This document shows, piece by piece, positions 1-64,000 of a DNA stretch of 64,000 nt (positions are counted from its first letter, which is position 1; each line of letters starts with the position of its first letter). This stretch comes from Cellulomonas sp. PhB150 (GTDB lineage Bacteria; Actinomycetota; Actinomycetes; Actinomycetales; Cellulomonadaceae). Location of the stretch: contig NZ_RKHX01000002.1 of assembly GCF_003755175.1 (NCBI RefSeq), positions 124,001 to 188,000 on the forward strand, written 5' to 3'. The notes beneath the pieces were generated by a model. It did no database searches. It was not told the DNA's origin and saw only the letters and a program-made list of their open reading frames with translations. The translations under genes were made by a program, and so were the position numbers.

Positions 1-155
1 GCTCCGAGCTCGGGTCCGACGCGCAGCTCGTCGGCGCCGCCGAGGTCGCGTTCGCCGACGTCCTCGAGGACCCCGCGGGCACCCTCGACGACCGCACGCG
101 GCAGGCCGACGAGCACGAGGATCACCCCCTGCGCGTGCTGCACCAGGCGGGGTAA
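1..155 (+). CDS. ROK family protein, C-terminal end (partial)
   Basis: Only the last 50 codons are present, ending with TAA at 153-155. The residues read [20 protein letters not shown] and then an acidic tail. An LG-x-DAxLVGAAxxAF stretch near the C-terminus is typical of ROK sugar kinases and NagC/XylR-like regulators, where it forms the last helix of the kinase-like fold. With the N-terminus outside the window, a sugar kinase and a DNA-binding repressor cannot be told apart. The 3' end is followed by a hairpin before ftsE, so this gene is probably a separate transcription unit. Confidence 0.55.
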
Positions 156-216
156 ACAGGGCATATCGCCCGGTCGCAGCGCCGGAGGCGTACTCACAGG
201 TAGGCATCGGCGTGTC

Positions 217-241
217 ACCGCCCGGTCGCACAACGGGCGGT
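217..241 (+). terminator. GC-rich hairpin upstream of ftsE
   Basis: ACCGCCCG at 217-224 pairs perfectly with CGGGCGGT at 234-241 across a 9-base loop. Outer TAGGCA (201-206) and TGCCTA (241-246) arms could extend it. There is no T tract. It may end transcription of the ROK gene, and the ftsE promoter could overlap its right arm. Confidence 0.4.
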
Positions 242-303
242 GCCTACCCTCGACGAGGCCAGCAGTACCTCCGCCTGTCCCCGAACCTGGCCCCGCGAGC
301 ATC

Positions 304-992
<689 letters not shown>

Positions 993-993
<1 letters not shown>

Positions 994-1907
994 TGCGCCT
1001 GCAGTTCATCCTGTCCGAGATCGGCATCGGGCTTCGTCGCAACCTGTCGATGACCATCTCGGTCATCCTCGTCACCTTCGTCTCCCTGACCTTCGTCGGG
1101 AGCGCGGCCCTGCTGCAGATGCAGATCGGCAAGATGAAGGACGACTGGTACGACAAGGTCGAGGTCTCCGTCTTCCTGTGCCCCGCGAACTCCTCGGAGA
1201 AGACCTGCGCGGGCGGTGAGGTCACCGACGAGCAGAAGCAGGAGATCCGCGACGCGCTCGAGGCCCCCGAGGTCAAGCCGTACATCGAGAAGATCTACTT
1301 CGAGACCAAGGAACAGGCCTTCAAGTCGTTCCAGCGTCAGTTCAAGGACCAGTTCTGGGCGTCGGCGACCACGCCGGCGGACATGAACTCCTCGTTCCGC
1401 ATCAAGCTGACCGACCCCGAGCAGTACCAGGTGGTCTCCGAGGTCGTCTCCGGCAGGCAGGGCGTCGAGGCCGTCGAGGACCAGCGCCGCCTGTTCGACC
1501 GGCTGTTCCTGGTGCTCGACCGCGCGACGCTGCTCGCCGGTGGCCTGGCCGCGGTCATGCTAGTGGCGGCGGTCCTGCTCATCACGACGACGATCCGCCT
1601 GTCCGCCCTCTCGCGACGCCGCGAGACCGGCATCATGCGGCTCGTCGGCGCCTCCACGATGTTCATCCAGCTGCCGTTCATGCTCGAGGGGGCGATCGCC
1701 GCGACCATCGGCTCGCTGCTTGCCGTGGGCGGGCTGTGGCTGGGGGTCGAGTACCTCATCACGGACTGGCTCGGCACGTCCGTGGGCTGGATCCCGTACG
1801 TGAGCACGTCCGACGTGATGACGGTCGCGCCCTTCCTGGTCGCGGCGGCGATCCTGCTCGCCGCGATCTCCTCCCTGGTCACGCTCAGTCGCTACACGAA
1901 GGTGTGA
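993..1907 (+). CDS. ftsX: Cell division protein FtsX
   Basis: This is the permease-like partner of FtsE. The 304-residue protein begins [20 protein letters not shown], with the first membrane segment at about 20-42. A periplasmic domain (about 45-170) contains two cysteines (FLCP and KTCAGG) that could pair. Three further membrane segments follow in the C-terminal half, with the conserved cytosolic [13 protein letters not shown] stretch between the second and third. The ATG at 993 overlaps the ftsE stop; an upstream in-frame extension inside ftsE is only a shadow. It probably transmits the ATPase cycle to the hydrolase encoded two bases downstream. Confidence 0.94.
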
Positions 1908-1909
1908 GC

Positions 1910-3292
1910 ATGCGTCGTCGTCCTCTGCGTCTCGTCGCGGCCCTCGCCGTCGGCGCGGTCGCCGCCACCCTGACCTTCGGTGCCGTCGCCTCGCCGGCCG
2001 CGGGCGACTCGATCGACGACAAGCGCGCGGCCGCCGAGAAGGAGAAGAAGCAGAACGCGGCGGAGCGCGAGGCCGCCGAGGACACGATGGAGGGCGTCAA
2101 CGCCAAGATCCAGGAGACGTCCGACCGGCTGCTCGAGATCCAGGGGCAGATCCCGGACGCGCAGGTGAAGCTCGACGAGGCCAACGCGGTGCGGGACAAG
2201 GCGCAGCGCGAGGCGAAGCTCGTCGCGGACCGCCTGCAGGACGCCAAGGACCAGAAGGTCACGCTCGGCGAGACGATCACCAAGGACACGGACGACGCGA
2301 CCAAGACGCGCGCAGCGATCGGCCAGATGGCCCGCGAGGCGTACCGCACCGGGGGAGCCGTCTCGGGCGTCGAGGTCATCCTCGACTCGACCAGCACCGA
2401 CGACTTCATCGAGCGCTACGGCCTGATGACCACCGCGCTGCGCACGCAGGCGCAGGTGCTCGACGACCTCAAGACCTCCGAGGCGACCAACAAGAGCGCG
2501 CACGTGCGCCTCGAGGCCGTCGAGGGCCGCATCACCGAGCTCAACGACCAGGCGCAGGACAAGCTCGCCGAGGCCAAGACCGCGGCGACCAAGGCCGAGG
2601 CGGCCCGCAAGGCGCTCGACAACCTCGTCGCGGAGCAGAAGAGCAAGCAGGTCTCGCTCGAGTCCCAGCGCGCCGCGGTGCTGGCGGAGATCGCGCAGGC
2701 CGACGCCGAGGCCAAGCAGATCCAGAAGGAGATCAACGCGCTCAAGTCGCAGGCGAAGGCGCGTGACGCCGAGCTCAAGCGCAAGCGCGAGGAGGCGGCC
2801 CGCAAGGCTGCGGCCGAGGCGGCGAAGAACGGCGGCAAGCCCGCGATCAAGCCCGGTCACTCGTCGTCCAAGCCGCTGGGCGGCGCCCTGTTCAGCAACC
2901 CGACGAGCGTCAACCCGATCCACGTGACGTCCGAGTACGGGATGCGGTTCCACCCGATCCTGCACTACACGCGTCTGCACGCCGGGATCGACCTGCGCAC
3001 CTACTGCAACACCAAGGTGTACGCCGGCCGCGACGGCATCGTCATGTGGTCCAAGTTCCGGTTCGGCTTCGGCAACCAGGTGATGATCGACAGCGGCACG
3101 GTCAACGGCAACTCCCTGGCGGAGAGCTACAACCACCTGACGCGCGGCGTGGTCCACTCCGGCCAGTACGTCGAGCGCGGCGAGCTCATCGGCTACTCGG
3201 GCAACACCGGGACGTCGGCCGCGTGCCACCTGCACTTCGAGGTGTACGTCAACGGCTCGACCGTGAACCCGCGCCCGCTGCTGGGTCTGTAG
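1910..3292 (+). CDS. Secreted coiled-coil M23 peptidoglycan endopeptidase
   Basis: The 460-residue protein has a signal peptide (about 1-32, ending near SPAAGDS), a long charged coiled coil (about 35-310) and a C-terminal LytM/M23 domain. The zinc-binding motif HAGID gives H357 and D361, and HLH gives H440 and H442, so the metal site is complete. EnvC, an FtsEX partner in enterobacteria, has the same layout but a degenerate M23 domain; here the enzyme looks active. It starts two bases after ftsX in the same operon, so I infer that it is the hydrolase FtsEX controls. In mycobacteria that role belongs to an NlpC/P60 enzyme, so this would be a different solution. Confidence 0.88.
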
Positions 3293-3369
3293 ATTTCCGC
3301 TCGTCGTACCCCCGGGTGGCCCAGGTAGGCTCGTCCGTCGGCAGTCAGACGAAACAAGGGACGACGATC

Positions 3370-3840
3370 ATGCCCAAGGAGACGGGCCGCAAGGTCATTG
3401 CCTCCAACCGCAAGGCCCGGCACGACTACACCATCGAGGACGTGTTCGAGGCGGGCATCGTGCTGTCCGGGACCGAGGTCAAGGCCCTGCGGATGGGCCG
3501 GGCGTCGCTGATCGACGGCTTCTGCGAGATCGACGGCCACGAGATCTGGATGCTCGGCGTCCACATCCCCGAGTACTCCCAGGGCAGCTGGACCAACCAC
3601 GGCCCGCGTCGCAAGCGCAAGCTGCTGCTGCACCGCGACGAGATCGACCGCCTGGAGTCCAAGACGCGCGAGAAGGGGCAGACGATCGTGCCCCTGTCGC
3701 TGTACTTCCTGGACGGCCGCGCCAAGGTCGAGATCGCCCTCGCGCGAGGCAAGCGGGAGTACGACAAGCGCCAGGCGCTGCGCGAGCGGCAGGACAACCT
3801 GGAGGCCGTGAAGGCGATCCGGGAGAAGCGGGATCGCTGA
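3370..3840 (+). CDS. smpB: SsrA-binding protein SmpB
   Basis: SmpB binds tmRNA and delivers it to stalled ribosomes for trans-translation. The 156-residue protein starts [20 protein letters not shown] and contains the family hallmarks [23 protein letters not shown] and the basic C-terminal tail [18 protein letters not shown] 3370 gives the usual length; a longer reading upstream runs through the end of the M23 gene in another frame. A TAGGCT at 3326-3331 could be a -10 element, and an identical hexamer lies upstream of the tmRNA gene about 4 kb away. The functional partner ssrA is at 7821-8187. Confidence 0.95.
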
Positions 3841-3910
3841 CCTCTAGACAGCCGCTATATCTAGGCTTTACCTTTCGCGTATCCGCTGTTGGGGTGAGCG
3901 AGGGGGAACG

Positions 3911-5191
3911 ATGAGAAGCGTTGCTGTCGCAGTCGCCGGGTTGTTCGTCGGGCTGGTGCCCGTCCTTGCTGCGGGTCCCGCCGCGGCCGACGGGGACCAG
4001 CAGATCACTCACTACGCCGAGTCCGTCCAGCTCGACTCGGACGGCACCGCGCACGTCGCGATCGACCTGTCGTTGGACTTCGCCGACACGCCGGGTCACG
4101 GCCCCTACCTGACGGTCCCCGTGCGGGAGGCGACCGACGACGGGCGCACCCGGGTCTACACCGTGGCCGACGTGTCCGCGTCCTCGCCGAGCAACGCGCC
4201 CGCGGACGTCGACGTGCAGGACGACGGCACCACGGTGGAGATCCGGATCGGCGACCCGTCGATCGGCGACATCGACGGGGTGCAGCAGTACCACGTCGAG
4301 TACACCCTGCTCGGGCTGATCAACACCGACGCGACGACCGGCGACGGCGACCAGCTGTACTGGGACCCGATCGGGCCGGACTGGGAGCTGCCGCTGTCCG
4401 ACGTGACGGTGTCGGTGGCGGGGCCGTCCGGTGCGGAGCGGGCGGAGTGCTACGCCGGGGAGGTCGGGTCGACAGACTCGTGCTCGTCGTCGGGCGTGAC
4501 GTCGGACGGCGCGGTGTTCGCGCAGGACGCGTTGTCGCCCGGTGAGGCGCTGACCGTCGTTGCGGGGTGGCCGGCGGGGACGTTCCCCGGGGCGACGGCC
4601 ATGTTCGACGACGAGCCCGACAGCTCCAGCGACGACGCCTGGGCCGAGGAGGGGCTCCCCGAGGGGCCGCTCGAGCTCGACGAGAACGGGAACCCGCCGT
4701 CGTTCGTCCAGGGGCCCGACGGCTCGTGGAGCGAGGTGGGCGCCGACAGGTCCGCCTCGAACGGCGGCGCGGCGTTCGGTGGGCTGATCGGGATCGGCAT
4801 CCTCGGGGTGGTCATCACGATCATCGTGATCGTCGTGAAGTCCGCGTCGGGCCCGTCCGGTCCGCCGGCCGTCGTCGAGTCGCTCGCCGCGCGCGGCTAC
4901 CTGCGGATGGACCCGGTCGCTCCTTCGGGTGCGGGCGGGCGGGCCAACTGGATGCTCACGCCGTTGATGCCGATGGACTCCCGCATGAGCGCGCGGGAGC
5001 GCGCCTGGTACAACGCCATGTTCTTCGGCGGGATGGTGCCCGTGTACTGGTCGCACGTGCGGCCGCCGGTGTTCCACTCGACGGGGACGTCGGTGTTCAG
5101 CTCCGGGTCCGGGGCTGGGGGCGGCGGCGGGTTCGGCGGCGACGGCGGTGCCGGGGGCGGCGCGGGCGGCGGGGGAGGTGGGTCCTGGTGA
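3911..5191 (+). CDS. DUF2207-type membrane protein with Gly-rich tail
   Basis: The 426-residue protein has a signal peptide (about 1-26, ending AAGPAAADG) and an acidic extracellular beta-rich domain (about 30-225) with the YHVEYTLLG and DQLYWDPIGPDWELP patterns of DUF2207 proteins. A membrane segment at about 290-312 (IGILGVVITIIVIVV) precedes a cytosolic region with LAARGYLRM, and the C-terminus is almost pure glycine (about 395-426). Family members are of unknown function. It is followed by a second Gly-rich gene whose GTG overlaps this TGA by four bases. The family call rests on domain layout and the Gly-rich tail. Confidence 0.65.
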   Translation: MRSVAVAVAGLFVGLVPVLAAGPAAADGDQQITHYAESVQLDSDGTAHVAIDLSLDFADTPGHGPYLTVPVREATDDGRTRVYTVADVSASSPSNAPADVDVQDDGTTVEIRIGDPSIGDIDGVQQYHVEYTLLGLINTDATTGDGDQLYWDPIGPDWELPLSDVTVSVAGPSGAERAECYAGEVGSTDSCSSSGVTSDGAVFAQDALSPGEALTVVAGWPAGTFPGATAMFDDEPDSSSDDAWAEEGLPEGPLELDENGNPPSFVQGPDGSWSEVGADRSASNGGAAFGGLIGIGILGVVITIIVIVVKSASGPSGPPAVVESLAARGYLRMDPVAPSGAGGRANWMLTPLMPMDSRMSARERAWYNAMFFGGMVPVYWSHVRPPVFHSTGTSVFSSGSGAGGGGGFGGDGGAGGGAGGGGGGSW

Positions 5192-5520
5192 GCGGGCTGC
5201 CGGGGGTCGGAGGTCTCGCCGTGGTGCTGGCGATCGTCGCTGTCGTCCTGGTCGCTGTTCGCGCCTCGTCCGGGTCGGCGCGGCCCGGATCTCGGCGCGA
5301 TCGGTTCGGGGCCGGGGACGGCGGTGAGGGGTACGGCGGCTTCGGGTACGACGACGGTGGCAGCGGGGATGCCGGGCACGGTCACTCCGGCCACAGCGGG
5401 CACGGTCACTCCGGCCACAGCGGGCACGGGCACTCCGGGCACGGCGGCTTCGGGGATGGCGGCTTCGGCGACGGGGGCGGTGGCGGCGGCGACGGGGGAG
5501 GGGGCGGGGGCGGCGACTGA
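5188..5520 (+). CDS. Small membrane-anchored His/Gly-repeat protein
   Basis: This 110-residue protein has one N-terminal membrane segment (about 8-24, GGLAVVLAIVAVVLVAV), then a low-complexity region with GHGHSGHS units at about 62-88 and a poly-Gly end. GTG 5188 overlaps the stop of the DUF2207-type gene, so the two are coupled and probably act together. The histidines could bind metal, or the region could be a flexible spacer; neither is shown. No family is recognised. Proline and arginine are rare in the tail and the reading frame is clean, which supports a real gene rather than a GC-rich shadow. Confidence 0.6.
   Translation: MSGLPGVGGLAVVLAIVAVVLVAVRASSGSARPGSRRDRFGAGDGGEGYGGFGYDDGGSGDAGHGHSGHSGHGHSGHSGHGHSGHGGFGDGGFGDGGGGGGDGGGGGGGD
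5374..5445 (+). repeat. 24-bp tandem repeat encoding GHGHSGHS
   Basis: Two identical 24-base units (5374-5397 and 5398-5421) are followed by a diverged third (5422-5445). The unit is a multiple of three, so copy-number change keeps the frame. It encodes alternating Gly/His/Ser. Confidence 0.85.
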
Positions 5521-5535
5521 CGCGCCGCGGTCGCC

Positions 5536-6594
5536 CTAGCTGCCGAGGATGTCCGCGAGGTCGAAGCGGATCGGCTCCTCGAGCTGGTCGTAGGTGCAGC
5601 TGGCCGCGTCGCGGTCGGTGCGCCAGCGGCGGAACTGGGTGGTGTGCCGGAAGCGGTCGCCCTCCATGTGGTCGTAGGCGACCTCGACGACCAGTTCCGG
5701 CTTGAGGGGGACGAACGAGAGGTCCTTGCCGGCGTTCCAGCGGCTGACGCTGCCGGGCATCCGCTTGCCCTCGTGCGCCGACTGGTCGGCCCACTGCCCC
5801 CACGGGTGGTCCTCGATCTCGGTGCGCAGCGGCGCGAGCTCCTCGACCAGGCTCGCGCGCCGGGCCATCGGGAAGCTCGCGACGACGCCCACGTGCTGCA
5901 GCCGCCCGTCGTCGGTGTAGAGCCCGAGCAGCAGGGAGCCGACGATGTCGCCGCTCTTGTGCCACCGGTACCCGGCGACCACGCAGTCCGCCGTCCGCTC
6001 GTGCTTGATCTTGAACATGGCGCGCTTGTCGGGCTGATAGGTCCCGTCGACGGGCTTGGCGACGACGCCGTCGAGCCCCGCACCCTCGAACTGGGTGAAC
6101 CACTGCTGGGCCACCGCGAGGTCGCTCGTCGCGGGGGTCACGTGGACGGGGGCCTTGGCGTTCTTGAGGGCGGCCTCGAGCCGTCGTCGGCGCTCCGCGA
6201 AGGGGGTCTGCGTGAGGTCCTCGTCGTCCAGCGCCAGCACGTCGAACGCGACGAACGACGCGGGCGTCTGCTCGGAGAGCAGCTTCACGCGGCTCGCGGC
6301 CGGGTGGATGCGCTGCTGGAGGGCCTCGAAGTCGAGCCGGTCGCCCGTGACGATGATGATCTCGCCGTCGAGCACGCACCGCTCCGGTGTGTTGGCCTTG
6401 ATCGACTCGACCAGCTCGGGGAAGTACCGCGTCATCGGCTTCTCGTTGCGGCTGCCGAGCTCCACCTCGTCGCCGTCGCGGAACACGATGGTCCGGAACC
6501 CGTCCCACTTGGGCTCCACGTGCCCCACGTCGGGGATCTCCTTGACGGACTTGGCGAGCATCGGCGCGACGGGCGGCATCACGGGCAGGTCCAT
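5536..6594 (-). CDS. ATP-dependent DNA ligase (LigC-like)
   Basis: ATP-dependent ligases seal nicks through a lysine-AMP intermediate. The 352-residue protein has adenylation motif I as EPKWDGFR with K29, then LDGEIII and DGVVAKP, and a C-terminal OB-fold region with VEVAYDHMEG. Size and the lack of polymerase or nuclease domains fit the stand-alone actinobacterial LigC/LigD-ligase group rather than the essential NAD-dependent enzyme. I chose ATG 6594, which has AGGAT upstream; a start nine codons earlier is possible. It lies convergent to the His/Gly gene with 15 bases between the stops. Confidence 0.88.
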   Translation of the reverse strand: MDLPVMPPVAPMLAKSVKEIPDVGHVEPKWDGFRTIVFRDGDEVELGSRNEKPMTRYFPELVESIKANTPERCVLDGEIIIVTGDRLDFEALQQRIHPAASRVKLLSEQTPASFVAFDVLALDDEDLTQTPFAERRRRLEAALKNAKAPVHVTPATSDLAVAQQWFTQFEGAGLDGVVAKPVDGTYQPDKRAMFKIKHERTADCVVAGYRWHKSGDIVGSLLLGLYTDDGRLQHVGVVASFPMARRASLVEELAPLRTEIEDHPWGQWADQSAHEGKRMPGSVSRWNAGKDLSFVPLKPELVVEVAYDHMEGDRFRHTTQFRRWRTDRDAASCTYDQLEEPIRFDLADILGS

Positions 6595-6717
6595 GCCGCC
6601 ATCCTGCACCTGATCACCCACAGGAAGCCCACGGGTTCACCTCAGGGCTTTGCCGGGTACGCCCGGTTGTGTGTTCCTTGACGGCGCCACCGGGGCGCCG
6701 ACGAGGAGGCCGGGACG

Positions 6718-7740
6718 ATGGACGAGCAGCGCGAACCCACGAAGCCCACCGACGAGGCGACGGTCGGGCGGCCGTCACCTTCGCAGGGTGCCGCAGCACC
6801 TTCGTCGGACGATTCCTTCGTGCCGGAGGGCGGCATGCTCGCGCCGCTCCTGGCCTCCTCGCCTCCCATCGTCCCGGAGGCCGCCGCGATCCCGGCCGAC
6901 GAGCCGCGCGAGCTGGCCCTGGCGGGTGCCTCCTCATCCGGCCGAGGCCGGCTGCAGCGTGGTGCGGCGTTCGGCGCGGCGCTCGTCGTCGGCGCTGCCT
7001 TCGGTGCGGGTGGGGTTGCTGCGCTGGAGCGGCCGTCGTCGACACCCTCGTCGGCCGAGTCGGACCCGGTCGCTCCCACCTTCACTCCTGCCGAGGTGCA
7101 GCAGGCGCCGGCGTGGCCGGGCGTCTCCACGGTCTCGGCCTCGGGCGTCGTGACCGTGACCGCGCTGACGGAGGACGCGAACGGCCAGGTCAGCGCCGCG
7201 GCCGCCGGCACCGCGATGATCCTCACCTCCGACGGCGTCGCGCTGACCAACAACCACGTGATCGAGGGTGCGTCGGCGATCCAGGTCACGGACCCCTCGT
7301 CTGGGCAGTCGTGGACCGCGACCGTCGTCGCGACCGACACCCGCGCGGACGTCGCCGTCCTGCAGCTCGCCGACGCGTCCGACCTGGCCACCGTGACCCT
7401 GGACGACGACACCGGCGCGGCGGTCGGTGACGACGTGACGGCCGTCGGCAACGCGGAGGGCGGGGGAACCCTGGTCGCCGCGTCCGGCTCGGTCGTCGCG
7501 CTCGACCAGACGGTCACGACCTCCACGGAGTCGGTCTCCGGCCTGCTCGCGTTCTCCTCGCCGGTCGTCGAGGGCGACTCGGGCGGCCCGGTGTTCGACG
7601 ACGAGGGGGAGGTGGTCGGCATGACCACGGCGATGGCGACCGACGGGCGGTACACGGTGGCGTACGCGATCACGATCGAAGACGCGCTGGTCGTGGCTCG
7701 CGAGCTCGACCCGTCGCTGTCCGTCGGCGCGGCGGTCTGA
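6718..7740 (+). CDS. Membrane-anchored trypsin-like serine protease
   Basis: The 340-residue protein has a disordered Pro/Ser/Ala-rich cytosolic N-terminus (about 1-78), one membrane segment (about 82-102) and an extracellular S1C/HtrA-type protease domain. The triad is visible: H180 in TNNHVIEG, D211 in RADVAVLQL and S288 in EGDSGGP. There is no PDZ domain, unlike DegP. GAGGAGG lies a few bases before ATG 6718. A role in envelope protein quality control is likely from the family, but the substrate is unknown. It ends 80 bases before the tmRNA. Confidence 0.85.
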   Translation: MDEQREPTKPTDEATVGRPSPSQGAAAPSSDDSFVPEGGMLAPLLASSPPIVPEAAAIPADEPRELALAGASSSGRGRLQRGAAFGAALVVGAAFGAGGVAALERPSSTPSSAESDPVAPTFTPAEVQQAPAWPGVSTVSASGVVTVTALTEDANGQVSAAAAGTAMILTSDGVALTNNHVIEGASAIQVTDPSSGQSWTATVVATDTRADVAVLQLADASDLATVTLDDDTGAAVGDDVTAVGNAEGGGTLVAASGSVVALDQTVTTSTESVSGLLAFSSPVVEGDSGGPVFDDEGEVVGMTTAMATDGRYTVAYAITIEDALVVARELDPSLSVGAAV

Positions 7741-7820
7741 CGGGAATGAGGGTGCCCGGCTCGACGTTGGACGGGTAGGCTGGACAGCGGTCCCTCGGGG
7801 CCGGCTTGAAAACTGAACAT

Positions 7821-8187
7821 GGGGGTGATCGGTTTCGACGGTGATCGTCGAGCCAGGAGAAGCGGGTCGAGGATGCACGGTTATCTCGTAAACGATCCGT
7901 GCAAACCAATAGGTGCCGATTCCAAGCGCACCGACTTCGCACTCGCCGCCTGAGCGAGTCTTCGAAGTCCGTTGGCCTGAGTACGCTCTCGACTCAGTAA
8001 CCAGCGTCATCTAGAGAGCCACTGCTGGTCGTCATCGTCAGTGTGACGGCCGGGACTCTTAGCTGACTGAGCCCGTCCATCTTCCTGTCTGCGGGGAGAT
8101 GGGGGCCGAGAAAATCATCAGCAGACTGCACCCGGAGAAGTCCTGGTTTCTCGTCATCGGACGCGGGTTCGATTCCCGCCACCTCCA
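7821..8187 (+). ncRNA. ssrA: tmRNA (ssrA)
   Basis: tmRNA rescues ribosomes stalled on broken messages and tags the nascent chain for proteolysis. The 5' end GGGGGTG pairs with CACCTCC at 8180-8186 to form the tRNA-like acceptor, with A8187 as discriminator. The T arm GGTTCGATTCCCGCC is at about 8166-8180. The tag frame starts with resume codon GCC at 7915 and encodes ADSKRTDFALAA before TGA 7951-7953. The chromosome continues CCG after the discriminator, so the final A of CCA is not encoded here. TAGGCT at 7776-7781 is a candidate -10 element. The 3' end is the left edge of the downstream island. Confidence 0.96.
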
Positions 8188-8190
8188 CCG
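8160..8190 (+). other. Probable left attachment site in the ssrA 3' end
   Basis: The T-arm and acceptor end of ssrA is a common target for tyrosine integrases, and a decayed integrase begins 77 bases after it. The island's left junction therefore lies here. I looked for another copy of GATTCCCGCCACCTCCACC downstream and saw none. Confidence 0.55.
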
Positions 8191-8266
8191 TTCTGACCTG
8201 CGGAAACGCATGGTCATGTTGACAGGAAGTAGCCTCTCGTTGACGCGGGGGGCTACTTTCGTGTCT

Positions 8267-9447
8267 ATGGCATCCATTCGGGAGCGGGTACGGGCCGACG
8301 GGACGCCGTCGTTCGCGGTGCTGTGGCGCGACCCGGACACCAAGCGGCAGAGCTCGCTGACGTACGACGAGGAAAACGACGCCCGGGTCGCGAAGCACCT
8401 CCTTGAGGTGACCGGTGGGCACACCGACGAGGCGGCGCGGATCGCCGACGCCGTCCGGCACCACGGGCCGTCCGTTGTCGAGGCCGTCGCGGAGCACATC
8501 GACCTGCTGACCGCCGTGGGCCCGGATAACCGCGCGAGCTATCGGACGCACCTTCGCCGACACATCGCGCCGACGCTCGGGTCGTATCCCGTCGCCGTAA
8601 TCTCCTACCGGCACGTCGCAGGGTGGATTCGCTCCATGAGTGACAGCGGTCTGTCGCCCAAGACCATCGCGAGCATCCACGGACTGCTCTCTGCGTCGAT
8701 GTCGACAGCCGTGCGACTTGGGTACCGAACGGACAACCCTTGCGTCGGCGTGCAGCTACGCAAGTCGCAGCTCACGCAGGTCGAGATGACGGTGCTGACT
8801 CGCGGCGAGTTCGCGCTGCTCCTGTCGCATGTCCAACCGCTCTACCAACCGCTGGTGCTGTTGCTCGTTGCGACCGGCCTCCGATGGGGCGAAGCAACTG
8901 CATTGACCCCTGGTGACTCGATCTATTCGCCGAACTGCCCACGCTCCGCGTCACGAAGGCGTGGAAGCGCGACGGTGATCGTCATTGGTATGTCGGCCCA
9001 CCGAAGACCAAGCGAGCGCGTCGGACGGTTTCACTTCCGGACGAACTCGTCGACGTACTCATGCCGTTGGCCGCGTGAAAGCCTTCAGACGCACTCCTTT
9101 TTACCAACACAGTGGGCCAACAGATTTCGTCGTCGCGCTTTTGGACTACGACTTGGACACCCGCGCTCGACGCGGCGACCCACCCAAGGCGTGCCGACGG
9201 CACGCCGGACCCGGACGCTCCGCGACTTAGGCGACGCCCACGAGTGCACGACCTGCGGCACACGCACCCGTCGTGGATGATCGCGGCTGGCACGGACTTG
9301 TTCGTCCTGCAGCGCCGACTAGGTCATGAGTCCATCACCACTACAACGGAGACGTACGCCCACCTGTTGCCGGACCAGCAGGTCGCCGCCGCGGCGGCGG
9401 CAGGACGTGCGCTAGGCGGCCTCAGCCTTGCCCCACGGACTTACTAA
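8267..9447 (+). pseudogene. Tyrosine site-specific integrase, frameshifted and with a stop
   Basis: The first part (MASIRERVRADGTPSFAVLW to GLRWGEATALTPGD) is the arm-binding and core region of a phage/ICE integrase, with catalytic Arg in TGLRWGE. At about 8917 the frame breaks: the sequence reads on in the previous frame as DLFAELPTLRVTKAWKRDGD, as if one base were missing after GAC. An in-frame TGA at 9076-9078 interrupts it again. The remaining domain then reads through HDLRHTHPSWMI and LGHESITTTTETYAHL, containing the H-x-x-R, second His and Tyr positions. Two lesions make it very unlikely to work, so the island is probably stuck. Confidence 0.85.
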
Positions 9448-9459
9448 CCCTTACAGGAC

Positions 9460-9478
9460 TTCGGGCCATCGGCCCGAA
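9460..9478 (+). terminator. Hairpin after the integrase relic
   Basis: TTCGGGCC (9460-9467) and GGCCCGAA (9471-9478) form a perfect 8-bp stem with a 3-base loop. It starts 13 bases after the integrase stop and has no T tract. It could serve either strand, as the giant ATPase gene ends at 9928 on the other side. Confidence 0.5.
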
Positions 9479-9927
9479 TGACGAGCGCAAGCATCGATCC
9501 GCTGGATGGCGAGCGCACTGAGCGGTGCTACGACTACTGCGGGACGCCGAGAATTCAGGACGGCACGTGCTGGGCGAGCGGCTCGACGACGCGTGACGGC
9601 CCAGGGCGCGCTCGACCGTTCCGAGGTCGACCGGGTGTTCGGAGAGGAGCGGATCAATGTCGGTGAGTCGGCTGTTGGGATGGCGATGGCGCAGCGCACC
9701 GGTTTCGAGAACGTCGGCGTGCATCGGCTCGAGCTAGAACTCAGGGAGCTGGTGCGGTCGATACTGCCCCCGTCGAGCGCGCTGCGCCATGGCGCGACCT
9801 GTCCCCTGCATCTGATCGTCTGATCGACCCTCTTGCCGACGCAGGCGGGATCAGGATTTCGTCCTTGCTCGCTCCGTCGTCGAGTTGCGCCGAATTGAGG
9901 TCGCCAGTGTTCTGCGGTCGCACTGCT
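9479..9927. other. Spacer without a recognisable gene
   Basis: Short open frames exist on both strands but none has a convincing ribosome site, a family motif or steady codon use. It may hold remains of integrase-linked genes; I could not identify any. Confidence 0.4.
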
Positions 9928-12900
9928 CTAGCCCATGCCGTGGGTGCCTTCATCCTCTGCCCCGACAGTTAAGGACATGGTGGCGTTGCGGAGGCGCATC
10001 TCGCCCCTTTTGTCGAGAATCAAGCCGAAGGGGTCGCGGAACCTAGTGATCGTCGGAGTCTCGCCCAGCGTGTCCGTGACGCGGTAAATGAAATACCGAT
10101 CGCGGTGGACACCGGCCAGGACGATCTCGTTGTAGGAGATCACGAAGGCATCTCTCGGATCGGAACTGGTCGTTGACTTGACCTCGATATAGATGACCTG
10201 GCCACCTTCGACGCTCGAGATGTCGTATGGCGCCAGCTCGTTGTGCTCCGACTCCCACTTCACCTGCGCTGGGTCGAGCCCAGCCTCGACGAGCCGCTCC
10301 CGCTCCTTTTGGTAGGCGAGCCGCTCACCATGCTTGCCGACATCCCGATTGCGCTGGTTCTCCGCGGCTGTCGGCGCCGACGAGGCTCCGCCGCCACCGT
10401 AACCGCCGGTACTTGGCTTGGATGGCACCGGGGAGACGATCGCTCCTGGCTTAGCGTCGATCATTTCGACCTTGGACACGTCGACTGCCGGAGGAGCGAG
10501 CGGGATGACGACAATCGGCTCGGGCGGTTCGGAAGTGACTGGAGGCGTCGGGGTCGCTTGGCCTACGGCGCCCGGTCCCGGTGCAGGGGTGGAGACGGTG
10601 GTGCCCGTGGCTGAGTTCGCAGCGGGCGCTACAGGCAGGTCGAACCCCGGTGATGTTGGAAGTAGACGATTGAGGATCCCTGTCTGCTCCTCATCGAGTT
10701 CTTCGGGCAGGTCCAACCGACGTCGAGCGTCGGCCACATCGACTGGCTCAACCGAGTGCTGGGCAAGCATGCTGTCGCGGTTCTCACCGGTGGTCGTGAA
10801 GATCATGGCGATGGCATCCGACAACGTCGGCACGCCGAGGAACTCCGCAAGTTGGCTTGAGAAGGCGTGCCAATCGGGCTGAGGCCTAATTCCCGGCTCG
10901 AGGCGGAGATAAGCGGTGCCGATTCGACGGTTGACACTCCCCACGCGCTGGACACGGGTATCTATGAAGCACGGCGCAGCCGGACGAGGGATCTCGATCT
11001 CGCCCCGCTTGTAGCGCAGCGCCAACTCCTCGCAGACGACGACCTCGAGCCAGCGCAGGGCCCGTTCGGCTCGTTCGTCGGAACCTGGATGCTCAGCCCT
11101 GATCAGCGCCAGGGTGTGCGGCTTGCGAGCGTCGATCCGTTCGCGGACCCATCGATCCGGCTCGCTGCCGCGCTGGTAGTCACCGATGACGGCATCTGGG
11201 ATGGTGTCGACGGCCTCATCAAGGTCGACGAGTGTCAGGTAATTCGCCAGCCGACTTGGCTGATTGTCGGCTACGAGGACCGGCTCGCGCTCCTCCCATG
11301 CTTCGCGCATCAGGCGGTCGACGGCGTAGGCCGGCTGCGCCACGAACGCCTTGACGCCGTGCTCGGACGTAAGTAGTCGCACGGTCTCTGGTGCGGAGTG
11401 TGGCTGGCTATCGCGGTGCAGGTTGTCGTTGATCCTGCGCTGTACCCACCGGGCGGCGTAGGCAATCTCGTTGCTCACTTCGCCGACTTCATCTGCGTCG
11501 ATGGACAGGCGACCGAGAAGAGTGAGGAGGTCGTCGATGCGCGGCCGAGCAACATCGGTCAGCCCGAGGTCGGCCGCGAGCATCGTGCCGCCCTTGAGTT
11601 GGCGTAGATCGTCGGAAATGAGCGGCAGATGGACGCGGATACCTCGTGGTGTGTCGGGAGCCTCGTACCAGGCATCCTGAGGCACTGAGAGCTCGTCCGC
11701 GTCGCCACGCCTGACTGGGACCCAGGCGCGCGAGCGCAGGGTGTACGCCAAAAGGGAGTCAGTTGTTCGGTCCCGCGGACCGGCGTGACTTACGCTCGCA
11801 ATGCAGTGAAACGTCGCAGTCATGGCGGGCTTGTAGAGGTCCCAGTGCAGGGCCAACTGCCGCCAGAGGGTCATCAGCCGACGCCAGTCCTTGGAGTCGA
11901 GGATCTCCGGAAGACGGTCGAGGCGGTACGACTTGTTGAGCCGTTGAGATGCCGAATGCCCCATCTGGCAGCCGCCAGCCAATTCCTGCGTTCTCGGTTG
12001 GCTCCACCACTGCGAGAACGCCGGATCGCGGCTATGCGGATGGGTCCATCCAGTGTGGTTGCTGGTTTCGCTGTCTATGCGCGGATGCCCAACTACGCCG
12101 AGCATCTCGTAGAAACCGACCGCCTCTTCCTTCTGGTCTGCGTCCTGGGGTGGCTCGACGTCGAGGAACTCAGCCTGGCTGAACGGCCCGTACAGCACTT
12201 CGAGGTCGGTCGACTCGGTCCAGGAGGAGCCAAAGTACAAGTCGCCGCTCCGCCGCAGCTGCTCCCGCTGCGCACCGTCTGAGCTTCGGGCTGGGAGCAG
12301 CACGTCGGCTAGCACCGCTGGTACAGCTTCACCGACGCGCTGCTGGTTGTAGGCCTCGAGGCTGGCCAGTGCCTGGCGCCGGAGCCCGTCGTCCGCGTCC
12401 GGATCCCGAAGCACATGCATGAGGTAGTTCTCGATGATCGTGCGCCACTGGAACGGCTTGACTCCCAGCGCTTCGAGGAACTTGTCCAGGTCGTGCGAGT
12501 CGTCCGGCAGAACAGCGATCGGGACCGGGATGCCTTCTGGGATAGAAGCTTCGCCTCGGCTCCGCGGCAAGAAGACCGGGGTCTGGCCCGGTGCTAGCCA
12601 CTCGCCGTGTGCGGTCGGTACACAACGAACTTTCGCGAGTGCCCTCGTGAACACGTCGCCCATCGCTTCGCGGCAGGCTAGGAGGAATTTGTAGTAGTCG
12701 GTCAGCTCGTCCGGCTCGACTGCGTGCAGGTGTGAGACGAACTCATCGGCACTGAGCTCAGCATCCTTTGCCAAGCCCTTGATCAGGTGGCGTACTGCCC
12801 GCACCCCCTCCAGGTCTGGCCGCAGCATCGTGTTGGGGTCGATGTCGACGAAGCGGTGCGCAGCCGCGGCATCCGGGATGGCCGAAGGCAGCATGCGGAG

Positions 12901-14184
12901 TGCGGCGGGCGATCGGAGTGTGCCGCCGGCGGTCGGGATGAACGCCGACCGAGCCAGCGCACCGATCCACCTCTCGCGAAGCCCGCTACCTGCCCCCGGG
13001 GAGACAAGTGTATTGAGTCCCGGCGTCAGGAAATGGACGGCTGGGCGACTGAACTCGAACCGCTTCACCAGATCGATGGCGTACGTGTCGGCCACGAAGT
13101 TCGCGACCTCGTCGAGGATGGCGTCGTTGAGCAGCCTTGCTTCTGGCGTGTCTGCGACGTGCTTGCGGTCGAGAGTCAGCACCCACTCGGCATGGATCGA
13201 TGCCCTCAGACCCGCGAAGGCCTCCGTCGGGAAGTAGACGCTCAGCGGATAGGGCATCTCGGTCTTCGGTTGCCCAGCCTCGTCCAGTGGCACCCCAATT
13301 GACACTTGGATCGCTTCGACGTCGATCCAGCCCTCGCCCAGAGGCTCGAGCAGCTCGCGTGCAGGCGAGAAGCGATGCCGGTAGATGAGCCACTGTTCGA
13401 ACTGGTTGCCGTACTCAAGCAAGGCGCTCCAAGCGACTCCGTCACGTTGATGGACGATCGTGGCGACGAAGTCCCCGCTCGTGCCGTGCAGTTCGATCGT
13501 CTGGATACTCGGTAGGAAGAGCAGCAGGCTTGGGAAGAGATGCTCCAGGAGGTGTCCTTCGACGGTCTCCCGCGCCATCTTCTCGGTGAGCGGCAGTCGG
13601 ATGACCGTCGTATAGCCCTCGCCCCGGAGTCGCTGGATCTCATCGGCATCTTCGCCGAGGTCGCCGGCCGACAGAGGAAAGGGGAAGGCGTAGACCGGGA
13701 ACCGCTGGCTACCTGGCAGGGCACCGAGGATTCTTTCTACCTCCTCGCGCACCCGTTCGCCATCGAACTGGAACTCGCCGCCCGTGGAGACGATCTGCGG
13801 ACGAGCCGTGATCTCGCCTACGGACATGAAGCCAAGGCCCTTGTGCCCGATCGCCGTGCCAGGACCTTTCGATGAGTCACCGAGTGAGCAGATCGAGCGG
13901 ATCTGGCGATCGCCGAATCCAGCGCCGTTGTCCGCCACGATGAGTGCGGAATCGGTCAGCAGGAAGTATGCGCTGCGTCCCTCATCGAGGCTGCTCTCCT
14001 TGGTGGCGTCGTTGGCGTTCTGGAGCAGCTCAAACGGGTAGCGCCCCGAGTACTGCTGGCGGATGAGCTCCTGCGCCTTACCTCGCTCGCTGAGCTGCTT
14101 GCGCGCATGGTCGGGGTTGCCATCGCGCACGGCACTTCGGATCGACTGCAGCTCAGCAGCCCGAAGGTGCTCGGTTGTGTCCAC
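9928..14184 (-). CDS. Giant Hsp90-like (GHKL) ATPase with C-terminal DUF3883 nuclease-like domain
   Basis: This 1418-residue protein has an N-terminal Bergerat-fold ATPase: N box FELLQNANDA at about 52-60, DNGAGF at 85-91 and GHKGLGF at 113-119, arranged as in sacsin/Hsp90. A long helical middle follows, then a Pro/Thr-rich linker (about 1190-1270) and a DUF3883 domain (about 1310-1400) containing YDISS and IYIEVKST. The D...E-x-K spacing there resembles PD-(D/E)xK nucleases. Proteins of this layout occur in bacterial defence islands, which fits the setting; the exact system is not recognised. GTG 14184 is preferred over an ATG 12 codons upstream because AGGTGGAG precedes it. The gene is alone on its strand and looks intact. 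Confidence 0.78.
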   Translation of the reverse strand: MDTTEHLRAAELQSIRSAVRDGNPDHARKQLSERGKAQELIRQQYSGRYPFELLQNANDATKESSLDEGRSAYFLLTDSALIVADNGAGFGDRQIRSICSLGDSSKGPGTAIGHKGLGFMSVGEITARPQIVSTGGEFQFDGERVREEVERILGALPGSQRFPVYAFPFPLSAGDLGEDADEIQRLRGEGYTTVIRLPLTEKMARETVEGHLLEHLFPSLLLFLPSIQTIELHGTSGDFVATIVHQRDGVAWSALLEYGNQFEQWLIYRHRFSPARELLEPLGEGWIDVEAIQVSIGVPLDEAGQPKTEMPYPLSVYFPTEAFAGLRASIHAEWVLTLDRKHVADTPEARLLNDAILDEVANFVADTYAIDLVKRFEFSRPAVHFLTPGLNTLVSPGAGSGLRERWIGALARSAFIPTAGGTLRSPAALRMLPSAIPDAAAAHRFVDIDPNTMLRPDLEGVRAVRHLIKGLAKDAELSADEFVSHLHAVEPDELTDYYKFLLACREAMGDVFTRALAKVRCVPTAHGEWLAPGQTPVFLPRSRGEASIPEGIPVPIAVLPDDSHDLDKFLEALGVKPFQWRTIIENYLMHVLRDPDADDGLRRQALASLEAYNQQRVGEAVPAVLADVLLPARSSDGAQREQLRRSGDLYFGSSWTESTDLEVLYGPFSQAEFLDVEPPQDADQKEEAVGFYEMLGVVGHPRIDSETSNHTGWTHPHSRDPAFSQWWSQPRTQELAGGCQMGHSASQRLNKSYRLDRLPEILDSKDWRRLMTLWRQLALHWDLYKPAMTATFHCIASVSHAGPRDRTTDSLLAYTLRSRAWVPVRRGDADELSVPQDAWYEAPDTPRGIRVHLPLISDDLRQLKGGTMLAADLGLTDVARPRIDDLLTLLGRLSIDADEVGEVSNEIAYAARWVQRRINDNLHRDSQPHSAPETVRLLTSEHGVKAFVAQPAYAVDRLMREAWEEREPVLVADNQPSRLANYLTLVDLDEAVDTIPDAVIGDYQRGSEPDRWVRERIDARKPHTLALIRAEHPGSDERAERALRWLEVVVCEELALRYKRGEIEIPRPAAPCFIDTRVQRVGSVNRRIGTAYLRLEPGIRPQPDWHAFSSQLAEFLGVPTLSDAIAMIFTTTGENRDSMLAQHSVEPVDVADARRRLDLPEELDEEQTGILNRLLPTSPGFDLPVAPAANSATGTTVSTPAPGPGAVGQATPTPPVTSEPPEPIVVIPLAPPAVDVSKVEMIDAKPGAIVSPVPSKPSTGGYGGGGASSAPTAAENQRNRDVGKHGERLAYQKERERLVEAGLDPAQVKWESEHNELAPYDISSVEGGQVIYIEVKSTTSSDPRDAFVISYNEIVLAGVHRDRYFIYRVTDTLGETPTITRFRDPFGLILDKRGEMRLRNATMSLTVGAEDEGTHGMG

Positions 14185-14361
14185 TCCGGATCTCCACCTG
14201 TCGTTAGCAAACGGGTGCAACTACCCACCGATGCTCAGTCCACGGGAGGCGACGACGGCCAGGCGATGTTCGCTGGGGCCGGCCCTCAGTGGCTTCACCA
14301 CCGGATGAATCTGGCACGCATCGAGATGTGCGCGGCCCGAGGGACCGGCACGAGTGGGTGC

Positions 14362-14547
14362 CTATTGTTCTGCCGCGAGCAACTCCGCCCAGGTTGGGTT
14401 CTTCTGACCAGGTACTGGGACCTTCGAGCTGCACCTTGTGCACACCATCAAAGTCCGGCCCTTGATGTCGCGTTCCTCAAGGGTCTTGAAGTCTCGATCG
14501 ACACGGCACACGGTGCATGGTCGGTGGGTGTACTTCGGCCGCGCCAT
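14362..14547 (-). CDS. Small zinc-ribbon-like protein
   Basis: The 61-residue protein starts MARPKYTHRPCTVCRVDRDF and has two CxxC pairs (CTVC and CTRC) about 24 residues apart, which suggests one zinc site. The C-terminal PTWAELLAAE resembles a short helix. There is no clear ribosome site before ATG 14547, so it may be leaderless; longer in-frame starts exist. It lies just upstream of, and on the same strand as, the giant ATPase, about 180 bases away. Function unknown; a nucleic-acid or protein-binding role is only a guess. Confidence 0.5.
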   Translation of the reverse strand: MARPKYTHRPCTVCRVDRDFKTLEERDIKGRTLMVCTRCSSKVPVPGQKNPTWAELLAAEQ

Positions 14548-14828
14548 GGTCGAGAGGCTATCGAAGGGCCCGTCAGGAAGGCATCCGTTGGCCGAGCGCA
14601 CTGGGTGAAGTCGCCCGAGGCTGCGAGGCTGCGAGGGTGCGCTGCAGCGGCGCGTGGCGCCGCGCTGCTGTCAGCCCGCGGGACGGATGTGATGGGCGGG
14701 CTCCGGGATCGATGGGCGCTCGTCCATCCGGACCCAACTCACAAACCGGTCGGGCACGAGGTGTCACCTATCCGTGCGGCAGTCCAATCCGCGGCCGATC
14801 GCGGTCCGAGTCCGGAAGAATGTGAGCC

Positions 14829-15155
14829 ATGCTGCTGCGTTTGATCTCCTGGGCGGGCGTGTCTGCCGTGATGATGCTTGTTGGCACCATCATTCAGGCG
14901 CGAGCCTCTCTCCGAGAACTGGGCGAGCGGGATCCGCTGGTCCGATCGGCCACCTTTACGAGCGACCTGCGCGCCGACATTCCGTGGTGGCGCCCGAGGA
15001 AGCGGGCCGCCCACCAGAAGCTCGTAAGGGAGTTGCTGCGAGAGAGTCCGGATGAGAGTGCTGCATACCGGCGAACGCTGTCCGCCATCAGAGGCTGGTC
15101 GATCCTGGCAACAGCTGCACTCGTTGCCTTGGTGGGCATCGTCATTGGCGAGTAG
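14829..15155 (+). CDS. Small two-TM membrane protein
   Basis: The 108-residue protein has hydrophobic segments at about 3-24 (LRLISWAGVSAVMMLVGTII) and 88-106 (GWSILATAALVALVGIVIG), with a basic, charged stretch between (DIPWWRPRKRAAHQKLVREL). GGAAG lies about ten bases before ATG 14829. It ends 11 bases before the GTG of a broken PKD-domain secreted-protein gene, so the two were probably one operon. No family is recognised. Confidence 0.55.
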   Translation: MLLRLISWAGVSAVMMLVGTIIQARASLRELGERDPLVRSATFTSDLRADIPWWRPRKRAAHQKLVRELLRESPDESAAYRRTLSAIRGWSILATAALVALVGIVIGE

Positions 15156-15166
15156 CTCCACCGCCC

Positions 15167-15984
15167 GTGAGGCTTGAATCGGGCGGTCGCGCCTGCTCTG
15201 TCGGCACCAGCGTCAGCGTCATCGTCATCACCTTGTCTATCGGGTCGTGCAAGGGAGCCCAATAGACAAGGGCCGGCGGCCCTGCTGCGCCACAGTCACC
15301 CGGCGCGATCTGGGGTTGGTTCAACGACTCCGACGACTGCTACTGGCGCAGGGCCGAGCAACCCCCGCCCCCGACGGACACGATCTGGGCGGGTCACTAC
15401 CCGGACGGCGCCATCTACTCGGTGGCGTGTGCCCCGACACACGGAACAGGCCCCGGCGGGTGGGTGTGGGCCCCGACCGATCCTCCGGGCTACGGCGGCA
15501 CGGGCGTGACGCCGCAGCAGCTCGCGCAGCAAGCGATTGCGCGGATACAGCTGAGCGGGCCATCGATCCGCATGACGATCGAAGGCAGCGAGATGGGCAT
15601 CGTCGGGTCCCGGTCTGGCTGTGGACCGAAGTCGGCCCGACGACGTGGGGGCCCAATTCGGCCACAGCATCGTTGCCGGGCCTTGCCGTCACGGCGACGG
15701 CAAAGGCGCAGCAGATCGTGTGGGACATGGGAGACGGGAACTCGGAGACTTGCCGAAACCCGGGGACCGCGTACTACACGGGCGGGATCACGTCCCCGTC
15801 GTGTCAGCACATCTATCAGGAGTCTTCCGGCGGGCAGCCAGGTGAGGCATACCCGGTCACGGCGACGACGACGTGTGACGTGACCTGGACAGGCGGCGGG
15901 GCCTCGGGCTCGCTGAGCGTTACGCGGCAGGCGACAGCGCGCGTGCGCATCGGCGAGGTGCAGGTGCTTTTGACGCAGGAGTAG
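15167..15984 (+). pseudogene. Secreted PKD-like domain protein, interrupted
   Basis: From GTG 15167 the frame encodes a hydrophobic lipoprotein-like leader (SVSVIVITLSIGSC), then hits TAG at 15263-15265. The same frame continues as GAIWGWFNDSDDCYWRRAE and PGYGGTGVTPQQLAQQAIAR. At about 15607 it slips to the preceding frame, as if one base were missing, and ends VPVWLWTEVGPTTWGP then a PKD-like IVWDMGDGN domain up to TAG at 15984. The pattern matches a widespread family of actinobacterial secreted proteins of unknown role. A stop plus a frameshift make it a pseudogene unless both are sequencing errors. Confidence 0.7.
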
Positions 15985-16116
15985 TGCCGCACCGCGCTCA
16001 CAGCACGACGAGACCGCGGCGGGGCGGGTAGCGCCACGTACAAACGGCGCACTGAGCTCAGCGGGTGCAAGACACCGGCGTCACCGCTCCACGGCCTGGT
16101 GTGGAATCGTCCAGCC

Positions 16117-16711
16117 ATGGATGCTGCACCCCGACGCGGACCTCGCCAACTCGACGACCCGTACCCCGACGTGCTGGAGCGGGCGCTGCGCGCCGTGGTC
16201 GCCGGCGATCTCGAGGGCGGACGGACTGTCCTCGAAGAGACTCACTTCGAGCCACCCGCACGACACGATGCCAAGCGGTGGCCGTCCACCGCCACGATTG
16301 CGCGGATCTATGCCAGGGACCGCTACCAGTGCCGCTACTGCGGCGAACGGACCATCCTCACACCCGTGATGCGCCTCCTGTCACGCCTCTACCCCGACCA
16401 GTTCCCCATGCACGCGAACTGGAAGTCGGACTCGACGCATCCAGCCTTCATCGCACGCTCCACGACGCTCGACCACCTTGTGCCCGCGCAGGTGGAGGCG
16501 ACCCCGTCGCAGAGACAAACTTGGTCACCGCGTGCTGGGGCTGCAACCGTCGCAAGGGCGCCCTGAGGCTCAGCGAGCTCGGCTGGCAGCTTCGCGACCC
16601 GGCCGACCCGAACTGGCGCGGGCTGACCGAGCTCTACGAGCCCGCTTGGGTCGCAGCCGGCCGACCGCACTCGGACCGAGCGAGCTGGCGTGGATGCGCG
16701 CGACCAAGTAG
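16117..16711 (+). pseudogene. HNH endonuclease, frameshifted
   Basis: The N-terminal part carries YQCRYCGERT (first zinc cysteine pair) and TLDHLVP (the DH of the HNH site). At about 16490 the frame slips by one base and the second half reads on as GGDPVAETNLVTACWGCNRRKGA, supplying the N and the second C-x2-C. A further slip near 16670 may give the natural ending SELAWMRATK before TAG 16709-16711. All elements of an HNH nuclease are therefore present but not in one frame. The next 267 bases up to 16978 read partly like protein (LLSYLTAFDLPHLDAFDEF) but belong to no gene I can define. Confidence 0.7.
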
Positions 16712-16978
16712 CACGGGCTGGAGGGACGCAGGACGCACGGCAACCACGGCCGACCGCGAGCCAACACTCGTGCCCGCCTGCCCGACACCGACCTGCTCAG
16801 CTACCTCACCGCCTTCGACCTGCCCCACCTGGACGCGTTCGACGAGTTCTCCTACCGCGCCCACCCTGAGGCGACCACCGGCCCGAGTTGCCACCGAAGG
16901 GCTCGCAGTCCACCCGTTCGCACCGCACAGGTCATCGGCCGGCGCGCCGGAGCTCGTCGCGGGTCAGTCGGGTGGCGC

Positions 16979-18100
16979 TCAGAGCCGCGGTTCGCACGCC
17001 CCGGTGCCAAGTGCGGCAAGCCCGGTCAGGTCGCCGGCCGCGAAGGTTGTCACGCCTTCCGTGCCGACCGGGTTCATCAGCTGGGTGGGGTCATCGACGT
17101 GGGCAAGGCCGACGAGGTGTCCGAGTTCGTGCTTGACCACCGAGGAGCCGTTGCCCTCGAGCTGCTCGAGCTCAGCAATCTGGGGGGCGTCCAGGGACAC
17201 GACGCCGGTGACGTTCACCAAGTGGGCGCCGTCCACGCTGACCGACACCGGACCGCCGTAGCCGGCCGTGCCGCCGACTAGCCGCGTGTTGGTCTGCGGT
17301 GTGGCCCAGGAGATGAGGACCGGGGACCACCGGTCGCCGTACCGGTCGGGCAGCGACAGCGGCCGGGGCGCCGCGGCGTTGTCGACCTCGTCGGTGGCGC
17401 CGTCGTTGATGAACACGAGCCCCGTGGCGGCGTGCACGGCGGCCACGGCATCCGCGACCATTTGGTCGCCCCCCGCGGGGGCGCCCGTGGCGCTCGTGAC
17501 GTAGTGGATGGGCCGACACGGGTCCCAGGTGACGGGGGTGATGCCGTCTGGTTGCGTCTTGAGAAACGCGAACGACGAGCTCGAAGTGGCCGCCTGCCTA
17601 GGGACGCCGAGCGGCGTGGCAGCGGCCTCGTACCCGGGGGTGGGGAACCCGAGCGCCTTGCGTGCCGCGTCCGGCACCGCCTGCTGACCGGCGATGTCCG
17701 AGGCCGGGCCCGCGTGGGTGCTCGGCCGACCGGGGATAGCCAGCAGCGGAACGTTGGTGTCGCCCCACAGTCCGAATTTGGCGGCGCCTGCTGCTGCGAA
17801 GGCCGCGAGGACGAACGTGGTCATGATGGCGTTGTAGGCGGGACTGCCGCGGAACCGGCGGCGCGCGGGGCGTGGCAGGGCGACGGATTGCCGAGTCAGC
17901 CTGCGGATGCGGCGATCAGACGCCCGTGCCGGCCGCAGCTCTCGGCGGGTAACTGGCCCGGGAACAAGCGTGGCTGGCCCGGCTCGCCACGGCTCCGGGG
18001 TGGCGGCATGCCCGCGGCGGGCTTCGTCCATGACCCACTGCGGGGTGCGTCCGGTTGGGGAGCGCGGCAGGTCATCCAGCGGTCGGTGCCTACCAGTCAC
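16979..18100 (-). CDS. Membrane-anchored matrixin-like zinc metalloprotease
   Basis: The 373-residue protein has a basic cytosolic N-terminus (about 1-90), a membrane segment (about 92-112) and an extracellular domain. The metzincin motif HELGHLVGLAH begins at H324, followed by a Met about 10 residues on (TQLMNPVG) that could be the Met-turn. PVTWDPCRPIHYV is typical of actinobacterial matrixin-type proteases. GTG 18100 has GAGGGGG seven bases upstream. The target is unknown. The gene looks intact although it is surrounded by decayed ones. Confidence 0.78.
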   Translation of the reverse strand: MTGRHRPLDDLPRSPTGRTPQWVMDEARRGHAATPEPWRAGPATLVPGPVTRRELRPARASDRRIRRLTRQSVALPRPARRRFRGSPAYNAIMTTFVLAAFAAAGAAKFGLWGDTNVPLLAIPGRPSTHAGPASDIAGQQAVPDAARKALGFPTPGYEAAATPLGVPRQAATSSSSFAFLKTQPDGITPVTWDPCRPIHYVTSATGAPAGGDQMVADAVAAVHAATGLVFINDGATDEVDNAAAPRPLSLPDRYGDRWSPVLISWATPQTNTRLVGGTAGYGGPVSVSVDGAHLVNVTGVVSLDAPQIAELEQLEGNGSSVVKHELGHLVGLAHVDDPTQLMNPVGTEGVTTFAAGDLTGLAALGTGACEPRL

Positions 18101-18779
18101 TATCGCGCCCCCTCAGGTGTTTGTCCTTCCCCGTGCATCGGTCGACGACGCGTCGCACTGAAGTGGTGTGAACGCCCTCACCTGCGACATCAGGCCCGAC
18201 GGCGTCCGAAGGCACGGACCGGCACCGAGGAGGGGCAGACCGAGAACCCTTGGTCGTCGATCGACCCCCGCCTGGACCGAACCGCGGGCGGCGACGAGCA
18301 CGGGCCTACTTGCTTGGATTCGCCGTGCCTGGCCGCCGGTGAGATCCATAAGTTGTCGCATCCCAGCACTGGACGAGTCGTGGCCCCACATCGCGTGCGC
18401 CGGCCGTTCGTCGGTGGAACCACGCCCTCGCCGCGCTCTACAAGGGGACAGGCGTGACCACGCCGAAGGTCCCCAACAACTGAGGCGGCGACGCCGAGAG
18501 CCAGTTGTTGACGGTGGCGCCGCGGCCCGCGCGGGGCTCGCAGGGCGGACGAGTCCCAAGGGGAGTCTTCACCCCGTGCCGCCGCGTGAACCAGGTCCTG
18601 GGGTGATACGCCCACTCCGGGCGGCGTCACGTCCGGGCCGCGTGGCGGCAGGCTGCACGCGGCTCGCGATGAGCGGCGAGACACTCAACAAACCAGCCCC
18701 GCTGACCGATAGGACATTCAGAGGCCATGGTGCAGAGGAAGCGCTGAGAGAGATCGTCGCGCCGGACGGATGGGACCGC
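18101..18779. other. Spacer between metalloprotease and zinc-ribbon gene
   Basis: It must hold the promoter of the leftward metalloprotease. The frame of the next gene stays open upstream to about 18168, but that extension has no motif and an unlikely composition, so I do not treat it as coding. Confidence 0.4.
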
Positions 18780-19433
18780 ATGACTGAACAACCACCGGCT
18801 CCGACGCGCGTCTGCCCACATTGCGCTGCACTTTCGCAGGCACCAGGAGCTTTCTGCCCGCACTGCGGCAAGCCGTACGTGAAGCAGGGCACGAGCAAGC
18901 AGACCCTCCTGCGCATCGGCGTCGGAGTCGTCGCAGTGCTCGTGGTGGCCGGCATCGGAGCGGCCGTAGCCGTGACGCAGAACCAGCAAGCCGCGGACAA
19001 TCGCGCAGCGGAGGCATCCGCATCCGCTGCCGCTGCCGCTGCCGCTTCCGCATCTGCTGCAGCTTCGGCATCCGCCGCTGCTGAGCAGGTTGCCGCCGAG
19101 CAAGCCGCAGCAGACAAAGCAGCCGCGGACCAGCAAGCAGCGGACGACGCCGAGCGCGAGGACCGCGCTGCAACCGTCGAGCAACTTGAAGCTACGGTCA
19201 AGAAGGACGCGAAGGGTTCCGTCAAAGCGGGGACGCTCACAGGGCCGATCAAGCGCGCCGAGTGCACGGCGACTGGTGGCGGATCGACTGACGACCTCGA
19301 CGCTAAGTCAACGACCTACAAGTGCCTCGCTGTGAACAAGGACAATGCCGACGGTACCTACGAGGGCTGGATCTACAGCGGGCTGATCGACTGGACGGCT
19401 GGAACGCTCTCCTGGCACCTGGAGAGCAACTAG
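18780..19433 (+). CDS. Zinc-ribbon membrane protein with Ala-rich coiled coil
   Basis: The 217-residue protein begins MTEQPPAPTRVCPHCAALSQ and has a CPHC/CPHC zinc ribbon (about 12-33), a membrane segment (about 44-66), a low-complexity Ala/Ser then Ala/Gln/Asp coiled-coil stretch (about 73-140) and an extracellular C-terminal domain with two cysteines (AECTATGG and YKCLAV) that probably pair. ATG 18780 follows GGATGGGA. This zinc-ribbon/TM/extracellular layout is common in Gram-positive membrane proteins of unknown function. No clear link to neighbours. Confidence 0.7.
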   Translation: MTEQPPAPTRVCPHCAALSQAPGAFCPHCGKPYVKQGTSKQTLLRIGVGVVAVLVVAGIGAAVAVTQNQQAADNRAAEASASAAAAAAASASAAASASAAAEQVAAEQAAADKAAADQQAADDAEREDRAATVEQLEATVKKDAKGSVKAGTLTGPIKRAECTATGGGSTDDLDAKSTTYKCLAVNKDNADGTYEGWIYSGLIDWTAGTLSWHLESN

Positions 19434-19598
19434 CAGTAGCGATCCGATGAGACCGGCGACCCGCTCCCCCTGCGGTGGGTCGTCCGTGAGGTCGACGGGA
19501 CAGAGCAGTCCGCCCCTGGCATAGCGGCGGATGTGCCAGGCATGGAATCGAAGCGTGCGCGTGGAGCCGGTCGTCGCGAACGGGTGCAGGGTGGTTGG

Positions 19599-21231
19599 TC
19601 ACCTGGTCAGGGTCGGTGTCCGCGTTGGCGCCGTGCTGGCGGTCGGGGGGCGCCGGTCGAGGTGTGCGGCGTGCGCGGCAATGGCCGCGAGCCAGTCGGC
19701 GCGAGCGTCGGCGGTGTCCGGTGCGGGTCCGAGCTGCTCGAGCCACGCCGGTGAGCTGCGCAGGGCGCTGTCGGTGAGCGTCGCGGCGCGGTCGGTGTTG
19801 AGGTCTTCGACCTGTCGGAGCAGCGCCCAGCCGTCGGCGTCGAGGCCGTCCGCGTCGTGCACGGTGGGCAGGTTGCTGCTGTCCTCGCTGTGTCGGTGCA
19901 GCCAGGCGGTGGCGCGGCCGAGCAAGTCACTGGCAGGGTCGGTCGACAGCGTGCTGTCGGTGAGCGTTCTGAGGGCGGAGTTAGGGTCGGCCGCGCTGGT
20001 TGCGATGCGATCCAGGGTCGCGAACAGCTGCCCGGCCGCCGGCGACCTGCGGATTGCACGCAGCGTGTCCATCTCTACGCCGAGTTCGGTCAGCTTGATG
20101 GCCCATCGCTGTTGGGCTGCGTTGGCGTAGAGAGGGTGCGGGCGATGGGTTCGAGTCGGCGCAGTGAGGTGGCTTGGTCGAGGCGGGCGGCGATGGTCGC
20201 GGTCGCGGACTGTTCGGCGCCGGTGGTGGCCAGGATGGTGGCCAGGATGTCGTGGGGGTCGCCGGTGGCGTGTGGGTCGGGTAGCTCGTCGCAGTCGGTG
20301 TCGAGTCCGTCGAGGGCGAGGTAGACGTGGTTGGTGTCGCGGCCGCGGGTCATGGCGACGTACAGGTTCTCCCGGGTCATGCCGGCGTGGGCCAGGACGT
20401 GGGCGGTGTCGACTGTGATGCCTTGGGCGCGGTGGGTGGTGGTCGCGTAGGCGAGGTCGACGTGCTCGAGCGCGTAGCCGGCGGGCAGGCGGACCGGTGA
20501 TGCTTCGTCGGATCCGGCGGTGCCGACCGTGCCGCGGCGCGCGAGCCGGGTGGCGGCGGGCACAACCACGAGCGACCCGTCCTGCTCGACGTGGCGCACG
20601 TCCCGCAGGTCCCCGTTGCGCACGTACCCGCCGGCCCGCCGCAGGTGCCGGTCGTTCAGATCGGTCACCACCCGGTCACCCACGCCGATGTTGACGCCGT
20701 CGCGGGTGGTGATCCCGTCGGGGTGGACGAGGCCTTCTTGGACGCGGTCGTTGTGCGCGCGGGCGTTCAGCCCGGTCACGGTCGCGGCATCGGGGGCGAG
20801 CAGGATCGTGGTGGCCCCGGATGCGACGTCCGTCGACCAGGCGTTGTAGGCGTCTTCGAGCATGGAGTCGCCGGGGCCGGCGTGGATGCGTTCGGCGTCG
20901 TCGAAGACCTCGAGCACCCGGGGTCGCCGATGCGCAGGGACGCGGTGGCGGCGGCTTCCCAGGGGTGGGTGAACCGCCACAGGGTGCGCAGCTGGGCGCC
21001 GCCGGGGCGGTCGATCAACAGCCCGAACGCGCCCCCGGCGTCGACGGCGGACAGCTGGGCGGCGTCGCCGACCAGGAGCACGTTCGCGCCGGCGGTACGG
21101 GCTTGGGTCGTCAGGTCCCGCAGCGTCAGGGTGCCGGCCAGGGACGCCTCGTCGACCAGCATGAGCTGGCCCTCGTGCAGGCACCACCGCTGTTCCTCGG
21201 CGGTCAACGCCACGGTCGCGGTGTCGCTGCG
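19599..21231 (-). pseudogene. MobF-type conjugative relaxase/helicase (TraA), truncated and frameshifted
   Basis: The helicase half of a TraA-like protein is visible on the minus strand: LMLVDEASLAGTL (DE-box), VLLVGDAAQLSAVDAGGAF, then YALEHVDLAYATTTHRAQGI and GMTRENLYVAMTRGRD. Two frame changes, near 20925 (between SLRIGDP and VLEVFDD) and near 20110 (before YANAAQQRWAIKLTELGVEM), each look like one missing base. The relaxase domain and N-terminal half are absent: similarity stops at about 21231, where an ISL3 transposase tail begins. Downstream (19435-19598, minus) another coding-like scrap reads HAWHIRRYARGGLLCPVDLT without a start. The element can no longer conjugate by itself. Confidence 0.8.
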
Positions 21232-21236
21232 CCGAG

Positions 21237-21410
21237 GTGCTGGCCTACCTCGATCGACTCGGTACCAGCAACGGACCCATCGGAGCCTTGAACGACCGAC
21301 TCGAACACCTGCGCGGCTCCGTCCTCGGGTTCGGCAACATGGCCAACGCCACCGCCAGAAGCCTGCTCGAAACCGGAGGATTCAGACGCCGGCTACACCC
21401 TGACTTGTGA
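21237..21410 (+). mobile_element. ISL3-family transposase, C-terminal remnant
   Basis: The frame from about 21237 to TGA 21408-21410 encodes GPIGALNDRLEHLRGSVLGF and ARSLLETGGFRRRLHPDL, the typical C-terminus of ISL3 transposases. Everything upstream is missing and replaced by the relaxase relic on the opposite strand. I see no terminal inverted repeat pair. Confidence 0.75.
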
Positions 21411-21539
21411 TCAGCCGGTCTTGGTCATGATCGACGCGCATGTGGCGATGCCCCGTTTTGCCGAGCCTGGGGGATGCCTAGTGGGCGCTCGGGCACCGAG
21501 GTTGTCCACTGTCGTCCCTTAGCTCGATTCGCTCGGCGA

Positions 21540-22580
21540 CTACTCCATCGGCTTGACTCTGGTCTCGATAAAGGCGATCTCGTCGGAGTCGAGCTCGTAC
21601 TTGGCGTACAACTGGGCATCGATCTGCGGGATCGGCACCGACCAGTCAATGTCAGACCCCGCGGTGAAGTCCTGCAGCGGGACGTGCTTCCATTTGATGG
21701 CTGAGTTGTGCTGGGTGGTCTTCAGGATTCCGAGCATCGCCCTCGCGAACTTCGTCCGCATGTAGGTGGCGCACGCCTCAGCCGCAGCCTCGGAGTCGAA
21801 CTTGCCGACGGACATGAACGTCTGGGTGAAGCCGGTGCCGGGCCCGACGACCGTGGGCATGCCGACGACCCTGCCCGACTTGACGGCGGCTCCATCGGCG
21901 CCGGCGATGATCGCCTTGTAGCTGCCGACGACCTCGGGGGCGACCACGTAGTCCTTGCGGACCCATCGCACCGCTCGCTTCCGATTCGCCAGGCCCATGA
22001 TCCGCACGTACTCGTGGCCGTCTTGCGGCTCGGACGTGAGGCAGACCTCGCCCATCCGCTCGAACGTGTTGGTCTTCATGCGCAGACCGCTCGAGGCGGG
22101 GATGCGCTCACGCAGCTCCGGATGGTCGACAAAGACCTGCTCGTTCCAGGAGCAAGGGTGCTCGGTGATCATCGAGGCCAGGGACTCAGTTGAGTGCGCA
22201 GACACCGAGTCGACCAGTGACTTCCCCGTGTCTGACAGGTGTGAGTGGCTCCCGATAGGGCCGAGGACGCGCGTCGCGTCGCGATAGGTCACGACGATCC
22301 CGCCATCAATCGCGGTGCCGGGGAAGATCGTGGAGGACGAGGGCTCGAAGATGGCAACTTTGAGGTGCTCGTCGGAAAGAGTCTTCTCGTTCCAGGACTT
22401 CGGGGTCTGGCCCGCGTTCGACAGGAATCGGGCGGGTGTCACCAGCACAGCGCGCTCGGCGACCGCGAATGCCACATCCATGAAGAGGTGGTAGATCGGC
22501 GGCGACTTCGCTTCGTTGTCGCCGATCAGGTCATCCTGGTATGGCGGGTTGCCGATGACGACGTCGAACTTCTTGCTCAT
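21540..22580 (-). CDS. N6-adenine DNA methyltransferase subunit with NPPY motif (Eco57I-like)
   Basis: The 346-residue protein opens MSKKFDVVIGNPPYQDDLIG, so the catalytic motif IV of a gamma-type adenine methyltransferase sits at its very start. Motif I is absent. The rest (IYHLFMDVAFAVAERAVLVT, AIFEPSSSTIFPGTAIDGGI and a C-terminal WSVPIPQID region) fits the tail and target-recognition part of Eco57I-type enzymes. ATG 22580 lies two bases after the helicase stop, so the two are coupled. I infer that it needs an SAM-binding half from another subunit, most likely the product of 25863-26510. Confidence 0.8.
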   Translation of the reverse strand: MSKKFDVVIGNPPYQDDLIGDNEAKSPPIYHLFMDVAFAVAERAVLVTPARFLSNAGQTPKSWNEKTLSDEHLKVAIFEPSSSTIFPGTAIDGGIVVTYRDATRVLGPIGSHSHLSDTGKSLVDSVSAHSTESLASMITEHPCSWNEQVFVDHPELRERIPASSGLRMKTNTFERMGEVCLTSEPQDGHEYVRIMGLANRKRAVRWVRKDYVVAPEVVGSYKAIIAGADGAAVKSGRVVGMPTVVGPGTGFTQTFMSVGKFDSEAAAEACATYMRTKFARAMLGILKTTQHNSAIKWKHVPLQDFTAGSDIDWSVPIPQIDAQLYAKYELDSDEIAFIETRVKPME

Positions 22581-22582
22581 GG

Positions 22583-25500
22583 TCAGTTCCCTTCCGTCAG
22601 CATCTGGTCGAGCATCGCCTGACGCTCCTCCGTGGTCATGCGTGCGAGATTTCCGACCGTGAAGTGCCCGGACTTGTCGAGCCACGCCTTGCGTTCCGCA
22701 ACGCCGCCGGAGACTGCTTCCAGGGTGATGCGGTGCAGGATCTCGTTGTGGCTCATTTCGAAAATCTGTGACGTCATGATGTGCTGAAGTCGCTCGTCCT
22801 GGTCGGGGAAGACATCGGCGAGCCCCGTGTCGAGGCGGCGCACGAGTTCCATCAGAAAAAGACCGGCGGTCGAGAACAGGTCCGCGAATGTCTTCTCCGG
22901 GTCGGTGAAAATATTTGGGTCCTCGGCTTCGAGAACCTCGACCATCAGCTTGACCACGGACTGCGGAGTGAAGACCAGCGACGTCTTCTGCTGCGGGATG
23001 TATGCGAAGATGTCTTCGGTTTGCGAGTCAGAGAAGTAGTCGGCGAGGGCTTCCTTCTTGTTCAGGAACTCCTGGACGGCCTGATCGAAGACAGCCTCGT
23101 CGAACATGCCCGGAACCTTCGTCACCACGCCGTTCTCGTCGGTGACGTCCTGGCCGTCGCGCAAGAGCCGGAACTCGGCTTCGCTGATGCCGGTGATCTC
23201 CTCGAAGACGTCGTTGGGCGTGTAGTCGTCGAAGTTTGACAGCCGGATGCCTCGGTCGCCGTAGGCCATGAGAAACATAGGGATCGTGCGCGCGAAACCT
23301 CGGAGGTGCGAGCGGGCGTCGTCCATCGTCTTGTTGGCGCGCTTCTGTTCCTTCTTGGTCTCCTCACGCGTCACCACCTCGGGCACGATCAAGTCCATCG
23401 TGTCCTCGACGATGGCGAGGATGTTCTCCTTGAACGCCTCCGCCTGCTCGGCCTTCTTGGTCTCGATGATGCTGGCCTCGGCATCGGTGGCTGCGCTCTT
23501 GAGTTCGTCCTCGACGTGCTTGCTGGCGATCTTGTGCTCGGTGTACGCGCGCTCGACACGGTCCTTGATGACCTGCTCTGTCCGCTTCATGTCCCGCTCG
23601 ACCTGCGCGGCGGTGAGCCCGTACTCCACCTTAAGCTCTTCGCGCTTGGCCCGACTCTGCTCGGTCACCGCCTTCGCGATGGCAACTGCTGTCGTGGACG
23701 CTGGCGCGTCGGGCTCAGCGGTTGGGATGTCCTCGATGCGGTAGACCGGCTTGCCGAGCTTCTCCGTCTTGTTGATGACGGTGGCCACGTCGACCTGCAC
23801 GCTTCCGTCGGGGTCGGTGACAACCGGCGGCTGCGGGATCTCGATGGGGTCGCCCGCCTTGACTTTGCCTTCCTTCGCGGTGGGCAGCTTGTCCAGGATC
23901 CCCTTGATGTGCTCGGAGTACCGGAAGATGCCGGCGACGTTCGCGAAGAGCAGGTTCGACAGGAACCCCCGGCGCACGACCTCGCGGGCCTTGAATACCT
24001 GCGGGAAAGTCAGCACCTGGGAGGCGTCGAGTTCGATCATCTCGCCCTCGGCGTCTTCGCCAATGACAGGGAAGAAGTTCAGAAGCGCGCGGATGTTCTC
24101 CTGGCGTGCTCCGGGGTCCCCAGAGGGGTTCGGGTGGAGGTTGTTTGCAAAGGCGTCGAAGATCGTCAGCGTGCGCTCGGGGGCGAAGTCGAAGATGTAC
24201 GCGTTTTGCTTCCGGTAGACGTGTCCGGCGCGCTCGAAGATGCCGGGGTTCTGAGCGCGGAACGCCGCCTGCATGTACTGGGCCGGTGAGGACAAGCTCG
24301 ACAGCATGATGACCGCGGTCCACTCGGGCACTGTGACGCCCACCGTCAACTGCCCGACAGACAGGGTGATGGTCTTGCCGTCGTTCTTCTCAGCCTCCGC
24401 GATCGCCGTTCGCACCTTGTCGAGTGACTTGCCGACGGCGACGACGTCAGTGTTATCGTCGCTCTTCCCGTCACCGGCGGCCAAGACGATTGTGTAGTCC
24501 TTGAAGACCTCGTGACCCTTGAGGAGCTTTTCCAGAGCCTTCGCGGAGGCGACACGGTTGAGCAGCCAGAACGAGTGGCGGATCTCGTCGCGCAGCGCGG
24601 GCGTGGAGAACGGGTACTTTTCATTGGCCGCCAGGCAGTCGAGGAACTTGATGATCTCGACCTCGTGCTCGAAGAAGCCGTTCTCCTTGGTTGCGAAGAA
24701 CTCGTTCAGGTCGAACGTGTAGTCGATGTTCGCTTCGTCCTCAGCGATAGCGACACCTTCGGCGAGGCGCTCGGTGATCATCCGCGAGATTTGGTAGGTC
24801 AGCAAGTTGAGTTTCGGCAGGGCGGCGTACGGGTTCTCCTGACCGTTGTCTTGCCATTCCTTGCGGGCTGTCTGCTCGTCCTCGTAGGTCCAGTTGAAAA
24901 TCTGGTCCTGGTCGAACTTGCCCGAGGCCAGGGCTTTGAACGGTGTGCCCGACAGGTGCAGCGTCCAAGTGCGCTTGATCTGGTCGAAGGCGACGTCGGT
25001 CTTGGTGGTGTCGATGCCCTCGTGGGCCTCGTCGATGACGAGCAAGTCCCAGTCGAACTTGGCGATGTGCTTGAGCTTGTCGTACGCACCACCGAAGTAC
25101 TGCGAGCCCTTCATGTCCTGCAGTGAGAGGAACTCCACGATGCGGGGGTCCTCGTCCTGGTGGTTGCCCGAGTAGGTAAACCACTGGGCGCGGGTCATGG
25201 GCGCGCGACCGGCAAGCGAGGGCGACTCCGAGACAAAGCGGAAAGTGGTCTGGTGGCCGATGAAGCGCGTGAAGTCGTCGAACCACGAGTTCGCGATCGC
25301 CGGGCGGTTCGTGACGATCAGGACGCGGCGCAGGTCCAGGGTCCGCATCAGGTCGTACGTCGTGAGCGTCTTGCCGAACCGTGGCTTGGCGTTCCAGAGG
25401 ACAGCCTTCTTGCCCGCCTTGAAGGCTTCCTCCGCCTGGTCGACGGCTGCTTGCTGCTCGGGGCGCAAGGTGTAGTCGTCCGTACCGCTACTACCCGGCA

Positions 25501-25870
25501 GGGCAGGGAAGTCCTGGCCGGCGAAGTCGTTGAAGTAGTCGAGCGACGCCTTGGGTGCAGTGGCGAAGTGGTGCCACTCCGTGCGCTTCGGGTGGGTCTC
25601 TCGCTCCACGCTCTGCTGCGCGAGGTAGGCGTGGAAGTCCGTGTCCGTGAACCGTCCGCCGCTTTCTGACGTGAACAGTGCCCGTCGGGACCACAGCTTC
25701 TTCTTTTCGACGGAGAGCTGGGATGCCTGCTGCGCGATGCGTATGTCAGCGGTCTCCTGCTCGGTGTAGCCGATCTTCTCCCAGCCGTCGTACTTGGGGA
25801 TGTCCGGAGTTGTCCAGGAGTAGACCAGCGGGGTGATCTCGCGAAAGGCGCTGATCTTCGGGCTAGACAT
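22583..25870 (-). CDS. SF2 helicase with GIY-YIG-like N-terminus and degenerate methyltransferase region
   Basis: The 1095-residue protein starts with a likely GIY-YIG/T5orf172-type domain (about 14-100: VYSWTTPD, WEKIGYT, then R44). Next is a type III-like SF2 helicase: Q-motif LRPEQQAAVDQA at 135-146, Walker A AKPRFGKT at 161-168, DEAH at 280-283 and SGTPF at 307-311. A charged coiled coil (about 730-870) follows. At about 962-1010 VFTPQSVVKLMVEVLE then FADLFSTAGLFLMEL mirror motifs X and I of an adenine methylase, but the Gly-rich PxxGxG is lost. It overlaps the upstream methylase gene by eight bases and abuts the downstream one. A translocating restriction subunit is the likeliest role. 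Confidence 0.8.
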   Translation of the reverse strand: MSSPKISAFREITPLVYSWTTPDIPKYDGWEKIGYTEQETADIRIAQQASQLSVEKKKLWSRRALFTSESGGRFTDTDFHAYLAQQSVERETHPKRTEWHHFATAPKASLDYFNDFAGQDFPALPGSSGTDDYTLRPEQQAAVDQAEEAFKAGKKAVLWNAKPRFGKTLTTYDLMRTLDLRRVLIVTNRPAIANSWFDDFTRFIGHQTTFRFVSESPSLAGRAPMTRAQWFTYSGNHQDEDPRIVEFLSLQDMKGSQYFGGAYDKLKHIAKFDWDLLVIDEAHEGIDTTKTDVAFDQIKRTWTLHLSGTPFKALASGKFDQDQIFNWTYEDEQTARKEWQDNGQENPYAALPKLNLLTYQISRMITERLAEGVAIAEDEANIDYTFDLNEFFATKENGFFEHEVEIIKFLDCLAANEKYPFSTPALRDEIRHSFWLLNRVASAKALEKLLKGHEVFKDYTIVLAAGDGKSDDNTDVVAVGKSLDKVRTAIAEAEKNDGKTITLSVGQLTVGVTVPEWTAVIMLSSLSSPAQYMQAAFRAQNPGIFERAGHVYRKQNAYIFDFAPERTLTIFDAFANNLHPNPSGDPGARQENIRALLNFFPVIGEDAEGEMIELDASQVLTFPQVFKAREVVRRGFLSNLLFANVAGIFRYSEHIKGILDKLPTAKEGKVKAGDPIEIPQPPVVTDPDGSVQVDVATVINKTEKLGKPVYRIEDIPTAEPDAPASTTAVAIAKAVTEQSRAKREELKVEYGLTAAQVERDMKRTEQVIKDRVERAYTEHKIASKHVEDELKSAATDAEASIIETKKAEQAEAFKENILAIVEDTMDLIVPEVVTREETKKEQKRANKTMDDARSHLRGFARTIPMFLMAYGDRGIRLSNFDDYTPNDVFEEITGISEAEFRLLRDGQDVTDENGVVTKVPGMFDEAVFDQAVQEFLNKKEALADYFSDSQTEDIFAYIPQQKTSLVFTPQSVVKLMVEVLEAEDPNIFTDPEKTFADLFSTAGLFLMELVRRLDTGLADVFPDQDERLQHIMTSQIFEMSHNEILHRITLEAVSGGVAERKAWLDKSGHFTVGNLARMTTEERQAMLDQMLTEGN

Positions 25871-26510
25871 CGGCTCTCACTTCTTCGTGGACGGTCTCGA
25901 TCTGGCACGCCTGATAGCTCGCGTAGTTGGTGAAGTCTAGGGTGTCTCCGGCCAGCGAGGAGAGCGCGAAAGGCATACGCTGCACCATCCCGGGCGCTGC
26001 GTCGATCCGGTTCCACCACGAGAACTGGATGTCTTCACCCGTGGTAGTCTTTCCGGTCAAAGTGTTGCCGGAGACGATGTTTCGGTCAATGAGGAACGCT
26101 GCCGCCTTGCGCAAGACAGTGTCGCGTTTGCCTGGATTGCCGCGCTTCTGGTGAAAGCGCAGGAACTCGGCGAGCATGATCGCTTTCGCGTCCTGGTGGT
26201 TGTCCTCGAGCAGCTCGACACCGTAGATCGATGCCAGCGCGAACAGTGACTCCTGTCGCCACTGCTCGGCGGGGTACTGCTTCTCGATCGCATGGAGCTT
26301 GCGGCGCAAGATCGCCACGAGGAAGTTGCCGTCACCGGCTGCGGGCTCCAGGAACGTCTTGTCGACAAAGCCGGGGCCTTCCAGGTCCTCTTGGACCAGG
26401 TCGAGCATCTCTTCGACCATGTGGCGGGGAGTGAATACCTCTCCGTAGGTCCTGACGCGATGCCGCGACTTCACAAGCTGCTCCTCGACAGTCTTTTCCG
26501 TCACCGTCAT
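25863..26510 (-). CDS. DNA methyltransferase SAM-binding subunit (motif I only)
   Basis: The 215-residue protein carries YGEVFTPRHMVEEML (motif X region) and a perfect motif I, FLEPAAGDGNFLV, then IYGVELLEDN (motif II/III), and ends soon after NIVSGNTLTG, just where a full enzyme would go on to NPPY. The NPPY motif is instead on the third gene of the operon. ATG 26510 (MTVTEKTVEEQL) is the best start; longer readings are composed of improbable Arg/Pro-rich sequence. It is the first gene of the leftward operon methylase half - helicase - methylase half. Confidence 0.8.
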   Translation of the reverse strand: MTVTEKTVEEQLVKSRHRVRTYGEVFTPRHMVEEMLDLVQEDLEGPGFVDKTFLEPAAGDGNFLVAILRRKLHAIEKQYPAEQWRQESLFALASIYGVELLEDNHQDAKAIMLAEFLRFHQKRGNPGKRDTVLRKAAAFLIDRNIVSGNTLTGKTTTGEDIQFSWWNRIDAAPGMVQRMPFALSSLAGDTLDFTNYASYQACQIETVHEEVRADV

Positions 26511-26609
26511 TTGTGGGCTCTCATGCCGGGCGGTATGCACGCAGCGAAGCCGTCGCGGCGCGGGGGTTTTGGCTCGCGTTCGCCCGCATGACTTGGTTGG
26601 CACACCGAC

Positions 26610-26890
26610 TTACGCGTGCGGCTTCTGTGCGATGGTCTTGTCGTCCCCCAGCCGCGTGTGGAGACTGAGAGGCGACAGGTCGTAGGAAGGCCCCGGGCAT
26701 TCCCTCGAGGAGGAAGCCGTCCCTCGGGCTGAGGGACTTGTCGCGGTAAGACTGCCCCAGACCCGACGGCGCTGGCTGCGTCGGCTCCAGAGCGGCGTTC
26801 GAGGGTCGTGGGACCCGCAGCAGCAGCAAGATCGAGCCGCGCTCGTGCTCCTTGAATGACCCTCGCAGCTTGTCCGCGACCTCTAGTTGA
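26610..26890 (-). pseudogene. Coding remnant upstream of the helicase/methylase operon
   Basis: On the minus strand, codons rich in third-position G/C read EVADKLRGSFKEHERGSILL and on to QSYRDKSLSPRDGF, then change frame near 26710 to SYDLSPLSLHTRLGDDKTIA and stop at TAA 26610-26612. Neither half has a plausible start. I do not recognise the family. It is on the same strand as the operon and may be what is left of a fourth gene. Confidence 0.35.
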
Positions 26891-27518
26891 ACGCGACCTC
26901 GTCCTGGGGCCCTGCGGCTGCGGCATCTAGCCCTCTCGTTTCCCTGTTCCCCGCCCGATCGTGCACGGCGGTCCTGCACCACGGCGATGCTATCGGCGAT
27001 TCGGTACCGAGCCACGAGGTTCGGCCGCGCCGCGCACTTGGGCTTCCCGCCGCCGCCCAAGGCGGTGCGTCGGCGTCCAATCTGGCCTGCGACGAGTTCG
27101 GCTCACGAGGTTGTCGATGGTCGCGGAAGTCCGTAACCCGTTGCCGCCTTGCGCGGGAGCCAACGCGGGACGGGCCTCACGCGCGCTTCCGCTACCAGAA
27201 GTTCAGGACGAGGCGTTCTTGGCGCGTGCAACTTCCGCGTTGTCGTATCGGTTGGTTACCCCCAAGCCCCGCGCCCCGCCCCCGGGTGGCACACGCTCAG
27301 TCTCCCGGGTCGCAGCAAGGAAGGTCACCGACGGACGCGACCCGTCCGGGCGACCTCGGCGTTCTGCTGCCTGCACAGGTGCCCAGCCCTCGATGACAGC
27401 ACCAACCTGGATCGCCGGAATTCATCGGACGCCGCATGTCTGGCGTATCGGCCACAGCGCGGCCCTGGCCTGGGTACGGTTGACGCGTCCGGTTTCGGCG
27501 ACTGCGGGGGTCTGAACG
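26891..27518. other. Spacer before the EVE-CBS-HEPN gene
   Basis: Open frames on both strands are Arg/Pro/Ser-rich and look like shadows. It probably holds the promoter of the gene at 27519. Nothing else could be identified. Confidence 0.35.
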
Positions 27519-29051
27519 GTGCCACGTGCGTGGATGGTGCGGGCTGGGCGCGACGGTGAACGGGAAGCAGCTGCTTTGGACCAATCCCGCTCGATAGCGG
27601 GATGGAGCGAGTTGGCCGACATCTCTGACTGCCGTTCGCGGGAAGAAGTGAAGGCCGCGATTCGAGAGGCATACGGCGACCAGATCTCGGCAGCCGTGCT
27701 CGGTAACTGGTCCGGACAGTTGTGGCGATTTCTCGAGGTCATGCAGGTTGGGGATCTCGTCGTGATGCCTCTGAAGAAGACCAGCGACTCGGTTGCCATC
27801 GGGTATGTAGAAGGCCCCTACTTCTACGACGCCGACCAGCCCGCCGGCATGCGCCATTCCCGGCCGATACGGTGGGTGCGGCCCGTGGTCGCCAAGTCAG
27901 AGCTCGGCTCCGACCTCCTTGCATCACTTGGTTCGTTGCTAACTGTCTGTGAGTTGTCTCGGCGCAACATTGCGGCGCGTCTGGCTCAGGTTGCTGAGGG
28001 ACACGACGACCCGGGCGCGCAGATGCAGGACTACGATCCGTTGCCCGCGAACGTAGGCGAGCTCGTCGACGTGGCTCCACGCAGCATGACTGTCCGCGAA
28101 CTTCTTGACCTGTGGGGCTTCAGGCGTCGTACTGCTCGAATCGTGGAGGAGGTGACCGACGACCTCGCCGAGCTGGGACTTCTGGCGGTGCCGTCTATCG
28201 CTGCAGGGTGGATCGATAGTCTCGTTGAAGTTATTCCGGTACCTGGGCAGACCGGGGAGGCATCCGAATCCGCGTCAGCGGTCAGCGAGGCCGTGGACGT
28301 GGCAGAAGCGACGGCTGAGGCAGTCATCGGCGGCGCCGTGCACTACTCGGTCAGCACCATGGACACCGCACTTTGCGAGGTCATGAGCGCCCGGCCCGAC
28401 GACCTGCTCGCAGTCGCTGTGACCAACATGGCGTTGAAGGACTACTCCCAGATCGCAGTCGTAGACGCCGATGACCGACTGATTGGAGCAGTGTCGTGGG
28501 AGTCAATCGCCCTCGCCTGGATGTCGGGCAGTCCCAAGGTCGTGCGCGACGCGATGCGATCAGCACCATCCGCGGCGCCAGAGGATGAGTTGCTGCAGCA
28601 GGCGGAAGTGATATACCAGCACGGTTTCGTCTTGGTGCGTACTCACAGAGGCGAGGTACAGGGCATCATCACGAGCGCGGACCTAAGCCGTCGGTTCGGC
28701 AACGACCATCGACCCATTGTGCTCCTTGACGAAATCGAGCGGCGCCTGAGCAGCCGGATCATGGGCTACTGCACGACCGACGATCTCAAAGACAACGGCG
28801 TTCACGTACCCTTATATGGAGCCACGTTGGGCACCTACGTCACGGCGCTTTCCAAGGCGCCACTCTGGAGCAAGCTGATGTGGCAAGGACTGGCCCAAGG
28901 TGAGTTCCATGAACAGCTCGAGCGGGTCCGCGTCATTCGCAACCAGCTCATGCACTTCAGCCCGGACCCAATCACCGCCGACGACATTGAAGTGCTGGAG
29001 AAGACGGCGCGGGTGCTGCGACTTGTAACGTCGGACCGCCAGCCGAGCTAG
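27519..29051 (+). CDS. EVE-like / winged-helix / CBS-pair / HEPN multidomain protein
   Basis: The 510-residue protein joins four parts. Residues 3-150 (AWMVRAGRDGEREAAAL, LWRFLEVMQVGDLVVMPLK, IGYVEGPYFYD) match the PUA/EVE-like N-terminus found on Mrr-type modification-dependent restriction enzymes. Residues 190-237 (MTVRELLDLWGFRRRTARIV) look like a winged helix. Residues 279-393 form two CBS repeats. Residues 405-505 form a helical domain with RNQLMH (R474, H479), the R-x4-H signature of HEPN ribonucleases. No Mrr nuclease domain is present. GTG 27519 follows a GGGGGT ribosome site. I infer a defence protein: base-modification sensor plus nucleotide-sensing CBS plus RNase effector. It stands alone at the right end of the island. 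Confidence 0.72.
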   Translation: MPRAWMVRAGRDGEREAAALDQSRSIAGWSELADISDCRSREEVKAAIREAYGDQISAAVLGNWSGQLWRFLEVMQVGDLVVMPLKKTSDSVAIGYVEGPYFYDADQPAGMRHSRPIRWVRPVVAKSELGSDLLASLGSLLTVCELSRRNIAARLAQVAEGHDDPGAQMQDYDPLPANVGELVDVAPRSMTVRELLDLWGFRRRTARIVEEVTDDLAELGLLAVPSIAAGWIDSLVEVIPVPGQTGEASESASAVSEAVDVAEATAEAVIGGAVHYSVSTMDTALCEVMSARPDDLLAVAVTNMALKDYSQIAVVDADDRLIGAVSWESIALAWMSGSPKVVRDAMRSAPSAAPEDELLQQAEVIYQHGFVLVRTHRGEVQGIITSADLSRRFGNDHRPIVLLDEIERRLSSRIMGYCTTDDLKDNGVHVPLYGATLGTYVTALSKAPLWSKLMWQGLAQGEFHEQLERVRVIRNQLMHFSPDPITADDIEVLEKTARVLRLVTSDRQPS

Positions 29052-29149
29052 GCGGGCATCGGGGCAATTAGGCGCACCCATGTTGGCCCGATGGTCTCGT
29101 GTGGCTGGCGCTGGGGTGCAGGTCCTCGGCCGCTGCACGGCCGAAGCAA

Positions 29150-29610
29150 TAGTTCACGGTGGTCGAGTTCAGATCGCCCCGGATCCACTGCGAATCGGCG
29201 AAGGTGCTCGACGATCGGCTGCCACGGTTCCTCCGACAGTGTTCGCCGTGGTGATGCCGGCGCTTTGTCAACGAGGACGCCGTCACACGTTCGCCCTGCG
29301 ACTCAAGCAGCCCGGCGGAGCGTGGCACCGGGACGAGCGGCGCCATGGTGACTGACGAGGCGAGCATCGCCACCGCGGTCAACATGACGATGAGCAGACG
29401 CCGCGGAAGGACGGGAGTGCCGTGAGAGTGGCACTCCCAGCGGATCGGGACGCGGGTGACATTCGTTCCGACTTCGGAGGACGTGGGTGGGCGTCTCCCG
29501 ATGCCGATTCACGGCAGGCACGAGCGCCCAGGGGTCGTCCCGCGTGCGGACGATCATGACCTTTGTGAGTCCGGTGCTGCGGACCGCGACGAGGCGACGC
29601 TGCCTGAGTC
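29150..29610 (-). pseudogene. Decayed 5' copy of the discoidin/beta-helix protein gene
   Basis: Read leftward, the region matches the start of the gene at 36901-39564: MLTAVAMLASSVTMAPLVP parallels its leader MLTALAMIVSLVAIAPLVP, LESQGERVTASS parallels LISQGKPVTASS, and ADSQWIRGDLNSTTVN parallels ADPQWIQIDLGATVAI. The frame is broken by several indels and the rest of the gene is absent. Similarity continues into the upstream region: an identical 18-mer lies at 29563-29580 and 39658-39675. The flanks 29052-29149 and 29611-29800 hold nothing I can identify apart from the SDR gene's leader. Confidence 0.65.
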
Positions 29611-29800
29611 CGGGTCGGCTACTGCGCAGATCGCCCTCGCGCGGCAGCTCTGTGCCCCTGTCCGACTCGAATGACGACATTCGGCTGGTGTTGGCGGTGA
29701 CGGCGGCCGATCGGACTCGCGTCTCCGCCCTCGCCGCTATCGTCGCGGCATGGCGTCGGTGCCATTTGGCGCCATTCCGGCTTCCGCGAAGGAGACCCGC

Positions 29801-30697
29801 ATGCCGCCCGACCAGCTCACGTTCGACAACCCGGTCGAGCGCCACGCCCACATCAAGCCCCACGCCAGCTGGCAGCCCCTACCAGGCCTCGACGCCGAGA
29901 TCGACCCCAAGGCGGACCACGGCGAGACCACGTACCGGGGGACAGGAAGGCTCCCCGGCCGCAAGGCGCTCATCACCGGCGGCGACTCGGGCATCGGCGC
30001 GGCGGTCGCCATCGCATTCGCCCGCGAGGGCGCGGACGTGGCGCTGAGCTACCTCCCGGAGGAGCAGGTCGACGCAGAGGCCATCGCCGCGCACGTGCGC
30101 GCGGCGGGCCGGAAGGCGGTGCTGCTGCCTGGCGACATCCGCGACCGCGAGTTCTGCCGGTCGCTGGTGGCGGACGCGGTGGAGGGGCTCGGCGGGCTCG
30201 ACATCCTGGTGAACAACGCGGCGCACCAGGTGTACCACCAGTCCTTCGACGAGCTCGACGAGGCGGACCTGGACCGCACGATCCAGACCAACCTGTACGC
30301 GATGTTCTGGATCACCCGGGACGCCCTGCCGCACCTGCCGCCCGGGTCGACGATCATCAACAGCACGTCGGTGCAGGGGTACAACCCGTCGCCGATGATC
30401 ATCAACTACGCGTCGACCAAGTTCGCGATCATCGGGTTCACCAAGGCGCTCGCCGCCGACCTCGCACCGCGCGGCATCCGTGTCAACGCCGTCGCGCCGG
30501 GGCCGGTGTGGACGCCGCTACAGGTCACGGACGGGCAGCCGAGCGAGAAGCTGGACGGGTTCGGGGAGTCGTCGTGGCTCGGCCGGACGAGCCAGCCGGT
30601 GGAGCAGGCGCCCGCGTACGTGTTCCTCGCCTCGCCGGAGTCGAGCTTCGTCGTGGGCGAGGTCATCAACGTCAACGGCGGGGCCAACGTCCCCTGA
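29801..30697 (+). CDS. SDR family oxidoreductase
   Basis: The 298-residue protein is a classical short-chain dehydrogenase/reductase with NAD(P)-binding TGGDSGIG at about 58-65, NNAA, and the catalytic Y203-x3-K207 in NYASTK. The extended N-terminus (FDNPVERHAHIKPHASWQPL) places it near the general-stress SDR group exemplified by YhdF/YhxC, with unknown substrate. ATG 30801 is not used; ATG 29801 has GGAGA six bases upstream and is preferred over a start 17 codons earlier. Its stop abuts that of the LuxR gene on the other strand, with palindrome CCTGATCAGG across the two stops. Confidence 0.85.
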   Translation: MPPDQLTFDNPVERHAHIKPHASWQPLPGLDAEIDPKADHGETTYRGTGRLPGRKALITGGDSGIGAAVAIAFAREGADVALSYLPEEQVDAEAIAAHVRAAGRKAVLLPGDIRDREFCRSLVADAVEGLGGLDILVNNAAHQVYHQSFDELDEADLDRTIQTNLYAMFWITRDALPHLPPGSTIINSTSVQGYNPSPMIINYASTKFAIIGFTKALAADLAPRGIRVNAVAPGPVWTPLQVTDGQPSEKLDGFGESSWLGRTSQPVEQAPAYVFLASPESSFVVGEVINVNGGANVP

Positions 30698-33415
30698 TCA
30701 GGGGCGGTCCGCCATCGCCGTCGTCAGCTCCGCGCGGGAGCGCACCCCGAGCTTCGCGTAGACATTGCGCAGGTGGTACTCGATCGTCTTCGGACTAAGG
30801 AACAAAGCCGCGGCCGCCTCGCGCGTTGTCCGGCCGACGGCGAGCGTGCGCGCCACCTGCAGCTCCTGCGGGGTGAGGTGGTCGAGCCCGGTGACGTCGC
30901 GGCGGTGCGCCGTCTCGCCGGTGGCGCGCAGCTCGGCGGCGGCCTGGTCAGCCCACGGGGCGGCGCCCAGGGCATCGAACGTGGCCAGGGCGGCGCGCAG
31001 CGGTGGGCGGGAGTCGACGCGGCGGCGGGCCAGGCGCAGGCGGTGGCCGTAGGCGAGCTGGGTGCGGGCGGTCTCGAAGGTGTCGGGAGTCCGCGCGTGG
31101 AGCTCGAGCGCTGCGCCGAAGTGGTCGTCGATCGAGTCGTCCGGCGCGGTGAGGCCGAGTGCGCGGGCGGCGCGGGCGAGCGCCCACGGTTGGCCCTTGT
31201 CGGCGGCGCGTTCTGAGAGGCGCGTCGCCAGAGCGAGCGCCTCCGGAGCCCGGTCGAGCCGCATCAGGGCGTCGACCATCTCCGCCGCGGGCCACACGTC
31301 CACGTCGTCGAACCCGAGTGCCGCGGTGTGGTCGACCAGCGACTGGTACGCGTCGAGCGCCTCCTGGGCACGACCAGAACCCAGAGCCAAGTCGCCGAGC
31401 GCCGTGTACGCCCAGGTCTGGAAGAAGCCGATGTGGTGCTCGGTCGCCAGGGCCAGCGCCTCCTCCGCGTGGGCCAGCGCGGACGACGAACCCCGGCGCG
31501 CCTCGACGCACGCCAGCCCGGCCAGCCCCGCGACGAGGTCGGTCACCTGGCCGGCCTCGCGTGCCAGCGCGATGCCCTCGGTGTAGGTGGCAACCGCGTC
31601 GGTCCAGCGGTCGGTCGTGCCCTGGTCGCGGGCGACGTAGAACAGGAGGATCGGCAGCCCGCCGAGGTCGGCGCGGCGGCGGACGTGGCCGACGACGGTG
31701 GGGATGACGGAGCGTTCCGCACCGGCCTCGCGGAGGAAGAGCGGGCCCATGACGAGCCAGGGAGCGAGCCGGGGGTCGGCGAGCAGCGCGGGGTCGTCGA
31801 TCGCCTGGTCCATGGCGGCGCGGATCCGATCGGGGCCACCGTGGCCGACGATGATGCCCGCGAGGCCGGCGGCCATGGTGCCGAGCCAGATCGTCCGGGG
31901 GGTGCGGACGTGGGGGAGCAGGTCGTCGATGCGGGCCGCTGCTTGGGAGGCGGCGGCGATGTCGCCGGCGAACTGGGCGGCCAGGATGCCGTCGGCGAGG
32001 AGCTCGACGGCGCGATCCGCGTCGGTGACGGTGGACGCCGCTTCGAGGAGCAGGTCGCGTGCGTGCTCGACCGCGCCGGTCCGGATGGAGACCGCGCCCT
32101 CGAGCGCGGCAGCCCGGAGACGCAGGTCCGGGGTGGACGGCAGGGCAGACACCGCCGCCAGCGCGTCGAGTGCTGTCGACGGCTGACCGGCGCGCCAGGC
32201 GAACTCGGCGCCCGCGAGGAGGCGAGCAGCGCGGAGAGCGGCATCAGGTGTGAGCCGTGCGGCTCGTTCGTATCCCGCCGCCGCGACGGCGTGAGCGCCC
32301 CGGGCGCCGGCGCGGGCGGCGGCCTCGTCGAGTGCTGCCGCGACGGACGAGTCTGGCGACGTCGTCGCCTCGCCGAGGTGCCACGCGCGGCGGTCGGCGT
32401 CGTGAGAGCCGAGGACGGCCGCCAGGGCGAGGTGGACGGCTTGGCGGGAAGCCGGAGTCGCCTCCGCCCAGACCGCAGAGCGCACGAGGTCGTGCCGGAA
32501 CGCCACATGACCAGCGGACACGGTGAACAGGCCGGCGACGACCGCCTCGTCGAGGTCGGCGGCGCTGACGCCCAGATGAGCACAGGCCGGTTCGGTCGTC
32601 GTGAGGTCGCCGCCCGCAGCCGCCGCCACCAGGAGCGCGGTGCGCGCCGCGGGGGAGAGGGCGTCGGCGCGGACGGCGAAGGCGCGCGCGAGGGAGGCGG
32701 GCACGGGGACCGGAGCGTCGTCGGGCAGGGCGGCGAGCGATGCGTCGTCGGGCAGCTCGAGCAGGGCCAGCGGGTTGCCGCCCGTCGCGGCGAGCAGGCG
32801 CGACCGCGCCGACGGGGGAAGCCCGCGGCCGGCAAGCAATGCGTCCGCGGAGTCCGCAGCGAGCCCGGTGACCGCGAGGACGGGAAGGCCGACCGACGTC
32901 ACCAGAGACTGCTCGCCCTCCCGCACCGCGAGCACCACCGCGACCGGGTCCGACGACAGCCGGCGGGCCGCGAACGTCAGCGCCTGCGCGGTGGGCAGGT
33001 CCAGCAGGTGCGCGTCGTCGACCACCAGCACCAGCGGCGCGTCCTCCGCGACCCGGCTCAGCAGCCCCAGCACTGCGGCGCCGACCGCGAACCGCTCGCT
33101 CTCCGCACCCGGCCGCAGCGCGAGCGCGGCGCCAAGCGCATCCGCCTGCGGCGAGGGCAGGCCGTCGAGGTGGTCGAGCACCGGTCGCAGCAGCTGCAGC
33201 AGCCCGCCGAAGGGGACCTCGCGTTCGGCCGACACACCCGCGGCCTGCAGCACCCGCATCCCGGCATCGAGGGACGACGCGACGAAGTCCGACAGCAGCG
33301 CGGACTTCCCGATCCCCGCCTCGCCGACGACGACCAGCGTCCCGCCCTCGCCGACGCGCGCCGCCGCGGCCAGGGACCGCAGCACCTGGCGCTCGCGCTC
33401 GCGGCCGACCAGCAC
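30698..33415 (-). CDS. LuxR-family regulator with N-terminal AAA ATPase (LAL type)
   Basis: The 905-residue regulator has Walker A GEAGIGKS at 31-38, Walker B LVLVVDDAHLLDLP at about 135-148, a long TPR-like helical middle, and a C-terminal LuxR helix-turn-helix (about 838-900) with LTPQELQVARTLAVGRTTRE and FLSPKTIEYHLRNVYAKLG. LAL regulators are usually activated by a small-molecule or nucleotide cue and control nearby operons. It starts at GTG 33415, divergent from the methyltransferase at 33525 across 109 bases, so that operon is its likely target. Confidence 0.88.
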   Translation of the reverse strand: MLVGRERERQVLRSLAAAARVGEGGTLVVVGEAGIGKSALLSDFVASSLDAGMRVLQAAGVSAEREVPFGGLLQLLRPVLDHLDGLPSPQADALGAALALRPGAESERFAVGAAVLGLLSRVAEDAPLVLVVDDAHLLDLPTAQALTFAARRLSSDPVAVVLAVREGEQSLVTSVGLPVLAVTGLAADSADALLAGRGLPPSARSRLLAATGGNPLALLELPDDASLAALPDDAPVPVPASLARAFAVRADALSPAARTALLVAAAAGGDLTTTEPACAHLGVSAADLDEAVVAGLFTVSAGHVAFRHDLVRSAVWAEATPASRQAVHLALAAVLGSHDADRRAWHLGEATTSPDSSVAAALDEAAARAGARGAHAVAAAGYERAARLTPDAALRAARLLAGAEFAWRAGQPSTALDALAAVSALPSTPDLRLRAAALEGAVSIRTGAVEHARDLLLEAASTVTDADRAVELLADGILAAQFAGDIAAASQAAARIDDLLPHVRTPRTIWLGTMAAGLAGIIVGHGGPDRIRAAMDQAIDDPALLADPRLAPWLVMGPLFLREAGAERSVIPTVVGHVRRRADLGGLPILLFYVARDQGTTDRWTDAVATYTEGIALAREAGQVTDLVAGLAGLACVEARRGSSSALAHAEEALALATEHHIGFFQTWAYTALGDLALGSGRAQEALDAYQSLVDHTAALGFDDVDVWPAAEMVDALMRLDRAPEALALATRLSERAADKGQPWALARAARALGLTAPDDSIDDHFGAALELHARTPDTFETARTQLAYGHRLRLARRRVDSRPPLRAALATFDALGAAPWADQAAAELRATGETAHRRDVTGLDHLTPQELQVARTLAVGRTTREAAAALFLSPKTIEYHLRNVYAKLGVRSRAELTTAMADRP

Positions 33416-33524
33416 CGGCCCAGTCTAGGGAGAACCCCAGGGGGACCCCCCGATGCGATGCGCTTCCGCAGGACGCGAGAGTCGAAAGAGGACAAATCGT
33501 CCGCAGCAACAGAGGAGCACACAG

Positions 33525-34610
33525 ATGACCATCCAGGCCGACGCACCCCAGCGCGTCATCGACCCCGACAAGCTCATGGCCTTCGTCTTCCGCGCCGTCG
33601 AGGAGGTCGGCGCGACGCTCAACACCGCCCTGGTCGTCATGGGCGACAAGCTCGGCTACTACCGGGAGATGGCCGACGGCCGACCCATCACGCCCGGCGA
33701 GCTCGCCGAGCGCACCGGCACCGGTGAGCCGTACACGCGGGAGTGGTTGTCCGCGCAGGCGGCCGGCGGGTACGTGACCTACGACGCCGAGACGCGCAGA
33801 TACACGCTGCCCGCCGAGCACGCCGTCGCGCTCGCGGACCCGACGAGCCCGGCCTACCTGCCCGGCTTCTTCCAGCTCGCGCACGGCGCCGTGCGTGACG
33901 CGCCGGAGATCCTCACCGCCGCGACGGACGGCGACGGGCTCGGCTGGCACGCGCACAACGGCGACGTGCACCACGGGTGCGAGCGGTTCTTCCGCACCAT
34001 GTACAACGGGCACCTCATCGGCGAGTGGCTGCCGGCGCTCGACGGCGTCGTCGCGAAGCTCGAGGCGGGCGCGCGGGTCGCGGACGTCGGGTGCGGGCAC
34101 GGGGCGTCGACGATCCTCATGGCGAAGTCGTTCCCCAACTCCACGTACGTCGGGTCCGACTACCACGCGGAGTCGATCGAGATCGCACGGTCGCGGGCCG
34201 ACGAGGCCGGCGTCGCGGACCGCGTGACCTTCGAGGTCGCACCCGCCACCGGGTTCTCCGGGACGGGGTACGACCTGATCACGATGTTCGACTGCCTGCA
34301 CGACATGGGCGACCCCGTCGGCGCGGCCCGGTACGTGCGGCAGGCCATCGCCGACGACGGGACGTGGATGGTCGTCGAGCCGATGGCCGGGGACCACATC
34401 GAGGACAACCTCAACCCCGTCGGGCGGACGTACTACGGGTTCTCGACCCTGGTGTGCACGCCCGCGGCGCTGTCCCAGGAGGTCGGGCTCGCGCTCGGCA
34501 CCCAGGCAGGGCCGGCACGCATCCGGGACGTCGCGACGACCGGCGGGTTCACCAGCTTCGGCACCGCCGCGACCACGCCGTTCAACAACGTGTTCGAGAT
34601 CCGGCCGTGA
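33525..34610 (+). CDS. SAM-dependent methyltransferase (Rv2258c-like)
   Basis: The 361-residue protein has an N-terminal winged-helix dimerisation region (about 15-100, ALVVMGDKLGYYREMADG) and a class I methyltransferase domain with motif I VADVGCGHGAST at about 187-198 and DLITMFDCLHDMGDP. This two-part layout is that of Rv2258c-type O/N-methyltransferases. AGAGGAG sits nine bases before ATG 33525. It overlaps the following hydrolase-glycosyltransferase gene by four bases if that begins at GTG 34607. The acceptor is unknown; the operon suggests a small molecule or lipid that is also glycosylated. Confidence 0.85.
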   Translation: MTIQADAPQRVIDPDKLMAFVFRAVEEVGATLNTALVVMGDKLGYYREMADGRPITPGELAERTGTGEPYTREWLSAQAAGGYVTYDAETRRYTLPAEHAVALADPTSPAYLPGFFQLAHGAVRDAPEILTAATDGDGLGWHAHNGDVHHGCERFFRTMYNGHLIGEWLPALDGVVAKLEAGARVADVGCGHGASTILMAKSFPNSTYVGSDYHAESIEIARSRADEAGVADRVTFEVAPATGFSGTGYDLITMFDCLHDMGDPVGAARYVRQAIADDGTWMVVEPMAGDHIEDNLNPVGRTYYGFSTLVCTPAALSQEVGLALGTQAGPARIRDVATTGGFTSFGTAATTPFNNVFEIRP

Positions 34611-36838
34611 GTCCCTTCACCGAGAGGGGTGACCCGGGAGCCGTGGCGGTCCACACTGCGAGTGTGAGCCACGGCCCCCGGGCCACCCGCCCGGTTGTTG
34701 CCCCGGATCCGAGTCGCGCCGCCGATCCGGACCTCGAGGGCGTCGCGGAGCGGGACGGGGTGCGGCTCGCGTACGCCGTGTACGGCGACGCGCACGCGCC
34801 GACCGTCGTGCTCGTGCCGACGTGGTCGATCGTGCCGTCGCGGTTCTGGAAGGCGCAGGTCGGGTACCTCGCCCGGCACTACCGGGTGGTGACGTTCGAC
34901 GGGCGGGGGAGCGGAGCCTCGTCTCGCCCGGCGGGGGCCGCCGCGTATGAGGACACTGAGTACGCGGCGGACCTGCTCGCGGTGCTCGATGCCACCGGCA
35001 CGGACACGGCCGTGCTCGTGTCGCTGTCCTGCGGCGCCGCCTGGTCGGTGCACGTCGCCGCGAAGCATCCCGAGCGCGTGCTCGGGCTCGTCGCGATCGC
35101 CCCGTCGTGCGGCATGAACGTGCCGACGCCCGGCCGCGACCACGTGCCGTGGGACGAGCCGCTCGACTCCTCCGACGGTTGGGCGAAGTACAACAAGCAC
35201 TACTGGCTTGGCGGCGGGTACGACGACTTCGTCGAGTTCTTCTTCGCGAAGATGTTCGCGGAGCCGCACTCGACGAAGCAGATCGAGGACTGCGTCGACT
35301 GGTCGCACGAGATCACGCCGCAGGTGCTGTCCGACTCCACGGCCGGGCGGCTCGGGTGTGAGGGGGCCGTCTGCGAGTCGATCGAGCCGCTGGCCCGCGC
35401 GGTGCGGTGCCCCGTGCTCGTCGTGCACGGGACCGACGACCAGATCCGGCCGATCGCGTTCGGCGAGCGACTCGCGGAACTGACCGGCGGCGAGCTCGTC
35501 GCGATCGACGGCGCCGGGCACGGGCCGCCCGCGCGAGACCCCGTCAAGGTGAACCACCTGATCCGCGACTTCGTCGACAGGGTCGTGCCGCGGGCTCCCG
35601 CGCGCCGGACCTGGACACGGGCCGCCCGGCGGACGCCGCGCGCGCTGTACCTGTCCTCGCCCATCGGGCTGGGCCACGCGCAGCGCGACGTCGCCATCGC
35701 CGCCGCGCTGCGCGAGCAGCGCCCCGAGCTGGAGATCGACTGGCTCGCGCAGCACCCCGTGACCCGCGTGCTCGCGCAGCACGGCGAGCGCGTGCACCCG
35801 GCGTCGGCGTGGCTGCGCAACGAGTCCGGCCACATCGAGCACGAGGCCGGCGAGCACGACCTGCACGCGTTCCAGGCGATCCGCCGCATGGACGAGATCC
35901 TGGTCAACAACTTCATGGTGTTCGCCGACGTGGTCGCCGAGGGGCACTACGACCTGGTGATCGGCGACGAGGCGTGGGACGTCGACTACTTCCTGCACGA
36001 GAACCCCGAGCTCAAGCGCTTCTCGTTCGCGTGGATGACGGACTTCGTCGGGTGGCTGCCGATGCCCGACGGCGGCCCGCGGGAGGCCGCGCTGACCGCG
36101 GACTACAACGCGGAGATGCTCACGCAGCGGGCGCGGTTCGCGCGGGTGCGGGATCGGTCGGTGTTCGTGGGGTCGCCCGACGACGTCGTCGACGTGCCGT
36201 TCGGGCCGGGGCTCCCGTCGATCCGCGGGTGGACCGAGGAGAACTACGACTTCGCGGGGTATGTGACGGGTTTCGACGCCGGTGCTGCGGCGGCCGGTGC
36301 CGCTTCCGTGCGTTCGTCGCTCGGCGTGGGCGAGGACGAGCGGCTGTGCGTCGTGACCGTCGGCGGGTCCGGGGTGGGGGAGTCGCTGCTGCGCCGGGTG
36401 CTCTCCGCCGTTCCCCGGGCACGCGAGCTCGCACCCGACCTGCGGTTCGTCGTCGTCGCCGGCCCGCGCATCGACCCGTCGTCCCTGCCTGCACCGGACG
36501 GGGCGACCGTGCTCGGCTACGTGCCGGACCTGTACCAGCTGTCGGCCGCGTGCGACGTGGCCGTGGTGCAGGGTGGGCTGACCACGTGCATGGAGCTGAC
36601 CGCGCTGCGCAAGCCGTTTGTCTACGTGCCGCTGCAGCACCACTTCGAGCAGAACATCCACGTGCGAAACCGGCTCGAGCGCTACGGGGCCGGACGGCAC
36701 CTGCCCTACGCCGACGCGCTCGACCCCGACGGGCTGGCCGAGGCCGTGGCCAAGGAGCTCGGCACCGAGGTGACCTACCGCGAGGTGGAGACCGACGGGG
36801 CGCTGCGGGCGGCGCGACTGCTGGCCGACCTGGTCTGA
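34607..36838 (+). CDS. Alpha/beta hydrolase fused to a GT1-type glycosyltransferase
   Basis: The 743-residue protein has two enzyme domains. Residues about 45-325 are an alpha/beta hydrolase with nucleophile S141 in SLSCGAA, VVHGTDDQIRP (Asp) and GAGHGPP (His). Residues about 343-742 are a GT1/MGT-like glycosyltransferase: SSPIGLGHAQRDVAIAAALR at the start of the acceptor half and VQGGLTTCMELTALRKP at about 655-671 in the donor-binding half. The start is uncertain: GTG 34607 overlaps the methyltransferase stop; GTG 34643 and 34664 are alternatives. The linker is basic and proline-rich. Fusion plus coupling to a methyltransferase suggests sequential action on one substrate, which is unknown. 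Confidence 0.8.
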   Translation: MSPFTERGDPGAVAVHTASVSHGPRATRPVVAPDPSRAADPDLEGVAERDGVRLAYAVYGDAHAPTVVLVPTWSIVPSRFWKAQVGYLARHYRVVTFDGRGSGASSRPAGAAAYEDTEYAADLLAVLDATGTDTAVLVSLSCGAAWSVHVAAKHPERVLGLVAIAPSCGMNVPTPGRDHVPWDEPLDSSDGWAKYNKHYWLGGGYDDFVEFFFAKMFAEPHSTKQIEDCVDWSHEITPQVLSDSTAGRLGCEGAVCESIEPLARAVRCPVLVVHGTDDQIRPIAFGERLAELTGGELVAIDGAGHGPPARDPVKVNHLIRDFVDRVVPRAPARRTWTRAARRTPRALYLSSPIGLGHAQRDVAIAAALREQRPELEIDWLAQHPVTRVLAQHGERVHPASAWLRNESGHIEHEAGEHDLHAFQAIRRMDEILVNNFMVFADVVAEGHYDLVIGDEAWDVDYFLHENPELKRFSFAWMTDFVGWLPMPDGGPREAALTADYNAEMLTQRARFARVRDRSVFVGSPDDVVDVPFGPGLPSIRGWTEENYDFAGYVTGFDAGAAAAGAASVRSSLGVGEDERLCVVTVGGSGVGESLLRRVLSAVPRARELAPDLRFVVVAGPRIDPSSLPAPDGATVLGYVPDLYQLSAACDVAVVQGGLTTCMELTALRKPFVYVPLQHHFEQNIHVRNRLERYGAGRHLPYADALDPDGLAEAVAKELGTEVTYREVETDGALRAARLLADLV

Positions 36839-36848
36839 CGCGTACGAA

Positions 36849-36882
36849 CGCCGGCCGACCCGTCGCAACGGGCCGGCCGGCG
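36849..36882. terminator. Bidirectional hairpin terminator
   Basis: A 15-base arm at 36849-36863 pairs with 36868-36882 with one mismatch and a 4-base loop. It lies between the convergent ends of the fusion gene (36838) and the discoidin gene (36901), so it can serve both. Confidence 0.7.
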
Positions 36883-36900
36883 TCCTTCAACTACGGACGA

Positions 36901-39564
36901 TCACGGGTAGCTCAGCATGTACGCATTGTTCGTCCCGCTGTTCACCCCCGGCCCGGCGTCGTTGATCACGTGGGAGATGCTCCCCACCCCGCCGAGCGAC
37001 ACGATGGCCATGTTCTGCCAGCGCACGTTCGCATTCACGGGCGCCTCGAACGTGTGGGACAGGTTGACCGAGGGGTTGGCCTGGAAGAACACGTAGCTGC
37101 CCAGGCCTTGGCCCAGGAACGACGTCACCGAGTCCGCGACCTTGATCGACGCGTAGCCCTGCAAAGAGCCGTTCATCCACGCGGCCTGGTTCGGCGGGTC
37201 GTACGGCTTCTCGTTCTGGAAGAAGATGATCCGTCCGCCCTGGCCGTTCCAGATGACCTCGTACTTCTGGTAGTGCTCGACGAACAGGCCGGTGGCGAGC
37301 ACGTTGTTGCCGTTGACCACGAGGCCGGTGTCGGCCGTGTTGATCGTCCAGCCGACGGTGCCGCCGTTGCCGTGGTCGGCGCGCCACATCCAGGTGTGGT
37401 CGACGATCGTGTTGCTGCTGTTGACGACGAGCGAGTTGGTCGCCTTGCCGGCCACGCGGCCGCCGATGCGGAAGAAGACGTCCTGCACGGTCACCGGGTT
37501 GGCGGCGCGGCTGGTGCCGATGCCCGCGGTGGTGCCGACCGTCATCAGCGAGGTGCTGTTGGTGGTGCCGGCGTCGATGAACATGCCCTTGACGCGGACG
37601 CCGTCGACGTCGCCGACCGAGATGGCCGTGACGCCGCCCTGGGGGACCAGGGTGGCGTAGCCCATGCCGAGCAGGACCGTGTTGGCCCGGTTCACGACGA
37701 TCGGGGCGTCGAGGTTGTAGACGCCCGGGGAGAACACGACGTGGCAGCCGCCCGCGATGCGTGCGTTGATCGTCGCGGCGCTGTCCGAGGGGCGTGCCAC
37801 GAAGACCTGGCTGAAGCTCACGGACGTGCCGGGGGTCGGCGCGCCGACGGCCCAGCTGGGACCGTTCGCGTTGGTGCGCAGGTCCGGCAGGAACAGGCGG
37901 TACTCGTTGTTGGCGAAGTAGATGTACGGGACGTCACGCGACGCCGGCGTGCTGCCCACGTTCGTGTGGTGCACCCCGCTCGGGGCGGTGGAGAAGTTCG
38001 TCGCCGGTGCGCCGTTGACGCCGGAGAAGACCATGTTCCAGTTGGAGCCGCTCCAGCTGCCGAACGTGCTGTCCTTGCTGTACCACTGCTGCTGGGACGC
38101 CGACTCGACGGAGCCCGTGACGCGGGTGTCCGAGATGTAGCCGCCCGAGGACCAGCCGTACGACGCCGGGAACAGGTCCAGCCCGCCGAGGACGTTCATG
38201 CGGCGGAACGGCGCGGCCTGGGACACGCCCCAGCGGTTGCGGCCGCCGTTGGTGTTGATCGTCAGGTTCTCGGCGCTGCGCCAGAAGTTCTGCGTCGCGT
38301 TGCCGGCGTCGCTCGCGTTGAACGCGTCGACCGTGACGGCGCCGTTGATGGTCACGCCGTCGGGGTTCTGGGCCAGGCCCTGGATCGAGGTGTTGAAGCC
38401 GATGTTGGCGTACACGTTGTAAGAGCCCGGCTTGAACAGGAAGGCGTCACGCCGGTCGTGGAACTGGTCGGTCTGCGTGTCCTTCTGCGCCTCGAAGACC
38501 TCGTTCAGCGAGGCCTGGATGGTGGCGTCCGGGGTGCTGTCCTCGAAGACGCGGACGTTCGGGCCGAAGTCGGGGACGGTCGGCTGGGCGGCGCACGTGG
38601 TCGGGTTCGTCGTGCCTCCTCCTGTTGTGTTGATCTGGACGTCCCACAGCGAGTAGCCGTAGGCCGTGGCGCGGACCGTGCCGGTCAGGCGCACGTAGCG
38701 CCCGCTGCCGGTGACCGTCGCGGTGTCGATGCCGCCGTCACCGGTCGTCGTCGAGAAGATCGTCGTCCACGGGCCGGTCGACGAGTCGCTCGTCTGGACC
38801 TGGTACGCGCGGCCGTAGGCCGCCTCCCAGTTGAGCACGACGCGGCAGATGCTCTGCGTGCTGCCCAGGTCGACCTGCACCCACTGCGGGTCGGACGCCG
38901 CGCTGGACCAGCGGGTGGTCGCGCTGGCGTCGAAGGCGCTCGCGGCCGGGGTGCCCGCGTTCTCCGTCGACGAGGCCGACGACGGCTTGTTGAGCGCCGC
39001 GTTCGCGTCGGTGTTGCAGCCGGACGGGGTGGTGGTGCCCGCGCCGAACACCTGGAACTCCCACAGGGAGTACCCGTAGCCGGTGGCGCGCGCCGTGCCG
39101 TTCATGCGGACGTAGCGGCCTGAGCCGGTCACCGCGAGGGTGTCCACGCCGCCGTCGCCGGTGGTCGTCGAGTAGACGTTGGTCCACGGCCCGGACGCGG
39201 AGCTGGAGACCTGGATCTGGTAGGAGCGCGCGTACGCGGCCTCCCAGTTGAGGACCACCTGGTCGATGGCGACCGTCGCGCCCAGGTCGATCTGGATCCA
39301 CTGCGGGTCGGCGGCGGCGCTCGACCAGCGGGTGCCCGTGTTGCCGTCGACGGCGTTCACCGCGGCGGTCCCGCCGTTCTCGACCGAGGACGCCGTGACC
39401 GGCTTGCCCTGCGAGATCAGCGGTCCGGCGGCGTGCGCGGAGGGGACGAGCGGGGCGATGGCGACGAGCGAGACGATCATCGCCAGCGCCGTCAGCATGA
39501 CGATGATCAGGCGCCGCGTGAGCGACGCGGGTGCCACGAATGTGGTCCCAGCAGATGGGGACAT
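36901..39564 (-). CDS. Secreted protein: two discoidin (F5/8 C) domains plus beta-helix
   Basis: The 887-residue protein has a signal peptide (about 1-45, ending PSAHAAG), two F5/8 type C/CBM32-like domains (about 48-175 and 185-315; both contain ADPQW or SDPQW, VVLNWEAAY, GSGRYVR and YGYSLW) and a long right-handed beta-helix region (about 330-880) that resembles GH55-like proteins (FSPGVYNLDAPIVVNRANTV, IVDHTWMWRADHG). It probably binds and may cleave a polysaccharide; catalytic residues could not be assigned. AAGGAG precedes ATG 39564 by eight bases. A decayed copy of its 5' part lies at 29150-29610. Confidence 0.78.
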   Translation of the reverse strand: MSPSAGTTFVAPASLTRRLIIVMLTALAMIVSLVAIAPLVPSAHAAGPLISQGKPVTASSVENGGTAAVNAVDGNTGTRWSSAAADPQWIQIDLGATVAIDQVVLNWEAAYARSYQIQVSSSASGPWTNVYSTTTGDGGVDTLAVTGSGRYVRMNGTARATGYGYSLWEFQVFGAGTTTPSGCNTDANAALNKPSSASSTENAGTPAASAFDASATTRWSSAASDPQWVQVDLGSTQSICRVVLNWEAAYGRAYQVQTSDSSTGPWTTIFSTTTGDGGIDTATVTGSGRYVRLTGTVRATAYGYSLWDVQINTTGGGTTNPTTCAAQPTVPDFGPNVRVFEDSTPDATIQASLNEVFEAQKDTQTDQFHDRRDAFLFKPGSYNVYANIGFNTSIQGLAQNPDGVTINGAVTVDAFNASDAGNATQNFWRSAENLTINTNGGRNRWGVSQAAPFRRMNVLGGLDLFPASYGWSSGGYISDTRVTGSVESASQQQWYSKDSTFGSWSGSNWNMVFSGVNGAPATNFSTAPSGVHHTNVGSTPASRDVPYIYFANNEYRLFLPDLRTNANGPSWAVGAPTPGTSVSFSQVFVARPSDSAATINARIAGGCHVVFSPGVYNLDAPIVVNRANTVLLGMGYATLVPQGGVTAISVGDVDGVRVKGMFIDAGTTNSTSLMTVGTTAGIGTSRAANPVTVQDVFFRIGGRVAGKATNSLVVNSSNTIVDHTWMWRADHGNGGTVGWTINTADTGLVVNGNNVLATGLFVEHYQKYEVIWNGQGGRIIFFQNEKPYDPPNQAAWMNGSLQGYASIKVADSVTSFLGQGLGSYVFFQANPSVNLSHTFEAPVNANVRWQNMAIVSLGGVGSISHVINDAGPGVNSGTNNAYMLSYP

Positions 39565-40319
39565 GGGTAGTGCTCCTTGGGGGAGTCGGGAAGACGCGCC
39601 GATGCAGGGAGAGGTGGGAGCGCGCGAGGGTCGACCCGCGCGAGGACGATCACGACCTTGTGAGTCCGGTGCTGCCAGTCGGGACGCGGCGACGCTGCCC
39701 TGCCTCGATTGGCCTACTGACCAGACAGTAAGTGCAAAACGCCCGTTTGCGCCAGAGGGGGACAGACGGGACTTCGGCCCTGGGGGTGGGCTCCGTAGAG
39801 CGCGTGGGGACCGTCAGGTCGTCGGGCAGGTCTCCTGCGACGAGCCGAGCGAAGGAAGGTAGGTGCTGGCTGCTGCGATGGTGGCCACCGCGGGTGGGAT
39901 CTTTCTCGGCAGCATCGATCGAGCACCGGCCGACGCGATCGCCGGGTGCACTGGCTCCGCCGTCTGCGAGGCCGACGCCTCACCTTGCCCGAGGCGCCTC
40001 CCGAGTCCCGGGCGGTTCGGGGACGTCGCGCTTGTTGGCTTCTGCAGGCATCGCGACCGGGTCGTCACCCGGACTCAGCACGGGGGCTCGATGCCACAGT
40101 CTCGGCAGTGGTCACCGAGCCGGAACCCGATTGCCTTGCCGTCGCCGAGGTGGTGTCGGCACCGCACGTTCTTCGCGGTCCTGCCGGCCCGGAGGCGTAT
40201 CCCGGCCACACGGGCGTAGCGCGGCCGCGTGACGTGCGGGCTCTGGGGTGTGGCGATGCCGCACCCCAGAGCTCCGCAGTCGCCAAAGCTTGCACGGCGA
40301 GGAGCGGTCGCGCTTCCGG
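39565..40319. other. Upstream region of the discoidin gene and spacer
   Basis: 39565-39720 holds the leftward promoter region, conserved in the decayed copy 10 kb away (18-mer identity at 39658-39675). The remainder has no confident gene apart from the weak candidate at 39863-40219. Confidence 0.5.
39863..40219 (+). CDS. Possible small secreted protein or remnant
   Basis: GTG 39863 follows AAGGAAGG by three bases and opens with a hydrophobic leader (MLAAAMVATAGGIFLGSIDR) then GCTGSAVCEADAS. The second half of the 118 residues turns Arg/Pro/Ser-rich as in a wrong frame, so a frameshift or simple chance is possible. Low confidence. Confidence 0.25.
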   Translation: MLAAAMVATAGGIFLGSIDRAPADAIAGCTGSAVCEADASPCPRRLPSPGRFGDVALVGFCRHRDRVVTRTQHGGSMPQSRQWSPSRNPIALPSPRWCRHRTFFAVLPARRRIPATRA

Positions 40320-41033
40320 CTACTTGACGACCTTGAGGGTCTGCTTCAGCGTCTTGGTCTTCGTCGCAGACCACTTGGAGCTCGTCTTGTAGAGCTTCTT
40401 CGGATTGCCGTCGGCGTCGACCGGAGTCACCTTTGCCGAGAACTTCTTGCCAACGATCGGGAGGACCTCGTTGGGGTGCGAGACAAACGAGTCGCCCCAG
40501 ATGTTTGGTCCCAGGAGGTCGCGCATGTCAGCGTCGTCCCACCAGCCTGCGCGAGCTTGGTAGACGCCGTTGAAGGCCCCCCTGCACTCGAGGAACATGA
40601 GCTCGACGTCGTAGCCCTCGACGTTGTTGGTCTCCACGTCGGCGACAGTGCAAGACATCGCAACGGCCTTCGAGCCGTTGGAGACGAGGCTCGTGGAGGT
40701 CGACTTCGTCTTGTACTTGACGGTCGTCGTCACCTTGTAGGTGCCCTTCGCGAGCTTGACCGACGTCTTGTTCTTCGCGACGGATGCGCCTCCCTTCGTG
40801 ACAGACAGCCGCTTGGACGACACCTTGACGTTCTTGCCGGTCTTGACCTTCGGCTTCACGGTCTTGGACTTCGCCCCTGCGAGCTTGACTGTCGGGATCT
40901 TGCTGATGGCCACGCTCGTGGGCGATGCGGCCTGCGCGGCCGTCGGGGCGACGAGAACGGCACCAAGCGCGAGGCACATTGTCAGGGCGGCTGCACCAAC
41001 AGCCCTGCGGGATCGGGGGTTACGAGTCTTCAC
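40320..41033 (-). CDS. Secreted Lys/Thr/Ser-rich protein
   Basis: The 237-residue protein has a signal peptide (about 1-36, MCLALGAVLVAPTAAQAASP) followed by a repetitive Lys/Thr/Val/Ser stretch (about 45-115: KLAGAKSKTVKPKVKTGKNV and similar) that looks like an Ig-like beta domain, then a region with two cysteines (AMSCTVAD and FLECRGAF). GTG 41033 has CTGGAG eight bases upstream; longer readings upstream are Arg/Pro-rich. It resembles actinobacterial secreted proteins with Ig-like folds, but no specific family is recognised. Its Lys codons stand out against Arg-rich neighbours. Confidence 0.65.
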   Translation of the reverse strand: MKTRNPRSRRAVGAAALTMCLALGAVLVAPTAAQAASPTSVAISKIPTVKLAGAKSKTVKPKVKTGKNVKVSSKRLSVTKGGASVAKNKTSVKLAKGTYKVTTTVKYKTKSTSTSLVSNGSKAVAMSCTVADVETNNVEGYDVELMFLECRGAFNGVYQARAGWWDDADMRDLLGPNIWGDSFVSHPNEVLPIVGKKFSAKVTPVDADGNPKKLYKTSSKWSATKTKTLKQTLKVVK

Positions 41034-41730
41034 GGATAACACTCCAGCTGGAACGTAGTTTCGGGGCAGAGGTAAAAGGCGCGGCCAGTCACATGTCGAC
41101 GCCCGGCCGGCGCACGGACGGATGCCCCGGAAGCGCCCTGCGCGGTCGCTTCCTTGACCTTGTCCGCCAGACACGTATCCGGCTCCTGGCTCGACCGACG
41201 CAGCGAACAACTGTTGCGACGCCGCCTCCATCTCTATCGGCGACGACCTCCGGCGGCATGAGCGATCCTCTCGACTTCGCCGCACCGGCCCGATGGAGAG
41301 CCGCGCCGCGGGGTGGTGGGCGCTGCCTTGACCGGGCTTGATCGACCCGAACCGCAGTCGGGACGCGCACGTGGCGACGCCACCGCAGAACTGGCGACCG
41401 CGTTCAGCAGCTCCTCCGCCGACTGCGACGGCCCGCAGGCCTTCGATGCTCGGGCGGAAGTTAGTCGACCTTCGCCGGTGCGCGGCACGGGTCGGCGGCC
41501 GATCGAGGGCTGCCGTACTGACCGATGGGCCGACTTTCTCGCACGGCGGGTGCACGGGCTCACAGCGGCGTCGAGAACCTGGTGGCGTGGTGTGACCAGC
41601 AGACGGGAGGTGGGGAACGGCACCCGGAGATGCGCCATTCGGGTGACCGGCTGACGATGGAGGGGGGCGCCGGCAAGGTCGCCGACGCCCCACACCAACC
41701 CGAACAACGACGTTCGACTGGGGGTGCACG
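41034..41730. other. Spacer with a gene relic
   Basis: Apart from the acyltransferase relic at 41417-41585 and a GGGGGT ribosome site just before the phosphatase gene, I see no gene. 41034-41416 has only short shadow frames. Confidence 0.4.
41417..41585 (-). pseudogene. Relic of the acyltransferase gene start
   Basis: Read leftward it gives VSTAALDRPPTRAAHRRRS and NFRPSIEGLRAVAVG, matching the start VSTAALERPSAPARVRRS, RFRPDIEGLRAVAVG of the protein at 43034-45088. DNA similarity also covers the upstream side to about 41585 (GTGCACGGGC then a shared GGCGTCGAGAAC). After AVAVG the match ends. It is a 5' fragment left by duplication or recombination. Confidence 0.65.
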
Positions 41731-43026
41731 ATGAATGGCAGCTCACGACACGCATGGATCGCCGCAGCAGGAGCCGCGGTGCTTGCGACCGGCCTGGCCG
41801 CCAGCGGGGAGCCACGCGGCCACCACGACAGCGGCAAGAGCGACAGCAAGACGGCGAAGAACGTGATCCTCGTCGTCGGCGACGGCCTGAGCATCGCCGC
41901 GCGCGAGGCCATCCGGCTGAACACCGTCGGCAAGGACGGCGAGCTGGCGATGGACTCGCTGCGCTACGCGGGCTGGACCCACACCGACTCGCTGGACCCC
42001 GACGAGGCCGTCACCGACTCGGCCGCGGGAGGAACCGCGTTCGCCACCGGGGTCCGCACGTACAACGGTGCCGTCTCGGTCGACGTGGACGGCAACTCCG
42101 TCAAGACGCTGCTCGAGCACGCCAAGGACCTGCGCAAGGCGACCGGGCTGGTCACGACCGCCCAGGTCACCGACGCGACGCCCGCGGCATTCGGCTCGCA
42201 CGTGCCCGACCGCGCGGACCAGAGCGAGATCGCGCGCCAGTTCATCGAGGAGACCAAGCCGGACGTGATCCTCGGCGGCGGGGAGGACTGGTGGTACCCG
42301 ACGGGCGACCCGGGCGCCTACCCGGACGACCCGGCCGACACCCGGCCCGAGGTCAGCCGCAGCGAGATCGGCAACCTCGTCGACCTCGCGGAGGACGAGG
42401 GGTACGACTACGTCAACACCGCCGCCCAGCTCAAGGCCACGAAGTCCGACCAGATCCTCGGCCTGTTCGCGAACGAGGAGATGTTCGAGCAGGCGCCGGA
42501 GGGCCAGGGCGACGCGTACGCGCCCGTCGTGGCCCTCAAGACCATGACCGGCAAGGCGCTCGACGTGCTGTCCGACAACCACCGTGGCTTCTTCCTGCTC
42601 GTCGAGGAGGAGGGAATCGACGAGATGGAGCACGCCAACAACGCGGGCCTGATGCTGAAGGCCGGTCGGGCGCTCGACGACACGGTCGCGCTGATCACGA
42701 GCTTCGCCAAGAAGCACCCCGGCACGCTCGTCGTCTTGGTCGGTGACCACGAGACCGGTGGCCTGGCGATCGAGAACGTCGCGTCCGACGACGAGTCCGG
42801 CGACCCGGCCAGCACCGTGCCCAGCGTGGTGCAGAGCACCGAGGACGGGCCGTTCGACATCGCCGGGAGCGACCTGCAGTTCACGATCGACTGGACCACC
42901 GGTGCGCACAGCGGCGGGGCCACGCCGGTGACGGCGCAGGGCCCGGGTGCGGTCGAGCTTGCGCGCGTGCAGCACAACACCCACGTGTTCGACGTGCTGC
43001 TGGACGCGATGCGCGGGCGGAGGTAG
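41731..43026 (+). CDS. Secreted alkaline phosphatase (PhoA family)
   Basis: The 431-residue protein has a signal peptide (about 1-26) and an alkaline phosphatase core: metal-binding VVGDGLS, the active-site S97 in TDSAAGGTAFATG, TTAQVTDATPAAFGSH, LVEEEGIDEMEHANN, VLVGDHETGG and a final HSGG. It should release phosphate from monoesters outside the cell. GGGGGT lies six bases before ATG 41731. It converges with the acyltransferase gene, with seven bases between the stops. No Pho box could be recognised by eye. Confidence 0.9.
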   Translation: MNGSSRHAWIAAAGAAVLATGLAASGEPRGHHDSGKSDSKTAKNVILVVGDGLSIAAREAIRLNTVGKDGELAMDSLRYAGWTHTDSLDPDEAVTDSAAGGTAFATGVRTYNGAVSVDVDGNSVKTLLEHAKDLRKATGLVTTAQVTDATPAAFGSHVPDRADQSEIARQFIEETKPDVILGGGEDWWYPTGDPGAYPDDPADTRPEVSRSEIGNLVDLAEDEGYDYVNTAAQLKATKSDQILGLFANEEMFEQAPEGQGDAYAPVVALKTMTGKALDVLSDNHRGFFLLVEEEGIDEMEHANNAGLMLKAGRALDDTVALITSFAKKHPGTLVVLVGDHETGGLAIENVASDDESGDPASTVPSVVQSTEDGPFDIAGSDLQFTIDWTTGAHSGGATPVTAQGPGAVELARVQHNTHVFDVLLDAMRGRR

Positions 43027-43033
43027 GCCCCGC

Positions 43034-45088
43034 TCAGCTCGACGGGAGCAACGGCTCAAGCCGGTCCGCGAGGTCGTCCGTCAGGGAGTCGACGAACGTC
43101 TTCGTCAGGTGCGACGTCGAGCGGTAGGTCAGCACGTTGCCCATGACCGCCGGGCAGGTGCCACCCGGGCAGATGACGTCGTTGAGGTCGACGACGTGCG
43201 CTTCGTCGACCCGCTTGGCGGCCCGGGCCTGGACGTCCGCGGTGGGCGTCCGGGCCGGGAACGAGCACTGCGAGACGTCGTGCCGGTGCTCGGCGACGCA
43301 CTCGTACAGCACGCCCGGCGGTCCGGGGTTGCCGGCGAGCGCGACGACGGTGATCCCGGCGTCGGCGAGCGTCTGCCAGCGACTCGCGAGGGCATCGACC
43401 ATCGCGTCCCGGCTGTAGTCCGACGACGGGTCGTCGGGGTCGACGAGGGCCTGGTACTCGCGCTGGGTCGTGACGACCACGGCCGGCTTCGCGGCGAGCA
43501 GGGCGTCCATCGCGTTGTCGTTCCACGTGCTGCAGTCCGGGAACGGCCTGCCGCGCGGCAGGAGCAGCGCGCCGTCGCTGAACGCGCACGAGCCCTTGAT
43601 GAGGGTGATCAACCGGACGTGCTCCCGCTGGGCGATGGTGTCGAGGGCGGGCTGCCACTGGGCCGCCTTGGAGTCGCCGACGAGCGCCATCGTCCACGTG
43701 CCGTCTGGGTCGCCGTACTCGCAGACCCGGGGCGTGGTCTCGCCGTCGGGGGACTGGCAGTGGTCCGCGTACAGGGCGGGGACGTCCTTCGTGGCTTCGC
43801 TCGGGTCGGGCGTGATCGACACCGGGTCGTTCACGAACCAGTCCGCTCCCTCGTCGAGCACGCGCGCGCCGAGCGCGGGTGCCGTGGGGGAGTCCGACGA
43901 CATCGACGGCAGCACGACGAGCGCCCCGGCCAACGCGCCGACCGCGGTGCACGCGGCACCGATCGCCAGCCCGCGGCGCGCACGGGCCGCGACCCACGTC
44001 GACGCGCGCACCGGGGTCTCGACGAACCGGTGGGACAGCCACGCGGGGACCAGCGAGGCCGCGACGACGACGAGCCCCTTCTTGGCACCGAGCTCACCCC
44101 ACGCCCCCTCGGCCGCGATCAGCACGGGCCAGTGCCAGAGGTACAGCGAGTACGACAGGCCACCGATCCAGACGAGCGGTCGCACGCCCAGGACGCCGGG
44201 CCGTGCGGCCGCCGCCCCGCCCACGATCACCGCAGCCGTGGCCAGCACGGGGACGAGCGCGAGCGAGCCCGGCCAGGCCGCGGTGCTCCCGTCGATCAGG
44301 AGCGCGGCACCCGCGATCGTGCCGAGCCCGGCCCAGACGAGTGCCCGCGCGAGGCCGGCCGGGAGGCGCGACCAGTGGGCCGCCCCGAGGGCGATCGCGC
44401 CGCCGATCGCGAGCTCCCACATCCGCGTCGTCGTGACGAAGAACGCCGGAGCGGGGTCGGCGCCGGTCTTCCAGATGCTGAACGCGAGGGAGGGGATCCC
44501 GATCGCCGCGATGCCCGCGGCCATCGCGCCGCGCAGCGGCCACCCGTACCGGCGGGCGGCGACGAGCACGAGCAGGATCACGAGCGGCCAGACGACGTAG
44601 AACTGCTCCTCGACCGCCAGCGACCAGAAGTGCTGCACCGGCGAGGGCGCCACACCCTCGGCGAGGTAGTCGACCGAGCGGTCGGCGAGCCGCCAGTTCA
44701 CGACGTAGAACGCCGCGGCGACCACGTCCCCGCCGAGGATCGCGCGCTGGGTCTGCGGCAGCCAGAGCCAGGTGACGGCGGCCGCCGCGATGAGGACGAG
44801 TGCGGTCGCGGGCAGCAGGCGCTTGGCTCGTCGGGCGTAGAAGCCTGACAACGAGAGCCGACCGGTCGACTCGACCTCACGGAGCAGCAGACCCGTGATC
44901 AGGAACCCCGAGATCACGAAGAAGATGTCGACCCCGATGAACCCGCCCGGGAGCTGGCGCACGCCCGCGTGGTAGACGAGGACGAGGCCGACGGCGACGG
45001 CCCGCAGGCCCTCGATGTCCGGGCGGAAGCGGCCGGACCTTCGCACGCGAGCCGGAGCAGACGGCCGTTCGAGGGCTGCCGTGCTCAC
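43034..45088 (-). CDS. OafA-like membrane O-acyltransferase with SGNH domain
   Basis: The 684-residue protein has an acyltransferase-3 membrane domain of about ten helices (about 30-400) with RPDIEGLRAVAVGLVLVYHA, FFVISGFLIT, FYARRAKRLLPA and FWSLAVEEQFYVVWP, then an extracellular SGNH domain (about 450-684) with ALVGDSKAAQW (nucleophile Ser) and an STSHLT motif near the end (His). Such proteins O-acetylate surface polysaccharides or peptidoglycan. GTG 45088 has GGAGGT six bases upstream. A decayed copy of its 5' end lies at 41417-41585. Confidence 0.88.
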   Translation of the reverse strand: MSTAALERPSAPARVRRSGRFRPDIEGLRAVAVGLVLVYHAGVRQLPGGFIGVDIFFVISGFLITGLLLREVESTGRLSLSGFYARRAKRLLPATALVLIAAAAVTWLWLPQTQRAILGGDVVAAAFYVVNWRLADRSVDYLAEGVAPSPVQHFWSLAVEEQFYVVWPLVILLVLVAARRYGWPLRGAMAAGIAAIGIPSLAFSIWKTGADPAPAFFVTTTRMWELAIGGAIALGAAHWSRLPAGLARALVWAGLGTIAGAALLIDGSTAAWPGSLALVPVLATAAVIVGGAAAARPGVLGVRPLVWIGGLSYSLYLWHWPVLIAAEGAWGELGAKKGLVVVAASLVPAWLSHRFVETPVRASTWVAARARRGLAIGAACTAVGALAGALVVLPSMSSDSPTAPALGARVLDEGADWFVNDPVSITPDPSEATKDVPALYADHCQSPDGETTPRVCEYGDPDGTWTMALVGDSKAAQWQPALDTIAQREHVRLITLIKGSCAFSDGALLLPRGRPFPDCSTWNDNAMDALLAAKPAVVVTTQREYQALVDPDDPSSDYSRDAMVDALASRWQTLADAGITVVALAGNPGPPGVLYECVAEHRHDVSQCSFPARTPTADVQARAAKRVDEAHVVDLNDVICPGGTCPAVMGNVLTYRSTSHLTKTFVDSLTDDLADRLEPLLPSS

Positions 45089-45261
45089 GGGCGGACCTCC
45101 TGACTCCGCGTGCACGGGCGCACGACGGCGTCGAGAACGTACGGGAGCCAGCGGAACTGCAGGTGAACGGCGGTCGACTCCGGGCCGGCATGCGGGAAAC
45201 ACCGGACGGGACGACAGTGGAAAGTTCGGCTTTCACAGCAGGCACACAAGGAGGTGTTCCC

Positions 45262-47622
45262 ATGGCAAGGATCGGACGACGGACGGCCGCGGTCGGCACG
45301 GCGTTCGCACTCGTGCTCGCGGCGGGCGGCAGCGCCCTGGCAGCTGGCACGTCCAGCGAGGACCAGGCGTTGGCCCCGACGCGGCAACCTGCCGCCAAGA
45401 CGATCGAGCAGAAGGTCAACCGGCTGCTCGCTCGCATGACGACGAAGGAGAAGCTGCAGCAGGTCCAGCTTCTCTCCGACGGCCAGATCACCGACGCCGA
45501 CGCCAAAGCCGGCGTGGGATCGGTCTTCAGCCTGGTCGACGCCGCACAGATCAACCACTTCCAGCACATCGCGGTCGAGCAGTCGCGGCTGCACATCCCC
45601 ATCCTGTTCGCCTACGACACGATCCACGGCTACCGCACGATCTTCCCGGTGCCGCTGGGTGCCGCGAGCTCCTTCGACCCCGTCGTCGCGCGGACCGACG
45701 CCGCCGTCGGCGCGAAGGAGTCCGCGATCCAGGGCCTCAAGCAGGTGTACAGCCCGATGGTCGACGTCTCGCACGAGCCGAGGTGGGGTCGCATCGTCGA
45801 GGGTGCCGGTGAGGACCCCTACCTGGGCTCGGTGTTCGCCGCCGCCCGGGTCAAGGGCACGCAGGGCAGTGACTACAGCGCCCCCGACAAGGTCGTCGCG
45901 AGCGTGAAGCACTACGTGGGGTACGGGCAGCCCGAGGGCGGCCGTGACTACAACACCACCGACATCTCCGAGTCGCGGCTCCGCAACCTCTACCTGCCGC
46001 CCTTCAAGGCGGCGATCGACGCCGGCGCCGACACGGTGATGTGCTCGTTCAACTCGCTCAACGGCGTTCCCGGCTGTGCGAACAAGTACACCGAGACCGA
46101 CATCCTGAAGAAGGAGTGGGGCTTCGACGGCTTCATCGAGAGCGACTACACCGCCGTCGCCGAGCTGCGCGCCTGCCCTCCGGTCAAGCCGGACGACGGG
46201 CCGTGCGGGCACGGCATCGCCGCCGACGGTCCCGACGCCGGGGCCGCCGCCCTGATGGCGGGCACCGACTCGGAGATGGTCAGCACCTACCTGCGCGACT
46301 ACGGCACGCAGCTGCTCAGCGACGGGATGATCTCGATCTCCCGCCTCAACGACGCGGTGAAGCGGATCCTGCGCGTCAAGTTCCGCGCCGGGCTGTTCGA
46401 CCACCCGTACGTCGACGTGACCAAGGCCAGCGACCCCGCGAGCTACGGCAAGCCGGCCGACCTGGCGAAGGCCCGCTCGGCCGCAGCCCGGTCGATGGTG
46501 CTGCTCAAGAACGGCGGCGGCGCGCTGCCGCTCGACGCCACCAAGTCGACGGCCCTGATCGGCCCGTTCGGTCAGACGGTCGACGAGATGCTCGGCCCCT
46601 GGTCGGGACGCGGCGCCGACGACCTCGCCCCGAAGTTCGTCACCCTGTTCGACGGCCTCAAGGCGGCCAGCTCGGGCGCGGTGACCTACACCGCGGCGTG
46701 CAACCTCGCGCACAACTTCGACCCGCCGAACAACGCCGTCCCGCCGATCACCCCGGACGACGAGGTGTGCGCCGGCCCTGGCGTCGACGGCACGACGATC
46801 GCGGACGCCGTCGCGGCGGCCAACGACGCCGACCAGGTGGTCCTCGCCCTCGGCGAGAGCGGCTTCATGAGCGGCGAGTCCAACGCCCGCAGCTCGCTCG
46901 ACCTGCCGGGTCACCAGGAGGAGCTGCTCGACGCGGTCGCGGCGACCGGCAAGCCGGTGGTCGTCGTGCTCTTCAACGGTCGCCCGCTCGACCTGACGGG
47001 CGTCGTCGACAAGCCGGCGGCGATCCTCGAGGCCTGGTTCCCGGGCACCGAGGGCGGCAACGCCGTGGCCGACGTGCTCTACGGCAAGGTCAACCCGGGC
47101 GGCAAGCTCCCCGTGACGTTCCCGCGGGGCGTGGGCACGGTGCCGACCTACTACAACCACGAGCCGTCGGGCCGCCCGTGCGACACGACGTTCAAGTGGA
47201 ACGCGCGCTACCGCGACCAGGACACCTGCGCTCCGCTCTTCGAGTTCGGCTACGGGCTCAGCTACACGACGTTCGACGTCTCGAAGCTGACCCTCAACCG
47301 GTCGAGCGTCAGCCGCAACGGGCAGGTTTCCGTGTCGATGGTCGTCAAGAACACCGGCGACGTCGCAGGTGACGACGTCGCGCAGCTGTACATCCACGAC
47401 CCCGTCGCGAGCCTGTCCCAGCCGGTGCGCCGGCTGCGCGGGTTCGAGCGGGTGACGCTCGCACCGGGGGAGTCGCAGAAGGTGACGTTCACGCTCGACA
47501 AGAGCGACTTCGGGTTCTACGACAACCGCGGGAAGTTCGTCGTGGAGCCGGGGGAGATCCAGGTGTTCGGCGGGGACTCGTCGAGCGCGACGCTGACGAA
47601 GTCGTTCACCGTGAAGCCGTGA
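45262..47622 (+). CDS. Secreted GH3 beta-glucosidase (BglX-like)
   Basis: The 786-residue enzyme has a signal peptide (about 1-28), a GH3 N-terminal barrel with FAYDTIHGYRTIFPVPLG, EPRWGRIVEGAGEDPYL and KHYVGYG, nucleophile D295 in GFIESDYTAV (SDY where most family members have SDW), a C-terminal GH3 domain and a fibronectin III-like end (KNTGDVAGDDVAQLYIHDP). It should hydrolyse terminal beta-glucosides, such as cello-oligosaccharides, outside the cell. AAGGAGGTG precedes ATG 45262. A GAAAG-TTCGG-CTTTC repeat at 45220-45234 is a candidate regulator site or leader hairpin. Confidence 0.9.
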   Translation: MARIGRRTAAVGTAFALVLAAGGSALAAGTSSEDQALAPTRQPAAKTIEQKVNRLLARMTTKEKLQQVQLLSDGQITDADAKAGVGSVFSLVDAAQINHFQHIAVEQSRLHIPILFAYDTIHGYRTIFPVPLGAASSFDPVVARTDAAVGAKESAIQGLKQVYSPMVDVSHEPRWGRIVEGAGEDPYLGSVFAAARVKGTQGSDYSAPDKVVASVKHYVGYGQPEGGRDYNTTDISESRLRNLYLPPFKAAIDAGADTVMCSFNSLNGVPGCANKYTETDILKKEWGFDGFIESDYTAVAELRACPPVKPDDGPCGHGIAADGPDAGAAALMAGTDSEMVSTYLRDYGTQLLSDGMISISRLNDAVKRILRVKFRAGLFDHPYVDVTKASDPASYGKPADLAKARSAAARSMVLLKNGGGALPLDATKSTALIGPFGQTVDEMLGPWSGRGADDLAPKFVTLFDGLKAASSGAVTYTAACNLAHNFDPPNNAVPPITPDDEVCAGPGVDGTTIADAVAAANDADQVVLALGESGFMSGESNARSSLDLPGHQEELLDAVAATGKPVVVVLFNGRPLDLTGVVDKPAAILEAWFPGTEGGNAVADVLYGKVNPGGKLPVTFPRGVGTVPTYYNHEPSGRPCDTTFKWNARYRDQDTCAPLFEFGYGLSYTTFDVSKLTLNRSSVSRNGQVSVSMVVKNTGDVAGDDVAQLYIHDPVASLSQPVRRLRGFERVTLAPGESQKVTFTLDKSDFGFYDNRGKFVVEPGEIQVFGGDSSSATLTKSFTVKP

Positions 47623-47632
47623 CTTCCTGAGG

Positions 47633-47668
47633 ACGCCGCGGCTTCCGCTTCGGCGGGAGCCGCGGCGT
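47633..47668 (+). terminator. Terminator hairpin after the GH3 gene
   Basis: ACGCCGCGGCT (47633-47643) pairs perfectly with AGCCGCGGCGT (47658-47668) across a 14-base loop, ten bases after the GH3 stop. Confidence 0.75.
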
Positions 47669-47854
47669 TCCTAGCTCATGCGCCGCTCGGACGCTTCGCG
47701 TACTGGCTCGTACGCGGGGAGCTTCGCCGCATGGCCAGCTGTGACTTGGGCGTAGAGCAATCTGCAGGTGCGGGTCGGAGGATGCCCTACGGGTATCAAT
47801 TTCCGACCCTCAGTGAACCCCGTCCCTTTCGGCGCGGAATCGAAATCGGGCACG

Positions 47855-49645
47855 CTATTCGCGTGTGATGAGGTCCTCAATCGCACCAAGGACCATCCGG
47901 ACTTCGGCGGGAACATCTGCGGCAGGCACTGCCTTAGCAAGCGAGTGAATGTTCAGCGTCCGGGCGCCACGGCCTTGTAGTCTCGAGTTCAGCAGGCGAA
48001 TTGATAACTTAGCATCCACGATGCGCAATTTGCCCTCGATGCTCGCCCATTCCGCGTTAAACTCCTCGACGGCAGCGCTAAGGAGCGTCTTTGGCGCCCT
48101 ACCCGCTGCTTTCGTCCCCTTAAGCGCCTTCTCCTCAATGCGTGCAGTCTGCAACGCTAGCATTGCTTCTGATTTGCCCTCCTCAAGCGTCTCGGCGAGC
48201 AAATCCTGCGCGGCTCCAAGTGGAATCCCGGCGACCTTTGCTATCGCACTTGGAACTAGCAGATAGTTCTCAAGTTCGCGCCGCTTCCAGAGATGCACCT
48301 TTGCGCCGGCCTTTTCAAGCGTCGCGATTTCGCGACTGCGCACTTCGGTGCTACGCAAGTCGCCATCGAGCAGCACGTAGGTTCGGACCTGGGTCCCGAG
48401 AGCATGCATGGTCTCGGCAAATGCGCCCGCAACTGAATTGCGGCTAAACCCGCCGAGCGGCACGGTGGCATAAGAGTCCGATGACGCGACGGCCATTAGT
48501 CCGACGCGTCGCGCAAGGTGCGCCAAGATTGGGGCGTCATCTCCCTCGACGAAGAGTGTGGTCCTACTCCTGAGCGCCCTGCCCACGCCGAGCTCGTAAC
48601 CACTCCCGAGGCGCCTGCCCATGAGCGCCAGTGCGCCGTCGCCCTTCGGCCTCTCCGCCGACCGCCTCGATCTATCGATCCAGGCGGCGCTCCCTGGCTC
48701 GGCTTCAGCAAGCATCTCGATGCTGTGGGTTGCAAGTATCGTCTGCTGGCTGCCAGAAAAGAGCGTGCGGGCCAGCCTCCGCTGAAGGTCCGGATGAAGA
48801 AACACGTCGGGCTCGTCGAGAATCGCGACCGTCGCGTTTCGGTTTGACCAAAGGTGATATAGAGCCTGTAGCCAAATCTGTATTCCGTCACCCGCCCATC
48901 CTATTTCACGCTCGCGCCGATTTCCCTCTTCCTTGTAGAAGAGGTCGAAATCGTCATCGGGTGTACCGATTGCGCGATGTAGTTCGAGATCACTAATCTC
49001 CGGGGTCCGTTCGTAAACGTACGACGTAAACTCGATCCACTCGTCGGTTTGTAAGCGATAAAGAGCATTGCGGAAGTATCGACTCGATCGTCGGCTCGTT
49101 CGATTTCGACGCAGTGTTTCGTCGCTCACGAAGGCTTCGCGATCGTCCAGCGGTGTCAACGTCGGCACCACCGCGATCTCAGGCACGAGGTCTCGGGCGG
49201 CGGTCCTGGGGGCGATCAACGGTCCGCCGTCAGGAGGGAACACGAAGTAGGTGCCCTGAGGTGGTCGCTCGCCATCATCGAGGTCACGCACACGGGGCCA
49301 GGATGCGACGAGACGAACACCATTGCTCACGGTCGCCTCGACCCGGGTTTCGTCAGGTCGGAAGTCGTGTCTGATGTTCTCGTCCGAGAACGATGAGGCT
49401 TCGACTGCGGCAGTCGTAATTGGCCACCCGCGCTGCATTCGTCCCTCGATTTCACCCGTTCCGTTCGGGTGGATGCGTCTCGCCTGCGGAATCATCGCTG
49501 CGAGGAGGCGCAGGGCGCCTAGGGCCGTGGATTTGCCGGCATTATTTGCTCCGATCAACACATTGCCCGACCTGAAAGTGATCGTGTGATTCGCAAAGCC
49601 CTTGTAGTTGACGAGCTTCAGTGACCTGAGAGTAGGGTTTGACAT
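47855..49645 (-). CDS. OLD-family ATPase/TOPRIM nuclease
   Basis: The 596-residue protein has an ABC-type ATPase domain: Walker A GANNAGKST at 32-40, signature-like GDGIQ at 252-256, Walker B AILDEPDVF at 274-282 and H-switch THS at 306-308. A TOPRIM domain follows (E367 in FVEGDD, D427-x-D429 in LLDGDL), then a helical tail. This is the layout of OLD (overcoming lysogenisation defect) nucleases, several of which defend against phage. No UvrD-type partner (as in Gabija) is adjacent. The gene is visibly less GC-rich than both neighbours, with more A/T at third positions, suggesting transfer. It is a lone cargo gene between housekeeping genes. Confidence 0.82.
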   Translation of the reverse strand: MSNPTLRSLKLVNYKGFANHTITFRSGNVLIGANNAGKSTALGALRLLAAMIPQARRIHPNGTGEIEGRMQRGWPITTAAVEASSFSDENIRHDFRPDETRVEATVSNGVRLVASWPRVRDLDDGERPPQGTYFVFPPDGGPLIAPRTAARDLVPEIAVVPTLTPLDDREAFVSDETLRRNRTSRRSSRYFRNALYRLQTDEWIEFTSYVYERTPEISDLELHRAIGTPDDDFDLFYKEEGNRREREIGWAGDGIQIWLQALYHLWSNRNATVAILDEPDVFLHPDLQRRLARTLFSGSQQTILATHSIEMLAEAEPGSAAWIDRSRRSAERPKGDGALALMGRRLGSGYELGVGRALRSRTTLFVEGDDAPILAHLARRVGLMAVASSDSYATVPLGGFSRNSVAGAFAETMHALGTQVRTYVLLDGDLRSTEVRSREIATLEKAGAKVHLWKRRELENYLLVPSAIAKVAGIPLGAAQDLLAETLEEGKSEAMLALQTARIEEKALKGTKAAGRAPKTLLSAAVEEFNAEWASIEGKLRIVDAKLSIRLLNSRLQGRGARTLNIHSLAKAVPAADVPAEVRMVLGAIEDLITRE

Positions 49646-49909
49646 TTGCGGGCACCTTTGCTCGGTCAGGTCGTCTTGTCACGCTCTCAGAGCACGCGCG
49701 TTTCACGTGGACGTGACCCGTATGCGCTCCGGTGGCCAACTTCTTACACGCTCCGAATTCGCTCACTTCTCATGGTTCGCATCGGTCGGTGGCCCTAAGG
49801 ACTTGAGCGGCGATGGTGATGAACTGGTGATCTGGTGGCTCGGCGGAGACGTTCTCAAGGGTCAGCTTCGGAGCGGTGGGCGGGAGGTGTCGGTCCGTCG
49901 GAGGAGTTC

Positions 49910-50371
49910 CTAGTGCTCGCTCTTGATCACGAAGTACGAGCCGCGGATCGTCCCCGCGAGCTTCGACTTCTGCCGCGCGAACTTGAACGCGGAGAGCTCG
50001 TCGGGAACCTCCATGCCGTCGGACAGCTTGAACCCGACCGCGCGCTTGCCGCCGGCCTCGAGCGCGTACAGCACGTTGATCGACAGCCCGGACTCGTAGA
50101 ACACGTAGGCCCACCGGTGCCCGTCGACGACGAACTCGGTCGCCTCGAGCGGGGGCGAGGCGATCACCATGTCGCGCTCGGACGCGAGGACCTCGTGCAC
50201 CCAGTCGACGGTCTCCCGGGCCGCGGACGCGGGCTGGGTCGTGAACACGTGGTCGTACTTGTTCTTGAAGTAGCGCGCCTCGTTGGCGCGCAGCCCGGCG
50301 AGGGCGTCGGCAACAGGTGAGGACTCGAGCCCGACCGTGGACACCTCGGTGAAGTCGACGACGTACGACAC
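49910..50371 (-). CDS. Conserved-looking hypothetical protein
   Basis: The 153-residue protein (start read as MSYVVDFTEVSTVGLESSPV) is soluble, without signal or membrane segments, and contains ARYFKNKYDHVFTT, VDGHRWAYVFYESGLSINVL and a basic end FARQKSKLAGTIRGSYFVIK. GTG 50371 is preferred because GGGGG lies five bases upstream; a GTG nine codons earlier lacks a site. High third-position GC supports coding. I do not recognise a family, and the neighbours (OLD nuclease and IclR regulator) do not suggest a role. Confidence 0.6.
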   Translation of the reverse strand: MSYVVDFTEVSTVGLESSPVADALAGLRANEARYFKNKYDHVFTTQPASAARETVDWVHEVLASERDMVIASPPLEATEFVVDGHRWAYVFYESGLSINVLYALEAGGKRAVGFKLSDGMEVPDELSAFKFARQKSKLAGTIRGSYFVIKSEH

Positions 50372-50406
50372 GTGAACCCCCAGATCCGAAGCGGACACCG
50401 AAGAAA

Positions 50407-51141
50407 CTAGACCCTGCGGGCCAGCTCCGTGGCTGCGGCGCGGATGGCGCGGAGGAACGTCGCGGGGTCCTGGCCCTGGGCGAACGTCACGGCCAGGCCG
50501 GCGACCGGGTGGCCCGTGCGGTCGCGGACCGCGACGGCGATCGACGCGAAGCCGGGGGTCACGTCGCCGTGCTCCTCGGCCCAGCCGTCGCGGCGCACCT
50601 CGGTGAGGATCGTGCGGAGCTCCGAGAGCTTCTGCGGCCCGATGCCGGTGCGGTCGACGAAAGCCTCGCGCGACGGGAACAGGGCCCGGACCTGCGCGGA
50701 CGGGAGGTCGGCCAGGATCGCGCGGCCGCTGGCCGTGAGGTGGGCGGGGAGGCGGACGCCGACGTCGGTCACCAGCACCGGGCGGCCCGCGGCGCGCTCC
50801 TCGACGACGTACAGGACGTCGCGGCCGTGCAGGACCGCCAGGTGGGCGCTCTCGCCGACCTGGTCGACGAGGCGCGCGAGCACCGGTCGGGCGGCGCGGG
50901 CCAGCGGCGCCTGGCGGGAGTAGGCGGAGCCGAGCTCGAACGCCGCGAGGCCGAGGCCGTAGCGGCGCTCCTCAGGGAGGTGGACGACGAAGCCGTGCTC
51001 CGTGAGGACGGTGAGCAGGTGGTACGTCGTCGAGCGGGGCAGGTCCAGGGCGGTGGCCAGCGAGGCCGCGGGCAGGGGGCCTGTGCGGGACAGGTGGCGC
51101 AGGAGGCGCAGGGTGGCGTCCGCGGCGGGAACCGAGCTCAT
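50407..51141 (-). CDS. IclR-family regulator, probable hut operon regulator
   Basis: The 244-residue protein has an N-terminal winged helix (about 8-65, [20 protein letters not shown]) and a C-terminal IclR effector domain (about 75-244, with [31 protein letters not shown] and [20 protein letters not shown]). GGAGGTG precedes ATG 51141. It is divergent from hutH with 87 bases between starts and a double palindrome in the gap, so it very likely controls the hut operon and itself. The effector is probably histidine or urocanate, but nothing here shows which. Confidence 0.88.
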
Positions 51142-51158
51142 CGAGCACCTCCGGCAAC

Positions 51159-51180
51159 GTCTGGGATACCAGACGGTATC
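51159..51180. promoter_or_regulatory. Overlapping palindromes, probable IclR operator
   Basis: Two perfect inverted repeats overlap: GTCTGG-GATA-CCAGAC at 51159-51174 and GATACC-AGAC-GGTATC at 51165-51180. Each has 6-base arms and a 4-base spacer. They lie midway between the divergent regulator and hutH starts. Confidence 0.6.
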
Positions 51181-51228
51181 GCGCGCCGGGGTCTTCGGGA
51201 GGAGCGGGGCGGAGCGGTGTCATGAACC

Positions 51229-52758
51229 ATGGACACCAGCACAGCGACGGTCGTCGTCGGCACCGGGCCCGTCACCATCGACGAGGTCGTCGCGGTCGCG
51301 CGGCACGGCGCGGGTGTCCGCCTCTCGGAGGAAGCGCTGGCCGCCATCGCTGCCGGCCGGGAGGTCGTCGACCGCCTCGCCGCCGACACCCAGCCGCACT
51401 ACGGCATCTCCACCGGCTTCGGCGCCCTGGCCACCGTCTCGATCCCGGCCGAGCGACGCCGCGACTTGCAGCGCAGCCTCGTGCGCTCGCACGCGGCCAG
51501 CACCGGGCCGGAGGTCGAGCGCGAGGTGGTCCGCGCGCTCATGCTGCTGCGGCTGTCGACCCTCGCGACCGGCCGCACCGGCGTCCGGGTCGAGGTCGCG
51601 ACCGCCTACGCCGCGATGATCGACGCCGGCGTCACGCCGGTCGTCCGCGAGTACGGGTCGCTCGGCTGCTCGGGCGACCTCGCCCCGCTGGCGCACTGCG
51701 CGCTCGCGCTGATGGGCGAGGGGGAGGTCCGCGACGCCGCGGGGACGCTGACCACCCCGACCCAGGCGGGGCTGACGCCCGTGACCCTCACCGAGAAGGA
51801 GGGGCTCGCGCTCATCAACGGGACCGACGGCATGCTCGGCATGCTGGCGCTCGCGCTGCACGACCTCGACACGCTCCTGACCAGCGCGGACGTCGCCGCG
51901 GCGATGTCCGTCGAGTCGCTGCTCGGCACCGACGCGGTGTTCGCGGCCGACCTGCAGGGGCTGCGGCCGCATCCCGGCCAGGCGGTCTCCGCCGCGAACA
52001 TCCGGGCCGTGCTGGCTGGTTCGGGCATCATGGCGAGCCACAAGACGCCCGAGTGCACCCGCGTGCAGGACGCCTACTCGCTGCGCTGCGCCCCGCAGGT
52101 GCACGGGGCGGCGCGCGACACGGTCGCGCACGCGCGCGCCGTCGCGGAGAGGGAGCTGACGGCCGCCGTCGACAACCCCGTCATCACCCCCGACGGCCGC
52201 GTCGAGTCCAACGGCAACTTCCACGGCGCCCCGGTCGCCTACGTGCTCGACTTCCTCGCGATCGCCGCCGCCGACGTCGCGAGCATGTCCGAGCGCCGCA
52301 CCGACCGGTTCCTCGACGTCGCCCGCAACCACGGGTTGCCGCCGTTCCTCGCGCACGACCCCGGCGTCGACTCCGGCCTGATGATCGCGCAGTACACCGC
52401 GGCCGGGCTCGTCTCGGAGATGAAGCGGCTGGCCGTGCCGGCGAGCGTCGACTCGATCCCGTCGTCGGCCATGCAGGAGGACCACGTCTCGATGGGGTGG
52501 CACGCGGCCCGCAAGCTGCGCCGGTCCGTCGACGCGCTGACCCGGGTCATCGGCATCGAGATCCTCACCGCCGCGCGCGCGATCGACCTGCGGGCGCCGC
52601 TGCAGCCGTCACCCGTCACCGGGGGTGTCCGCGACCTGCTGAGGGCGCGCGGGATCCCCGGCCCCGGGCCCGACACCTACCTCTCGCCCGACCTCGAGAC
52701 CGCCTCCGACGCCGTCCGCGAAGGAGCCGTCGCCGCACTGCTAGGAGCTCGCGCATGA
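51229..52758 (+). CDS. hutH: Histidine ammonia-lyase
   Basis: HutH turns histidine into urocanate and ammonia. The 509-residue protein has [10 protein letters not shown], the cofactor region [14 protein letters not shown] and NGTDGM. The MIO electrophile forms from three residues that are usually Ala-Ser-Gly; here they are C147-S148-G149, a known natural variant. ATG 51229 is chosen, with an ATG seven bases upstream in another frame. It is first in an operon in which each gene overlaps the next by four bases, and its stop overlaps the hutU ATG. Confidence 0.94.
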
Positions 52759-54416
52759 CCGGTCCCCGCCCCGTCCGCGCCCCGCGCGGCACCACCCTGA
52801 CCGCCCGCAGCTGGCAGACGGAAGCGCCGCTGCGCATGCTCATGAACAACCTCGACGCCGAGGTCGCCGAGCGGCCCGACGACCTGGTCGTCTACGGCGG
52901 CACCGGCAAGGCCGCGCGGTCGTGGGACGCGTACGACGCGATCGTCCGGACGCTGACCACGCTCGGCGACGACGAGACGCTGCTCGTCCAGTCGGGCAAG
53001 CCCGTCGGCGTGCTCAGGACGCACGAGTGGGCGCCGCGGGTCCTGATCGCCAACTCGAACCTCGTCGGCGACTGGGCGACGTGGCCCGAGTTCCGCCGGC
53101 TCGAGCAGCTCGGGCTGACGATGTACGGGCAGATGACGGCCGGCTCGTGGATCTACATCGGCGCGCAGGGCATCCTGCAGGGCACCTACGAGACGCTGGC
53201 CGCCGTCGCTGCGAGCAAGTTCGGCGGGACGCTCGCCGGCACGTTGACCGTGACCGGCGGCTGCGGGGGCATGGGCGGCGCGCAGCCCCTGGCCGTGACG
53301 CTCAACGGCGGCGCGTGCCTCATCGTCGACGTCGACGGCGACCGCCTGCACCGGCGGGTGCGCGAGCGCTACCTCGACCGCGTCGCTGGCAGCCTCGACG
53401 AGGCGATCGCGCTGGTCACGGCCGCGAAGCACGCCAGGCAGGCGCTGTCCGTCGGCGTCGTCGGCAACTCCGCCGAGGTACTCCCGGAGCTGCTCCGGCG
53501 CGGCGTCGAAGTCGACGTCGTCACCGACCAGACGTCCGCGCACGACCCGCTGTCCTACCTGCCCGTAGGAGTCGACGTGGCGGACTGGGCGGACTACGCC
53601 GCGGCCAAGCCCGAGGAGTTCACCGACCGCGCGCGCGAGTCGATGGCGCGGCACGTCGAGGCGATGGTCGGCTTCATGGACGCCGGCGCCGAGGTGTTCG
53701 ACTACGGCAACTCGATCCGCGACGAGGCCCGCCAGGGCGGCTACGACCGAGCCTTCGACTTCCCCGGCTTCGTGCCCGCCTACATCCGGCCGCTGTTCGC
53801 GGAGGGCAGGGGGCCGTTCCGGTGGGCGGCCCTTTCCGGCGACCCACGCGACATCGCCGTCACCGACCAGGCCGTGCTCGACCTGTTCCCCGAGAACGAT
53901 CACCTGCACCGCTGGATCCGCGCGGCGCAGGACCGCGTCGCGTTCCAGGGGCTCCCGGCGCGCATCTGCTGGCTCGGGCACGGGGAGCGGGACGTCGCGG
54001 GGCTGAAGTTCAACGAGCTCGTAGGGTCGGGCGCCGTGACGGCGCCGCTCGTCATCGGCCGCGACCACCTCGACGCCGGCTCGGTCGCGTCGCCGTACCG
54101 CGAGACCGAGGGCATGGCCGACGGGTCCGACGCGATCGCCGACTGGCCGCTGCTCAACGCGCTCGTCGCCGCGTCGTCGGGCGCCACCTGGGTGTCGATC
54201 CACCACGGCGGCGGCGTCGGCATGGGGCGCTCGATCCACGCCGGGCAGGTCTCGGTGGCTGATGGCACCGACCTGGCCGCGCGCAAGCTCGCGCGCGTCC
54301 TGTCGAACGACCCCGGGATGGGCGTCCTGCGGCACGTCGACGCCGGTTACCCGCGGGCCGACGAGGTCGCGGCGGCCAACGGGCTGCGCATCCCGATGCG
54401 CGAGGGCGACGAGTGA
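52755..54416 (+). CDS. hutU: Urocanate hydratase
   Basis: Urocanase adds water to urocanate to give imidazolonepropionate, using tightly bound NAD. The 553-residue protein has [11 protein letters not shown], the Gly-rich [45 protein letters not shown] and [14 protein letters not shown]. The length is that of the family. ATG 52755 overlaps the hutH TGA, and its own TGA overlaps the next GTG at 54413. Confidence 0.95.
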
Positions 54417-55576
54417 CGTTCGCCAGCACGTGGGCCGACCTCGCTCCGGTGGGCCGCACCGACGACGGCGGCTACCGCCGGTTCGCGTGGACCGCTGAGG
54501 ACCACACCCTGCGCGAGTGGTTCGCGGGGGAGGCCTCGTCGCGCGGCCTCGACCTGGTCACCGACCGGGCCGGCAACCAGTGGGCGTGGTGGGGCGATCC
54601 CGACGACACGCCGGGCGTCGTCACCGGCAGCCACCTCGACTCGGTGCCCGGCGGGGGCGCGTTCGACGGACCGCTCGGGGTGGTCAGCGCCTTCGCGGCG
54701 CTCGACGACCTGCGCGCGCGTGGGATCACGCCCGCACGCCCGCTCGGCATCGCGAACTTCGTCGACGAGGAGGGCGCCCGCTTCGGCGTCGCCTGCGCCG
54801 GCTCGCGTCTCATCACGGGCGTCCTCGACGCGGACCGGGCGCGCGGCCTGCGCGACGCCGACGGGGTCACGATGGCCGACGCACTGCGCGCGGCCGGTCG
54901 GGATCCCGACGAGCTGGGTCGCGACGACGAGGCGCTGCGGCGGATCGCGTCGTTCGTCGAGCTGCACGTCGAGCAGGGGCGCGGGCTGGTGCACAGCGGC
55001 GACGCCTTGGGCGTCGGGCGGATGATCTGGCCGCACGGGCGCTGGCGGGTCGAGCTGCGCGGCGAGGCCAACCACGCCGGCACCACCCCGCTCGCCGACC
55101 GGCGCGACCCGATGCTCGACCTCGCGGCGTTCGTCGGGCACGTCCGTGCGGCCGCGCTGGAGCACGGCGCACTGGCGACCGTCGGCAAGCTGCGCGTGGA
55201 CCCGAACGGCGTCAACGCGATCCCGTCGCTGGTGACGGCCTGGCTCGACGTCCGCGCGGAGTCCGAGGCTGCGGTTCGCGCGGTGCTCTCGGCCCTCGCC
55301 GGGTACGGCCCAGCGCAGGAGTCGTGGACGCCGGTCACCGTGCTCGACGCCGACCTCGCGGACACCGTCGTCGACGCGCTCGGCGGCTCGCCGCGGCTGA
55401 GCACGGGCGCGGGCCACGACGCCGGCATCCTCGCGGCGGCCGGCATCCCGACGGCGATGCTCTTCGTCCGCAACCCGTCCGGCATCTCGCACGCCCCGGC
55501 CGAGGACGCCGACGAGGCCGACTGCCTCGCGGGCATCGATGCGCTCGCCGCGACGCTGGAACGGTTGCTCGCGTGA
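54413..55576 (+). CDS. M20 amidohydrolase (allantoate amidohydrolase/carbamoylase type) in the hut operon
   Basis: The 387-residue protein is a Zn/Mn M20-family amidase: [20 protein letters not shown] carries the first metal ligands, [10 protein letters not shown] the acidic pair, [10 protein letters not shown], and GHDAGI near the end. Relatives cut allantoate, N-carbamoyl amino acids or ureido compounds. It lies between hutU and hutF with four-base overlaps on both sides, yet no classic HutG is visible. HutF yields N-formylglutamate, which needs an amidase to give glutamate and formate; I infer that this enzyme supplies that step. The alternative is that it acts on an unrelated ureido substrate. 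Confidence 0.85.
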
Positions 55577-56889
55577 CGAACTACTGGGCCGCGCAGGCGT
55601 GGCTCCCGAGCGGCCTGGCGTCCGACGTCCGACTCACTACGGCCGACGGCCGGTTCACCTCGGTCGCGCCCGGGGCAGCGCCCGAGCCCGGTGACCATCG
55701 TCTGCCCGGCGTCGTCCTGCCCGGCTTCGCCAACACGCACTCGCACGCGTTCCACCGCGCGCTGCGCGGCCGGACGCACGACGACGGCGGCACGTTCTGG
55801 ACCTGGCGTGAGCGGATGTACGCGCTCGCGGCCACCCTCGCGCCGGACACCTACCTCGACCTCGCGCGCGCGACCTACGCCGAGATGGTGCTCGCCGGGG
55901 TCACGGCCGTGGGGGAGTTCCACTACCTGCACCACGCGCCGGGCGGCACGCCGTACGACGACCCGAACGTCATGGCCGAGGCGCTGCGCACCGCCGCGCG
56001 CGAGGCCGGCCTGCGCCTCACGCTGCTCGACACCGCGTACCTGACCGGCGGGATCGACGCCCCGCTCCAGGGAGCACAGCTGCGGTTCGGGGACGCCGAC
56101 GCCGACGCGTGGGCCGCCCGCGTCGCCGCGATCCGGCCCGACGAGACCCTCACCGTCGGCGCCGCGATCCACTCCGTGCGCGCGGTCCCGCTCGACGACC
56201 TGCCGCGCATCACCGCTCACGCCACGGGCCGGCCGCTGCACGTGCACCTCTCCGAGCAGCGCCTCGAGAACGAGCAGGCCCTCGCCACGTTCGGTGCGAC
56301 GCCGACGCGCGTCCTGGCCGACGCCGGCGCCCTCGGCCCCGCGACGACGGCCATCCACGCCGTGCACCTCACGCCCGAGGACATCGCCACGCTCGGCTCG
56401 ACCCGGACCGGCATCTGCCTGTGCCCGTCCACCGAGCAGGACCTCGGCGACGGCATCGCACCCGGCGCGGCCCTGCGTGCCGCGGGGGCACGGCTGTCGG
56501 TCGGCAGCGACCAGCACGTGCGGACGGACCTGCTGGCCGAGGCGGCGACGGTCGAGCTGCATGAGCGCCTCGCGGGACAGACGCGCGGCGTGCTGAGCCC
56601 CGCCGCCCTCGTCGACCTGCTGACCACCGGCGGCCACACGAGCCTGGGCGACCCGACGGGCGGCCGCCTCGCGCCCGGAGCGCCCGCCGACCTCGTCGCC
56701 ATCCGCACCGACACCCCGCGCACCGCCGGCGCCGACCCGAGCCAGCTCGTGCTCGTCGCGGGCAGCGCCGACGTCGACACGGTCGTCGTCAACGGCGTCG
56801 TGCGTGTCGAGGGCGGTCGGCACGTCCTGGGCGACGTCGGCGCGATGCTGGGCACGGCGATCCGCGCCGCGTGGGAGGAGACCCGATGA
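55573..56889 (+). CDS. hutF: Formimidoylglutamate deiminase
   Basis: HutF converts N-formimidoylglutamate to N-formylglutamate and ammonia. The 438-residue amidohydrolase has the metal-binding [33 protein letters not shown] and a late [11 protein letters not shown] (Asp ligand). The FHRALRG and WTWRERMY patterns separate it from HutI and guanine deaminases. GTG 55573 overlaps the stop of the amidohydrolase gene, and its TGA overlaps the hutI ATG at 56886. It may be annotated as an N-ethylammeline chlorohydrolase relative in some pipelines. Confidence 0.9.
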
Positions 56890-58028
56890 CGTCGCACCTG
56901 GTCACGGGCATCGGCGAGCTCGTCACGCACGACCCGCGCTTCGACGGTCCGCTGCTCGACGCCGCGCTCGTCGCCGTGGACGGGCGCATCGCGTGGGTCG
57001 GGCCGGCCGCCGAAGCGCCCGCGGCGGATCGTCGGACGGACCTATCCGGCGCGGCCGTCGTGCCCGGGTTCGTCGACTCCCACACGCACCTCGTCTTCGC
57101 GGGCGACCGCGCGGCCGAGTTCGAGTCCCGCATGGCCGGCACGCCGTACACGGGCGGCGGCATCGCGACGACGGTCGCCGCGACCCGGGCCGCGACCGAC
57201 GACGAGCTGCGCACGCGCCTGCGGTCGCTGGCCGACGAGGCGCGCGCGCAGGGCACCACCACGATCGAGATCAAGAGCGGCTACGGCCTGGACGTCGACA
57301 CCGAGGTGCGCCTGCTCCGCCTGGCCCGCGAGGTCACCGACGAGACCACGTTCCTCGGCGCCCACGTCGTCCCGGCCGGCATCGACCGCGACGACTACCT
57401 CGCGCTGGTCACGGGGGAGATGCTCACCGCCTGCGCGCCGCACGCCCGCTGGGCCGACGTGTTCTGCGAACCCGCCAGTCCCGTCGCGTTCGACGGCGAC
57501 GAGGCGCGCGCGGTCCTCGTCGCTGCCCGGGCGGTCGGACTGGGGCTGCGCGTGCACGGAAACCAGCTCGGCCCTGGCCCGGGCGTGCAGCTCGCCGTCG
57601 AGCTCGGCGCGGCGAGCGTCGACCACTGCACGTGTCTCACCGACGCCGACGTCGCGGCACTCGCCGACGGTGACACCGTCGCCACCCTGCTGCCCGGCGT
57701 CGAGTTCTCGACCCGCTCGCCCTACCCGGACGCGCGCAGGCTCCTGGACGCTGGGGCCGAGGTCGCGCTGGCGAGCGACTGCAACCCCGGGACCTGCTTC
57801 TCGACGTCGATGCCGCTGATGATCGCGCTCGCCGTCCGCGAGATGGGGATGACGATCGCGGAGGCCGTGCGCGCGGCCACACTCGGCGGCGCGCACGCGC
57901 TTCGCCGCGACGACCTCGGGCACCTGCGCGTGGGCGCCCGGGCCCACCTGGCCGTGCTCGACGCGCCGAGCCACCGCCACCTCGCCTACCGCCCGGGCGT
58001 CCCGATCGCGCGCGGCGTCTCGCTGTAG
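56886..58028 (+). CDS. hutI: Imidazolonepropionase
   Basis: HutI opens the imidazolone ring to give formimidoylglutamate, so in pathway order it acts between HutU and HutF. The 380-residue protein has [44 protein letters not shown] and [15 protein letters not shown], all typical. ATG 56886 is used; a reading five codons longer exists. It is the last gene of the operon and is followed by a 19-bp inverted repeat. Confidence 0.94.
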
Positions 58029-58036
58029 CCGGCCCC

Positions 58037-58121
58037 ATCCCGCCGCACTTGTGACAGGAGTGCGCTCCTGAGGCGGCTGCGAGGCAACTCGAGTGCACTC
58101 GCGTCACAAGTGCGGCGGGAT
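58037..58121. repeat. 85-bp element with perfect 19-bp terminal inverted repeats
   Basis: ATCCCGCCGCACTTGTGAC at 58037-58055 is exactly complementary to 58103-58121, with 47 bases between. Inside are two smaller palindromes: AGGAG-TGCG-CTCCT (58056-58069) and GAGTGCACTC (58091-58100). It lies between hutI and the chitinase gene. It could be a terminator, a REP/MITE-like element or a regulator site. Confidence 0.65.
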
Positions 58122-58195
58122 TGGTCGACGGAGCTCCCGACTCGGCGCGAGCGGCACGAAGCGAACGCGCGGCCCGCACCGGTGGAACCGGACTC

Positions 58196-58226
58196 TTGAC
58201 ACGAATCGGACACCGGGACCTATCGT
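58196..58226 (+). promoter_or_regulatory. Possible chitinase promoter
   Basis: TTGACA at 58196-58201 and TATCGT at 58221-58226 are separated by 19 bases, slightly more than usual. The chitinase ATG is 57 bases downstream. Tentative. Confidence 0.4.
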
Positions 58227-58282
58227 GGGGGTACTGCAATAACGCAGGGATACTTACTAATCCAGCGCAGGGAGAACCCCCC

Positions 58283-59716
<1,434 letters not shown>

Positions 59717-59723
59717 GGCCGGG

Positions 59724-59755
59724 AGCGGGGCCGTCCGTCACGGGGCGGCCCCGCT
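59724..59755. terminator. Hairpin between chitinase and CoA-transferase genes
   Basis: AGCGGGGCCG (59724-59733) pairs with CGGCCCCGCT (59746-59755) across a 12-base loop. It overlaps the 3' end of scoB and can serve both convergent genes. Confidence 0.6.
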
Positions 59756-60391
59756 CAGCTGCACCGTGAGCGGCACCTCGGAGGTCGCGGCCACGACGTC
59801 GGCGACCGACACCCCGGGCGCGCACTCGCGCAGGACCAGGCCGCCGGGCGTCACGTCGAGCACGGCCAGGTCGGTGATGATCCGGTCGACGACCCCGACG
59901 CCGGTCAGCGGCAGCGAGCACTCCGGCAGGATCTTCGCCGACCCGTCGCGCGCCACGTGCTCCATCAGCACGACGATCCGTTGCGCCCCGTGCACCAGGT
60001 CCATCGCGCCGCCCATGCCCTTGACCATCTTCCCGGGGATCATCCAGTTGGCGATGTCCCCGCCCGACGAGACCTGCATCGCGCCCAGGATCGCGACGTC
60101 GACCTTGCCGCCGCGGATCATCGCGAACGACAGCGCGGAGTCGAAGAACGACGCCCCCGGCGCGACCGTGATCGTCTCCTTGCCGGCGTTGATGAGGTCC
60201 GGGTCGACGTCGGCCGACGCCGGGTACGGCCCGGTGCCGAGCACGCCGTTCTCCGACTGCAGCACGAGCTCGACGCCCGGCGGCACGTAGTTCGGCACGA
60301 GGGTCGGCAGGCCGATCCCCAGGTTCACGTAGGACCCGTCGACCAGCTCGAGGGCCGCCCGCATCGCCATCTGCTCGCGCGTGAGGCTCAT
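59738..60391 (-). CDS. scoB: 3-oxoacid CoA-transferase subunit B
   Basis: Subunit B of a family I CoA-transferase that moves CoA from succinyl-CoA (or a similar donor) to a 3-oxo acid. The 217-residue protein has [20 protein letters not shown] and the catalytic-Glu motif [12 protein letters not shown], then [18 protein letters not shown] 60391 overlaps the stop of subunit A by four bases. Acetoacetate or 3-oxoadipate are the usual substrates; the sequence alone does not decide between them. Confidence 0.9.
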
Positions 60392-61152
60392 GAGACCGTC
60401 CTCCGCTCGATCCGCTTGTCGCTCGCCTCGGCCGGCGTCAGGGGAAGCACCCGGTCGACGAAGATGCCCGGCAGGTGGATCGCGTCGGGGTCGAGCGAGC
60501 CGACGGGAGCGAGGGTCTCGACCTCCGCGATCGTCACCGCGCCGGCCGCGGCGCACAGCGGGTTGAAGTTCCGGGCGGACGCGTGGAACACCAGGTTCCC
60601 CTGCCGGTCGCCGGCCGCGGCGCGCACGAGCGCGTAGTCCGCGGTGATCGCCTCCTCGCGTACGAACTCGTGCGGGACGCCTCGCACCTCGAACGTCTCG
60701 ACCGGCTTGGGCGGTGAGGCGACGACGACCGAGCCGTCGGCGCCGTACCGCCACGGAAGCCCGCCGGAGGCCACCAGCGTGCCGACGCCCGTGCGTGTGT
60801 AGAAGGCCGCGATGCCGCTCCCACCTGCACGAAGACGTTCGGCCAGCGTGCCCTGGGGCGTGAGCTCGACCTCGAGCTCGCCGGCCAGGTACTGGCGCGC
60901 GAACTCCTTGTTCTCGCCCACGTACGAGGCGATGATGCGCCGGATGCGACCGGCCTGCAGCAGCAGGCCGAGCCCCCAGTCGTCCACCCCGCAGTTGTTG
61001 CTGACGACCTCCAGGTCCGTCGCGCCGGAGTCGAGCAGAGCGTGGATCAGCACGCTCGGGATACCGCACAAGCCGAATCCACCGACCGCGAGGGTCGCCC
61101 CGTCGGGGATGTCGGCGACCGCCTCGACGGCGGACTGGACGACCTTGTCCAT
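60388..61152 (-). CDS. scoA: 3-oxoacid CoA-transferase subunit A
   Basis: The 254-residue partner subunit has the CoA-binding [28 protein letters not shown], and GKIEVE-like [23 protein letters not shown] 61152 is chosen because AAGGAGG lies five bases upstream; an ATG eight codons earlier and longer readings are less likely. The start faces that of pdhA 143 bases away, so both operons are read from one divergent promoter region, which links ketone-body or branched-acid use with acyl-CoA production. Confidence 0.9.
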
Positions 61153-61295
61153 CACTGCCTCCTTCGACGAGGTCATTGTGCGCCGACGTGTCGAGGCTCG
61201 CGCCAGGGCAGGCGCGGGGATACGTTGGCCGGACATCAGGCAATGGGGCCTAGCTTCACAAGAGCGACGGCTCCGCCACCCAGACGGAGCGAAAC

Positions 61296-62426
61296 ATGTT
61301 GCGTTCAGATGTGTCACCCGGCCGCGCCCTGCCCGCCAGAGCCCCCAGCGCCGACGATCTCGTCCAGCTCGTGACGCCCGACGGCGTGCGTCACCCGGAC
61401 CCCGTGCACGACGTCGTGATCGCCGACGTCGACGACGAGCAGCTGACCGACCTCTACGAGGACATGGTCGTCGTACGCCGCTTCGACACCGAGGCGGTCG
61501 CCCTCCAGCGGCAGGGGCAGATCGGCCTGTGGCCGCCGCTGCTCGGCCAGGAGGCCGCGCAGGTCGGCTCGGCTCGCGCGCTGCGCGCCGACGACTTCGT
61601 GTTCACCAGCTACCGCGAGAACGGCGTCGCGTACTGCCGCGGTGCGCAGCCGACCGACCTCGTGCGCGTCTGGCGCGGGACGGCCCTGACCGGCTGGGAC
61701 CCGCGCAGCATCGGGATGGCGACGCCGCAGGTGATGGTCGGCGCGCAGACCCTGCACGCGACCGGGTACGCGCTGGGCTGCGCGAAGGACGGCGTCGACT
61801 CGGTCGCGGTCGCGTACTTCGGCGACGGCGCGACGAGCAAGGGCGACGTGCACGAGGCGATGGTCTTCGCCGCGAGCCTGGCGGCGCCGGTCATCTTCTT
61901 CTGCCAGAACAACCAGTGGGCGATCTCCGAGCCGGTCGGCCTGCAGGCGCAGCGCCCGATCGCCGACCGGGCGCCCGGGATGGGGATCCCCAGCATCCGC
62001 GTCGACGGCAACGACGTCCTCGCGGTCCTGGCCGCCACGCGCATCGCGCTCGACCGCGCGCGCCGCGGCGACGGCCCGACGTTCATCGAGGCCGTCACGT
62101 ACCGGATCGGCCCGCACACGACGTCCGACGACCCGAAGCGCTACGTCGACGCGGCCGACGAGGCGCAGTGGGCGGCCAAGGACCCGATCGCCCGCCTGGA
62201 GCGGCTGCTGCACGCGCGCGGCGCGTTGTCCGACGAGCGGGCGAGCCGGATCACCGCGAAGGCCGACGCGTTCGCCACGGCGATGCGCGACGGCTGCTAC
62301 GGCCTGACCGACCCGGGTCCGCTGGGCCTGTTCGACGACGTCTTCGTCGAGCGGACGCCGTCGCTCGAACGGCAGCGCAGCGAGCACGCCGCGTACCTCG
62401 CGATGTTCGAGGGGGGCGAGGAGTGA
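61296..62426 (+). CDS. pdhA: 2-oxoacid dehydrogenase E1 alpha subunit (pyruvate type)
   Basis: E1 alpha carries the thiamine diphosphate fold that decarboxylates pyruvate or branched-chain 2-oxo acids. The 376-residue protein has [28 protein letters not shown] and the ThDP motif [13 protein letters not shown] ending CQNNQWA. CGGAG lies before ATG 61296. TGA overlaps the pdhB ATG by one base. Heterodimeric E1 of this type in actinobacteria can be either PDH or branched-chain dehydrogenase; the nearby CoA-transferase makes the branched-chain option real. Confidence 0.88.
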
Positions 62427-63433
62427 TGGCCACCATGACCCTCGTCGGCGCCCTGAACTCCGGCTTGCGACGCGCGCTCGACGACGACCCGACCGTGGTG
62501 CTCCTCGGCGAGGACATCGGCCGGCTCGGGGGAGTGTTCCGCGTGACCGACGGCCTGCAGCGCGACTTCGGGGCCGACCGCGTGATGGACGCGCCGCTCG
62601 CCGAGGCCGGGATGATGGGCGTGGCCGTCGGGCTCGCCTACCGGGGGTTCCGGCCGGTCGTCGAGATCCAGTTCGACGGCTTCGTCTACCCCGCCCTCGA
62701 CCAGCTGGTGACGCAGGTGGCGCGCATCCACTACCGGACCGCCGGCGCGGTGCGCATGCCGATCACGGTCCGCATCCCGTACGGCGGCGGGATCGGCGCG
62801 GTCGAGCATCACTCCGAGTCGCCCGAGGCGTACTTCGCCCACACGCCGGGCTTGCGCGTGGTCACCTGCGCGAACCCGCAGGACGCGCACACGATGATCC
62901 GCCAGGCGATCGCGTGCGACGACCCCGTCGTCTTCCTCGAGCCCAAGCGGCGCTACTGGGTCAAGGGCGAGGTCGACGAGGACCTCGCCCTGGACCCGCC
63001 GCTCGACCGGGCCCGCGTCGTGGTCGAGGGCGCCGACGTCACTCTGGCCGCCTACGGGCCGCTCGTCGTGACGGCCCGGGACGCCGCGCTCGCGGCGCTC
63101 GACGAGGGTCTCTCGGTCGAGGTCGTCGACCTGCGCTCGCTGGCCCCGCTGGACCTCGACACGCTCGAGGCGTCCGTCCGCAAGACCGGCCGGCTCGTCG
63201 TCACGCACGAGGCGCAGCGCACCGGCGGGCTCGGCGCGGAGATCGCCGCGAGCATCACCGACCGGTGCTTCGACGTCCTGAGGGCCGCTCCCGTGCGCGT
63301 GACCGGCTTCGACACGCCGTATCCCGCGTCGAAGGTCGAGGACCACTTCCTGCCGGACCTCGACCGGCTGCTCGACGCGGTCGACCGCGTGATGGGCAGA
63401 GCGCACTCGCTGACCGGCTGGAGGGCGTCATGA
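62426..63433 (+). CDS. pdhB: 2-oxoacid dehydrogenase E1 beta subunit
   Basis: The 335-residue protein has LLGEDIGRLGGVFRVTDGLQ, DAPLAEAGMMGVAVGLAYRG, FDGFVYPALDQLV and HHSESPEAYFAHTPGLRVV, all typical of E1 beta, plus a C-terminal transketolase domain (VVTHEAQRTGGLGAEIAASI). It pairs with E1 alpha to form the active site. ATG 62426 overlaps the pdhA stop, and its TGA overlaps the E2 gene by four bases. Confidence 0.92.
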   Translation: MATMTLVGALNSGLRRALDDDPTVVLLGEDIGRLGGVFRVTDGLQRDFGADRVMDAPLAEAGMMGVAVGLAYRGFRPVVEIQFDGFVYPALDQLVTQVARIHYRTAGAVRMPITVRIPYGGGIGAVEHHSESPEAYFAHTPGLRVVTCANPQDAHTMIRQAIACDDPVVFLEPKRRYWVKGEVDEDLALDPPLDRARVVVEGADVTLAAYGPLVVTARDAALAALDEGLSVEVVDLRSLAPLDLDTLEASVRKTGRLVVTHEAQRTGGLGAEIAASITDRCFDVLRAAPVRVTGFDTPYPASKVEDHFLPDLDRLLDAVDRVMGRAHSLTGWRAS

Positions 63434-64000
63434 TCCGCACGATCACGCTGCCCGACCTGGGTGAGGGACTGACCGAGTCCGACCTGGTCGAGTGGACGGT
63501 CGCGGTGGGGGACACGGTCACGCTCAACCAGGTGGTCGCCGAGGTGGAGACCGCGAAGGCCTTGGTGCAGCTGCCCTCCCCGTACGCCGGGGTGGTGGCC
63601 GAGCTGCTGGTCGCGGCCGGCGCGACCGTGCCGGTGGGTGCCCCGCTGATGACGATCACGGTCGACGAGCCGAGCGTCGTGCCCGACGGCGCAGGACCAC
63701 TCGTGGAGGACGCCGCCGACGAGCCCGCGAAGGCGCCTGAGCGGACCGCGGTCCTCGTCGGGTACGGGCCGCTCGTCGAGGCCTCGTCCCGGCCGCGGCG
63801 CCGGGAACGGTCGGCGGCCTGGGTGGCCGCGCACGTGGTTGACGCGGTTGCCCTCGCCGGCCGACCGATCGGCCCACGCGTCCTGCCGCCGGTCCGCAAG
63901 CTCGCGCACGACCTCGGCGTCGACCTGAACCGGATGGAGGGGACCGGCAAGGACGGGCTGATCACGCGCGAGGACGTCCTGCACGTCGTCTCGGGCGACC
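63430..64000 (+). CDS. pdhC: Dihydrolipoamide acyltransferase E2 (partial)
   Basis: The first 190 residues are present; the catalytic domain lies beyond the window. A lipoyl domain (about 1-78) has LPDLGEGLTESDLVEWTVAV and the lipoylated Lys in VETAKALVQ. A linker follows, then the peripheral subunit-binding domain (about 150-188: VLPPVRKLAHDLGVDLNRME and TGKDGLITREDV), which holds E1 or E3. ATG 63430 overlaps the pdhB stop. Confidence 0.9.
   Translation, partial: MIRTITLPDLGEGLTESDLVEWTVAVGDTVTLNQVVAEVETAKALVQLPSPYAGVVAELLVAAGATVPVGAPLMTITVDEPSVVPDGAGPLVEDAADEPAKAPERTAVLVGYGPLVEASSRPRRRERSAAWVAAHVVDAVALAGRPIGPRVLPPVRKLAHDLGVDLNRMEGTGKDGLITREDVLHVVSGD

Follow-up and report, generated by a model that had tools for sequence, protein, structure and literature searches.

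A divergent DS-11 relative in Cellulomonas sp. PhB150, with a CBS pair and a putative HEPN domain fused to a restriction-type N-terminal domain

Introduction

DS-11 is a one-protein CBS-HEPN phage defence that was found by DefensePredictor, validated in 2026 and modelled by AlphaFold3 as a dimer with ATP (PMC13092281). In that work it was demonstrated that a Y157A substitution in the CBS part, as well as mutations in the HEPN domain, led to a loss of defence, and the adenine derivative bound by the CBS pair was said to be one that "remains to be discovered"; the trigger is left unnamed in the account given there of DS-11 (PMC13092281). CBS and HEPN domains joined in one chain had already been described in 2013 by Anantharaman et al., who put forward the idea of a nucleotide-responsive RNase; some of their fusions carry an HD domain, and in their description of the fusions no modification reader is named (PMC3710099). 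CoCoNuT type IV systems form one family in which YTH-like domains are found in some types and HEPN RNases in others, but they are built around a McrB-like GTPase and coiled coils, and CBS goes unmentioned in the text on them (PMC11090510). In a survey of BREX systems, RAMA and ASCH/PUA domains were treated as readers of modified bases, and the text of that survey mentions HEPN, but not CBS (PMC12839542).

Here we describe a gene in a stretch of 64,000 nucleotides from Cellulomonas sp. PhB150 (contig NZ_RKHX01000002.1, positions 124,001 to 188,000), which is referred to as the window. Like DS-11, the protein that it encodes (the window protein) is a single chain with a wHTH-like start, a CBS pair, a C-terminal RN-x3-H motif and a tyrosine, Y309, that corresponds to Y157; unlike DS-11, it has about 185 extra N-terminal residues, and it scores 213 bits against a profile cut-off of 260. 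With restriction proteins of the Mrr type that carry the PDC-S02 N-terminal domain (N-domain) it shares that domain, but it is without the Mrr_cat nuclease and its effector is CBS-HEPN. The single-chain order of reader, wHTH, CBS and HEPN was not found in the open-access literature, preprints being outside the scope of the search.

Results and Discussion

The features of the gene and its surroundings are collected in Table 1. The longest listed ORF that overlaps the gene on the opposite strand has 186 aa, and full-length relatives of the window protein were found at three other loci (denoted by L numbers), with an identity of 73% (L001), 36% (L003) and 36% (L055). The first-pass annotation had read the gene, from the letters alone, as an EVE-like N-terminus of restriction type, followed by a winged helix, two CBS repeats and a C-terminal domain bearing a HEPN signature, with no DNA nuclease. 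The gene is real and its four parts held, and so did the absence of a nuclease: in a Pfam search of the window protein CBS alone scored above cut-off, with no match to any nuclease domain (Mrr_cat and PD-(D/E)XK included), to a McrB-like GTPase or to HEPN, and an Mrr_cat profile gave no match to the four fused proteins of the window, L001, L003 and L055. The N-domain and the core were modelled separately, because the full-length alignment (A7) misplaced the short N-domain rows; the AlphaFold2 model of the core (residues 177-510, 8 sequences) had a pLDDT of 74 and a pTM of 0.42.

Table 1. Features of the gene and of the window (positions are those of the window).
Feature	Residues	Position	Strand	Basis or remark
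Whole gene, 510 aa	1-510	27519-29051	+	single open frame of 510 codons; GTG start; similarity kept from about residue 3
N-domain of Mrr/McrB-type restriction proteins; probable EVE/YTH-like modified-base reader	3-165	27525-28013	+	PDC-S02
wHTH-like domain	188-240	28080-28238	+	alignment A1; AlphaFold2 model
Variable low-confidence linker	244-275	28248-28343	+	pLDDT <50
CBS pair (Bateman module)	280-393	28356-28697	+	Pfam PF00571, 1e-9, two stretches
Y309	309	28443-28445	+	aligns with Y157 of E. coli DS-11
D388, second CBS repeat (T-x-x-D)	388	28680-28682	+	39/39 cores
C-terminal helical domain, HEPN-type	398-503	28710-29027	+	model helices; NCBIfam DS11_antiphage match
R474-N-Q-L-M-H479, HEPN-type R-x4-H	474-479	28938-28955	+	R/N/H identical in 39/39 cores
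Three adjacent R-M-type frames		21540-26603	-	MmeI-type MTase (under cut-off), ResIII helicase, Eco57I methylase
tmRNA gene, then at once an integrase-like frame		7821-9280		ARAGORN; Phage_int_M 23.7 bits, cut-off 27
1430-aa protein		9928-14220	-	NOV_C (NO VEIN C-terminal); Sacsin match just under cut-off

The annotation had also claimed that no described system has this order of domains. That claim stands for the added N-domain, but it falls for residues ~185-510, which are those of a divergent DS-11 relative. Residues 193-500 were matched to positions 1-305 of the NCBIfam profile NF053863 (DS11_antiphage) at 4.1e-63 and 213.3 bits, and the reading of the whole as an unknown system is thereby ruled out. 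Because the window protein and four other fused proteins (L001, 216 bits; L003, 249; L055, 202; L058, 253) all score below the curated cut-off of 260 bits, the window protein is, by its sequence, a divergent relative of DS-11 and no DS-11 equivalog. With the same profile the stand-alone protein of E. coli KE47 scored 404.9 bits and that of Rhizobium 381.8. The KE47 protein, which has a tyrosine exactly at position 157, aligned with Y309, is likely DS-11 itself, and its gene was found (at least 80% coverage, at least 99% identity) in 126 of 5,426 complete E. coli genomes. The window protein is 28% identical to the stand-alone protein of E. coli, 27% to that of Rhizobium and 25% to that of Methylobacterium, the range over all stand-alone rows being 20-33%.

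The wHTH-like domain is common to the window protein and stand-alone DS-11, and the length of the linker behind it varies among homologues. The two-repeat CBS module of the first reading was recovered by Pfam in two stretches, and in a Foldseek comparison the CBS pair resembled that of MJ0100 with a TMt of 0.88 and an rmsd of 1.7. The core model gave 346 PDB matches at E<=0.001, of which the best 50 listed were mostly CBS chains, and entries with c-di-AMP, ATP, AMP/ADP and SAM are among the matches. Position 309 is aromatic in 34 of the 39 aligned cores (F in 20, Y in 14; the exceptions being L in two, I, V and R), and D388 is identical across all of them. These 39 cores are those of 41 loci minus L119 and L141, which were dropped from the residue count and from the tree described below because their cores are split over two frames (L119, 9665-10578 (+); L141, 9732-10799 (-)); the split cores are either decayed copies or sequencing errors.

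R474 and H479 had been picked out as an R-x4-H signature, and both residues lie where the first reading placed them, at the end of a long helix within a helical bundle of the AlphaFold2 model. The conservation of the motif among homologues, on which the HEPN assignment had been made to depend, was also observed, as R474, N475 and H479 do not vary in the aligned cores. R-x4-H by itself was discarded as evidence, for the window protein contains two of them and 52% of 2000 shuffles contain at least one; the RN-x3-H form occurred in only 0.6% of 2000 shuffles of the window protein. No HEPN entry was among the 4 PDB profile matches. We regard the C-terminal domain as HEPN-type and as a putative RNase, by which RNA would be cleaved.

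We propose, with a probability of about 0.5, that the window protein is a defence protein in which a modified-base reader gates an adenine-nucleotide-dependent effector of the DS-11 type (wHTH, CBS pair and HEPN RNase) in one chain. The CBS pair would bind an adenine nucleotide and the protein would dimerise, as Y309 and D388 suggest here and as is supported for E. coli DS-11 by the published model and by Y157A (PMC13092281). The N-domain and the wHTH would then bind DNA bearing a foreign base modification, a step to which the partners of the N-domain and of DS-11 cores point. Binding may rearrange the dimer and so bring its two HEPN active sites (R474/H479) together, whereupon RNA would be cut and growth or phage production would stop. 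The net effect would be that a sensor of modification-dependent restriction is wired to an RNase, not to a DNase.

That the N-terminus is of a restriction type, as the first reading had it, was borne out by a match of residues 4-171 to PADLOC PDC-S02 (8.5e-51), which covers the first half of the 346-position profile; in addition, a profile for type II restriction enzymes was matched in part by residues 22-145 (8.8e-12). There are 35 invariant columns in the N-domain across the nine fused proteins, W5, W29, W64 and W119 being invariant in all nine, and W29, which lies in "AGW", may be the counterpart of a cage tryptophan of YTH domains. The family is presumably the one named COG4127. In the text on CoCoNuT systems that name is given only among the aliases in an McrB search (PMC11090510). 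Among 37 distinct carriers of the N-domain at loci L001-L081 (38 rows in the table of carriers, in which the window gene is listed twice), 17 match an Mrr_cat profile that was itself built from three of these 17, eight hold the motif GPPGTGK[ST], four are the DS-11 fusions of the window, L001, L003 and L055, and eight were left unassigned by the profile and the motif. Pfam confirms Mrr_cat in L004, L005 and L060, and AAA_5 in L061 and L063. The model of the N-domain, for which only two Mrr-type viral relatives were usable (L142, L143), was built from four sequences and was weak (pLDDT 60, pTM 0.60). In a Foldseek search with this model 47 of the 50 listed PDB matches were YTH-domain entries, in which a few proteins are represented by several structures each and some bear no title but Mmi1, and another was the archaeal protein MJECL36; the best E was 0.02, the rmsd was at least 5 Å, and none of the 193 matches of this low-confidence model reached E<=0.001.

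YTH domains are chiefly readers of m6A in RNA, and being the best structural matches of the N-domain, if by a weak model, they favour an alternative in which the N-domain reads modified RNA (tRNA, rRNA or mRNA) and guides or licenses the RNase on that RNA. YTH is a member of the EVE superfamily of modified-base readers (PMC11090510). The alternative is also favoured by CoCoNuT type IV systems, in which YTH-like domains occur together with HEPN RNases and RNA is the predicted target (PMC11090510). Nonetheless, the same N-domain is found on the Mrr_cat proteins (17/37 carriers) and on the GPPGTGK[ST] proteins (8/37), the other partners of DS-11 cores, RAMA and GmrSD_N, carry names that come from DNA restriction, and the fold match is weak; we therefore consider the reading of RNA unlikely. 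In the reading that we prefer, the N-domain, which going by the model is probably a putative EVE/YTH-like reader of a modified base, would read that base most likely in DNA, as the partners of the N-domain and of DS-11 cores suggest.

These partners were counted in a class sample, a profile search of 394 genomes of the class at E<=1e-15. It gave 25 places, which are 24 genes in 22 of the 394 genomes, because L109 and L112 are pieces of one gene. Six of these genes are N-domain fusions (the window, L091, L094, L096, L097 and L110), three are RAMA fusions (L058, L092 and L093; 78-82 bits against a cut-off of 35.2) and 13 stand with GmrSD_N, so that 22 of the 24 have one of the three partners. 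One is alone (L090, a core without any of the three) and one is broken (L141, with a RAMA-like stretch seen by eye and without a Pfam match). Further N-domain fusions were found beyond the class sample, in Nocardioides sp. Root1257 (L001), at L003/L113 and in a Streptomyces plasmid record (L055). Apart from the 394-genome class sample, the counts of architectures were gathered from several searches that overlap, and they should not be taken as estimates of prevalence.

At all 13 GmrSD_N loci the core lies directly downstream of a gene for a GmrSD_N protein of ~605-662 aa. GmrSD_N was recognized by Pfam in three of the 13 partner genes (L126, L129 and L137; 87.8-93.6 bits), and the other ten partner proteins are 47-91% identical to that of L129. 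For three shorter GmrSD-like frames, which the 1.5 kb flanks had truncated, the scores were 22.8 and 27.8 bits, with no match for the third (cut-off 33.2), and the complete genes of L126, L129 and L137 passed the cut-off. The neighbouring genes were called by a GC3 rule, which missed the core itself in 10 of 41 loci (L057, the five loci L083-L087, L114, L120, L139 and L140), and every ORF of the 41 loci was then searched for a GmrSD_N homologue. Like the window protein, the RAMA fusions have a DS-11 core behind an N-terminal restriction-associated domain, but RAMA replaces the PDC-S02 N-domain. The GmrSD_N pairs also combine the core with a restriction-type partner, which is there the product of a separate upstream gene. 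RAMA, GmrSD_N and the N-domain are all modules of modification-dependent restriction, GmrSD_N presumably having a sensing role here. In L058 (the same as L118, 9976-12258 (-)) the core is preceded by RAMA and by one more N-terminal stretch, which to the eye resembles RNase H. In genome G1097 an N-domain fusion of DS-11 (L124) and a RAMA fusion (L123) are found on a single contig, ~0.39 Mb from each other.

When the 39 cores were placed in a maximum-likelihood tree with a midpoint root, the nine N-domain fusions formed one clade (96/95), the three RAMA fusions another, separate from it (100/100), and the 13 GmrSD_N loci a third (100/99). Two loci of the GmrSD_N clade had been labelled as alone because their core frame was uncalled, and their partner gene was then shown. 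The tree tool warned of long branches that meet inside the N-domain clade (the window and L001 with L124 and L128) and of long ends (L055, L115-L117). A single gain for each type of partner is enough to account for the tree, and the 25 partnered genes therefore stand for about three independent events in Actinomycetes. Furthermore, the combinations of partners were kept while the cores fell to ~30% identity, as is expected for working combinations. The N-domain fusion clade of nine, the RAMA fusion clade of three and the GmrSD_N gene pairs are new here.

It might also be suggested that the CBS pair is the sole trigger, through a change in adenine nucleotides induced by the phage, and that the N-domain and wHTH do no more than tether the protein to DNA or silence it. 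DS-11 is, after all, one protein without a fused reader, in which Y157A kills defence (PMC13092281), and Y309 and D388 are kept in the window protein; since stand-alone E. coli DS-11 defends without a fused reader, such a reader is inessential to the effector. The explanation leaves the restriction-type partners of 22 of the 24 class-sample genes without a cause, however, and we give it a low chance, preferring a modified-base reader that gates the effector.

The window gene had been described as intact among broken genes. Near it are a tmRNA gene with an integrase-like frame and genes of R-M type, and the broken genes are represented by relaxase/helicase remnants recognized by eye. The GC content of the stretch that holds the gene is 0.623, against 0.692 for the window. 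The tmRNA gene, for which ARAGORN made an overlapping, starred second call as well, lies ~20 kb from the window gene and may, together with the integrase-like frame, mark where a genomic island has its attachment site. The other border of such an island was sought as a direct repeat of the 3' end of the tmRNA, and the idea was given up, as the sequence further on in the window shares no word of at least 14 bases with this end. Two of the three R-M-type frames match parts of one type IIG profile, and the three are either a natural operon or a split gene. The 1430-aa NOV_C protein is possibly another defence gene. The defence context that had been supposed is thus supported by the R-M-type genes nearby, and by defence neighbours in relatives: L129 is flanked by BREX type 2 genes (PglZ 911 bits, BrxC/PglY 1473, BrxHI 1067 and BrxD 693), at least two of the neighbour families of L129, the locus on which PADLOC was run, recur at L130, L131, L135 and L136, a type I R-M system adjoins L128, and a DrmD-like gene adjoins L127.

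Such neighbours could mean that the protein is a guard, whose reader senses the modification that the host puts on its own DNA and keeps the RNase inactive until loss of this modification, by anti-restriction or an incoming phage, releases it. R-M-type genes adjoin the window gene, and BREX-2 genes adjoin loci of the GmrSD clade (L129, and L130, L131, L135 and L136 by shared neighbour families). Nevertheless, the nine fused genes do not have an R-M gene beside them throughout (inspection by eye of the 20 kb surrounding L001 and L113 showed none), and joint action of the R-M genes of the window with the fusion is assumed by this explanation. We hold it to be quite improbable, and retain the sensing of a foreign modification as the preferred reading.

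Among the genomes of relatives the full-length fusion was present in two of 198 (its own and G061); 22 of the 198 match somewhere, and most of those beyond these two match the N-domain alone. An apparent 249 DS-11 carriers among 297 genomes was rejected, as none of the 297 reached the cut-off and 13 of 14 control genomes also matched; only the first six rows of this search (L024-L029) were kept, the lower matches being mainly to the CBS part. Carriage of the fusion by phages was rejected, as neither the fusion nor E. coli DS-11 had a match in 50,697 phage records, and no viral contig was found for the fusion or its N-domain. Stand-alone DS-11 genes were found on six IMG/VR viral contigs (L082-L087), thus the effector may travel on phages or prophages or be caught in their contigs, and the E. 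coli KE47 gene adjoins a phage integrase. L054 (NZ_CP141089.1), a plasmid in PLSDB, is a record of 4.94 Mb, which by its size looks like an E. coli chromosome. That the protein has no role in defence and is a nucleotide-regulated RNase for stress control, in line with the proposal of 2013 that HEPN-CBS fusions are nucleotide-responsive regulators of RNA stability (PMC3710099), is highly improbable in view of the patchy distribution, the island-like location, the defence neighbours in relatives and the fact that DS-11 itself defends (PMC13092281).

Conclusions

From the fusions and the gene pairs, modified nucleic acid emerges as a possible cue upstream of DS-11, and with sensor and effector in one chain the question of the DS-11 trigger becomes directly testable. 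More tentatively, and with the doubt on the larger side, DS-11 may be an exchangeable RNase effector of modification-dependent restriction, whose CBS-HEPN core was joined in evolution to no fewer than three sensors of modified DNA that are unrelated to one another (the Mrr/McrB-type EVE/YTH-like reader, RAMA and GmrSD_N). This would be a class of "type IV" immunity in which a foreign DNA modification is met by RNA cleavage, controlled by an adenine nucleotide that perhaps comes from the modified phage DNA or RNA itself. If the proposed gating is true, modification-dependent restriction would be widened from the cutting of DNA to the cutting of RNA, within a single protein.
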